Below, in pieces: positions 1 to 39,808 of a stretch of 39,808 nt of DNA. Source of the DNA: Desulfobacterales bacterium (lineage in GTDB: Bacteria > Desulfobacterota > Desulfobacteria > Desulfobacterales > JAIPEE01); NCBI GenBank assembly GCA_021737275.1, contig JAIPEE010000035.1, positions 1-39,808 on the forward strand. The letters run 5' to 3'. Made by a program: the position numbers and the translations under genes. The notes beneath the pieces were generated by a model, which did not search any database, had not been told where the DNA came from, and saw only the letters and a list, made by a program, of their open reading frames with translations. Within the stretch, counting starts at the first letter, position 1. Each line of letters opens with the position of its first letter.

Positions 1-176
1 GAAAATTCAAACCGCCAAATGAGCCATTTTGTACCTGACTGTAGTAAAGGGTGCACCGTTAATTGTAAAAGAGCAAATTGTTAAAAATCATCCACCTATA
101 AAATGAGATGCCAGGTGGAGCTGTAACTCTAAACTTTAGCATATTTAAGAAACCTATATTGAAATGCTTTAAAACA

Positions 177-208
177 AAACGGGGCATCCTTTTCAGGACA
201 CCCCGTTT
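177..208 (-). terminator. Rho-independent terminator of the reductase gene
   Basis: Inverted repeat AAACGGGG...CCCCGTTT, extended by a TCCT/AGGA pair around a short TTTC loop with two mismatched positions. On the minus strand the stem is followed by TTTTGTTTT. It lies about 35 bases past the stop of the 244-1464 gene, which fits a terminator for it. Confidence 0.8.
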
Positions 209-243
209 GCAGGAGAACTATATAAGAGACGTAGTACGGTTAA

Positions 244-1464
244 TTAATATAACCGTTTTTCAATAATCTCATCTACTGTGATATCAAGCTTTGCAGCTTC
301 TTTCAGGTAGTACGCACGCATTTCCTTTGTAAATGCTTCCGGGGGGAATACACCATTCAGAGCCATTTTGTCATTTACAAACATTTTAGTGAACAGGAAA
401 GCAGCTTGTCCGGTAAAATAGGATTCATGCGTAATACCGGCTTTTTCAAAAGCTTCCTGGAGGCCCGGACCACCGGCATAGCTGTCAATTCTAAGTGAAG
501 CGCCATCTTTTTTACCTTCAACGCGAACAAGGAAAGCACCTTCTTCCATATACATGCCTTCTTCAATAACGGCTTTAATTTCATCTTCATATTTCGGCGC
601 AGGCGGAGTCAGCTTGGAAATCATTCTCATTGGAACAACCTGCTGTCCGTCAATATCAATGGGTTTATCAGAGAGCAGACCCATATCGTAAAAATATTTG
701 GCAAGATCACAACCCGGTCCGCCATATCTGAAATATACATTTTTTACGCCCTTCAGGTATTTGTCGGCCAGAAGGCCCATGGTAACCGGCTCTTCATGCT
801 CATGATCGTACATCAGACGTTCGCCAAGGCCCACGAAATCCATCATTTCAGGATTGTTGAAAGGCGGAACGCGTTTAAATTTACTGTTTTCAAAAACAAC
901 AGGCTCAGCAGCCATGTCGGCGAAAGCCGTTTCAGGTGACCACCAGAACGGAATAAATTTTTTGGACCAGATTCCATCATATACAGCAATTGTAATGGTA
1001 TCTACCGTGTCAAACTTGTCACATGCCTCACGGGTCAGAATATTTGCCACACCCGGTGCAGAACCGGTATTGGTCAGAGCGGCAAGGCCGGCATCTTTAA
1101 ACTGCTGATCACGGCCAAGCTGTCTCTCAACGGCTTCAATAAAACCAAGGTCACTTACCGGGCCGGAAGCAAGATCCTGGTAGCATGCTTTAACCTCAAG
1201 CGCGGCATCCATAACATTCATATTAAAATCCGGTGCCAGACCGTTAACGATCAGTTCACAACCTTCAGCAGCCTTGACGATATCAGCTACATTTTTTGCA
1301 TTAACCTGAACGGCTTTAGCCTTTGAAAGTGTTTTTTCCAAATGCTGAGCAGCTTTTAAATCATAATCTGCACATATAATTTCTTCTACATTGGGTTCTT
1401 CCTGAAGTCTTTTTGCAACTGTGCTGCCTTGTGCGCCAACACCCATTACCATAACTTTTTTCAT
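244..1464 (-). CDS. Saccharopine dehydrogenase-like NAD(P)-dependent oxidoreductase
   Basis: 406-residue cytosolic protein. It opens with a Rossmann beta-strand and the dinucleotide-binding glycine motif GVGAQG at residues 8-13, followed by an acidic residue after the second strand (CADYD). This is the layout of the saccharopine dehydrogenase/carboxynorspermidine synthase superfamily (Sacchrp_dh_NADP plus C-terminal domain), and the length is usual for it. The substrate cannot be read from sequence: lysine/saccharopine, carboxynorspermidine and other amino-acid-type reductions all occur in the family. The ATG is preceded by a GGAGA Shine-Dalgarno (SD). The gene is monocistronic, with a terminator downstream and a 495-base AT-rich gap upstream. 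The family call is firm and the exact reaction is unknown. Confidence 0.85.
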   Translation of the reverse strand: MKKVMVMGVGAQGSTVAKRLQEEPNVEEIICADYDLKAAQHLEKTLSKAKAVQVNAKNVADIVKAAEGCELIVNGLAPDFNMNVMDAALEVKACYQDLASGPVSDLGFIEAVERQLGRDQQFKDAGLAALTNTGSAPGVANILTREACDKFDTVDTITIAVYDGIWSKKFIPFWWSPETAFADMAAEPVVFENSKFKRVPPFNNPEMMDFVGLGERLMYDHEHEEPVTMGLLADKYLKGVKNVYFRYGGPGCDLAKYFYDMGLLSDKPIDIDGQQVVPMRMISKLTPPAPKYEDEIKAVIEEGMYMEEGAFLVRVEGKKDGASLRIDSYAGGPGLQEAFEKAGITHESYFTGQAAFLFTKMFVNDKMALNGVFPPEAFTKEMRAYYLKEAAKLDITVDEIIEKRLY

Positions 1465-1959
1465 AATTCTCTCCTTTTGAATATTAGTGATTATCCAATG
1501 GTCCTGTATTTTAATAAAATTTTAGCCATCATTTCCGGTCGAAAGCCGGCTTATATTCATCAATTTTTTTTATTTACTGAGTTATGATTTTATTTTATTT
1601 AACTGAATCGATACCTGTTAATAAATTTGTCTACAATAAATAATTGTTAAAATATTATATAACATCCAGTAATAGTGGCAAATAATCGTTTTGTAACTTA
1701 ATGATTTTAAAGTCTGTCTATATCGAAGTGTGTCGAATGCAAAAACATCCGACAGGCACAGATATCAGGTGAAGGGATATGTGTTTGGAAAAATATGTGT
1801 TAAATCAAAGGCATTTGAGAGCTGATGAAATTCTCTCTCTATGTCATTTAGTTCCACGTTAAACCTCAATTATTATTTGATTAACTTTACATTAACGTAT
1901 ATCTATAAAATAAACATTTTAGCTTGTCAATAACCAAATATATCTTGTTACATAAATGC
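1465..1959. other. 495-base gene-free AT-rich spacer
   Basis: No convincing ORF, tRNA or terminator is visible. A small CCGG/CCGG hairpin sits near 1535-1550. The upstream signals of the reductase should lie in its left part, but no clean -35/-10 pair stands out. Confidence 0.5.
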
Positions 1960-2460
1960 TTAACTGCAACTGCAGCTTCCACATCCGCCTTCTTCGGTGG
2001 AGCCTGAGCAGCTCATTTGTTCAGGCTCAAGGCCGACTTCTGCAATTTCAATATCAAATATAAGTGTTTTCCCGGCCAGGGGATGATTGGCATCAACGGT
2101 AATTGTGTCATCGTTGAGTTCAACAATTTTAGCCGGTACGGTTTGGCCATCCTGTGTTGGAAGTCCTAACTGTGCGCCGACTTCAAAATTAAAATCTTCA
2201 GGAAAACCGGTTTTGGGGATGGCAAGAATAAAGTCATCAATCGACAACCCATAACCTTCATCCGGTGAAATTGATACACTCTTTTTTTCGCCGGGCTTCA
2301 TATCGACAACGGCGGTATCAAATCCTTTGATAAGCATTCCTTTGCCAACGGTAAATTTAAGAGGATCACGGCCTTTAGAGGAATCAAACACCTCTCCGTT
2401 TTCAAGTTTGCCTGTGTAATGAACACTGATAGTATCTCCATTTTGAACAGCTTCCGACAT
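1960..2460 (-). CDS. slyD: FKBP-type peptidyl-prolyl cis-trans isomerase, SlyD-like
   Basis: 166 residues. The N-terminal FKBP core has the VHYTGKL and GEVFDSS motifs and a GxGxLIxGFDxAV-like segment. The inserted IF (chaperone) domain follows, ending in the SlyD-typical NHPLAGKTL strand near residues 128-136. The tail carries four cysteines (C151, C160, C163, C165) in a Gly/Ser setting, resembling the metal-binding tail of SlyD, though without the His-rich stretch of the E. coli protein. The expected role is proline isomerisation and folding of cytosolic clients, with possible nickel or other metal handling through the tail. AAGGAG lies 9 bases before the ATG. It appears monocistronic. The call is firm; the metal role is inferred from the tail. 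Confidence 0.93.
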   Translation of the reverse strand: MSEAVQNGDTISVHYTGKLENGEVFDSSKGRDPLKFTVGKGMLIKGFDTAVVDMKPGEKKSVSISPDEGYGLSIDDFILAIPKTGFPEDFNFEVGAQLGLPTQDGQTVPAKIVELNDDTITVDANHPLAGKTLIFDIEIAEVGLEPEQMSCSGSTEEGGCGSCSCS

Positions 2461-2539
2461 AATTATAGTCTCCTTATTTTTTTTAATGGCGTATAAAATA
2501 AGATCGGGTCAGGGAAATGTCAACTAAAACACCAGATAC

Positions 2540-2603
2540 TTTTGAACCTGCCCCCAAAACGTGTCTAAGGTTTCATGAGTAAGTTTTTAGGGCAGGTTCA
2601 AAA
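2540..2603. repeat. 14-bp inverted repeat in the slyD-mntP spacer
   Basis: TTTTGAACCTGCCC (2540-2553) is the exact complement of GGGCAGGTTCAAAA (2590-2603), with a 36-base spacer. It lies 3' of mntP and 5' of slyD, both read leftward. No T-run follows on the minus strand, so it is not a classical terminator; it may be a small dispersed element or a protein site. Confidence 0.6.
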
Positions 2604-2621
2604 TACTTATGCAGACGGAGC

Positions 2622-3200
2622 CTATATAAAACTAAACACCCCGTGCTCATGAAGAATTTTTACACCGATACCGATGAGAATGATGCCCCCGGCAAAATCA
2701 GCATAACAGCCCAGTTTGCTTGAGGTGCCAATCTTTTTTCCAAGCTGCATACCGGCGATGGTAAACAAACCCGCAACAATACCGATAATAACAGCCGGCA
2801 TCCAGATAGAGATATTTAAAATAGAAAGACTTAATCCAAGAGCAAGGGCATCGATGCTGGTCGCAATAGAGAGAATCACCATGGTCATGCCTTTAGTGGG
2901 GTCTTTATTCTCAGTCGCATCTCCATTTTGATCAAATGCCTCTTTGATCATTTTACCGCCGACAAACAAAAGCAGGCAAAATGCTACCCAGTGGTCGTAA
3001 CTTTCAATGAAAGATCTAAAAGAGAGGCCTGCACCCCATCCAATCACCGGCATCATGGCCTGAAACAGTCCAAAGTGCCATGCCAGACGAAAGCCCTGTC
3101 TGAAACTGACCTTCTTTAAAGTCACTCCCGCTGCAATGGAAACGGCAAAGGCATCCATGGCCAGTGCGACAGCGATTCCAATGATACTGATAAGGCTCAT
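2622..3200 (-). CDS. mntP: Manganese efflux pump MntP
   Basis: 192 residues, almost entirely six hydrophobic segments. The two family signatures are visible: AMDAFAVS near residues 14-21 (Asp16) and the repeat counterpart TSIDALALG in the second half. These acidic residues within membrane helices are needed for Mn2+ export in characterised MntP. The length matches the family. The ATG lies four bases past the stop of the preceding exonuclease gene, with no SD of its own, so it is probably translationally coupled. It is the last gene of a three-gene minus-strand operon (zinc finger, exonuclease, mntP). No yybP-ykoY manganese riboswitch was seen; the immediate upstream sequence is coding. Confidence 0.93.
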   Translation of the reverse strand: MSLISIIGIAVALAMDAFAVSIAAGVTLKKVSFRQGFRLAWHFGLFQAMMPVIGWGAGLSFRSFIESYDHWVAFCLLLFVGGKMIKEAFDQNGDATENKDPTKGMTMVILSIATSIDALALGLSLSILNISIWMPAVIIGIVAGLFTIAGMQLGKKIGTSSKLGCYADFAGGIILIGIGVKILHEHGVFSFI

Positions 3201-3203
3201 GAT

Positions 3204-4049
3204 TTAATAATAGTAGTTGTGAGTAGTGAGTGGTTTAAGGCGTTTAACGGTTTTAAGATCTGCTTTGAAAGATACTTCCGGTGTTTCGGGAATATCTATC
3301 TGTTTTGATTCATAAAAAGGGGTGCTCTTTAACTTCAGGTTATAGGCCGCCACCATCAAATATTCCAGGTTGATAACATCTTCAATATTATACGCCAGTA
3401 GTGTTTCAAGCGCTTTCCGATTATTATTTTTTATATATTCATTCCACAGGATCACTGCAAAAAAACCGTCAACGCCATCAAGTTCGCCACGGTCAATGCC
3501 GAATGCTTTCTCACATTTCTTCAGACCGCCTTTATAGCCGAGACTGCTTAAAACATACCTGAGATCAATGTGGGCATGATTCATTTTAATACCGAAATAG
3601 TTTTCAATAAAAGGGACATCAAAGCTCTTGCCATTATAGGTAATCACCATTTTGTACTTGAAGATATCCTTTGCAAAATCATCAAGGTTTTTTCCATGTA
3701 CATACCAGTGGATATCATTTCCATCATAGAGGGCAATGGTCGTAATTTTGTTATAAGTATCAAGGCCGGTTGTTTCGATATCAATATAGGCTGCGGTTTT
3801 CCTGAAGTCAGGAAAGAAACGCCACTGCTGATTGGCCGGCAGTTTTTTGGAAAAATAAGACGGGTTATCGTTTTCAAGCTGTGAAATGGATTCCTGGAGG
3901 CATTGATCAGCGGTTAAGGCTTTCCCCCGTGATATTCCGGAAGAAAGAAGCGGTTTGAAATCTTGCCATTCCATTACACCTGCCTGCCATATATTCTTTT
4001 CTGATTTTATACCGATGCCGGGTATGTGGATGAATGTGTTTGTCAGCAA
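3204..4049 (-). CDS. RNase H-like 3'-5' exonuclease family protein (YprB-like)
   Basis: 281 residues. The N-terminus has a helix-hairpin-helix-like segment (IPGIGIKSEKNIWQAG). A DEDD-type exonuclease fold follows: D90-I-E92 in the first strand (DIETTGLD), D144 in YNGKSFDVPF, and D224 in YNIEDVINL. This corresponds to the RNase_H_2 / YprB family of predicted single-strand nucleases, whose substrate is not settled. The start is TTG at 4049, supported by GGAGG 8 bases upstream inside the end of the zinc-finger gene. The tight spacing on both sides shows operon expression with the DksA-like gene and mntP. Confidence 0.85.
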   Translation of the reverse strand: MLTNTFIHIPGIGIKSEKNIWQAGVMEWQDFKPLLSSGISRGKALTADQCLQESISQLENDNPSYFSKKLPANQQWRFFPDFRKTAAYIDIETTGLDTYNKITTIALYDGNDIHWYVHGKNLDDFAKDIFKYKMVITYNGKSFDVPFIENYFGIKMNHAHIDLRYVLSSLGYKGGLKKCEKAFGIDRGELDGVDGFFAVILWNEYIKNNNRKALETLLAYNIEDVINLEYLMVAAYNLKLKSTPFYESKQIDIPETPEVSFKADLKTVKRLKPLTTHNYYY

Positions 4050-4052
4050 TTA

Positions 4053-4391
4053 TCAATCCTCCGCACAGTTAACACACAGGGTCGTCTCAGGCATCAGCAT
4101 GATTCGTCCAATGGGTATGGGTTCTTCACATCTTTTGCAAATTCCAAAATCCGGATCATCAATATTATTCAGCGCATCTTTCAGAAGTGACCGCTTTTTT
4201 TCTACAGAACATAAGGCCGCTTCATTCATATGTTTGCTCTGGATGGCTTCCATACGTGTCAGCCTGCCAATAGCATTATCCGGTGATACGGGCTTGGTTG
4301 CCTCCCTGAGAGACTTAATATCCAAACCGGTCTGTTTAATAGCCTCGCTAATTTTTTGTTTTAATATCTTGAGATCCTCATTAGATAGCAT
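4053..4391 (-). CDS. DksA/TraR-type C4 zinc-finger protein
   Basis: 112 residues. It has an N-terminal helical stretch and a C-terminal C4 finger, CKRC...CVNC, with C85, C88, C106 and C109. The finger lies in the context FGICKRCEEPIPIGRIMLMPETTLC, which is diagnostic of the DksA/TraR family that binds in the RNA polymerase secondary channel. The coiled-coil tip Asp-Ala motif typical of DksA (DxxDxA) is not clearly present, so it may be a TraR/YbiI-like paralogue rather than housekeeping DksA. It is the first gene of an operon with the exonuclease and mntP. AGGAG lies about 14 bases before the ATG, which is longer than ideal; no better in-frame start exists. Confidence 0.85.
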   Translation of the reverse strand: MLSNEDLKILKQKISEAIKQTGLDIKSLREATKPVSPDNAIGRLTRMEAIQSKHMNEAALCSVEKKRSLLKDALNNIDDPDFGICKRCEEPIPIGRIMLMPETTLCVNCAED

Positions 4392-4578
4392 CAGTATTCA
4401 ATTCACTCCTAAAAAATATAGATAATAAAAATATCAAATTTTATATATACAGGATTTATTATATTCTGGAAACTTATGATTGAAAAAATGATGAAAAGAC
4501 GGGTAAAATATTTTGTTCTTTCAGATAACACGTTTTTTAAAGATAAGTTAAAGTGAGCCAGGCACCTGCCGGCTATCC

Positions 4579-5538
4579 TTACTGGTCGAAAAAGAGATGG
4601 AAAATATCTTTTCTGTTATCAATCAGCAGGTTGATGTAGACTGTTTCAAGCGAAATCATCTCCTCATCGGCTTTTCTAAGCCATTCGGACATCCATGCAA
4701 AACGGATGGCCACTATATACTCGATCAGATATTTCCAGCTTATATCCGAAACAAACCCGGCCCGCTTAAGGGAAGAGATGAAATCATAGATAAGTTCACC
4801 GGCAAGGCATTCAGGATCCTCCATTCCAAGACATCCGATCATGTTGGCAACGTCATAAATTTCCGGCTTGTTTCCAAGAAACTCCCAGTCGATCACCGCA
4901 TTGATGTTATGGTCGCCCCAGATAATATTAACCGGGTGGTAGTCGCCATGGCAAAAAGCAATCGGCAGGCTGTCATGGATTTCAAACAGTTCAGATTCTA
5001 AAAAACTTAAAGCAGATTGAAGTTTAATTCTAAGTTCGGGTTCATGTTTTTCTATGTTTTTTAGCAGTTTATAAATATAATCAACTATTGAAAAAGGTGT
5101 GCCAAAGTTAAGGTTAACCGGATTTTCAGTCTGCTTTTTCAGATCGATCAAAAAATCGGCCATAACTTTTCCACGCCATTTTTCAAACACATATTCAGGC
5201 CGATTTAACTCAATACCACGAATAAAAGGAGAGATCTGCCAGAAGGTATCGCCATAAGCGACGATATGATCGCCTTTATTATCGGCAATATATGGGTTAA
5301 CCTGGTCAATATCGTTTTGTGATAGCGTATTAAGGGTCCGGGCAATTTTCTTCTTATGATTTAAGGTTTTTAAAAAGATATTTTCAAGCAGGAACAATTT
5401 ATTTTGTTCATTTTCCAGAACAATTCTGAACTCACACCGTTCAGGGCTTCCGGATATTTTGATATCATTTCTGATTCCGGCCAGGTCAATGCCCCACATC
5501 TCGGTTATCTTTTTTAAATAGCCATAATCATATTGCAT
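4579..5538 (-). CDS. Aminoglycoside phosphotransferase (APH)-fold kinase, CotS/choline-kinase-like
   Basis: 319 residues. The catalytic loop CHGDYHPVN has H197, D199, H201 and N204, and the metal-binding VIDWEF has D217. Both are hallmarks of the APH/protein-kinase-like fold. The N-terminal lobe resembles CotS/homoserine-kinase-like members more than true resistance enzymes, so a small-molecule kinase of unknown substrate is the safest call. AGGA lies 8 bases before the ATG. It is divergent from the sigma-54 activator across a 232-base spacer, so it could be under that regulator's control, though no sigma-54 -24/-12 promoter was recognised there. Confidence 0.8.
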   Translation of the reverse strand: MQYDYGYLKKITEMWGIDLAGIRNDIKISGSPERCEFRIVLENEQNKLFLLENIFLKTLNHKKKIARTLNTLSQNDIDQVNPYIADNKGDHIVAYGDTFWQISPFIRGIELNRPEYVFEKWRGKVMADFLIDLKKQTENPVNLNFGTPFSIVDYIYKLLKNIEKHEPELRIKLQSALSFLESELFEIHDSLPIAFCHGDYHPVNIIWGDHNINAVIDWEFLGNKPEIYDVANMIGCLGMEDPECLAGELIYDFISSLKRAGFVSDISWKYLIEYIVAIRFAWMSEWLRKADEEMISLETVYINLLIDNRKDIFHLFFDQ

Positions 5539-5713
5539 TTTTATAATCCTATTGGCGTTTAATTGGTTTGAAAAAACAATATAACACAGGCTTAGTGATA
5601 AAAAAACGCTACCGATTCATCAAAAATATAATAAATAAAAAAGGCTGGTTTGTATCAGGCGGGCAATTCTTTTTATTAATGTGTTAACTAACTGTTACCT
5701 TTTATAAACGGTT

Positions 5714-5723
5714 ATGTTAACAT
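5714..5723. promoter_or_regulatory. Palindrome ATGTTAACAT upstream of the sigma-54 activator
   Basis: Perfect 10-base palindrome 48 bases before the activator ATG. A related GTGTTAACTAAC lies about 35 bases further upstream. It may be an operator for autoregulation; such short AT-rich palindromes also occur by chance. Confidence 0.3.
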
Positions 5724-5770
5724 GGGGTTAAACTATTCACCGATTTGTTGCTAAAAGGTTGGAGCACAAT

Positions 5771-7135
5771 ATGGATATTTCTAAATACTGGAAAACCGTT
5801 TTTGAAACCCTTCAGGATGGCCTGCTTATTGTCGATCCGGAAGGTGTTATACTGAGCATTAATCCTGCTGCAGAAAAACTTACCGGCTATACGGCTGAAG
5901 AGCTGGTCGGTAAATCTTGCAGAATACTGGATTGCACCGGATGTAAAATATTCGGAGAGGGGCCGGCTGAACGCTGGTGCAGTCTGTATGCTGAAGGCGG
6001 TATCAAGGTAAAGAACTGTATGATTCGTAATAAAGCCAAGCACGCACTCAATATTGTGAAAAGCGCTTCTGTGCTCTACGATGAAAAGGGGAAAATTATT
6101 GGGGCTGTTGAAATATTGCATGACCTTTCTGAAGTGGTAAGGCAACAGCAGGAAATCGCGTTATTGAGAAAATCCTGTCATCTGGACGATGGCTATCACG
6201 GCCTTTTAGGTGAATCACCGGCAATGACTCAGATGTTTGAACTTATTGACAGTGTTTCTCCATCCGAAGCACCTGTTTTGGTGCTGGGTCAGAGCGGCAC
6301 AGGCAAAGAGCTTGTGGCAAGAGCAATTCATGAATCAAGTGCCCGTCATGAAAAACCGTTCATAAAGGTTAATTGTGCGGCGCTGAATGAAAATCTTCTG
6401 GAAAGTGAGCTTTTCGGTCATGTGAAAGGTGCATATACAGGCGCAAGCCAGGCCAGGGTCGGCCGTTTTGAAGCGGCCCATGAAGGTACAATTTTTCTGG
6501 ATGAAATTGGCGACATTCCATTATCCACCCAGGTGAAACTTCTTCGGGTTCTTGAGGAGAAGGAGATTGAGCGGGTGGGTGACCAGATACCGATTCCTGT
6601 TGATGTCAGAATTATTACAGCAACAAACAAAAATCTTGATGACCTGACTGCACAAGGGCAGTTCCGGGAGGATCTTTTCTTCAGAATAAATGTTTTTCCG
6701 ATATCATGCCCGCCTTTAAAGGACAGGTTAGAAGATATTCCTTTAATCGTTCAGCATTTTATTGATGAATCCGTATTAAAAAGCGGCAAACAAATCAGAG
6801 GGCTTGCTCCGGATGCCATGCATAAGTTACTGGAGTACTCATGGCCGGGTAATGTCAGGGAACTCAGAAATGCAATTGAATATGCAATGGTATTATGCCC
6901 TGAAGCGTGGATCCATACTAAATACTTGCCGCCTAAAATTACTAACGCTGAAACATTGCAACATAAAGTGACGGGCACCGTCACCCTTTTCCAGACCGAA
7001 AGGGAAAAATTGATAAATGCCTTGAGACGGACAGGCGGAAATCAGTCCATGGCTGGCCAAATGCTTGGTGTCAGCCGTGTAACCATATGGAAATGGATTA
7101 AAAAATATAAAATAGACCTGGCCGAGGATTTGTAA
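5771..7135 (+). CDS. Sigma-54-dependent transcriptional activator, PAS-AAA+-Fis HTH
   Basis: 454 residues from the ATG at 5771, chosen over the TTG at 5759 because GGAG lies 6 bases before it. An N-terminal PAS domain (about 5-120) carries an unusual cysteine set, C50, C55, C58, C70 and C83. The AAA+ core follows with Walker A GQSGTGKE (173-180), the sigma-54-contacting GAYTGA loop (220-225) and Walker B FLDE (242-245). A C-terminal Fis-type HTH (GGNQSMAGQMLGVSRVTIWKW) ends the protein. It should bind upstream sites and drive open-complex formation by sigma-54 RNA polymerase. The signal is unknown; the cysteines suggest a metal, Fe-S or redox input. It is followed at 58 bases by a Cys-rich small protein, probably co-transcribed. 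Confidence 0.93.
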   Translation: MDISKYWKTVFETLQDGLLIVDPEGVILSINPAAEKLTGYTAEELVGKSCRILDCTGCKIFGEGPAERWCSLYAEGGIKVKNCMIRNKAKHALNIVKSASVLYDEKGKIIGAVEILHDLSEVVRQQQEIALLRKSCHLDDGYHGLLGESPAMTQMFELIDSVSPSEAPVLVLGQSGTGKELVARAIHESSARHEKPFIKVNCAALNENLLESELFGHVKGAYTGASQARVGRFEAAHEGTIFLDEIGDIPLSTQVKLLRVLEEKEIERVGDQIPIPVDVRIITATNKNLDDLTAQGQFREDLFFRINVFPISCPPLKDRLEDIPLIVQHFIDESVLKSGKQIRGLAPDAMHKLLEYSWPGNVRELRNAIEYAMVLCPEAWIHTKYLPPKITNAETLQHKVTGTVTLFQTEREKLINALRRTGGNQSMAGQMLGVSRVTIWKWIKKYKIDLAEDL

Positions 7136-7145
7136 TAAAGTTTTT

Positions 7146-7170
7146 AGAGACAGGTTTGATACCTGTCTCT
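7146..7170. terminator. Perfect 10-bp hairpin between activator and Cys-rich ORF
   Basis: AGAGACAGGT and ACCTGTCTCT flank a 5-base loop (TTGAT). No T-run follows on the plus strand, so it is more likely an attenuating or mRNA-stability hairpin than a full terminator. The preceding AAGTTTTTAG also occurs beside the inverted repeat at 2540-2603. Confidence 0.45.
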
Positions 7171-7193
7171 ACTACAGCTAAACAAGGATTCTT

Positions 7194-7409
7194 ATGATAG
7201 AACTTGAAGTGACAGAATGCGCGGTATGCCCTCTTCAACACTGCTTTATACGGGGGATGCTTCATGACTGGTGTTGCTATATAGATGAAAATATTAAAGT
7301 GGCCAGGTACACTATAGACGGCGGTGAAGAAGCCGGAAGTGGTTTCCCGCCCGGGTGTCCCCTCTTTAAGAACTCAGTTTCCATAAAGAAAAAGCCAGAA
7401 GAAAAGTAA
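7194..7409 (+). CDS. Small cysteine-rich protein of unknown function
   Basis: 71 residues, preceded by AAGGA six bases before the ATG. Cysteines sit at 9, 12 and 17, then a CC pair at 27-28, and one more near 55 in a GCPLF context. Conserved-looking aromatic and basic residues lie between them (HDWCCY). This density suggests a metal or Fe-S ligand cluster; no known domain is recognised. It is not secreted and has no membrane segment. It lies directly downstream of a sigma-54 activator whose PAS domain is itself Cys-rich, so a functional pairing is possible. The final 20 codons are Lys-rich and overlap, on the other strand, the edge of a regulator relic. Confidence 0.65.
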   Translation: MIELEVTECAVCPLQHCFIRGMLHDWCCYIDENIKVARYTIDGGEEAGSGFPPGCPLFKNSVSIKKKPEEK

Positions 7410-7429
7410 GCTTTAGTTTTCTTAATATC

Positions 7430-7636
7430 CTTCAAGGATAGCTCTAATAGTTCATCTTTAATTTTTTCTGTCACCATATTGGAGATTTCAAGCTTATCCT
7501 GTAGCGTGTTGAGGTCTGTCATGTCACGTTCATTTCCTATTATCAAAGATATATTGTTGTCCTCAACAGAAAAAGGTGTGCCAGTTAGAAGAAGGATCTT
7601 TTGAGTATTTTTTCTATGAGCCATCTGATTTATGAA
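7430..7636 (-). pseudogene. Relic of a PAS/sigma-54 regulator (C-terminal PAS plus linker only)
   Basis: The reverse strand reads LLLTGTPFSVEDN, then IIGNERDMTDLNTLQDKLE, then a TEKIKDELLELSL linker. This is the characteristic end of the PAS domain and signalling helix that precedes the AAA+ domain in RocR/PrdR-like sigma-54 activators. No AAA+ or HTH follows; downstream the frame runs antisense through the Cys-rich small gene. Upstream the similarity (INQMAHRKNTQK) runs into the stop of the MscS gene. It is therefore a roughly 65-codon fragment left by deletion. A possible start ATG at 7624 exists but has no evident SD. It could be expressed as a short peptide; a relic is more likely. Confidence 0.6.
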
Positions 7637-8448
7637 ACCATGTGAACATCCCTTTGTGGAAATGGTATGTTAATTTCAGCTTTCCGGAGTGCATTGAAAA
7701 CGGCCAGATTTGCAGCATACCGGGTTTGGAAATATTGCTGTGTCGGTACCCAGTATCTCATGCCTATATTGATAGATGAGTCACCAAAATCATGAATACC
7801 GATTTGAGCCGGTTTTTCTGAATAGATATGGGGGACTTTATTGAGTGCGTCCTGGATGATCTGAATGGCTTGATTCGGGTCACTGTTATAAGAAATGCCG
7901 ACGACTGCTTCAACAACCTTATTTGAAAATGAGTTTGTAAGAATTTCACCGATTATATGTTTGTTGGGAATAGTAACTTTTTCGCCGTCTTCCGTATCAA
8001 GGGTTGTTGATGAAAGTGTGATTACCTCAACGACACCGCTGACACCATTAATCGATATGGTATTATCGATAACAAAGGGACGGGTCATGATGATAACCAG
8101 ACCGGCTCCATAATTTGAAAGGGGGCCCTGTAAGGCAAAACTGGCGCCAAAGGCAAGTGCGCCTATGGCTGCAATCATGGGGGCAATGGAAACACCAAAT
8201 TTCCCCAAAGCGATAATGATAACAAAAGCAAGAATAATAATTTTTACCATGTTGCCCAGAAAGTGGCTGAGCGTAACATCCAGTTTTCTTTTAAGGCACA
8301 AATTTATGATAAGACCGGAAATCCATTTTGCGACTAAAATCCCGATTACCAGAATAATAACTGCACCGGCGACCTGGAATCCGTAGTTAACAAAAAAATT
8401 CATAATTGTACTGATGGACTGGCTGGCAATTTCAATTTCATTTTCCAT
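7630..8448 (-). CDS. MscS-family mechanosensitive channel
   Basis: 272 residues. The N-terminus faces the periplasm. Three membrane segments follow, the third being the Gly/Ala-rich pore helix (AAIGALAFGASFALQGPLSNYGAG). The MscS beta domain (RPFVIDNTISINGVSGVVEVI, with TIPNKHI) and the C-terminal alpha/beta cytoplasmic cage come next. The length is close to E. coli MscS (286), so it should act as a small-conductance osmotic release valve. I place the start at the ATG at 8448, because GGAGG is 5-6 bases upstream; a GTG two codons earlier overlaps that SD. The stop lies against the regulator relic. Confidence 0.92.
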   Translation of the reverse strand: MENEIEIASQSISTIMNFFVNYGFQVAGAVIILVIGILVAKWISGLIINLCLKRKLDVTLSHFLGNMVKIIILAFVIIIALGKFGVSIAPMIAAIGALAFGASFALQGPLSNYGAGLVIIMTRPFVIDNTISINGVSGVVEVITLSSTTLDTEDGEKVTIPNKHIIGEILTNSFSNKVVEAVVGISYNSDPNQAIQIIQDALNKVPHIYSEKPAQIGIHDFGDSSINIGMRYWVPTQQYFQTRYAANLAVFNALRKAEINIPFPQRDVHMVS

Positions 8449-8476
8449 TTCCACCTCCCCGATTAAACCGTTTAAT

Positions 8477-9205
8477 TTATGATGTGCTATGCTTTAAAAT
8501 GAAATCAGCGTCTTCAGTATATTTTTGTACATGTGATTTGTGATGAAGATAAATATCAATACAGATTTTAATAAAAATAAGTAAAATTAACAGCGGTACC
8601 GGTGAGCCAAATGTCATAACCAGAAAACCGCCGACAATGATCGCAATGTGCAGGAGTACAATCCGCTTATATGGTTGTCCCATCAGTGTTTTTACAGATG
8701 TATTAAGGTATTCACCGTTCCTAATGAAGTTTTTAAAAAATGAAACACCATGGCTTATGAGAAGTGCCAAAAGCGGCCACCCCATCCCGGCAGGCATATT
8801 GATCCATAAATAACTGATAACCGATAAAAGGAGTTGAAGAAAAATAAAAGGGCCAAACCAGGATGCATCCGGAAAGATGCCGCTCATGCCATTTGTATTT
8901 CCTATTTTAAAAAACATAACCAAAAAAAATCCATGGCCGGCACAAAACCCACCATAATGCAGGCAGAAAAAGGGGATAATAAAAAGTTTGCCAAGATGTC
9001 CGCCGGGATGTTCAGTTTTTGCAATGGCCATTTTTAATATATTATAGCCACCAATGATAATGTTTTCAGCCCAGTAAAGCAGAACTATCGAAGCGGCATC
9101 CCACTTAAACCAGATAACACCGATAAGCGGGATAAGGTTTACCAAAATCAGGGATAATATTGAAAAAGTAAAAGGAATATTGAAAAACTGCATATGATAG
9201 ACCAT
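8477..9205 (-). CDS. DUF6498-like integral membrane protein
   Basis: 242 residues with about six hydrophobic segments. The motif LLYWAENIIIGGYNILKM near residues 40-60 and the conserved HYGGFCAGHGFF are what I associate with the DUF6498 family, which is uncharacterised. It ends in a Lys/His-rich cytoplasmic tail. Two starts are possible, ATG at 9205 or at 9193; GTGGGG lies very close to the first, so the choice is open. It is 28 bases upstream of the MscS gene on the same strand and so probably in one transcript. An envelope or osmotic role is only a guess from that neighbour. Confidence 0.7.
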   Translation of the reverse strand: MVYHMQFFNIPFTFSILSLILVNLIPLIGVIWFKWDAASIVLLYWAENIIIGGYNILKMAIAKTEHPGGHLGKLFIIPFFCLHYGGFCAGHGFFLVMFFKIGNTNGMSGIFPDASWFGPFIFLQLLLSVISYLWINMPAGMGWPLLALLISHGVSFFKNFIRNGEYLNTSVKTLMGQPYKRIVLLHIAIIVGGFLVMTFGSPVPLLILLIFIKICIDIYLHHKSHVQKYTEDADFILKHSTS

Positions 9206-9305
9206 GGCCCCACAAGCGAGTTAAAAGCAATAAAAGTGAAATTCAGGAGTTAAGGAAAAGCATGTTCCAAAAACATTAACCATTAAATAATCAATTTTGC
9301 AAATA

Positions 9306-10514
9306 TTAAGTTTTAAACCCCCAGACGGCAAAAACCGGATCTGAAAAAAGGAAGTCAGAATAATATTTGTCATGGGATGGGCGGTCATAGCCACGACTTG
9401 AGTGGGTTCCCAATTGTGAAAATCGCCCATTATTTAAAAAGTATTCTAGAACAAGTCCCATTCTTTCATATTCATGAATCTGCTGCCAGATGTTTACTGC
9501 CTTGGGTGGAAACCAGCGGTTTGAAAAAGTGACAATAAAAATACCACCGGGTTTTAAAACTCTGGTCACCTCATTAAATACTTCAAATGGCTGAGTTAAA
9601 TATTCAACGGATACATTGCAGGTAACGGCATCATAGCTGCCGTCATCAAAAGGCAGAAAAGGGCTACCGTTCAGGTCATGGAAAGCATAATCCGATAGTT
9701 GTGTGTTGTTTTGAAGCTCTGCCCGATTCAGTCCCAGGCCGGTTACTTTGGAATACGTCATACCGGTTGGCAAGTGAGATTGCCAGCTGCTCATCAAGTC
9801 AAGAACTGCTGAATCCGGTTTTAATAGGCCGGCATATAATTGGGTAACGGTACCGATGGCAAAATCGTCAATATGATTGATCAGTCTTGGTTTTTGATAA
9901 AACAGAGTGTCCTCGTTCTCATCAGACCTTTCAAATGGGTGATCTGAAAAAAAGTCGGTTGGTTTGCCGTTTATGCGTGATTGCATACCCGGGCCCGTTG
10001 ATATGGATTCTAGCCAGTCCGAACAGGAACCACCCCGATCAACAGGTTTTTCCATAATATTATAAATGGTTACTGATAATTGAATATCCCTTCCGGCAAG
10101 AGGGTGATTGAAATCCACCTGAATGTGTTTGTTTGATGTTTCCAGACAGCGAAACGGCACAACATTATTCCGGTATATCCCCGGCATGTCTTTCAAAAAC
10201 CCCCTGGGGTAATAACGGCCGGGTCGGGGTGAAATAGTTATTCCGGATTGCTGCATACCATTAAATTGTGATAATTTAGTTTCCTTTACTTGGTTCGGAT
10301 CGTAATCCGGGATTATATCTGTGGGTTTCATATTAAAGGAAAGGGTTTCACCTTCTGTCATGCCAATCAAGTCGTTATAAATTTTCTGAGGAAAACAGTC
10401 CCGCCAGAAATTTATTTTATAACCCATGTGTGCTTCCGTATGGGTAATGTTATCAAGTTTCCAATTTAATTGAAATTCGATATCTGCGGTAGAATTGGAA
10501 GTAATCTTTTTCAT
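9306..10514 (-). CDS. FKBP/SlyD-like domain fused to a class I SAM methyltransferase
   Basis: 402 residues. The first 155 align by eye with SlyD: an MTEGETLSFNM segment matches the FKBP core, and HIQVDFNHPLAGRDIQLSV matches the SlyD strand after the IF domain. The canonical YTG and GEVFDSS isomerase motifs are missing. A linker with C-S-D leads to a methyltransferase with the variant motif I LDLMSSWQSHLP (about 240-251), then FDDGSYDAVTCNVSVEYL and VLKPGGIFIVTFS. The DLMSSW form replaces the usual glycine-rich motif and marks a separate lineage of type-11 methyltransferases. GGGAGG lies 6 bases before the ATG. The substrate is unknown; the FKBP-like part may bind the protein to be methylated. 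Confidence 0.82.
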   Translation of the reverse strand: MKKITSNSTADIEFQLNWKLDNITHTEAHMGYKINFWRDCFPQKIYNDLIGMTEGETLSFNMKPTDIIPDYDPNQVKETKLSQFNGMQQSGITISPRPGRYYPRGFLKDMPGIYRNNVVPFRCLETSNKHIQVDFNHPLAGRDIQLSVTIYNIMEKPVDRGGSCSDWLESISTGPGMQSRINGKPTDFFSDHPFERSDENEDTLFYQKPRLINHIDDFAIGTVTQLYAGLLKPDSAVLDLMSSWQSHLPTGMTYSKVTGLGLNRAELQNNTQLSDYAFHDLNGSPFLPFDDGSYDAVTCNVSVEYLTQPFEVFNEVTRVLKPGGIFIVTFSNRWFPPKAVNIWQQIHEYERMGLVLEYFLNNGRFSQLGTHSSRGYDRPSHDKYYSDFLFSDPVFAVWGFKT

Positions 10515-10622
10515 GAGGAACCTCCCGGTGAAAATGAATATTTTTGCGTATTCAAAAAAATAATCATCGAGGAATAAATGATCAATTTTTTTATAGAGAT
10601 CAGTTAATATGAAGGGCTCATA

Positions 10623-12785
10623 CTATTTTAGGGTGACAATACCCAGATATCCGTCAACGGTGACGGTATCACCGGTTTTAATGTATTTGGTCACATCCGA
10701 AACACCTGTAACGCAGGGAATACCGTATTCGCGAGCTATAATTGCGCCATGAATCAGCATGCCGCCTCTTTTTTCAACGATACCTGCCGTAAGCGGAATA
10801 ACAAATGTCATGGTGGGATCTACGGCATCACAGATAAGAATTTCACCATGTTTGAAACCGGCCAGATCATTACGTGTCGTAAATACCCTTGCCGTACCGG
10901 TAGCGATACCCGGTCCGGCTGCCTGACCAAGAAGTTGGCGGGCTTTCACATTATAATGTCCTGTTGATTCCGGAGTGGTGCTTTCAGGTTTTTCAATTTG
11001 ATCAGGCATTATGCTCAACGTCTTTTCAAGAGAAAGAGAAATTTTATTTTGGAGAGTTTTTCTTTTTTTACCTTCATGAACAGCAGATCGCCATTGCGCT
11101 TCAATTCTTTCGAGGTGTATATTGTCATCATCCCTGAGTTGATAACTTACCCTTGCCAGATCGAGATATTCTTTTGCCTGCTGCCGTTTATCTTCTGAGA
11201 AATGATTCAGAAAAGCCTCTTCTTTAACCTTGATATTGTTATCCGCTTTTTTATTATCCTTTTTTCGGTTATGCCTGGACATCTCCAATACAATAGTGAG
11301 AAGTGTTTCAAGCGCTGCTTCACACTCCTTGCCGCCTGAGACTGAACAGCTTAAATTCCCAAAGGCTTCTATGTAGGCATATGCCTTATTTTGAAAATCA
11401 GTACCAAGTTCAGAATATTTTTTGGCAATAAGCGTAGATGAAATATTCTGATCTGCCTGGACAATAGCAGATAGTTCCTCAAGCATACGATTGCGTTCAA
11501 GACTTATCATCCGGCTGTTTTTTAACAGATCCACAAATTCATAAGGATCAACCGGGCGGATGGTATCATTGTAAAACTGACCGAATATCCGTACACCATG
11601 AGCAAAAGGTATAAATTCATCCCAGTATACCTTTATCCAGTGATTATTTATTTCATAGCGATTTTGAATTTCCACTGAGAGCTCATCATCTGATAGGCCG
11701 GTCAGGTTCATATTTTTTAAAGTTTCCGCTATCCGGATGATGTCAGGTATAAGATGGCCTTCAATTTTATGCCGAAGACCCTGAAGGTTATCAAAACTTT
11801 TTTTCAAGCTTAAATACCAGCTTCGCTTGTCTTCCGTATTGGAAGTCCCTGTTGTTGTAATTGGACGGGATTGTAAAATATATAACTTGTTATCTCTGAA
11901 GGTCCATTCCATATCCTGCGGGGAACCAAAAACAGATTCTGATTTTAGAACAGTATCAGCGAGCGTTTTGCATTGTGATTTATTTATTGGCGGTGCATTG
12001 ATTTTTTCCTGAGGGAGCGTTTCACAACGAATACCATCTGATGCCGTCATCATCCACTGTTCACGAGCGGCTTCGTAGTGGCTTATAATTGTTTTACTGT
12101 TTCGATCAATTTCCCATCTGTCCGGTTCAATAATACCGTCAACGAGGCCTTGGTTCAAGCCGTGAACCGATTCAATGAGAATTTGTGAATCATCATTCGG
12201 ATTTTTACTAAAAATGACGCCGGACGCACTGCCTGATATGACTTCCTGTACCACAACAGCCATTGAACTGTTTTCAACATCAAGCCCGAGTTCCTGTCGA
12301 TAGAGCAGGGCTGCATCAGACCAGAGAGAGGCCCAAACCAGTTTTATATGAGTCAGGATATTATCAATGCCGGTAATATTGACATAAGACTCATGAAGCC
12401 CTGCAAATGAAGCTGCCGCTGAATCTTCATCCGGGGCTGAAGAGCGAACCACAACAGATATGTCGCCAAATTCATTCTTAATAGCTTTGCTGAATAAAGA
12501 TTTAATTTTATCAGGCAAGTCTTTTGTTAAAAACATATTTCGAATCCGAAGCGCCGTATCCCAGACTTCCTCCCACCGCATTTCTTTGAGATTTTTACGA
12601 TGAAGGGCGAGTAAAATCCGTTCCTGGAGTCCTGTTGCTTTAAGGTAGTCAAGATAGACATCGGCAGTTATAAATAATGTCCGGGGGACATTAAAACCAT
12701 ATCGGGAAAGTATTGAAAGAGCATATCCTTTGCCGCCAATTAGAGAACGGTCCTTTTCCTGAATGTCTTTAAGTTTAAGAATCAT
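10623..12785 (-). CDS. PEP-utilising phosphotransferase, rifampicin-phosphotransferase (RPH)-like
   Basis: 720 residues. The N-terminal ATP-grasp half (PPDK_N; GGKGYAL, VVRSSAPDEDSAAASFAG, VVVQEVISGSASGVIFS, QDMEWTF, LQSRPIT) is followed by a middle helical region and a C-terminal swivelling PEP-utilisers domain. The phosphate-carrying His679 is in GGMLIHGAIIAREYGIPCVTG. There is no PEP-binding TIM barrel, so this is not a full PEP synthase or PPDK. The domain order ATP-grasp/middle/His and the HG after the catalytic residue resemble rifampicin phosphotransferase, although at 720 it is shorter than the 860-odd residues usual there. The substrate is uncertain. It overlaps the PNPOx-like gene by 11 bases as third gene of an operon. 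Confidence 0.82.
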   Translation of the reverse strand: MILKLKDIQEKDRSLIGGKGYALSILSRYGFNVPRTLFITADVYLDYLKATGLQERILLALHRKNLKEMRWEEVWDTALRIRNMFLTKDLPDKIKSLFSKAIKNEFGDISVVVRSSAPDEDSAAASFAGLHESYVNITGIDNILTHIKLVWASLWSDAALLYRQELGLDVENSSMAVVVQEVISGSASGVIFSKNPNDDSQILIESVHGLNQGLVDGIIEPDRWEIDRNSKTIISHYEAAREQWMMTASDGIRCETLPQEKINAPPINKSQCKTLADTVLKSESVFGSPQDMEWTFRDNKLYILQSRPITTTGTSNTEDKRSWYLSLKKSFDNLQGLRHKIEGHLIPDIIRIAETLKNMNLTGLSDDELSVEIQNRYEINNHWIKVYWDEFIPFAHGVRIFGQFYNDTIRPVDPYEFVDLLKNSRMISLERNRMLEELSAIVQADQNISSTLIAKKYSELGTDFQNKAYAYIEAFGNLSCSVSGGKECEAALETLLTIVLEMSRHNRKKDNKKADNNIKVKEEAFLNHFSEDKRQQAKEYLDLARVSYQLRDDDNIHLERIEAQWRSAVHEGKKRKTLQNKISLSLEKTLSIMPDQIEKPESTTPESTGHYNVKARQLLGQAAGPGIATGTARVFTTRNDLAGFKHGEILICDAVDPTMTFVIPLTAGIVEKRGGMLIHGAIIAREYGIPCVTGVSDVTKYIKTGDTVTVDGYLGIVTLK

Positions 12786-13239
12786 TGTTTTTATCCATAT
12801 TTAATATCATCACTTTTTGAAAATTTTCTACCAGGAAATAACGTGATGCTTTTACAGATATAAGTGCGCAGGTCGGCTGGCTGACAAAATCAGCAAGATA
12901 GGGATGCGTTGCCAGATAACGGTCCATATGCCTTATTTTTTCAGTTTCAGATAAGACTTCGGCTGTGCCGGTAACTGTAACAGCCATGGCTTCATGAAAA
13001 TCAGATTCATCATTCCGGCTGTTATTGATCAACAGGGCAACATTGAGATTGGATGCCAGGTTTGAAAACTTTCGGGTGGTTCTGGCTGTTGCAAACAAAA
13101 TAGTTTTAAGATTACGATCACCCACAAAGGCGACCAGGCTGGCATATGGTTTGTCATCCTTTGCTGTGGAAAGAGTCGCCAGCTTTTGTTTGCTAAATAA
13201 CGCAAGAATGTTTTTTTTTATATGTTCCAAATTTTCCAT
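12775..13239 (-). CDS. Pyridoxamine 5'-phosphate oxidase-family flavoprotein
   Basis: 154 residues with the split-barrel FMN-binding signature: ATLSTAKDDKPYASLVAFV near the N-terminus, then ILFATARTTRKFSNLASNLNVALLI, VTVTGTAEVL and a C-terminal strand. These small PNPOx-like proteins bind FMN, F420 or haem, and many reduce xenobiotics or quinone-like molecules; few make PLP. AGGAG lies 7 bases before the ATG. It is the middle gene of an operon: 17 bases after GNAT and overlapping the RPH-like gene by 11, which implies coupled translation. Confidence 0.88.
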   Translation of the reverse strand: MENLEHIKKNILALFSKQKLATLSTAKDDKPYASLVAFVGDRNLKTILFATARTTRKFSNLASNLNVALLINNSRNDESDFHEAMAVTVTGTAEVLSETEKIRHMDRYLATHPYLADFVSQPTCALISVKASRYFLVENFQKVMILNMDKNNDS

Positions 13240-13256
13240 AAAAAACTCCTGTTATT

Positions 13257-14192
13257 TCACCATGTTTCCGGCAGAAATGTCGGCATGACAATGCCATTAA
13301 TCGGTTTTACTTCACCCCTGACCTGGGCGAGATGGATTTCAAAGTTTTTTGCGCCCAATGCATACATCTGCCTTGTAAGCTCAGGATCATCAGCCGGTAT
13401 GAGAAGAAGCGGGCATTTATTCTTAAAGCAGTTAAGCTCTGCAAGAATAAGTGCCAGCGCAATGTCTGAAGTTCGGGCTGCTCCCGGCCCCAACATGTCG
13501 AGACCCGGAAATGTCAGAGAAACAAGATAACCGTCAATTTTGCCGTTATCATTTTCATAAACAGATACATGCCATTTGTCGTTATCACTATTTATAAAAA
13601 ATCGATGGTCATTTTCCCGATGAACATGGCTGATCTCCATTTCGAGGTCGGCAATGCCGGACGCATCATGGATGGTTGCCTCACGGACATTTGCTGATCC
13701 GGAACCGGTTATATTCAGACCCGTTTCCGGAACCTGAATATACATGTCTTGAAAAAGTGCATAGGGCACGAACCCCGACCGGGTATAAAGTGAAAATGAA
13801 TCAATATTCATGGCACTTGATACCAGACGAAGCGGTTTTGATTGTTCATCGGCCAGGTTAATAACAAAATCGAGGAGCATTTTTGCAAGACCCTGTCTAA
13901 AATAGTTTGGATGAACATTTACCATGCCGATGGAAAAGTGGGTATTTCTCGGATGATAAAAACAGGAGCCCATTATGCGGGCTGTCTCTTTGTTAACTGC
14001 CAGAATACAACACCCCGGATCAACGGATTCATAAACTTCACAGAAAAATTCTGTAACCGATGGGCCGCCGGTAAAGGATTCACCCATACCATGGGTTTCA
14101 TACCAGTAGTTTGTTGAGACATAAATCAGATCTGCGACCTCAGGCCAGTCAGCTTTTTGCATGGAGCGACGTATAATTTCAGACATGGTCAT
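13257..14192 (-). CDS. GNAT-family acetyltransferase with tandem GNAT folds
   Basis: 311 residues. The first GNAT domain (about 1-160) shows the acetyl-CoA strand and loop VNVHPNYFRQGLAKMLLDFVI, close to the Q/RxxGxG/A pyrophosphate loop. A second, poorer GNAT-like half (about 165-311) begins NVREATIHDASGIADLEMEI and lacks a clear CoA loop, so it is probably structural or substrate-binding. The acceptor is unknown. It is the first gene of the GNAT/PNPOx/RPH-like operon, with a good sigma-70 promoter about 45 bases upstream and a GGAGA SD. The combination of an acetyltransferase, a flavin enzyme and a phosphotransferase suggests modification of small molecules. Confidence 0.85.
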   Translation of the reverse strand: MTMSEIIRRSMQKADWPEVADLIYVSTNYWYETHGMGESFTGGPSVTEFFCEVYESVDPGCCILAVNKETARIMGSCFYHPRNTHFSIGMVNVHPNYFRQGLAKMLLDFVINLADEQSKPLRLVSSAMNIDSFSLYTRSGFVPYALFQDMYIQVPETGLNITGSGSANVREATIHDASGIADLEMEISHVHRENDHRFFINSDNDKWHVSVYENDNGKIDGYLVSLTFPGLDMLGPGAARTSDIALALILAELNCFKNKCPLLLIPADDPELTRQMYALGAKNFEIHLAQVRGEVKPINGIVMPTFLPETW

Positions 14193-14243
14193 TCTCCAGT
14201 TGGAAATTTAAATACCACATTGTTCTCCAAAGTGAATGTTGCA

Positions 14244-14272
14244 TATATACATGATTATGGCAGGCAGGTCAA
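14244..14272 (-). promoter_or_regulatory. Sigma-70-type promoter of the GNAT operon
   Basis: On the minus strand TTGACC (14272-14267) and TATATA (14249-14244) are separated by exactly 17 bases. The predicted start near 14237 gives a leader of about 45 bases before the GNAT ATG. Confidence 0.65.
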
Positions 14273-14342
14273 AAACGATTGATCAATTTAATTGAGTTTT
14301 CTTGACAAAAATCAAACTTATGTATTTCCCGGTGTGAAATAG

Positions 14343-14382
14343 AAAAGAGGCATTTCAGAATTATCTCTGAAATGCCTCTTTT
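14343..14382 (-). terminator. Terminator of the cold-shock gene
   Basis: A perfect 17-bp stem, AAAAGAGGCATTTCAGA with TCTGAAATGCCTCTTTT and a 6-base loop. It lies about 20 bases past the csp stop and reads well as a terminator on the minus strand. Its A/T flanks would also work in the other direction. Confidence 0.85.
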
Positions 14383-14401
14383 AAAATTATAGTGTCGATG
14401 A

Positions 14402-14602
14402 TTATTTGACAGTTACATTTACTGCTGCGGGGCCTTTCTGGCCCTGTTCAATGTCAAATGTTACACGGTCACCTTCGTTGAGCGTTTTGAAACCTGAAGA
14501 GTTAATTCCTGAGTGATGAACAAATACATCCGGTCCGTCTTCCTGCTCAATAAACCCAAAACCCTTACTGCTACTGAACCATTTAACAATTCCTTCCGGC
14601 AT
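14402..14602 (-). CDS. CspA-family cold-shock protein
   Basis: 66 residues, a single cold-shock domain. RNP1 (KGFGFIEQ) and RNP2 (VFVHHSGI) are both intact, with the usual GIVKWF start and GPAAVNV end. It is an RNA/ssDNA chaperone in the cytosol. AAAGGAGG stands 8 bases before the ATG. A leader of about 120-130 bases, containing an AGCTTGC/GCAAGCT hairpin and a CGTAA/TTACG hairpin next to the SD, suggests the post-transcriptional control typical of csp mRNAs. Whether this copy is cold-induced cannot be told from sequence. Confidence 0.95.
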
Positions 14603-15011
14603 AACGATATCCTCCTTTACGTAAATGTTTACGGTCTCACACTTCGGGGTATCGCATTGTTAAATGGATGTTGCCCTCAGAACGAAACCAGCTTGCCAAC
14701 TGATGCAAGCTCAGTCAGTTATTAAGGTACTAAAATAATACGTGATTATAATTGAAGTCAACAAATTAATGTTTTTTTCATTAATTATAAGCAGAATCGT
14801 CAGCGTTTTAGACTTCATTCGGATGAACAGTAAACCGTAGCTCCGCTGAAGCTTAATTTTTTTTGTACTGAAGGGCATGAAAGAAAATTCCTGACCTATA
14901 GGCATGGAAGAAATTATTGTACAAAAAAGGTACTAAACTAATTTATAAAAATTTTGAGGTGTAAACAGAAAGAAGGATAGTGAACAAAAAATTCACATAA
15001 AGGAAACGGTT
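14603..15011. promoter_or_regulatory. csp leader and promoter, and upstream region of the FMN reductase
   Basis: On the minus strand TTGACT (14761-14756) is followed by TATTAT at 15 bases or TTATTT at 17, giving a csp leader of about 120-130 bases. The leader contains an inverted repeat 14690-14711 and one at 14620-14633. AAGGTACTAAA occurs twice (about 14724 and 14929), as if one binding site serves each divergent gene. No further gene is seen. Confidence 0.45.
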
Positions 15012-15608
15012 ATGGTATCATCTGCAAACGGAAAAAAGATTCTTATCTTAATCGGCAGCCCCAGAAAAACCGGAAACAGTTTTACGCTTGCCGAACAAAT
15101 CATTAAGGGCGCTGAGGCATCAGGTGCAGAATGTGAAACCGTATATTTGAATGATCTGAATATCAGGCCATGCCAGGCCTGTGAACAGTGTCAAACCGGT
15201 GATGTGTTCAGTTGTTCAATAAACGATGACATGCAGGCCCTGTATCCTAAAATAATTGAAGCTGATGGATTTGTCATCGCCACTCCCGTTTACTGGTTTA
15301 ATATGTCATCTCAGACAAAGCTGTTTATGGACCGCTTTCTCATGATGATCAATATGGATAAATTTGATGGAGGCTCCCCCGGCCCATTTGATGGGAAGAA
15401 AACGGTTATCGCACTTTCGTATGCTGATGAAGATCCATTTACATCAGGATGCATAAATGCGTTAAGAACATTTCAGGATGCCTTTGCCTACGCCGGTCCT
15501 GTAATTTCCGATTTCGTATATGGCCAGGCAGATAAACCCGGAGAAATTAAATCCAATTTAACATTAATGGAAAAAGCCGTTGAAGCCGGTAAAAGCCTGG
15601 CAGTCTGA
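15012..15608 (+). CDS. NADPH-dependent FMN reductase / iron-sulfur flavoprotein-like
   Basis: 198 residues of flavodoxin-like fold. The FMN phosphate loop is GSPRKTGNS (15-23). The second signature is ATPVYWFNMSSQTKLFMDR, near residue 95. The cysteines C54, C57, C60 and C68 (CQACEQC...C) match the compact [4Fe-4S] motif of archaeal/anaerobe iron-sulfur flavoproteins (Isf). It is therefore probably an FMN plus Fe-S electron carrier or reductase rather than a plain azoreductase. AAAGGA lies upstream of the ATG. It is monocistronic; a strong hairpin follows. Confidence 0.88.
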   Translation: MVSSANGKKILILIGSPRKTGNSFTLAEQIIKGAEASGAECETVYLNDLNIRPCQACEQCQTGDVFSCSINDDMQALYPKIIEADGFVIATPVYWFNMSSQTKLFMDRFLMMINMDKFDGGSPGPFDGKKTVIALSYADEDPFTSGCINALRTFQDAFAYAGPVISDFVYGQADKPGEIKSNLTLMEKAVEAGKSLAV

Positions 15609-15643
15609 CCTTCGTAATTTATGTTTTTCACTCCTCACTAAAT

Positions 15644-15679
15644 AATATGGATGTAAAATTTGTGTTTTACATCCATATT
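15644..15679 (+). terminator. 15-bp hairpin after the flavoprotein gene
   Basis: AATATGGATGTAAAA and TTTTACATCCATATT form a perfect 15-bp stem with a 6-base loop, 36 bases past the stop. The T-rich part lies within the 3' arm and no long T-run follows, so termination is likely but not textbook. Confidence 0.6.
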
Positions 15680-15807
15680 GTGTTAATAACCTGTATTATT
15701 TGAATTTCAATTCGTTATCCAATAATTAATTATTATAAAATCAGTTTTTCGTAAAGTCACCAAATGAAAAACCTAAAATTTAACTTTTTCAGGAAGAGGA
15801 AAATTTA

Positions 15808-16575
15808 ATGAGTTATGAGTGCATTATATTTGAAAAGGAAAAAGGCTTAGCGCTTATCACATTAAACCGCCCAAAAGTTCTGAATGCAATGAACAGGCAG
15901 CTGTGGCAGGATTTTCATTCGGCTCTGAAAGATGCTGAAAAAGACCCCGATATAAAAGTTATTATCATTACGGGGGCCGGAAGGGCATTTTCGGCCGGTG
16001 CAGATTTGAAGGAATCAAAAAATCGTAGTCTTGAAGATTACAGGGCATACCTTGAGGGGCTTCAGGACGTTTCCCGATATTTAATACGGTATAAAAAACC
16101 CACCATTGCAGCCATTAACGGATATGCACTCGGTTCAGGCTATGAACTGGCGCTGGCCTGTGATATTCGTATCTGTGCCGAAGATGCACAAATCGGTTCA
16201 CCTGAAGCAAAAGTAACCTCATCCGTTACCGGTGGCGCATTTAGGCTTATTCAGGATCTTGTTGGACCCGGTAAGGCGAAAGAGCTGCTTTTTACAGCTG
16301 AAAATATTGACGGCAAAGAAGCGGCTCGAATCAATCTGGTCAATAAGGCTGTGCCTGTTGAAAATCTTTTGCATGAAGCAAAGACAATGGCCGCAAAAAT
16401 TGCAAAAAATTCAGTTTTTTCCATTAATATGATCAAAAAAGGACTTCATATGGCCCAGGGTGAAGTAAGCCTTGACGCACTTATGGATTTTGAAGTTGAA
16501 GCATGTCTTGCTTGCGTATCGACAAAAGAGAGGGAATCGTCTCTGAAAGCATTTGAAGACAGAAAAAAAAATTGA
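15808..16575 (+). CDS. Enoyl-CoA hydratase/isomerase (crotonase) family protein
   Basis: 255 residues. The oxyanion-hole segments AFSAGADLKE and NGYALGSGYELALACD are present, and both catalytic glutamates of true hydratases are kept at the correct 20-residue spacing (E113 and E133). It therefore probably hydrates trans-2-enoyl-CoA rather than being an inactive paralogue. The C-terminal helical region has the usual length. GAGGA lies before the ATG. It is followed after 50 bases by the ADP-forming acyl-CoA synthetase, which points to a small acyl-CoA operon for fatty-acid, branched or aromatic acid degradation, or energy-conserving thioester cleavage. Confidence 0.92.
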   Translation: MSYECIIFEKEKGLALITLNRPKVLNAMNRQLWQDFHSALKDAEKDPDIKVIIITGAGRAFSAGADLKESKNRSLEDYRAYLEGLQDVSRYLIRYKKPTIAAINGYALGSGYELALACDIRICAEDAQIGSPEAKVTSSVTGGAFRLIQDLVGPGKAKELLFTAENIDGKEAARINLVNKAVPVENLLHEAKTMAAKIAKNSVFSINMIKKGLHMAQGEVSLDALMDFEVEACLACVSTKERESSLKAFEDRKKN

Positions 16576-16625
16576 TTACCAACTAAGTAATATCAGATCA
16601 ATAAAATTTTTAAAAAGGAGAAATA

Positions 16626-18773
16626 ATGTCTCTTAAGAGAATATTAAATCCTGAATCAGTAGCAATTGTTGGTGCATCAAAGGATGAAACCAAGCGGGGG
16701 TTTCAGGCCATCAGAAGATTGCTTGAAGAAAAATACGAGGGGCAGATCTTTCCGGTTAATCCGAAGGAGTCTCGGATTTTAGGTCTTAAATGCTATGCAG
16801 CAATCACAGATATTAAAGATAATGTAGACCTCGCCTATATTACGACCCCGGCCAAAACACTTCCCACGATATTGAAGGCGTGTGGTGAAAAGGGTGTTGC
16901 CGGTGTTATTGTTATTGCCGGTGGGTTTGGGGAGACCGGTTCAGAGGGAAAAGAACGGGAAAAAAAGTTAATTGAAGAAGCCCGAAAGAATAATGTCAGA
17001 CTAATCGGACCGAATACTTCGGGTATGATTAATGTCCATGAAAAACTGAATCTTGTTGGTTTTCGTGAGCCGCCCAGGGGGAACATCGCTTTGCTCTGCC
17101 AGAGCGGCAATATGGCGCTGACACTGATGACTGAGGCAAGTGTCAAGAGCTTTCAGGGATATACCTATTATATCGGTGTCGGAAATGAAGCGGACATAAG
17201 GTTTCATGAATACCTTGATTTTTTCAGCCAGGATGAAAAGACAAAAGCAATTCTCATGTATGTTGAAGGCATGAGGGATGGCCGCCGATTTCTTCAGCAG
17301 GCCTACAAGACAACCAGAGAAAAACCGATTATTCTGCTTAAAAGCGGGCGCACGACCACCGGCAAAAAGTCAGCAGGCTCACATACCGGGGCATTGGCCG
17401 GCATATCTGAAGTAGCAAAAACAGCTTTTAAAAGGGCCGGTATTATTGTTATTGAAAATCCTGATGAACTTTTCTCTGCGGCAGAGACGCTGGCCAATCT
17501 TCCGCCAATCAAAAACAATAAGGTTGCCATTCTGGCAGACGGCGGCGGGCATGCGACCATTGCCGCAGATATATTGAGTGATCTGGGCGTAGAAATTCCA
17601 CGGCTAAGTGAGCATACACAAAACAAATTAAGACAGATTCTTCCTGAGGCCGCTTCCGTCAGAAATCCTGTTGATGTGGCCGGCGGAACAGATTCGGATC
17701 CATCCGTATTTGCTTATTGTGCCAAGGCTATTCTTAAGGATTCGGATATAGGCGGACTTCTCATTGTTGGTCTTTTCGGTGGTTACAGTATCCGTTTTGC
17801 AAAAAGCCTTGAGCTTATGGAAGAGGATGCTGCACATATGATGGGTAAACTGGTTCGTGATGGCAAAAAGCCTATTGTGCTGCATAGTCTATACAGCAGC
17901 GCCAAACCGCATTCTTTAAACCTGATGCGGTATTATAAAATACCGGTCTATGATGCCCTGAATGTGGCGTGTAAAAGTATCAGCGTTCTGGCAGAATACG
18001 GTAATTATTTGAGGCGGTATAAAGAAAAAGCGAATTTTGTTTTAAAATGGGGATCCAAAAGCAAACCTGAGGGCAAAGATATTATTAAAAATGCCATTAG
18101 GGAGAACCGGCGGGTATTGCTGGAAACGGAGGCCAAGCGCCTGCTCCAGATTCATGGCGCACCCATAAATAAAGAGATCCTGGCGACTACAGCAGGCGAG
18201 GCTGCCGCTTTTGCAGAAAAAATCGGGAAAGATGTTGTGTTGAAAATCGTATCTCCTGATATCCTCCACAAGAGCGATAGCGGGGGTGTCAGGTTGCATC
18301 TCAGAAAGAAGAAAGATATTGAGCGCGCTTTTAAAGAAATAGTTCAAAATGCACGGAAATATAGCCCGGGTGCAGATATCAGGGGCGTACTTGTAGCGCC
18401 CATGGCAGAAGATGGTGTGGAGGTCATTATCGGCACAAAAAATGATGCACAGTTCGGCCCTGTCATTATGTTCGGCCTGGGCGGAATTATGGTAGAAATC
18501 CTGAAGGATGTCTCTTTCCGGGTTTTGCCGATATCAACATCAGCAGCAAAATATATGATTGAAGAGATTCGATCTTCGAGTTTGCTCAATGGTTTTAGAG
18601 GAATTCCGCCCTGTGATAAAAAAACACTACGCCGATTACTTTCGATTTGTTCTGATCTGATTGAATCCTATCCGGAGATTGAGGAGATGGATCTGAACCC
18701 ATTAATTTTACATGAAGAGGGGTTAAGCCTTGTTGACGCGCGCATAATTCTGAAAGAAAATATACCAAAATAA
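16626..18773 (+). CDS. Acetate/acyl--CoA ligase (ADP-forming), fused alpha-beta
   Basis: 715 residues. The order is a CoA-binding Rossmann domain (ILNPESVAIVGAS, 6-18), succinyl-CoA-synthetase-like domains with the phosphorylated His253 in AGSHTGALAG, and a C-terminal ATP-grasp half (ETEAKRLLQIHGAPI, VVLKIVSPDILHKSDSGGV, GLGGIMVEILKDVSFRVLP). This fused alpha-beta form is common in anaerobes. It interconverts acyl-CoA + ADP + Pi with acid + CoA + ATP, so it can conserve energy from thioesters or activate acids. AAGGAG lies 5 bases before the ATG. The neighbouring hydratase fits a shared acyl-CoA pathway. The acyl specificity cannot be read. Confidence 0.93.
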   Translation: MSLKRILNPESVAIVGASKDETKRGFQAIRRLLEEKYEGQIFPVNPKESRILGLKCYAAITDIKDNVDLAYITTPAKTLPTILKACGEKGVAGVIVIAGGFGETGSEGKEREKKLIEEARKNNVRLIGPNTSGMINVHEKLNLVGFREPPRGNIALLCQSGNMALTLMTEASVKSFQGYTYYIGVGNEADIRFHEYLDFFSQDEKTKAILMYVEGMRDGRRFLQQAYKTTREKPIILLKSGRTTTGKKSAGSHTGALAGISEVAKTAFKRAGIIVIENPDELFSAAETLANLPPIKNNKVAILADGGGHATIAADILSDLGVEIPRLSEHTQNKLRQILPEAASVRNPVDVAGGTDSDPSVFAYCAKAILKDSDIGGLLIVGLFGGYSIRFAKSLELMEEDAAHMMGKLVRDGKKPIVLHSLYSSAKPHSLNLMRYYKIPVYDALNVACKSISVLAEYGNYLRRYKEKANFVLKWGSKSKPEGKDIIKNAIRENRRVLLETEAKRLLQIHGAPINKEILATTAGEAAAFAEKIGKDVVLKIVSPDILHKSDSGGVRLHLRKKKDIERAFKEIVQNARKYSPGADIRGVLVAPMAEDGVEVIIGTKNDAQFGPVIMFGLGGIMVEILKDVSFRVLPISTSAAKYMIEEIRSSSLLNGFRGIPPCDKKTLRRLLSICSDLIESYPEIEEMDLNPLILHEEGLSLVDARIILKENIPK

Positions 18774-18832
18774 AATAGTATAAAAAAAATAAACAGCTAA
18801 ACGTTTTACTATAAGATATTTTTGAAGTGGCT

Positions 18833-20374
18833 TTACTGTTGATTCATCACCAGAAGCGGTGCATGATTGGACGTAAAATAGGGTGGATCATTGGTCATAA
18901 TTTTTTTTATGGATACATCCTTTGTGAATTCCTTTGACAGAAAATGCCTTACGATGTTTCTATCCCATCCCAATGGGTGTTTGAATTCCCTGTAAAGTGA
19001 AAGATCACCATCATAAAATGAGAGTGTATCAAGTTTTTTTGCCTCTTCGCTGTAGGCGGGAAGATTGAAAATCGCCAAATTAAGAAAATTGATAGCACCG
19101 GCATGTCTGCGTGTGAAAGTGAGTGTTTTTCTTGCAGCATTCAGATCTTCAGGCGGTGTGCCGAACAGAAGATATATATAGGTAGCGATGCCCTCTTTCT
19201 TCAAGGTTTTCAGAACAGTTGATGTTGTCTCAAGGTTAGTTCCCTTGTTTAGGTGGTCCAGTACATTCTGATCACCCGATTCAACGCCCAGTTTAAGCAT
19301 GATACATCCGGAAGCCTTAAGCCCTCTGATAAAATCAGGATCAGCCAGATGTTTTGTAATTCTGACAAATCCATACCAGGGAGTGCCTGGCGGGTTCTCA
19401 ATCAGATGTTTTAAAAAGCGGGGAGAAATTGCATTATCCAGAAAATGGATTAACCGGGGATTGCTCTCTTTAACCTGATAGAGAAGATCGTCGGAAAACT
19501 TTTTTAATTCAACAGGATGATAGCCACTCTTTTCTGATTTTTCCGGGCAGAATGCACATTTTTGCCAGTAACATCCCATGGCAGTAATGTGCGGCAGGAT
19601 TACGCCCGGTGATAAATATCTGCTGAACTTAAATTCAGAATAATCAAAGTCTGATAAAGAAGGCTTTTCATGGCATTCTTTTCCACATAAGGCAAGCAGC
19701 GCTTGTTCGCCCGGGCCGGAAAAGAGATTATCGACAAGGCCTTTAAACGGGTTGGAAAATCCCGGAATATTTATCCATGACGTAATCAGACCACCACCTG
19801 CAACAATTTTTATTTTCGGAAAATGTTTTTTAATGAATCCGGCCATGGCAAAGGCACAAATTGCCTGGCTCATGAAGTTAACTGAAAGCCCAATGATATC
19901 CGGTCGGATTTTCATCAGCAGTTCTTCAAGGCGATGTTTGAAAAATAGATAAAAAGGATTTGTTTCATGATTTTCAGCTGCTTCCAACAGATCCCTGCTG
20001 CGGATAGGAGAACGTTTTGTGTCGCCATAGTTGGATAGAGAAAGCATTACTTCAGCACTACGTCCTGCAAGCGAAAGTACCCGGTTAATATCGATGACAA
20101 CTCTTTTATACCTGTCCATGTTGGAGAAGGTTTTTAATGATTTGAACGCATCAAGATTAACCGTTAAATTTTTAACAGCTCTGCGGGACCATGTATCATT
20201 GCCCTTATATGGTTTTTTCAGGAGGTATAAGAGTCCTTCAATGTTTGCATCAAAAACAGTGCATGAGATACCACTGTTTTTTAGTGCCCGGGCCAGTTTG
20301 GCAATACCGGCAGGTGCTTCACCGGGTTTTGCTACCGGCGGATTTATGAGCAGGATGGATTTTACTGCTCCCAT
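18833..20374 (-). CDS. B12-binding-domain radical SAM protein
   Basis: 513 residues. The N-terminal cobalamin-binding-like region (INPPVAKPGEAPAGIAKLARAL, DIIGLSVNFMSQAICA, IKIVAGGGLITSW) lacks the DxHxxG base-off histidine. The radical-SAM core follows with cluster cysteines C268, C273 and C276 (CYWQKCAFC, spacing Cx4Cx2C as in many B12-rSAM proteins). Downstream are LIHFLDNAIS and CIMLKLGVESGDQNVL. The reaction is unknown; members methylate or rearrange diverse products. The start GAGG-CAAA-ATG lies inside the end of the upstream dus gene, with a 13-base overlap, so the two are co-translated. Confidence 0.87.
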   Translation of the reverse strand: MGAVKSILLINPPVAKPGEAPAGIAKLARALKNSGISCTVFDANIEGLLYLLKKPYKGNDTWSRRAVKNLTVNLDAFKSLKTFSNMDRYKRVVIDINRVLSLAGRSAEVMLSLSNYGDTKRSPIRSRDLLEAAENHETNPFYLFFKHRLEELLMKIRPDIIGLSVNFMSQAICAFAMAGFIKKHFPKIKIVAGGGLITSWINIPGFSNPFKGLVDNLFSGPGEQALLALCGKECHEKPSLSDFDYSEFKFSRYLSPGVILPHITAMGCYWQKCAFCPEKSEKSGYHPVELKKFSDDLLYQVKESNPRLIHFLDNAISPRFLKHLIENPPGTPWYGFVRITKHLADPDFIRGLKASGCIMLKLGVESGDQNVLDHLNKGTNLETTSTVLKTLKKEGIATYIYLLFGTPPEDLNAARKTLTFTRRHAGAINFLNLAIFNLPAYSEEAKKLDTLSFYDGDLSLYREFKHPLGWDRNIVRHFLSKEFTKDVSIKKIMTNDPPYFTSNHAPLLVMNQQ

Positions 20375-21345
20375 TTTGCCTCATTATCAAAAAATTGATT
20401 CACAAGATCCAGATACTGATCCGGGCTAGTGGACTTTTTAATACGTTTCATGGTTTTCTTAAATTCATCAAACGGCAGTGAAAAGTAACGCCAGATCCCT
20501 TTCATTTTATTCAACAGGTGTGACGGACCATCCAGCATAATCCTGTATTGCTGAAACAGTTCTGTGTGAAACTGTTTCAGCATCTCAATTTTTTCCTGAT
20601 GATGATTTTGACCGGACTTTATTGTTGCCGGCAGAAATGGATTGGCAATACACCAGCGGCCGATCATCCACCTGTTAATATGGTTAAACCGTTCAGAAAG
20701 CCTTATAAAATCTTCATAGTTTCTTATATCTCCATTATAAACTATCGGGAGTTCTGTCATTTCAAGGCAGTGCTCAAAAGAATCTAAGTCTGTAGTACCG
20801 CTATAACGCTGCAGTCCCGTTCTCGGATGGATCATGAGCTCATCGATGTCATACTGGTTTAAACTTGGAATCAGCCGGAAAAGTTCATCCGGGCTTTTCC
20901 AACCCAGTCTTATTTTTATGGACATCGTTCCCTTCAGGGCAGGCACAGCTGTATCAAGAAATTCAAGAATCATATCCGTATGGGGCAGCATGCCGGAACC
21001 GCGCCTTTTTTTTGCAACCATTGGAAAGGGACAGCCCAGATTCCAGTTTACTGCTTTGTAGCCGATGTCATAAAGATAATTGGCAAGAAAAACGAAATCT
21101 TCGGCAGTCTTGCTCAGAATCTGAGGGATAACCGGCATGCCTGTGTTGTTTTCAGGCAGAACGTCTTTTACATAGTTACGTTTGATTTTGGTATCACTTT
21201 TACTAGATATGAATGGCGCCACTGCCACATCGAATCCGCCGAAATGTTCTGAAAAAACATTTCGAAAAACGTGGTCCGTAAAACCCTTAAGCGGAGCCAG
21301 ATATAATTTGTGTCGATGTTGAATCAGATTCCGTTCTTCAGCCAT
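20362..21345 (-). CDS. tRNA-dihydrouridine synthase family protein
   Basis: 327 residues of FMN-binding TIM barrel. LAPLKGFTDHVFRNVF replaces the usual LAPMxGVTD start. The catalytic Cys105 is in NWNLGCPFPMVAKKRRGSGML, with IKIRLGW and MIHPRTGLQRYSG further on. It should reduce uridine in the tRNA D-loop. The C-terminal helical domain is present. The SD is weak (AGAAG). It is the first gene of an operon with the B12-radical SAM protein, an association I cannot explain by known biochemistry. Confidence 0.88.
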   Translation of the reverse strand: MAEERNLIQHRHKLYLAPLKGFTDHVFRNVFSEHFGGFDVAVAPFISSKSDTKIKRNYVKDVLPENNTGMPVIPQILSKTAEDFVFLANYLYDIGYKAVNWNLGCPFPMVAKKRRGSGMLPHTDMILEFLDTAVPALKGTMSIKIRLGWKSPDELFRLIPSLNQYDIDELMIHPRTGLQRYSGTTDLDSFEHCLEMTELPIVYNGDIRNYEDFIRLSERFNHINRWMIGRWCIANPFLPATIKSGQNHHQEKIEMLKQFHTELFQQYRIMLDGPSHLLNKMKGIWRYFSLPFDEFKKTMKRIKKSTSPDQYLDLVNQFFDNEAKWEQ

Positions 21346-21531
21346 AAAGCACTTCTAATTTCATATTAAATTCAAAAGTATTTCCGATAACATGAACCAA
21401 AGAATAAAGCAAAAAATGATGCAAAACTTATAGCCGGCAGATTATTTTACCGAACGGTGCCGGATAGTATGGATTTTAAGATATCAAAATTGTGAATCAA
21501 TTATTTATAATATTTTTAACTAATAAAAGGG

Positions 21532-21561
21532 TTGACTTTAACCCTCATTATTGCATAAAAT
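21532..21561 (+). promoter_or_regulatory. Likely sigma-70 promoter of the outer-membrane protein gene
   Basis: TTGACT at 21532-21537 and TAAAAT at 21556-21561 with an 18-base spacer. The -35 lies in the loop of AGGGTT/AACCCT. The leader would be about 65-70 bases. Confidence 0.5.
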
Positions 21562-21635
21562 TTTTCAGCTTACCTTTTACCTTAAATTACTAATAATAGA
21601 CAGCTGTATGGATCTATAACGCTGAAAGGAGAACA

Positions 21636-22532
21636 GTGTTGATTAAAAATATTGTAGAAATCGGTTTTGTATTAATGTTCTGTTTGTCTCTTTCATTAAC
21701 GGTTGTTTCTGCTGATGAAGATTTTTCCCCGGATCTTTTTCCGGAAGGTGAAGTTTCTCAGAAAGTTATTCCGAAAGCGGATGTTGTTAAACCGGTTTTG
21801 CCCAGGCATACCATACGGATTGGTTTTCAACTAAATAGTTTTTACTATGAAGAGCCGGGCCTTATGGATGAAGAGATTGATTTATATGGCTTCTATGGAA
21901 GTTATATTTATCATGGATCAAAAAGATGGATGCTTGAGGGTGATTTTAGCCTTATGGCCGGCGAAGGAGATTATGATGGGCAGACACAAAGGGGCAGACC
22001 TTTGCAGGCTGACACTGATGATAGTGTAGTGGAGTTGCGGGGGCTTGTTGGTTATGATCTTGTACCGGCGATAAATCATGTCATAACGCCTTATACAGGG
22101 CTGGGATACAGATTCTGGTATGATGAAATTGATGGTACCGGCGGGTATCAAAGAGAGAGATATACATGGTATCTGCCCATTGGTGTTCGTACTCACAGCC
22201 CGTTAGCCGGAAAATGGTTCTGGGGTATTGTTGCAGAATATGATCTGTTTCTAGAAGGAGAGCAGAAATCCTATTTAAGTGATGTTCATCCGGGGTATAA
22301 TGACCCTGTCAACAAACAGGATTCAGGCTATGGTTTAAAATTTTCTGTGCCGGTTAGTATGTATTTGCGGGCGGGTCAAAGCAGTATAACTTTAGAACCT
22401 TATTATGAATATTGGGATATTGATGATTCAGATATATCAGCGTGGACCTGGTATGGAACCATTGTTGCGTATGGTATCGAACCGGAAAACACAACTTCCG
22501 TTACAGGCCTGAGGATAACGTTCGACATTTAA
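21636..22532 (+). CDS. Putative outer-membrane beta-barrel protein, secreted
   Basis: 298 residues. An N-terminal signal peptide (hydrophobic core VLMFCLSLSLTVV, cleavage near VSA-DED) is followed by an acidic linker. Alternating amphipathic, aromatic-rich segments come next (IRIGFQLNSFYYEEPG, DLYGFYGSYIYHG, VELRGLVGYDLV, ITPYTGLGYRFWYD, SITLEPYYEYWDI), and the chain ends in a strand with a near-terminal aromatic (LRITFDI). This fits an OmpA-like/porin-type 8-10 strand barrel; no specific family is recognised. It starts GTG TTG, with AAAGGAG 4 or 7 bases upstream respectively, so either codon may initiate. It has its own promoter and terminator. Confidence 0.75.
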   Translation: MLIKNIVEIGFVLMFCLSLSLTVVSADEDFSPDLFPEGEVSQKVIPKADVVKPVLPRHTIRIGFQLNSFYYEEPGLMDEEIDLYGFYGSYIYHGSKRWMLEGDFSLMAGEGDYDGQTQRGRPLQADTDDSVVELRGLVGYDLVPAINHVITPYTGLGYRFWYDEIDGTGGYQRERYTWYLPIGVRTHSPLAGKWFWGIVAEYDLFLEGEQKSYLSDVHPGYNDPVNKQDSGYGLKFSVPVSMYLRAGQSSITLEPYYEYWDIDDSDISAWTWYGTIVAYGIEPENTTSVTGLRITFDI

Positions 22533-22560
22533 TTAAAATATTTGTAGAAATTAACAAAAG

Positions 22561-22596
22561 TCCTGAATTGAAATGTTATTTCGCTTCAGGATTTTT
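22561..22596 (+). terminator. Bidirectional terminator between OMP and ppiB
   Basis: TCCTGAA...TTCAGGA, with an inner GAAAT/ATTTC stem and a GTT loop, followed by TTTTTG on the plus strand and CTTTTG on the minus strand. It serves the convergent genes on both sides. Confidence 0.8.
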
Positions 22597-22610
22597 GTCG
22601 TTTTTGAGTT

Positions 22611-23108
22611 TTACTCTTCTACGATATCAGCCTTGATAATTTTAACCGGTTCTACCGGAACATCATCATGCATACCATTGCGTGATGTGGCAACACTTTT
22701 CATTTTATTGATAACGCCATGCCCTTTGGTAACCTTGCCGAATACGGCATATCCCCAGCCATTCATATCTTTTGCCGTATGGTTCAGAAAATCATTTTTC
22801 TTAACATTAATGAAAAATTGGGCTGTAGCACTGTGAGGATCTCCTGTGCGGGCCATTGCAACCGTATAGGCATCATTGGAAAGGCCGTTATCCGCTTCAT
22901 TTTCAATAGGCGCTTTCGGGGTTTTTTCCTTCATATCTTCAGTCATGCCGCCGCCCTGAATCATGAAGCCGTCTATAATTCTGTGGAAGATGGTTCCGTC
23001 ATAATGACCGCCTGCAACGTATTCAAGAAAGTTTGCTACGGTTTTCGGCGCTTTTTCTTCATCAAGTTCGAGGATAATTTCACCCATGCTGGTTTCAAGT
23101 TTTACCAT
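22611..23108 (-). CDS. ppiB: Cyclophilin-type peptidyl-prolyl cis-trans isomerase
   Basis: 165 residues, a compact cytosolic cyclophilin with no signal peptide. The active-site strand [13 protein letters not shown] (catalytic Arg) and the [18 protein letters not shown] substrate groove are intact, as is the [10 protein letters not shown] strand. The length matches E. coli PpiB. It catalyses proline isomerisation in protein folding. AAAGGA lies upstream of the ATG. It is convergent with the OMP gene and shares its terminator. It is the second intact isomerase in the window, besides the SlyD-like FKBP. Confidence 0.94.
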
Positions 23109-23318
23109 AATAATTTTCCTTTCATATCAGGCTGTTAAGTAAAACAGAGGTTTTATTTTTTAAAATTATAGCGCCCATAAAGGACTGGGGTTTTATTTTC
23201 ACAGGATGGTATGATTGTCAAGGTATCACTGAAATATCAAATTTATAATATTCTAAAATATGTTGCTATGCCTGTTTTTAAGTGTTAGTGTGCCGGGCCT
23301 TTTATCGAAAAGGCAGTT

Positions 23319-23378
23319 ATGAAAATAAAAAATGTAAAGCTTTCAAATATTTACAGGAAGACAGGACAGTATTTTTAA
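23319..23378 (+). CDS. Short leader ORF, possibly the true 5' end of the DEAD-box helicase
   Basis: ATG at 23319 with AAAAGG 5 bases upstream begins a 19-codon frame (MKIKNVKLSNIYRKTGQYF) ending TTT TAA at 23373-23378. That stop overlaps the point where the helicase reading frame (one base further on) begins to show family similarity. A +1 slip of TTT on TTTTT would join both frames. It could be an uncoupled leader peptide, or the N-terminus of the helicase reached by frameshifting or hidden by a one-base error. Confidence 0.4.
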   Translation: MKIKNVKLSNIYRKTGQYF

Positions 23379-25083
23379 AAATTTAGGTTTATGTGAAGAG
23401 ATCATCAGCGCCGTTCAGAAAATCGGATTTGTTGAACCCACCCCAATTCAGAAAAAAGCAATCCCAAGCATTATAACCGGTAAAAAAGATATGGTTGGCC
23501 TTGCACAGACAGGGACAGGCAAGACAGCTGCATTCGGACTGCCTATGATTCAACTGATTGATTTTAATTCAACACAGACACAGGGCATTGTTATTTGCCC
23601 AACCCGTGAACTCTGCATTCAGATATCAGGCGACTTTGACAGCTACTGCCATTTCATAAAAAAAGCGAAGATTGTTTCAGTTTATGGCGGTGCCAGTATT
23701 ACCAATCAGATCAGACAGATTAAAAAGGGCGCCCAGATTATTATTGCCACACCTGGGCGTCTGCTTGACCTTATAAAAAGAAAGGTGGTTAAACTTTCTA
23801 ATGTTGGTTATGTGGTTCTTGATGAAGCTGATGAAATGCTCAATATGGGCTTCAAGGATGAACTTGACGGCATACTGGACAAGACTCCCAAAGATAAACG
23901 AACCTGGCTTTTTTCGGCCACCATGCCCGGAGAAGTGGCCAGAATTGCCCGCAATTATATGAACAACCCGGTTGAGATTACAGTTGGCAAGAAGAACAGC
24001 AGTGCCAGTAATATCAAGCACGTTAATTATATTATCCGTGAAAAAGACAGATATCAGGCATTAAAGCGCATTATTGATTATTATCCCGAAATTTTTGGTC
24101 TGATTTTTTGCCGCACCAGAAGAGATACCCAGCAGATTGCAGAAAAGCTGATGAAGGATGGTTATAATGCTGAAGCGCTTCACGGTGATCTTTCTCAATC
24201 CCAGCGCGATTATGTAATGAGGCGGTTTCGAGAAAAAAGCCTTCAGGTTCTTGTGGCTACCGACGTGGCGGCAAGGGGTCTTGATGTAAACGATATTACC
24301 CATGTTATAAACTATAATCTTCCAGACGAGTCGGAAGGCTATACGCATCGTTGCGGACGAACTGCAAGAGCCGGCAAGTCCGGTATCTCCATTGCGTTGA
24401 CAAATTTAAGAGAAAAAAGAAAACTGTCGGAAGTGGAAAGAAAAGCCGGAATCAAGTTTGAGTATGCAAAAGTGCCGGATGGATATGCCATATGTGAAAA
24501 TCAGCTGTATGCCATGGTCGAAAAGCTTGTAAATGTTGAGGTTAAGCATGAAGAGATTGGAAAATTCCTTGACCCTGTCTATAACACACTGGCTGAGCTC
24601 ACCAAAGAAGAGTTGATCCAGCGGTTTGTATCCATTGAGTTCAACCGGTTTCTTAACTATTATAAGAATTCGAATGATATTAATGCAACCGTCAGGAAAA
24701 AAGAACCTGCACCAATGGTAAGAAAACAGGAGCGTAAAAGATCTTCCGGTAAAAAAATACAGTTGAATGACGGCGAAACAAAACGATTTTTTATTAATGT
24801 CGGCAAGCTGGACAATATCAATGCCGGTGCTATTATCAGGCTTGTTTGTGAGAAGTCACATATTTCCGCCGGTGAGATCGGCAAAATAGAGATTTTAAGG
24901 GAATTTTCCTTTTTCAATGTAGCGGAAAATGTTGAAAAGCAAGTATCGAAGTCTCTCAAGGGCGCTAAATTGGACGGACGGTCAGTGATTGTGCAACTGG
25001 CTGATAAGGAAAAAGCGACAATTGATGATAAGCCAAAGTTCAGTAAAAAGTTTAAATCAAAAGCTAAAAGAAAAAAACGATAG
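23371..25083 (+). CDS. DEAD-box ATP-dependent RNA helicase with DbpA-type RNA-binding tail
   Basis: All helicase motifs are present: Q motif GFVEPTPIQ (upstream of any ATG), AQTGTGKT, PTREL, TPGRLLD, DEAD, SAT, ATDVAARGLDV and HRCGRTARAG. A C-terminal DbpA-like RNA-binding domain follows (RFFINVGKLDNINAG, GKIEILREFSFF, KGAKLDGRSVIVQ) and then a Lys-rich tail. The class is CshA/DeaD, acting in ribosome assembly and RNA decay. The first canonical in-frame ATG (23491) would delete the Q motif, so it cannot be the real start. I give 23371, a possible ATT start (ATT TTT AAA AAT TTA GGT), as the left edge of family similarity; the alternative is entry from the 23319 ATG by +1 frameshift. The gene ends at a good terminator. 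Confidence 0.85.
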   Translation: MFKNLGLCEEIISAVQKIGFVEPTPIQKKAIPSIITGKKDMVGLAQTGTGKTAAFGLPMIQLIDFNSTQTQGIVICPTRELCIQISGDFDSYCHFIKKAKIVSVYGGASITNQIRQIKKGAQIIIATPGRLLDLIKRKVVKLSNVGYVVLDEADEMLNMGFKDELDGILDKTPKDKRTWLFSATMPGEVARIARNYMNNPVEITVGKKNSSASNIKHVNYIIREKDRYQALKRIIDYYPEIFGLIFCRTRRDTQQIAEKLMKDGYNAEALHGDLSQSQRDYVMRRFREKSLQVLVATDVAARGLDVNDITHVINYNLPDESEGYTHRCGRTARAGKSGISIALTNLREKRKLSEVERKAGIKFEYAKVPDGYAICENQLYAMVEKLVNVEVKHEEIGKFLDPVYNTLAELTKEELIQRFVSIEFNRFLNYYKNSNDINATVRKKEPAPMVRKQERKRSSGKKIQLNDGETKRFFINVGKLDNINAGAIIRLVCEKSHISAGEIGKIEILREFSFFNVAENVEKQVSKSLKGAKLDGRSVIVQLADKEKATIDDKPKFSKKFKSKAKRKKR

Positions 25084-25109
25084 AAAATTTTTAAAAAGAT
25101 ACCAAAAAA

Positions 25110-25142
25110 GGGGCGGGTAAACTATCCGCTCCCTCTTTTTTT
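25110..25142 (+). terminator. Terminator of the DEAD-box helicase gene
   Basis: GGGGCGG pairs with CCGCTCC (one G-T wobble) around a 9-base loop, followed by CTTTTTTT. It starts 27 bases after the stop. Confidence 0.75.
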
Positions 25143-25426
25143 ATCTTTCAGTGTATCATTCCAGGTTATTTTTTACATGGACATAAAAACAGGTAAGCGG
25201 TTTGATCCAAATGGATATGTTGTCCATGCAGGGAGAGTAACCCTTCTGCTTGTCAATATTCATAGTCAATGTTCGCATTAAGAGCGGTCCAGCACCTCCC
25301 TTCATAGAATTATTTCCATTTCCAACCGGCATAAGGGCCGGCCCCATTTCAGGGATAATCCTTTAAACGCCTGATTTTTAAAAAAACGAAATCAGGCTGA
25401 AACGCTTAATTTTCTGCTTTTTTTGT
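25143..25426. other. Gene-poor stretch between helicase terminator and the CNBD promoter
   Basis: A CCGGC/GCCGG hairpin lies near 25324-25340. A 63-codon minus-strand frame (25347-25156) is open but unsupported. Nothing else is recognised. Confidence 0.4.
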
Positions 25427-25455
25427 TTGACATGTATTTTCAGGCTTAATATAAT
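25427..25455 (+). promoter_or_regulatory. Perfect-consensus sigma-70 promoter
   Basis: TTGACA at 25427-25432 and TATAAT at 25450-25455 with the ideal 17-base spacer, an exact match to consensus. The start should be near 25462, leaving a leader of about 125 bases before the CNBD gene. Confidence 0.85.
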
Positions 25456-25500
25456 TTAGCAATTCATTCATAATATTCTTTCAGCATATCTCAAAATTTG

Positions 25501-25585
25501 AACCTGAACACCCCGTTGGCATTAATACCAGGTTAATTTTCAGAACTATAAAATGATTTTTTTATAACCTGTCAAAGGAGGTTAT
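25501..25585 (+). promoter_or_regulatory. Leader with four alternately pairing segments; candidate RNA switch
   Basis: Segment 1 AACCTG (25501-25506), segment 2 CAGGTTA (25529-25535), segment 3 ATAACCTG (25564-25571), segment 4 AGGTTAT (25579-25585). Pairing 1:2 plus 3:4 closes a hairpin that holds part of the SD AAAGGAGG (25574-25581) in its loop and 3' arm. Pairing 2:3 (7 bp) frees the SD. The two states exclude each other, as in riboswitches and attenuators. No known aptamer is recognised; the repeats could instead be DNA operator sites. Confidence 0.45.
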
Positions 25586-25586
25586 C

Positions 25587-26021
25587 ATGTTTATTAAGGA
25601 ATATGATCTTTTTGAAGGTATCAGTGATGAAGTCAATGAGGCGCTCGTAGATGTTTTTGAAAGTAAGTCCTTCGGGGCGGGTGAGTTGGTTTTTAAAGCA
25701 GGAGATCCGGCAGATAGTTTTTATATTCTCAAAAGCGGTGCGGTCAATTTGTACATGGGCGGACAATCTGCCGTATCCGATATCGCCATAGAGCAGGGTG
25801 AAGCCTTTGGGTGGTCCAGTCTGGTAGGAAGAGATACCTACAGTGCAACAGTTGATTGTGCCGTACCGAGCAAGCTTTACAAAATTAAAAATGAAAGACT
25901 TGAAAAGGTTTTAAGGCAGTACCCGGTTGTTGGTATGAACTTTTACAGGCACCTTGCAAGTCTGATTGGTCAGCGTGTTGTCAGCAGCTATATGGCCATG
26001 TCCAAGTTATTGAACCAATAA
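25587..26021 (+). CDS. Stand-alone cyclic nucleotide-binding-domain (CRP-like sensor) protein
   Basis: 144 residues, one cNMP-binding beta-roll. YDLFEGIS opens it, FKAGDPADSFYILKSGAVNLYM is the classic turn, and GEAFGWSSLVGRDTYSATVDCAVPSKLYKI covers the phosphate-binding cassette. The cassette has GWSS-RDTYSATV in place of the GE-A-L-RSA of CRP, so cAMP binding is not assured. A C-terminal helix (ERLEKVLRQYPVVGMNFYRHLASLIGQRV) ends the chain, with no HTH or enzyme domain. It may act through a partner, or by ligand-dependent protein contact. It has a very strong SD (AAAGGAGG) and lies under a perfect promoter and a structured leader. Confidence 0.87.
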   Translation: MFIKEYDLFEGISDEVNEALVDVFESKSFGAGELVFKAGDPADSFYILKSGAVNLYMGGQSAVSDIAIEQGEAFGWSSLVGRDTYSATVDCAVPSKLYKIKNERLEKVLRQYPVVGMNFYRHLASLIGQRVVSSYMAMSKLLNQ

Positions 26022-26200
26022 TGAATAAAATTAGACATATATTAATGTAGTACTTTTTTCTTATACGAGGCGAGATTAAAATACGACATAAATCATACTT
26101 GTGGCGTATTCCAATTGCAGGGTTTTTTGTATATATTAAAAGTCAAACTGATATTGTCAATGTGGGGCGTAGAGGAAAGGGTAGCGGTACCATTTTTTAA

Positions 26201-26331
26201 AGATGTCTCTGAAGAGAGGGGGGAAGGAAGCTGAGGTTCAAGCCGGATTATTGTCAGACAGGGGGCTTACAAATGTAAGTTCTGGCAATATCGCGAAAAT
26301 ACAGAAGCTTGAAGTGGTTTTGGAGACATCT
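26201..26331 (+). ncRNA. Candidate structured non-coding RNA
   Basis: Nested complementarity on the plus strand: P1 AGATGTCTC/GAGACATCT (26201-26209 with 26323-26331), P2 TTCAAGC/GCTTGAA (26237-26243 with 26307-26313), P3 26246-26258 with 26281-26292 (12 pairs, one bulge, one G-U), and P4 CTTAC/GTAAG (26266-26270 with 26275-26279) with an AAAT tetraloop. Unpaired regions are purine-rich (GAGAGGGGGGAAGGAAG and AGGGGG). A textbook terminator follows within 8 bases. The rod shape recalls 6S RNA but is shorter, and the family is unknown. It could be an independent sRNA or the structured 3' end of the CNBD mRNA. Confidence 0.5.
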
Positions 26332-26338
26332 ATTTCTT

Positions 26339-26374
26339 AAAGGCAGCGTCTTTTTTATGACGCTGCCTTTTTTT
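26339..26374 (+). terminator. Strong Rho-independent terminator
   Basis: AAAGGCAGCGTC and GACGCTGCCTTT form a 12-bp stem with an 8-base loop, continuing into a seven-base T-run. It ends the CNBD/ncRNA transcript on the plus strand. Confidence 0.93.
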
Positions 26375-26488
26375 GTATGAATGAAGATATCTTTCATGGT
26401 TTACCGGCTGAAGATGTGGACCATTTCATTTAGTATTTATCGAAGCGGCGTTAGTTCAAGCCACAGATTTTTTCTAAACTCAGGATGT

Positions 26489-27169
26489 TTATACCGTATT
26501 TCCCCCAACCGGACAAACACGGATACACACGCCACAAATTTGCTGCCAGTCACTTAGCTGAAGCCTTTCGCCGACTTCGACATGCTGATCGTCGCATATT
26601 TTTTTATTAACGATTCTATTCCCACCAAGTGCTTTTGCCGGGCAGGCGCGGATACATTTATCGCACTCACCGCACAAATCAATATCGAGCGGTACGTCCG
26701 TATCCAGGATTGCTTCAGTAATTACCGAAACCAGTCGGACTTTTGCGCCAAATTGCGGGGTAAGTAAAAGATCGTTTTTCCCAAAAACGCCAATCCCTGA
26801 AAGCCATGCCGCATGTTTGTGGGAAAGATCCCCAAGGTTATTGATCATGTCATACGGGGGAGAGGCCGGGATTTGTAGTGCCCGAAACCCTTCATCCTGA
26901 ATCCTTCTGGCAACCCGGTAAGCAATGAAATCGAGTTCGCGATTTACAACCTGGTAGGCAATTGAATATTCCCGGCTGGGCGCGTTTTCAAGTGATGCAT
27001 CTGAATAACGCATGGCCATGGCAATAACGCTTGCCGCATTCCGCATGAGATCGGTGGGACGATGGCCTTCCGGTGCTTCAGAAAATGCGCTTGCAGAAGA
27101 TATACCAATAAGATCAGCGCCTAAATTTTTTGCAAAACTTTTTATTGTCAGTGTCAGAGATTCTTTCAT
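26489..27169 (-). CDS. QueG-like double [4Fe-4S] cluster protein, short form
   Basis: 226 residues. The N-terminal part (AKNLGADLIGISSASAF) is as in epoxyqueuosine reductase-type proteins. The middle (PYDMINNLGDLSHKHAAWLSGIGVFGKNDLLLTPQFGAKVRLVSVIT) is the typical segment before the cluster domain. The cysteines CGECDKCIRACP and ICGVCIRVCPVG bind two [4Fe-4S] clusters. It lacks the C-terminal repeats of full QueG (about 380), so it belongs to the short reductase-like relatives common in anaerobes, with possible corrinoid or flavin partners. GAGGAG stands 7 bases before the ATG. It is second in a pair with the gene at 27204-28010. Confidence 0.82.
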   Translation of the reverse strand: MKESLTLTIKSFAKNLGADLIGISSASAFSEAPEGHRPTDLMRNAASVIAMAMRYSDASLENAPSREYSIAYQVVNRELDFIAYRVARRIQDEGFRALQIPASPPYDMINNLGDLSHKHAAWLSGIGVFGKNDLLLTPQFGAKVRLVSVITEAILDTDVPLDIDLCGECDKCIRACPAKALGGNRIVNKKICDDQHVEVGERLQLSDWQQICGVCIRVCPVGGNTV

Positions 27170-27203
27170 GGCATTACTCCTCTTTGGTTAAGGTATTCGT
27201 AGT

Positions 27204-28010
27204 TCAACGATCAACCATGGTTAATGCTTCCGATGCACAACTGTTTCTGCACAGCCCGCAGCCAAAGCATTTTTTCGTATCAATGACCGCCTTATAATTT
27301 CCGGCGATCATTTTACTGCTGACCGCATTGAACTGGCATGCATCTTCACAGGCGCCACAACCGTTGCAGCGCGTTTCATCCACCCGGGCAATATTCTCCC
27401 CCCGGAACATGGTTTCCACGTCTATGGCCAATGTCCGCAGGCCCAGACAATCATCCTGTTGACAATTGCAGATAGCGCCGACAAAGGGCGTCATCATCGT
27501 CCAGATGGTATGAACCGCACCATGATTTTCGACCGCTTCCATTTGTTGAATCGCCTGTTCTTTTGTAACCGTTTCCAGACCTTCGGCAGAAGCCATGCCA
27601 AAATAACTCATATCAAGATCTTTATACCAGGAATCAGGTGAGTAGCTGACGCTGTAGCAGCAGCGGTTTTCTTTTTTTAAAGCGGCCCAGCGGCAGGCGC
27701 ATGGCATACGGACCACGGTAGCGGCTTTCCTAACAATTTCACGAATCTCTTCAATGGTCACCACCTGACCGAAATGTTCTTCTTTAGCCTGGGCCACCAT
27801 TGCATTTGTTAATCGGGCTGGAAGCTTTTTCTTTTTCTGATACAAAGTCTCCAGGCGACCAATGGTATTGACGCCACTTTCAATGGTAGATTTGAAAAAA
27901 TCTTTTATATAATCACGACGCTTAAGATCAGCCATCAGGTCTTTTGCATAATTATCAGCATTTTTAAACCAGACTTTGCCATCACCATGTTTTGTACAAA
28001 ATTCACACAT
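27204..28010 (-). CDS. Multi-cysteine 4Fe-4S dicluster protein
   Basis: 268 residues. The start is CEFC. The middle carries further cysteine groups (MPCACRW, NRCCYS, AICNCQQDDC). The C-terminus is a 2[4Fe-4S] ferredoxin domain with CNGCGACEDACQ and CFGCGLCRNSCA. The ferredoxin part is certain; the unusual CACR/CC/CNC groups of the middle suggest an extra metal site that I cannot assign. GAGG lies 7 bases before the ATG. It lies 34 bases upstream of the QueG-like gene on the same strand and is likely an electron-transfer partner of it. Confidence 0.83.
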   Translation of the reverse strand: MCEFCTKHGDGKVWFKNADNYAKDLMADLKRRDYIKDFFKSTIESGVNTIGRLETLYQKKKKLPARLTNAMVAQAKEEHFGQVVTIEEIREIVRKAATVVRMPCACRWAALKKENRCCYSVSYSPDSWYKDLDMSYFGMASAEGLETVTKEQAIQQMEAVENHGAVHTIWTMMTPFVGAICNCQQDDCLGLRTLAIDVETMFRGENIARVDETRCNGCGACEDACQFNAVSSKMIAGNYKAVIDTKKCFGCGLCRNSCASEALTMVDR

Positions 28011-28207
28011 ATTGTAACCTCTGCTTCATTTTTTAAAGATTTTAAACATGATTCCGGATAATTACAATAAATAATCATCAAAATATAGTAATTGTATTGC
28101 TGAATAAAACAATACGGCAGCGGGTTATCTTTAAGGTTGAAAAGTTAATAACAATACTTTACTGATGTTTATAATAACTTGGATTCAAGCAATAAAAGGA
28201 GCGCTGA

Positions 28208-28639
28208 ATGGAAATAAAAGAGAATCGGAATTATGAAAAACTGATGAAGGTCTTTCTCAGGAACGGACTTGAAGAACCATCTCCGGATGATACCTCTACA
28301 TTACTGAAAGCATGGGAAATCATTGAGGATGAACAGGTTGTTGGCGGCAGCAGTGTTACGAACCATAACGGGGCATATGTTCTTGAATATTTTGCCATTG
28401 ATGAACCCTTCAGGGATAAAGGGTGGAGCAGACAACTCTTTGAACTGGCTATAGCGTACCTGAAAGAACAGTCCGCATCGATAGTTTATATTGTAACAAA
28501 AATTCCGAGCTACTTTAAGAAAGTCGGTTTTGAAAAAATAGACAGGAAGGATGCTCCTGATTTTTCAGAATGTTTTGACTGTCAGCAATATATGGAAAAC
28601 TGCTTTCCGGAAGTAATGGCAAAGCCTTTGACCATATAG
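28208..28639 (+). CDS. GNAT-family N-acetyltransferase
   Basis: 143 residues of one GNAT fold. The signature strand and loop LEYFAIDEPFRDKGWSRQLFELAIAYL corresponds to motif A (R/Q-x-x-G-x-G/S), with the C-terminal IVTKIPSYFKKVGFEKI as motif B. The acceptor is unknown. AAGGAG lies 7 bases before the ATG. It is followed 70 bases on by an MFS gene on the same strand; co-transcription is possible. Confidence 0.88.
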   Translation: MEIKENRNYEKLMKVFLRNGLEEPSPDDTSTLLKAWEIIEDEQVVGGSSVTNHNGAYVLEYFAIDEPFRDKGWSRQLFELAIAYLKEQSASIVYIVTKIPSYFKKVGFEKIDRKDAPDFSECFDCQQYMENCFPEVMAKPLTI

Positions 28640-28710
28640 AAAAAAGATCATGCGGCGTTATTAATGCGGTATTGTACTTTTTTAGCATTTATTAAATCGA
28701 GCCCGGGTCC

Positions 28711-30081
28711 ATGAAATCCATCCAGAACCTTTCGGCATTAAAAACATTCAATACGCTTCCCACTGCTTCGCGGATGTTTTTACTGTTTACAGGGGTTAAC
28801 CTGATATCGTGGCAGTGTATTGTAGGGCCGGTACTGGTGCTGTTCAGCCGGGCCATTAACATGCCGCCGTCTTGGGTCGGCATGGTGGTTTCCTTTATGC
28901 CGTTATCCATGCTGATCGTCATTACAAGCATTCCTGCTGTAGCGGCCTTTGGCCCAAGAAAACTGCTGGTTTCCACATGGCTGCTTCGGAATATCGCAGC
29001 GTCACTTGTGTTTGCCGTTCCACCGGCAATGATTTTTTGGGGAGAGCGGGCCGGTTGGTATGTGCTCATTGTCGCTATACTATCCTTCTCGCTGGTCAGG
29101 GCCTTTGGGGTGGGGGCATGGTATCCCTGGCTGCATGAACTGGTTCCCCAGGATAAATTGGGCATATATTTTTCAAACGAGACCCTTTTTGTACAGATTA
29201 TCAACGTGGTTCTCGCATTTGTCATTGCCGGTATCCTGAATCTTGGTGAAGGATTATTCCGGTTTTATTGTGTATATGGTATCGGCATTGTGACCGGTCT
29301 TGTGAGTGTCCTTTATCTTAAAAGGATTCCCGGCGGCTTGCGTGTGCCATTGGCCTCTTCCTCATCCCGAAAATTTTCTCTCATCACATATGCACTGAAA
29401 GATAAAAAATACAGGCGCTTCATATCGCTTTCCGTTATGAGCGTTTCTGCGCTCATCTGGCTGAACATTTCTTCCATTCTTTATCTCAGAGACATACTGG
29501 AATATCAGGATGCCCACATTATGGGATTCATGGCAGCCGGGGCATTTGGTGTAGCCATTACCATTCAATTCTGGTCGAGACTGATTTCAAGATACGGCAG
29601 TTATATGACAATGGCGATACTGGCATTGGCCCATGCCCTTATTGCCTTAAGCTGGTGCGGCATATCGCCTGATGTTGTATGGACGTTAAATTTTATTCTG
29701 CCGGTGATCGTTCTTGCCGCTGTTTTCAGTGCGGGACTCATGATTGTTGTATCACAGACTATGATGTCTCATATCCAGCTTGATCACAAGGTGGGATATA
29801 CCTCCTTGTGGATTATCGGTGCAGCTGTTTCAAACGGGGTGCCACCGATTCTTGCCGGGTGGCTGATTGGCCGGTTTCATCTTTCGGGGTATCGGATCTG
29901 TTTTCTGATTTCGTTCAGTTTCGGTATAATGGTGACTTTGTTGTGGCACCGGTTTAGACATGATAAGGATGAAAAGCCTGTCTCCGATGATATCCACCTG
30001 TTTTTCCGGCCCATGCAGCCGCTGCGAAATCTGGCCCGGATCGTGTGGCTGATTCTCGGTACGGATAAAAAGGAAAGGTAG
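28711..30081 (+). CDS. Major facilitator superfamily transporter
   Basis: 456 residues with about twelve hydrophobic segments and a central cytoplasmic loop (LKRIPGGLRVPLASSSSRKFS). The inner-membrane topology, length and Arg/Gly-rich loop between helices 2 and 3 fit MFS. The substrate is not readable. The last 45 residues form a charged cytoplasmic tail. The SD before the ATG is weak (GAGCCCGGG). It is convergent with the CBM9-like gene, with only 20 bases between the stops and no room for a separate terminator. Confidence 0.85.
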   Translation: MKSIQNLSALKTFNTLPTASRMFLLFTGVNLISWQCIVGPVLVLFSRAINMPPSWVGMVVSFMPLSMLIVITSIPAVAAFGPRKLLVSTWLLRNIAASLVFAVPPAMIFWGERAGWYVLIVAILSFSLVRAFGVGAWYPWLHELVPQDKLGIYFSNETLFVQIINVVLAFVIAGILNLGEGLFRFYCVYGIGIVTGLVSVLYLKRIPGGLRVPLASSSSRKFSLITYALKDKKYRRFISLSVMSVSALIWLNISSILYLRDILEYQDAHIMGFMAAGAFGVAITIQFWSRLISRYGSYMTMAILALAHALIALSWCGISPDVVWTLNFILPVIVLAAVFSAGLMIVVSQTMMSHIQLDHKVGYTSLWIIGAAVSNGVPPILAGWLIGRFHLSGYRICFLISFSFGIMVTLLWHRFRHDKDEKPVSDDIHLFFRPMQPLRNLARIVWLILGTDKKER

Positions 30082-30101
30082 TGCCGTTTAAAAAGGATTC
30101 A

Positions 30102-30773
30102 TCAAAATTTGAGCACACCAAAACAGCGGGGCAGGTGAAAATTCAGTGTTTCAACCGGTGACCATGCCCCCCAGTGCGGATGAGAAGTTTCGTCACCGCA
30201 TTTAAAGAAGTTGGCCCGCCATGTATCGCCCTTTTGAGGTCTGAAGGAGCCGGTGTGTGATTCAAATACGGAATAAGGGATAAAAAATTCGATATGCCAG
30301 ATCATCGAATCAGTAATTTCAGGTTCAACGATTTCCGGCATGGAATGATAAATCAGGATCTGTTTTCTCTCTTCAGATGTCAGGCGGATAAAATCTTTGA
30401 ATCCTTTTTTTGTTTTTTCGGGATCTGTAATATATGAGGCGAGCAGGGCACCGCCGCAGTTGAACTCAAAATTAAAATATCCGCTGCCCGGTTTTGGCTG
30501 AACGAAAAACTCAACACAACTGTCTTTATATACCTCATCCTGAAATCGGGAGCGAATGCATCGAATGTAGCGATCCTTAACCTGAAAGATGCCATATATC
30601 CCATTCGGACCGTTAAGCAGTTTGACACGGGTGACGGGTCGGTGGGCACTGCTCTCAGGGCGGAATCGGGCAATTTCCACAAACGGAACATCTCCCCAGA
30701 CAGTGCCATCCCAGTCGCCGTTTAAAGGGAATTGTTTTGTTACCGGCAAAACAGTATATTCGTTAACAGGCAC
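30102..30773 (-). CDS. Carbohydrate-binding (CBM9)-like domain protein
   Basis: 223 residues with the CBM9-like pattern: GDWDGTVWGDVPFVEIARF near the start, GIYGIFQVKDRYIRC, DSCVEFFVQPKPGSGYFNFEFNCGG and WRANFFKCGDETSHPHWGAWSPVETLNFHLPRCFGVLKF at the end. No signal peptide is seen, so it would be cytosolic, which is unusual for a glycan-binding protein. The start is GTG at 30773, with GGGGGA upstream made from the last codons of the EamA gene. It is directly coupled to that transporter, which suggests the two share a small-molecule substrate. Confidence 0.8.
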   Translation of the reverse strand: MPVNEYTVLPVTKQFPLNGDWDGTVWGDVPFVEIARFRPESSAHRPVTRVKLLNGPNGIYGIFQVKDRYIRCIRSRFQDEVYKDSCVEFFVQPKPGSGYFNFEFNCGGALLASYITDPEKTKKGFKDFIRLTSEERKQILIYHSMPEIVEPEITDSMIWHIEFFIPYSVFESHTGSFRPQKGDTWRANFFKCGDETSHPHWGAWSPVETLNFHLPRCFGVLKF

Positions 30774-30779
30774 CGTGAA

Positions 30780-31619
30780 TTATCCCCCTGAGATCAATAA
30801 CACACCCGACAGAGCAACAATTGCGCCGATGATTTGGTTTTTTTTCATTTTTTCGTGGAGAAATACAAATGCCAGGAAGATTGCAACAACCGGATAAAGC
30901 GATGTTAGTACCGATACAATTCCCACCAGCCCTGTTGTCGTGGCCACACAAATTGCAATAAAACCGGTCGTGTCCAGCAACGCCAATCCCAATAGTACCG
31001 GTATGTCCGCTTTTTTAAATTGGTAACCGGGCCTCTGTATGGCTAAAGCCAGACCTATAACAGTGAAAGCAGAAAGTCGTGAAAACAAAGATGCCCAAAA
31101 AGGGTCCTGGTTGCTGGCAAGATCAATAAAAACAAAGAAAAAACCGGTCAATACTGCCCCAATAATTGCCAGGCCAACACCGGCACTGAGTCGTTTTTTT
31201 GTGTTTAGTGAAAATTTTTCAAGAGAAAGAAAAATGATGCCGGTCATTGCCAGTACAATACCGGATAGCTGTAAAAAGCTCAGCCGGTTTCCTGCCAGAA
31301 GATCAAAAAAAACAGGTATAGTGGCACTTGTCGAACCGATCAGGGAGATGACACCAATGGAACCAATTGCCATGCCGCGAAAAATACAGGCCATTCCAAT
31401 AATACCGAAAAATCCTGCGGTACAGGCATATAGAATATGGCGGCCATCAGGGAAAGCCCCGCCATATAAAAATAATATCCCGACAAGCAGTGTCAGGCCA
31501 ATTATCTTTACTGTAAAGATCAGGAGCAGCACCGGCATTTTTCTGCTTTTCATGCCCCCCAGAAAATCTGAACCTCCCCAGGCACAGCAGGCGAATAAAG
31601 AGTATAAAATGGCTTCCAT
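30780..31619 (-). CDS. EamA/DMT-family transporter
   Basis: 279 residues with ten hydrophobic segments in two EamA repeats. The first opens LYSLFACCAWGGSDFLGGM and the second ends VVAIFLAFVFLHEKMKKNQIIGAIVALSGVLLISGG, the family hallmark. It is an inner-membrane exporter or exchanger of metabolites, substrate unknown. GGAG lies 12 bases before the ATG. The TAA is 6 bases before the GTG of the CBM9-like gene. Confidence 0.9.
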   Translation of the reverse strand: MEAILYSLFACCAWGGSDFLGGMKSRKMPVLLLIFTVKIIGLTLLVGILFLYGGAFPDGRHILYACTAGFFGIIGMACIFRGMAIGSIGVISLIGSTSATIPVFFDLLAGNRLSFLQLSGIVLAMTGIIFLSLEKFSLNTKKRLSAGVGLAIIGAVLTGFFFVFIDLASNQDPFWASLFSRLSAFTVIGLALAIQRPGYQFKKADIPVLLGLALLDTTGFIAICVATTTGLVGIVSVLTSLYPVVAIFLAFVFLHEKMKKNQIIGAIVALSGVLLISGG

Positions 31620-31781
31620 AGTGTTTAAAAAACTCCAATTTGATTATCTGTTTAATCAGGTTTCGAACAGTAATATGGACATCTGTTTTTTGCAATACAT
31701 CTCTGTGGTTCCTATGGGAATCTGATTTGCAGGGTCATAGAAAGATTTAAAGGAGTGGTGGCGCTCAGATTTAAGTGTCTG

Positions 31782-32150
31782 TTATCTGTTTTTTGGCCAT
31801 TTTTTAATGATTTGGATAATTTCACGAACAAATGCGCATTCACATTTTGCCGGACACGGATCCACATTGAATTGATCAAAACAAAGATTGAGACATTCGT
31901 CACTGCCGGTTAATTTTTCAGAAAATACCGGACCTTCATACAGGTCTGTAAAAATACTAACCGGAAGCGCAAGTGTCCCCTTGCAAGAGTGATTAAATAA
32001 AAAATAACCGTGTTGAAGATTTTTAAAATGAAACTGATATCCGATAGATTCAATATCCGGGTCAGACAGAAATTGTTCACGATCAGCCCATCTGAAACTG
32101 CAGACAGGACATTTTTTTATTATATCGGAGGTATTTTTTTTATGGTTCAT
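31782..32150 (-). CDS. Cysteine-rich hypothetical protein
   Basis: 122 residues from the ATG at 32150; the frame is open for another 23 codons but those are AT-rich and look non-coding, and no clear SD marks either start. A CPVC pair (C14, C17) opens the chain, followed by a region with NHSCKGTLALPVSIFTDLYEGPVF. The tail holds six more cysteines (ECLNLC, DPCPAKCECAFV). No named domain is recognised; it reads like a small metal-binding protein. It stands alone between the EamA and rRNA-methyltransferase genes. Confidence 0.6.
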   Translation of the reverse strand: MNHKKNTSDIIKKCPVCSFRWADREQFLSDPDIESIGYQFHFKNLQHGYFLFNHSCKGTLALPVSIFTDLYEGPVFSEKLTGSDECLNLCFDQFNVDPCPAKCECAFVREIIQIIKKWPKNR

Positions 32151-32234
32151 AAATATAATTTTTCTTGTCAATACCATCATCTGTAATGTCATTAAACGGA
32201 TAATATTATAGCATATCAATAAATATAATGAATG

Positions 32235-33200
32235 CTATACGTCAATTTTCCAGCATCGATGAATTTTTTTCCGTTTACTAATATAATCTTCAGGTATAGT
32301 GCTGGAAGTGATCTCTTTTACATCCGCTATTTCCAGATTATCCATTCGGGGTATAAAATCCTGGTGATTTGTAGAAAAGAAAACAGTAGCGCTTTTTCTC
32401 ATCAATGCGACAGCTGCTCCAAGCAGCCTGGGATGATCTTCTGCAATATCAAAAGAATCATTCCTGTTACGGGTTGTTGAATATGATGGTGGATCTATAA
32501 CAGCGAGATCGTATGTTTTGTTTTCCCGTTTTGCTTTTTTCAGAAAATCAAACGTATGGGCCTGGATTAGCGTATTACCCTCTTCAGGGATGCTATTAAG
32601 CTTCATGTTTTCTCTGGCCCACTTTATGGCTGTCTCCGATCTGTCAACAGAGGTGGTTGTCCGTGCACCGCCTTTTGCGGCATAACATGAGAAGGAACCG
32701 GTGTAGCAATAGAGGTTCAGAACGTCTTTGCCTTCTGCCATTTCTCTGACCATCAATCTTGTATTTCTGTGATCAGAGAAAAGTCCGGTATCCACGTAAT
32801 CATAAGGGTTGATATAAAACTTAAGATCCCTTTCAGACATGACAATCTTTTTATCCGTGTAGTCAATACGCTCATATCGGGCACCATCCTGTTTGCCGGC
32901 GCGTCTCTCTTTCAGATGAACATTTTCCGACGGGACATTCAGTGCTTTTGCAACGGCTTTTCCCATCATCGGCAGCCATTCGGGCATAGTTTGCCGCCGG
33001 GTATATTCTCCAATAACCAGGTGGCCTGCATACCAATCAACTGCCGCACGTATTTCCGGGATATCCCAGTCATAAAGTCTGAAAACTTCAATATTCTGTT
33101 TCGCAAAGCGTTTTTTCAGATGCTTGAAACGCTTTTTCACTCTGCCGGCCAGCATCTCTGCCTGTCCTTGAAATTTTTTAAATAATTTTTGATCGAACAA
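32235..33200 (-). CDS. Class I rRNA methyltransferase-like protein (RlmI/RlmK type)
   Basis: 321 residues from the TTG at 33200, chosen because AGGAG lies 7 bases upstream; the longer GTG frame at 33230 lacks an SD. The N-terminal region matches RlmI-like RNA-binding parts (LKERRAGKQDGARYERI). Then come DTGLFSDHRNTR, SAM motif I VLNLYCYTGSFSCYAAKGGA and the catalytic VIDPPSYS. These are the signatures of the RlmI/RlmK C-terminal family that methylates 23S rRNA (m5C1962 or m7G2069). Which of the two cannot be stated. It is third in a minus-strand operon with MYG1 and DUF3820. Confidence 0.88.
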   Translation of the reverse strand: MFDQKLFKKFQGQAEMLAGRVKKRFKHLKKRFAKQNIEVFRLYDWDIPEIRAAVDWYAGHLVIGEYTRRQTMPEWLPMMGKAVAKALNVPSENVHLKERRAGKQDGARYERIDYTDKKIVMSERDLKFYINPYDYVDTGLFSDHRNTRLMVREMAEGKDVLNLYCYTGSFSCYAAKGGARTTTSVDRSETAIKWARENMKLNSIPEEGNTLIQAHTFDFLKKAKRENKTYDLAVIDPPSYSTTRNRNDSFDIAEDHPRLLGAAVALMRKSATVFFSTNHQDFIPRMDNLEIADVKEITSSTIPEDYISKRKKIHRCWKIDV

Positions 33201-33253
33201 AAAAGATCTCCTGTAAATAAATTGCCTCACATTTTAAAAAAGATGATGTGCGG

Positions 33254-33475
33254 TTACTTTAATGGTTCAAACAGGTACTCAAGTCCATTCACCTTGATTT
33301 CATAAACCATCCGGAGCAGTTCGCCGAGCTTTCCTTTGGGAAAGCCTTTTTGTGACATCCAGATGACATAAGGCTCAGGGAGGTCAACCAGGCGCATATC
33401 CTTGTATTTCCCATATGGCATTCTTGTGTTTGTAATTGTAAGTAATATTTCCGGGTTCGGAGATAAAAATTCCAT
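33254..33475 (-). CDS. DUF3820-like small protein
   Basis: 73 residues. The core MPYGKYKDMRLVDLPEPYVIWMSQKGFPKGKLGELL is the typical DUF3820 motif, an uncharacterised family also found beside exonuclease domains. Its ATG overlaps the stop region of the MYG1-like gene, and it lies 53 bases before the rRNA methyltransferase start. Confidence 0.85.
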   Translation of the reverse strand: MEFLSPNPEILLTITNTRMPYGKYKDMRLVDLPEPYVIWMSQKGFPKGKLGELLRMVYEIKVNGLEYLFEPLK

Positions 33476-33476
33476 A

Positions 33477-34280
33477 TTACGCTTCTATCGCTGTTTCAAT
33501 CATTTTCAGAATATTGCTTAAAGGTAGTCGCTTTTTTGTTTTAGCAATAAACCCTGTTTTATGGACAAAAAGAAGATCTTTATGTCCATCCAGTTTTGAA
33601 AAATCAACGCCTTTTGCATCATTAAGTCTGCAAAGTTTCCAGCCCGGGCCGCGGCTATCGTAGGTGATCGAAATGTCGGCCGGGGGATCCATCTGTTTTC
33701 CGTATTGTTGCGAGCCGCTTGAATTATCCGTAAGCCCTATCAGCACCGTTTTATTTTTAATAACACGGGTTTCACAACTTTCCCAAAATTTGAATTGTGA
33801 ATCCAGAATACGAGCTGTTTCGATAACATTCTGTCCGAATGAACATAAAAGGTCTGAAATTTTATTCGGGTCTTGTTTGAACAGATCCAGAAGCCAGTCC
33901 TCGACCGGACTGAAATATGGGAAAAAGCTGTCGATACCCAATTCGTCGGCAATTTTCCCTGCGCCAAAACGGTCGACGGTGTCCTTGTATTCCCACCAGG
34001 GAAGGATCTTCAGTGTATCAGTCAGTCCTAAATAATCGGCGACAAGTATAAAACTTGCCGGGATATCCGTACTCTGATGATGGTCAAAGTTCTTCAACTC
34101 AGGCTCCAGCCGCCCTCCGATATCAACAACCCATATTCCGGGATTGGCCAGTTCTGCTTCTGTCGGGCTACGGCGTTCAATTTTATATGTGGCATCACTG
34201 TCAACTGCCAGGATAAGGGATACTGCAAAAAAATCATCAAAATGAGCTGTACCCGGATGTACTATTATCAATTTGTTCAC
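33477..34280 (-). CDS. MYG1-like (UPF0160) predicted metal-dependent hydrolase
   Basis: 267 residues. IVHPGTAHFDDFFAVSLI near the N-terminus (His-x-Asp-Asp) and NFDHHQSTD near residue 64 are the metal-binding motifs of the MYG1/DHH-like family. Eukaryotic MYG1 acts as an RNA 3'-5' exonuclease; the bacterial members are uncharacterised. It is shorter than typical MYG1 (about 300-350). The start is GTG at 34280 with GGAG 8 bases upstream. It leads an operon with DUF3820 and the rRNA methyltransferase, which would suit an RNA-related role. Confidence 0.83.
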   Translation of the reverse strand: MNKLIIVHPGTAHFDDFFAVSLILAVDSDATYKIERRSPTEAELANPGIWVVDIGGRLEPELKNFDHHQSTDIPASFILVADYLGLTDTLKILPWWEYKDTVDRFGAGKIADELGIDSFFPYFSPVEDWLLDLFKQDPNKISDLLCSFGQNVIETARILDSQFKFWESCETRVIKNKTVLIGLTDNSSGSQQYGKQMDPPADISITYDSRGPGWKLCRLNDAKGVDFSKLDGHKDLLFVHKTGFIAKTKKRLPLSNILKMIETAIEA

Positions 34281-34361
34281 TATCAGTACTCCATTTCAAA
34301 ATATAATCCGCACTCAAGTATATGAGGTGGATTTTCTAATAGAAGAATTCAGTTTATTTTT

Positions 34362-35180
34362 TTAAATCAGACTGGTATAACTATCTTTCTGAAAACAGAG
34401 CTTTTCAGTTGCATTTCCCCAGCGCCGGCCTTCGGAGATCGCCTGAATAACCTGTCTGCCATCTTTTATGTATCGCCCGCCTACAGAATGGACACCTTTT
34501 TTGAAAAGAGGATCAGGAAAGTATCCGGCTGTGGGGCCCAGTACGGAGATATAATCGGCACGAGCGCAATGGGAAAGGATTTCATCGATCGTATTATTCA
34601 AAATGGTGGTGTTGGTGATCAACACTTTTGTACACGCTTCTAGTTCAGCCGGGTCGAGCGTGATATTGTGTTCCGGGTTCATTTCAACAAGTCCCGGGTT
34701 TTTCTCAATAATCACCAACTTCCCCCCGGCCCGGTCAACATGCTTGAGAAGGGGGCGGAAGAAGCCGACCATTCCTACATTTTCACCTTCCTGAATATCC
34801 ATCAGACCAAGAGAATCAGTAACAAAATCGATGCGTTCAGGAAATTTTCGCATCACATGCTGACAGATTGCATTTATTGCAGCAAGTCCGATCATATCAT
34901 CAACGGGGTTGGATAATCCAAACTGTGCTGCAAACTTCTCAGGGGGTTGTCCGATGAAACGGTCAGCCTGAAGCGAATTATATTCAGCTTCATGTTCATC
35001 ATCAGCCAAAACATAACTTACACCACCGGCATTGTCTTCAAGAGCCATTGCCATAAAAGCATACGATTTTGCCGATCCTTTTTTGTTGAATGGCGGAAAA
35101 GTTATATCTGATATTACCGGCATATTGTATATTTTTGCCAGCGTTGATGCCATGTTTCTGAATTCTGCCGTTATGTTCAT
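34362..35180 (-). CDS. DUF4213/DUF364 (Rossmann-like, putative heavy-metal chelation) protein
   Basis: 272 residues. The N-terminal part (SYAFMAMALEDNAGGVSYVLADDEHEAEYN) corresponds to DUF4213. The Rossmann-like DUF364 portion follows (VGMVGFFRPLLKHVDRAGGKLVIIEKNPGL, KVLITNTTILNNTIDEIL, ISVLGPTAGYFPDPLFKKGVHSVGG). The Ser/Pro-rich GPTAGY loop is typical. The biological role is unknown; a metal or cofactor-binding role is proposed for the family. It lies 30 bases downstream of the GST gene, in the same direction. Confidence 0.82.
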   Translation of the reverse strand: MNITAEFRNMASTLAKIYNMPVISDITFPPFNKKGSAKSYAFMAMALEDNAGGVSYVLADDEHEAEYNSLQADRFIGQPPEKFAAQFGLSNPVDDMIGLAAINAICQHVMRKFPERIDFVTDSLGLMDIQEGENVGMVGFFRPLLKHVDRAGGKLVIIEKNPGLVEMNPEHNITLDPAELEACTKVLITNTTILNNTIDEILSHCARADYISVLGPTAGYFPDPLFKKGVHSVGGRYIKDGRQVIQAISEGRRWGNATEKLCFQKDSYTSLI

Positions 35181-35210
35181 ATACGGATAGCCCTGTTTTT
35201 AATCTATCGT

Positions 35211-35828
35211 TTACTTACGCATCCCCTGTTCCGTCTCCGCCCGTGCTATGCCCGGATCCTGTTTCATTGTTTCATAAAGGCGTTTGATATGGGGGTAATT
35301 ATCAATGTTTATATCTGCATAACCCAGCCAGCTGGAAATAATATACGCATGGGCATCTGCAGCTGTTTTTTGACTACCGACAATATGATTTTTCCCGGCC
35401 AGATGCTGTTCAAGTACATTCAGTATAGTGCCCAGGCGTTTGGAAGCCGCTTTGCGTGTGCAATCCAGGCTCTCTTCATCACTTTTTGTGGTATAGCTCT
35501 GTGTATTAAAAACAGGGCCAAAAGCCGGGTGAAGATCACTGCACAAAAAGGATATCCACTGGTTAAATACCTGTTGATTTTTAAGTCCGGGAGCGCCGCA
35601 AATATTTTTATCAGGATATTTTCCGGAAATATAGCTGATGAGAGACGGCATCTGTGTCATGACACCACTATCTCCATCTACCATGGCCGGTACAGACCCC
35701 ATAGGGTTGATCTTCTTAAATGCTTCGCTGCCAAGTTCTACTTTTTCCAGTTCATAATCGGCGTCGGCCCATATCAACGCAGTATGTACTGTCAGGGCAC
35801 ATGTGCCGGGTGCATAATATAGTTTCAT
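35211..35828 (-). CDS. Glutathione S-transferase-like protein
   Basis: 205 residues. The N-terminal thioredoxin fold carries MKLYYAPGTCALTVHTALIWA (beta-class-like; Cys10 in the GTC motif is the beta-GST catalytic cysteine) and NPMGSVPAMVD (cis-Pro loop). The C-terminal helical domain (ADAHAYIISSWLGYADIN) has the conserved N-capping residues. It is probably a detoxification or thiol-transfer enzyme, noteworthy because strict anaerobes often lack glutathione. AAAGGAGGAGG lies before the ATG. Confidence 0.88.
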   Translation of the reverse strand: MKLYYAPGTCALTVHTALIWADADYELEKVELGSEAFKKINPMGSVPAMVDGDSGVMTQMPSLISYISGKYPDKNICGAPGLKNQQVFNQWISFLCSDLHPAFGPVFNTQSYTTKSDEESLDCTRKAASKRLGTILNVLEQHLAGKNHIVGSQKTAADAHAYIISSWLGYADINIDNYPHIKRLYETMKQDPGIARAETEQGMRK

Positions 35829-36106
35829 AATTTCCTCCTCCTTTAAAAGATATTAAACAGATTTATTTTATGGAACTCATTTTATTGGTTTCAAGGTGGT
35901 AAAATTGAAATCCAATTATAACACAAGAATAAAAAAGTTAATATATGAAAATTTTATATATTCGAACACAACATTCAAAGATCCGAATTATTCGCATAAA
36001 TGTTTTAATTCAAATAAAAATGCTTATGTTAAATGAAGAGTGTTCACAGGAGCATTCATGAAAAATTAACCATAAACATCATGATTTATAATATAAGGAG
36101 GTACTT

Positions 36107-37582
36107 ATGTATAAAGCAGAAACTCAGTCAACCTCCAGTGTTGATATAATTAAAGTCATTAATCCGGCAAATGGTCAAAAAATTGGTACTGTTCCACGGT
36201 CAACAGTTGAGGATGTCAATACGGCTGTTTTAAAGGCAAAAATTAATTTTACGAAATGGTCAAAGACAACACCGGGGGAGCGATCACTATTACTTCACAG
36301 GCTGGCAGATATTGTAGCGCGTAAAGCAGCCGAATTTGCACAAATTGAAACCCTGCAGACAGGCAAGCCAATCCGGTTTTCAACTGAGTTTGATGTGGCC
36401 GGAACTATTGATAATATAAGATTTTTTGCAGGCGCGGCCAGAAATCTTGAAGGAAAGGCAGCTGCAGAATATTCCAGCGACCATACATCATTTATCAGGA
36501 GGGAGCCCATTGGTGTCATCGGTTCGATTGCTCCATGGAATTACCCGCTTCAGATGGCTGCATGGAAAATCCTGCCGGCTATTGCGGCCGGAAATACCAT
36601 CGTCCTAAAGCCGGCCAGTAATACCCCGCTGACGGCAATCATGTTTGCAGAAGCATGTCTTGAAGCCGGTATACCTGATGGCGTAGTGAATGTTGTTTGC
36701 GGCCCTGGCGGAGAAATTGGTGCGGCACTGATAAGCCATCCGGACGTCAAAATGGTTTCCCTGACCGGAGATACGGATACCGGAAAAAAAGTAATGGAAT
36801 CAGCTTCAAAAACAGTAAAGCGAACACATCTGGAGCTTGGCGGTAAAGCACCGTTTCTTGTTTTTGATGATGCCGGTCTTGAGGCCGCCATTCAGGGCGC
36901 GGTTGCAGGCGCATTAATTAACAGCGGTCAGGATTGTACCGCCGCAACCCGTGCACTGGTTCAGCGGCCGCTTTATGACCGGTTTGTTGAAGGTGTTGTT
37001 TCGATAATGGAAAAGATCAAATTGGGTGATCCCATGGATCCATCAACAGATATCGGGCCACTTGTATCCTTTAAACAGCAGGAACGTGTAAATGGTTTTG
37101 TCAGGCGCGCAGAGGCTGAAGGGTGTCAGATATTATGCGGCGGAAACAAAGGAAAGGGTGCTTTGAAAAAAGGCGCATATTTTGAACCGACTGTAATCAC
37201 AAAGGCAACACCGGAATCTGAAATATTTCAAAAAGAAATTTTCGGACCGGTACTACTTGTACTGCCCTTTACTTATGAGCAAGAGGGTATAGATCTGGCC
37301 AACCATGTTGATTTTGGTCTGGCCGCATCTGTCTGGACATCTGATATAACGCGGGCAATGAATGCTGTACGGTCTATTCACGCCGGAACCGTATGGGTGA
37401 ATGATCACATTCCCATTGTTTCAGAAATGCCGCATGGCGGAATCAAACAATCCGGTTTTGGTAAAGATATGTCCGGATATTCCTTTGATGAGTACACCGC
37501 CATCAAGCACGTCATGATTGAATTAACCGGGCAGCGGGAAAAGGATTGGCATCGGGTGATATTTAAAAATAAATTATCATAA
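36107..37582 (+). CDS. Aldehyde dehydrogenase, gamma-aminobutyraldehyde/betaine-aldehyde type
   Basis: 491 residues with the full ALDH core: PWNYPLQMAAWKILPA, LELGGKAPF (catalytic Glu) and SGQDCTAATRALVQ (catalytic Cys). The NSGQDCTA form, in place of SGQxCxx of most ALDHs, and the EIFGPVL and GGIKQSGFGKDMS segments fit PatD-like aminoaldehyde dehydrogenases. It would oxidise 4-aminobutanal or a similar aminoaldehyde to the acid with NAD+, consistent with polyamine or choline breakdown. A strong SD, AAGGAGG, lies 6 bases before the ATG. It is monocistronic. Confidence 0.9.
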   Translation: MYKAETQSTSSVDIIKVINPANGQKIGTVPRSTVEDVNTAVLKAKINFTKWSKTTPGERSLLLHRLADIVARKAAEFAQIETLQTGKPIRFSTEFDVAGTIDNIRFFAGAARNLEGKAAAEYSSDHTSFIRREPIGVIGSIAPWNYPLQMAAWKILPAIAAGNTIVLKPASNTPLTAIMFAEACLEAGIPDGVVNVVCGPGGEIGAALISHPDVKMVSLTGDTDTGKKVMESASKTVKRTHLELGGKAPFLVFDDAGLEAAIQGAVAGALINSGQDCTAATRALVQRPLYDRFVEGVVSIMEKIKLGDPMDPSTDIGPLVSFKQQERVNGFVRRAEAEGCQILCGGNKGKGALKKGAYFEPTVITKATPESEIFQKEIFGPVLLVLPFTYEQEGIDLANHVDFGLAASVWTSDITRAMNAVRSIHAGTVWVNDHIPIVSEMPHGGIKQSGFGKDMSGYSFDEYTAIKHVMIELTGQREKDWHRVIFKNKLS

Positions 37583-37642
37583 TAAAAACAGTTTCAATCA
37601 TCACTGTTTATTAAGAATGTACAAAGAGATAATATTAATATG

Positions 37643-37665
37643 CGGACGGGGACACACCCCGTCCG
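37643..37665. terminator. GC-rich hairpin between convergent ALDH and methyltransferase genes
   Basis: CGGACGGGG/CCCCGTCCG, a perfect 9-bp stem with an ACACA loop. Neither flank has a long T-run, so it may stop transcription inefficiently from both sides. A weaker hairpin (AAACAGT/ACTGTTT, near 37586-37609) lies closer to the ALDH stop. Confidence 0.6.
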
Positions 37666-37693
37666 TAAAAATTAATTTAAGTCAGGGCCTGAA

Positions 37694-38431
37694 CTATTTC
37701 ATCAACAGATAGAAATAATTTTCAAAATCAAGAGGATCCGTGTTGGTGACATTTATTTTTCCCTTAATTTTAAAACCGGATTTTTTAATATATGATTCAA
37801 ATTTCGACGGACATATAAAAAATTCTCCACCAAAATCTTTTCGGAATACAACCTTTTCCATATCCAGCGCCATTTTAAGTTCTTTTTCATCCTTTGCACG
37901 CTTTGCCGTTTTTATCCAGATATCATAGGATTTCCTAAGAATTTGTGTTCTTTCCTTCATTGTTTTGTATTCAGCAATAAATTCATCTCCCAAAAGAAAC
38001 ATTCCATTTTTTTTTAAAAGGTTCTGCATGTTTTTCAAAAAAATATCCTTGGTTTTAAAAGGAATATGGTGAAATGCGGTTGTCATAACCAGTATGTCGA
38101 ACTTTGTTCTTGAGCGGAAATTTTCTGCATAGGATTGAATAATTTTAATTTGATTATATTTTTTCTTTATTTTTTTGAGCCATAAACAACAGTTTTTGTC
38201 CGGCTCGATAATTGTAAGTTTTAGCTTCGGAAAAATATGCAACAAATTTTTTGTAAACCGTCCAGTCCCGCCTGCAATTTCTGCAACTTTTAAATCCGGG
38301 GTTTTTTGAAATCGGTCAATGATAAAATCAAGTGCAATTCTCTGGTCCAGCGGTTTTGTTTCCATGTAGTCATCGTACTCTTTTAAAGAGTAATGTTCGG
38401 AAATCTGAAATTCATCCTGTAATTTAACCAT
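37694..38431 (-). CDS. Class I SAM-dependent methyltransferase
   Basis: 245 residues. SAM motif I is DLKVAEIAGGTGRFTKNLL, with motif II LTIIEPDKN and a further VMTTAFHHIPFKTKD and LLKKNGMFLLGDEF. The substrate is unknown, probably a small molecule. It is Lys-rich, like a cytosolic enzyme from an AT-rich section. GGAGA lies before the ATG. It lies 11 bases downstream of the amidohydrolase gene, so the two are co-transcribed. Confidence 0.87.
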   Translation of the reverse strand: MVKLQDEFQISEHYSLKEYDDYMETKPLDQRIALDFIIDRFQKTPDLKVAEIAGGTGRFTKNLLHIFPKLKLTIIEPDKNCCLWLKKIKKKYNQIKIIQSYAENFRSRTKFDILVMTTAFHHIPFKTKDIFLKNMQNLLKKNGMFLLGDEFIAEYKTMKERTQILRKSYDIWIKTAKRAKDEKELKMALDMEKVVFRKDFGGEFFICPSKFESYIKKSGFKIKGKINVTNTDPLDFENYFYLLMK

Positions 38432-38442
38432 TCGATTTCTCC

Positions 38443-39633
38443 TTATTCAACTATATTTCCGTTTTGCGCAACAATCTTGCCGGACTTTATAACGAAGGCG
38501 CGGGGCGGTCTAATGGCAATGGCTTCGCCGGTTGTTTCTGCATCAAGTATCACAAAATCAGCCGTGAACCCTGTCCTAAGACCATAATTGTCAATATTTA
38601 ATGCTTTTGCGCCTGCAAAAGTAATTGCATTCAGTGTAGCATCCAGTTCCTCATCTTTATCGAGTTCATAGCGGTATGCCAGGAGAGTGGCTCGTTCAAG
38701 CATGTCTCCATTTCCGAGAGGTGTCCATGTGTCACGGATACCGTCAGATCCACAGCAGACGTTGATTCCTGATCTTCTCAGTATTTCAAAAGGCGGAATC
38801 GAAGATTCTGATACGGCAGTTGTCATGATAGAAATACGATTATCTGCCAGGCCTTTGGCAACCTTCTCAAGAGATCTTCGGTCAATGGTACCCAGGCAAT
38901 AGGCATGGCTGATCATGACTTTTCCTGCAAGCCCAAGGGTTTTTGTAAATTCAATAATTCGCTCAACCTGCCATGCGCCTAGGCTTCCAAGGTCGTGTAG
39001 ATGAATATCTATACCGCAGCCATAGTGGGATGCCATATTGAATACTGTTTCCAGTTGCCCGATTGGATCATTGTCTATACCTGCCGGATCAATACCGCCT
39101 ACAATATCAACACCGGCTTTAATCGCTTCTTCCATTAGCCCGGCGGTGCCCGGATTAATCATGAGGCCAAACTGGGGGAAAGTCACGAATTGAAGATCAA
39201 TGGTCTTGCTATATTTTTCCCTGAGGCGGAGCAGTTCTTCTACACTGCTCATGCCGACTGCCGGATCAATATCAATATGTGACCTCATGTGGGTTGTTCC
39301 CATTCCGATACATTGTTTGAGGAGGTTTTCAGCACGGTTAAAAATGGGGACTTCAATAGTATCTCTTACCCGTCGTTGGTTATTGATATAATCAAGAAGT
39401 TCAGGTCCGGCTGTATTCGACCGCCAGGGAAGTCCCCAGAGGGTAGTATCAAGATGAATATGGCCTTCAACAAATCCCGGCAGCAGCAACATGTTATTAC
39501 CGTCAATGACCCGGTCTGATTCAGTTACTTCGACATGGTCTGCGCTTTCTGAAATAAGGCCGTTTTCAATTACAAAAGATGTGGTGGATTTGCCCATTGG
39601 ACGGACATTTTGAATAACCAGTCGGCTTTGCAA
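38443..39633 (-). CDS. Cytosine-deaminase-like amidohydrolase
   Basis: 396 residues from the TTG at 39633; AAGGAG is 8 bases upstream of it, but only 2 bases from the other TTG at 39639. The amidohydrolase fold is clear: GHIHLDTTLW (HxH metal ligands), HIDIDPAVG, IDIHLHDLG, ISHAYCLG and CGSDGIRDTW (metal Asp). It most resembles CodA-type cytosine deaminases. However, at the E. coli CodA Glu217 (HCDE) this protein has HLHD, and the CodA HDD signature is SDG, so the substrate may be another pyrimidine or triazine-type ring. It is followed by the methyltransferase gene. Confidence 0.8.
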   Translation of the reverse strand: MQSRLVIQNVRPMGKSTTSFVIENGLISESADHVEVTESDRVIDGNNMLLLPGFVEGHIHLDTTLWGLPWRSNTAGPELLDYINNQRRVRDTIEVPIFNRAENLLKQCIGMGTTHMRSHIDIDPAVGMSSVEELLRLREKYSKTIDLQFVTFPQFGLMINPGTAGLMEEAIKAGVDIVGGIDPAGIDNDPIGQLETVFNMASHYGCGIDIHLHDLGSLGAWQVERIIEFTKTLGLAGKVMISHAYCLGTIDRRSLEKVAKGLADNRISIMTTAVSESSIPPFEILRRSGINVCCGSDGIRDTWTPLGNGDMLERATLLAYRYELDKDEELDATLNAITFAGAKALNIDNYGLRTGFTADFVILDAETTGEAIAIRPPRAFVIKSGKIVAQNGNIVE

Positions 39634-39771
39634 GAGCAATTCTCCTTATTTAATGTGAATTAATAGAAATTAACTATAGTTTAGAGTTTCATAACACATT
39701 TGCTCTTTGAAAAATTACAAGAAATGTAAAAAATATTGTAGAAAGTACTTGACATCATAGCGGATTCGCGC

Positions 39772-39805
39772 GCCGCGCCTTTATTAATTGTTATTAAGGC
39801 GCGGC
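39772..39805. repeat. GC-rich inverted repeat at the right edge
   Basis: GCCGCGCCTT (39772-39781) and AAGGCGCGGC (39796-39805) are a perfect 10-bp inverted repeat around 14 AT-only-like bases. TTGACA occurs at 39749-39754 without a fitting -10. It is cut off by the window edge, so its host gene or element cannot be seen. Confidence 0.5.
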
Positions 39806-39808
39806 CTC

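Follow-up and report, generated by a model that had tools for sequence, protein, structure and literature searches.

The window, by which we mean the whole stretch of 39,808 nucleotides from a Desulfobacterales genome that was analyzed, contains a gap of 467 bases (positions 26022 to 26488) behind a gene for a cyclic-nucleotide-binding protein. A preliminary description of this DNA had called the gap gene-free and had placed in it a structured RNA with its own terminator. Within 26022-26488, no open reading frame (ORF) of at least 60 amino acids was found, but a 45-codon ATG ORF, absent from the preliminary description, nearly coincides with the structure. The features found or predicted at the locus were the following:

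25587 to 26021, plus strand: upstream neighbor encoding a single-domain cyclic-nucleotide-binding protein, outside the predicted transcription unit (ORF, family, and terminator scans)
26078 to 26109, plus strand: regulatory element AAAATACGANNNANATCATRCTTNNNNNNTAT, partly palindromic, with outer half-sites AATACG ... CGTATT; probable activator site, with four exact copies in the organism's own genome
26132 to 26137, plus strand: probable -10 element (TATATT), 22 nt past the regulatory element, at a peak of the -10-like score over 16 sites
26145 to 26370, plus strand: predicted transcript of about 226 nt, its start inferred from the -10 element and its end from the terminator
26201 to 26331, plus strand: structured domain according to fold predictions, an unbranched rod with a 10-bp closing helix and a purine-rich internal loop (26211 to 26226)
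26203 to 26340, plus strand: 45-codon ATG ORF over the structured domain (ORF listing, codon score, and shuffles)
26339 to 26370, plus strand: intrinsic terminator of 12 pairs (7 G-C) with a loop of 8 and a T tail

Taken together, the regulatory element, the -10 element, and the terminator would delimit a transcription unit of about 226 nt, in which nothing was visible besides the structured segment and the 45-codon ORF. The terminator that had been proposed behind the segment was confirmed as a 12-bp intrinsic terminator, 7 bases past the closing helix. No terminator was listed between the cyclic-nucleotide-binding gene and the RNA; therefore, read-through from 25587-26021 is possible. A sigma-70 promoter agreeing with the consensus at 12 of 12 positions (TTGACA-17-TATAAT; 25427 to 25455) was observed 131 nt before that gene.

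Fold of the segment and known RNA families

The segment at 26201-26331, proposed to be a self-closing stretch of 131 bases on the plus strand, was borne out as such by minimum free energy (MFE) folding compared with shuffled sequences. The MFE was -62.7 kcal/mol with the terminator included (z of -5.2) and -41.2 for 26198-26334 without the terminator (z of -3.8), and in neither case was any of 200 shuffles equally stable. A larger run without the terminator gave a z of about -4.1, with the segment beating 2,000 of 2,000 dinucleotide shuffles. The reverse strand folded more weakly (-25.0; z of -2.7; 1 of 200 shuffles equally stable). The predicted helices, from the outermost to the innermost, have 10, 6+1, 7, 2, 3+9, and 6 pairs, and the four nested helices of 9, 7, 12, and 5 bp reported earlier are found again as those of 10, 7, 3+9, and 6 pairs. 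According to the pairing probabilities, the purine run GGGGGGAAGGAAG (26218 to 26230) is mostly unpaired, as had been stated (unpaired probability of 0.83 to 0.97 over 26218-26226 and of 0.25 to 0.48 over 26227-26230). A low z was shared with other stretches of the window: in a coarse scan with only 40 shuffles per stretch, which covered 1,150 fixed 137-nt stretches on both strands and the candidate itself, a z of at most -4.12 was reached by 12 of the 1,151, counting the candidate; the ends of the candidate were picked on structure in this comparison and those of the other stretches were not. The z of -6.1 given by the coarse scan for the candidate was inflated, as judged from the 2,000-shuffle run. 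Positions 14284 to 14489 and 27187 to 27323 also had a very low folding z in this rough scan, and no ORF of at least 90 amino acids was found in 14193-15011.

The segment had been thought to belong to no recognized family, and the whole window indeed gave no Rfam match at the gathering threshold; a permissive search of 26000-26500 returned nine weak matches, all below threshold. The resemblance to 6S RNA that had been noticed lies in a long rod with an internal loop. The RNA differs from 6S RNA in that RF00013 had no match in the window and the genome has its own 6S RNA elsewhere, on contig C30 (117.7 bits). An SRP RNA, which had also been considered, found no support either: RF00169 had no match in the window, and the small SRP RNA of the genome lies on contig C59 (54.2 bits).

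It had further been suggested that the purine-rich loops could bind a CsrA-type protein or bind or mimic Shine-Dalgarno-like or anti-Shine-Dalgarno sequences. A loop rich in G and A could only imitate Shine-Dalgarno sequences, since it is unable to pair with them. CsrA sponges of the CsrB/RsmZ type carry many GGA motifs, chiefly in hairpin loops. Although csrA is present in the genome and the purine run is unpaired, CsrA-type binding was weakened by the motif counts: the RNA has five GGA motifs compared with 6.5 expected from dinucleotide shuffles and one ANGGA compared with 2.0 expected. One of the five GGA motifs lies fully and another partly in the unpaired internal loop; none lies in a predicted hairpin loop. 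A CsrB/RsmZ-type sponge was rejected on account of the lack of GGA enrichment, of hairpin-loop GGA motifs, and of an Rfam match. As judged by eye, a FliW-like gene adjoins csrA, which suggests that CsrA is controlled by a protein. With the motif counts and the FliW-like gene against it, an RNA that titrates a protein or mimics a ribosomal partner, whether as a CsrA sponge or as a Shine-Dalgarno decoy, is highly unlikely.

A 32-bp element in front of the segment and of probable surface-protein genes

The regulatory element lies 91 nt before the structure. When the gap was searched against the genome, 26072-26109 was found to recur at three further places, and the four copies align without gaps. 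An own-genome scan with a 23-base pattern gave four matches with 0 mismatches, none with 1 or 2, and eight with 3. Since the pattern was built from the four copies, their 0 mismatches follow by construction, which does not apply to the empty range of 1 to 2 mismatches; the eight three-mismatch matches are at about the level of the reversed control (six). No second copy was found within the window at up to three mismatches. Behind each of the other three copies lies a gene whose secreted product ends in a PEP-CTERM-like tail such as VPVPGAVWLLGSGLLGMVGLRRK (VPVPG or VPISG ... RR in the three proteins), with 129, 110, and 301 nt between the element and the start codon. The VPLPA-CTERM domain scored 24.9 bits for one protein and 19.4 bits for another (cutoff of 25.35), and the third (VPISGSIWLFSSGLVGLLGFRRKI) had a weak match to the PepA family alone (20.8 of 80 bits); these putative PEP-CTERM-type proteins are weakly recognized as such. 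Two of the copies are on contig C44 and adjoin genes resembling the chain-length determinant and the tyrosine kinase of the XrtA system (266 and 199 bits, both under the curated cutoffs). An Rfam scan of the regulon loci found no family in common with the window gap. Because a rare element found otherwise before three probable surface-protein genes stands in front of it, the folded stretch is probably a real, hitherto undescribed small RNA.

We then searched 389 genomes of the order, the organism's own included, for the 32-base pattern. Up to three mismatches, it had 71 matches, compared with 25 for the reversed pattern. Outside the own genome, four exact and five one-mismatch copies were found in 4 of 388 genomes. 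The exact copies are in G147 (one) and G289 (three), and the one-mismatch copies are in G147, G213 (two), G289, and G186; G147, G213, and G289 belong to one genus. Two of these nine foreign copies, both in G213, seem to stem from the duplication of a single locus. On each of the G213 contigs C55 and C60, the element occurs as a divergent pair spaced by 77 nt (L106, 3047 to 3187); between the two contigs, the PilZ-side flanks are near-identical and the opposite flanks differ. Genes for HEAT-repeat proteins lie behind copies in G147 (by domain scan) and G289 (by likeness), a PAS histidine kinase gene lies behind a G289 copy, and PilZ protein genes lie behind the G213 copies (one by domain scan). 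The G186 copy is followed by a secreted protein truncated by the contig end, and no gene was visible after the copies in G147:C373, G289:C346, and G289:C487 (contig end). A three-mismatch copy in G314 precedes a PEP-CTERM-type protein. Across the genes behind it, the element lies 67 to 301 nt from the gene start.

For alignment, 14 regions were fetched, picked by strength and context from the 67 matches outside the own genome, and 21 sites (4 own and 17 others) were compared. The consensus was drawn from 18 of them, with the omission of L113 (inside a gene) and of both L107 sites (copies of L106, although the flank of the minus-strand L107 site differs); it reads AAAATACGAAAAAAATCATACTTTCNNCGTATTGA, with outer inverted half-sites AATACG and CGTATT. 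The plus-strand site of L115 and that of L117 were also omitted, as weak, from a scan for -10 elements over the remaining 16 sites. The mean -10 score peaked 22 to 24 nt past the element, at 7.2 to 7.5 compared with 4.1 to 6.6 elsewhere (a peak to which no significance figure is attached). According to this peak, the element would take up the -35 region together with sequence upstream of it, as activator sites can. A consensus scan found no sigma-70 promoter at the predicted place, either in the window or in G147.

A candidate for the regulator is found in G213, where a protein with VpsT-like receiver and LuxR-type helix-turn-helix domains is encoded next to the PilZ gene on contig C60. VpsT and CsgD are LuxR-type regulators with regulons. 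The resemblance lies in a LuxR-type regulator beside an element-bearing PilZ gene, with matrix genes as probable targets; the difference is that the candidate reached 91 of 250 bits against CsgD, below the cutoff, and is known here from the G213 sequence alone. A VpsT/CsgD-like LuxR protein may thus serve as a lead, and as nothing more, to the activator of the element. A c-di-GMP-I riboswitch (L106, 4526 to 4610; 87.3 bits) lies about 0.9 kb from an element-bearing PilZ gene in G213, which is in line with a control of the element regulon by c-di-GMP.

Other observations were made around the foreign copies. Group II intron matches (RF02001 and RF02005) occur near element loci (L071, 8062 to 8221; L105, 901 to 1134), the one in L105 with an ORF that resembles a reverse transcriptase by eye. 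Behind an exact copy in G289, about 520 nt (L109, 2740 to 3260) are without a clear gene, fold strongly in parts, and precede a gene whose product appears DksA/TraR-like by eye; this stretch is possibly another RNA or a long leader. The stretches behind the element in L109 and L111 had no likeness to the window RNA, and scans for terminators gave no result in L109, L105, or L072.

Search for relatives of the RNA

The RNA body had no DNA homologue in the 389 genomes of the order (an earlier set comprised 58), the own genome being included in both sets. A covariance model, built from the single sequence as two identical rows, found only itself under strict filters in the 389 genomes, and also in 32 sources. 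There was no other genome from the family of the source organism. The cyclic-nucleotide-binding gene had matches in 117 of the 389 genomes at an E value of 1e-15, its best relatives being about 40% identical, and six of its loci were in named genomes; at 30 loci of its relatives (35 to 42% identity), the one-sequence model found no such RNA. Because its body was not found again in the 389 genomes or in these 30 loci, the RNA is lineage-specific at the available resolution. Several DNA matches were rejected as homologues: those in G046 and G047 lie inside genes, that in G245 covers 26 bases of the RNA on the opposite strand, and L015 and L017, like L016 (G147), match at the terminator; of all these, L016 alone proved to be linked, through the element. 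Inspection covered the DNA-search matches other than L006, L007, and L019.

In G147, about 320 nt lacking any ORF of 80 amino acids lie between a one-mismatch element (C373:3830) and, at C373:4180-4223, CATCTATTTC with a GGCAG hairpin and a T run, a 3' end as in the window. This 3' end was found by the DNA search independently of the element, and its alignment scored 56, whereas the best of 200 mononucleotide shuffles scored 24. By a rough, post hoc estimate, the chance that a match in a 3-Mb genome lies no more than 400 nt downstream of either of two sites on its strand is about 1 in 10,000. GGCAG terminators recur in the order (L015, L017, L019, and L114), and the G147 likeness therefore rests on about 10 further bases. 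The G147 stretch had no terminator in the consensus scan, folded less markedly (z of -2.9; 2 of 100 shuffles), and had a body without likeness to that of the window RNA. Its neighbors differ from those in the window, with a tRNA-Sec gene upstream and a TetR-like gene (by eye) downstream; the selenocysteine tRNA gene (L105, 2483 to 2576) is about 250 nt upstream of the element. The arrangement that G147:C373 appears to share with the window is suggestive, and homology is not thereby proved.

Proposed nature of the RNA and its regulatory setting

The computed features are the fold, the terminator, and the shared element with its gene context. The reading that we favor, at a probability of about 0.5, is that of an undescribed orphan regulatory small RNA (sRNA) activated together with a regulon of exosortase-type surface proteins, for which we infer transcription, the identity of the activator, action in trans, and the target. 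An sRNA transcribed on its own (about 26145 to 26370) would have the segment as its 3' two thirds. An activator shared with exosortase/PEP-CTERM-type surface-protein genes would bind 26078-26109, where a -35 box would otherwise lie, and transcription would start about 36 nt downstream of the element. The product would be a rod with an exposed purine-rich loop, stabilized by the closing helix and the terminator. It would act in trans during the building of the extracellular matrix, most likely through pairing of the single-stranded G/A-rich loop with a pyrimidine-rich mRNA. By pairing preference, five PEP-CTERM-type mRNAs, three of them behind the element, ranked between 30 and 102 among 106 genes (about 3% of the genome); direct control of these five mRNAs is therefore unsupported. 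Also counting against the favored reading are the 45-codon ORF, the consensus scan without a sigma-70 promoter at the predicted place, and, as its weakest point, the failure to find the RNA body in other genomes of the order.

The same promoter element might instead drive a protein of 45 residues, from a short mRNA folded by chance or for regulation and with its start codon in the closing helix. The ATG, 94 nt past the element, is within the 67- to 301-nt range of the genes behind it, and the ORF, which begins within the closing helix and ends just beyond it, is the sole frame with a positive codon score (0.115 bits per codon; -0.19 to -0.40 for the other five). However, 40 stretches of window genes, each 45 codons long, scored 0.08 to 0.64, with 38 of them above the ORF (the same genes trained the score). 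The chance of such an ORF in shuffles was 6.5% with ATG and 19% with any start. There was no Shine-Dalgarno sequence at the usual distance, the AGAGGA at 26171-26176 ending 26 nt before the ATG. The ORF had no Pfam family, no phage match, and one subthreshold NCBIfam match, and no signal peptide was recognized by eye, unlike in the other three element-linked products of the own genome. We consider the ORF noncoding rather than coding by about two to one or better, and a short mRNA possible but rather unlikely.

That the segment is a folded 3' untranslated region of the cyclic-nucleotide-binding gene (25587 to 26021), acting as a stabilizer and perhaps processed, with the element there by accident, is improbable. 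This gene has the 12-of-12 sigma-70 promoter in front of it and shares its strand with the segment, with no terminator listed in between, but the gap contains the element in the correct orientation, with a -10 element at the usual distance and no further copy in the window at up to three mismatches, and the 30 loci of the gene's relatives (35 to 42% identity) were without such an RNA by the one-sequence model. The element could also have driven a PEP-CTERM-type gene in the past, the rest being debris, since AGAGGAAAGGG (26171 to 26181) is like the Shine-Dalgarno region AGGGGAGGAAAGAGC of two C44 genes. Yet no start codon follows AGAGGAAAGGG at the usual distance, the gap ORFs of at least 20 amino acids are without a PEP-CTERM-like tail as judged by eye, and a fold with a z of -4.1 and an intact terminator are unexpected in debris, all of which makes a decayed gene very unlikely.

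PEP-CTERM/exosortase systems occur widely among environmental bacteria; to our knowledge, little is known about their control beyond the sigma-54/PrsR site. Among the papers listed in searches of the open-license PMC literature, none tied an sRNA to this control. The known PEP-CTERM site is described as being of the sigma-54 type in the relevant passages of PMC1569441 and PMC9850573. It consists of 17 nt with TTTACA at the end and is placed about 63 nt upstream of a -24(GG)/-12(GC) promoter, and PMC1569441 itself states that further motifs are still to be found. The window element resembles this site in being a conserved DNA element before PEP-CTERM genes with long noncoding leaders, as these are portrayed there (PMC1569441), and differs from it in being 32 bp long and 22 to 24 nt before a sigma-70-like -10 element. 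A sigma-54 promoter adjoining the element, and with it the identity of the element as a PrsR/sigma-54 site, was rejected, because the GG and GC next to the element, which would stand for -24 and -12, are 12 and not 10 bases apart by eye. An sRNA of a sulfate reducer with a conserved regulator site in front is Dv_sRNA2 of Desulfovibrio vulgaris, likened here by its description in PMC3333781 as a target of the response regulator DVU0679. It differs from the window RNA in lying downstream of its own regulator gene and, in the portion of PMC3333781 that deals with it, is not linked to PEP-CTERM genes; as given there, one response regulator of D. vulgaris controls an sRNA and a different one controls PEP-CTERM genes.

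The window RNA is probably a new sRNA, ordinary in kind and of interest for its regulatory setting. A more far-reaching proposal is that of a new RNA class in the exosortase/PEP-CTERM regulon of the order. A c-di-GMP-linked VpsT/CsgD-like activator would act through an undescribed 32-bp operator to drive surface proteins, PilZ proteins, and one structured RNA that would adjust matrix production posttranscriptionally, and the gene-less unit of G147 would be a fast-diverging relative; we regard this as unlikely. The regulon behind the 32-bp operator apparently does not belong to the sigma-54 type. As an RNA under the same rare operator as surface-protein genes, the window RNA offers a direct entry point to their control, and the operator, with its nine exact or one-mismatch foreign copies, makes the RNA, the regulon, and the regulator testable. 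The operator is the most valuable outcome of this analysis.
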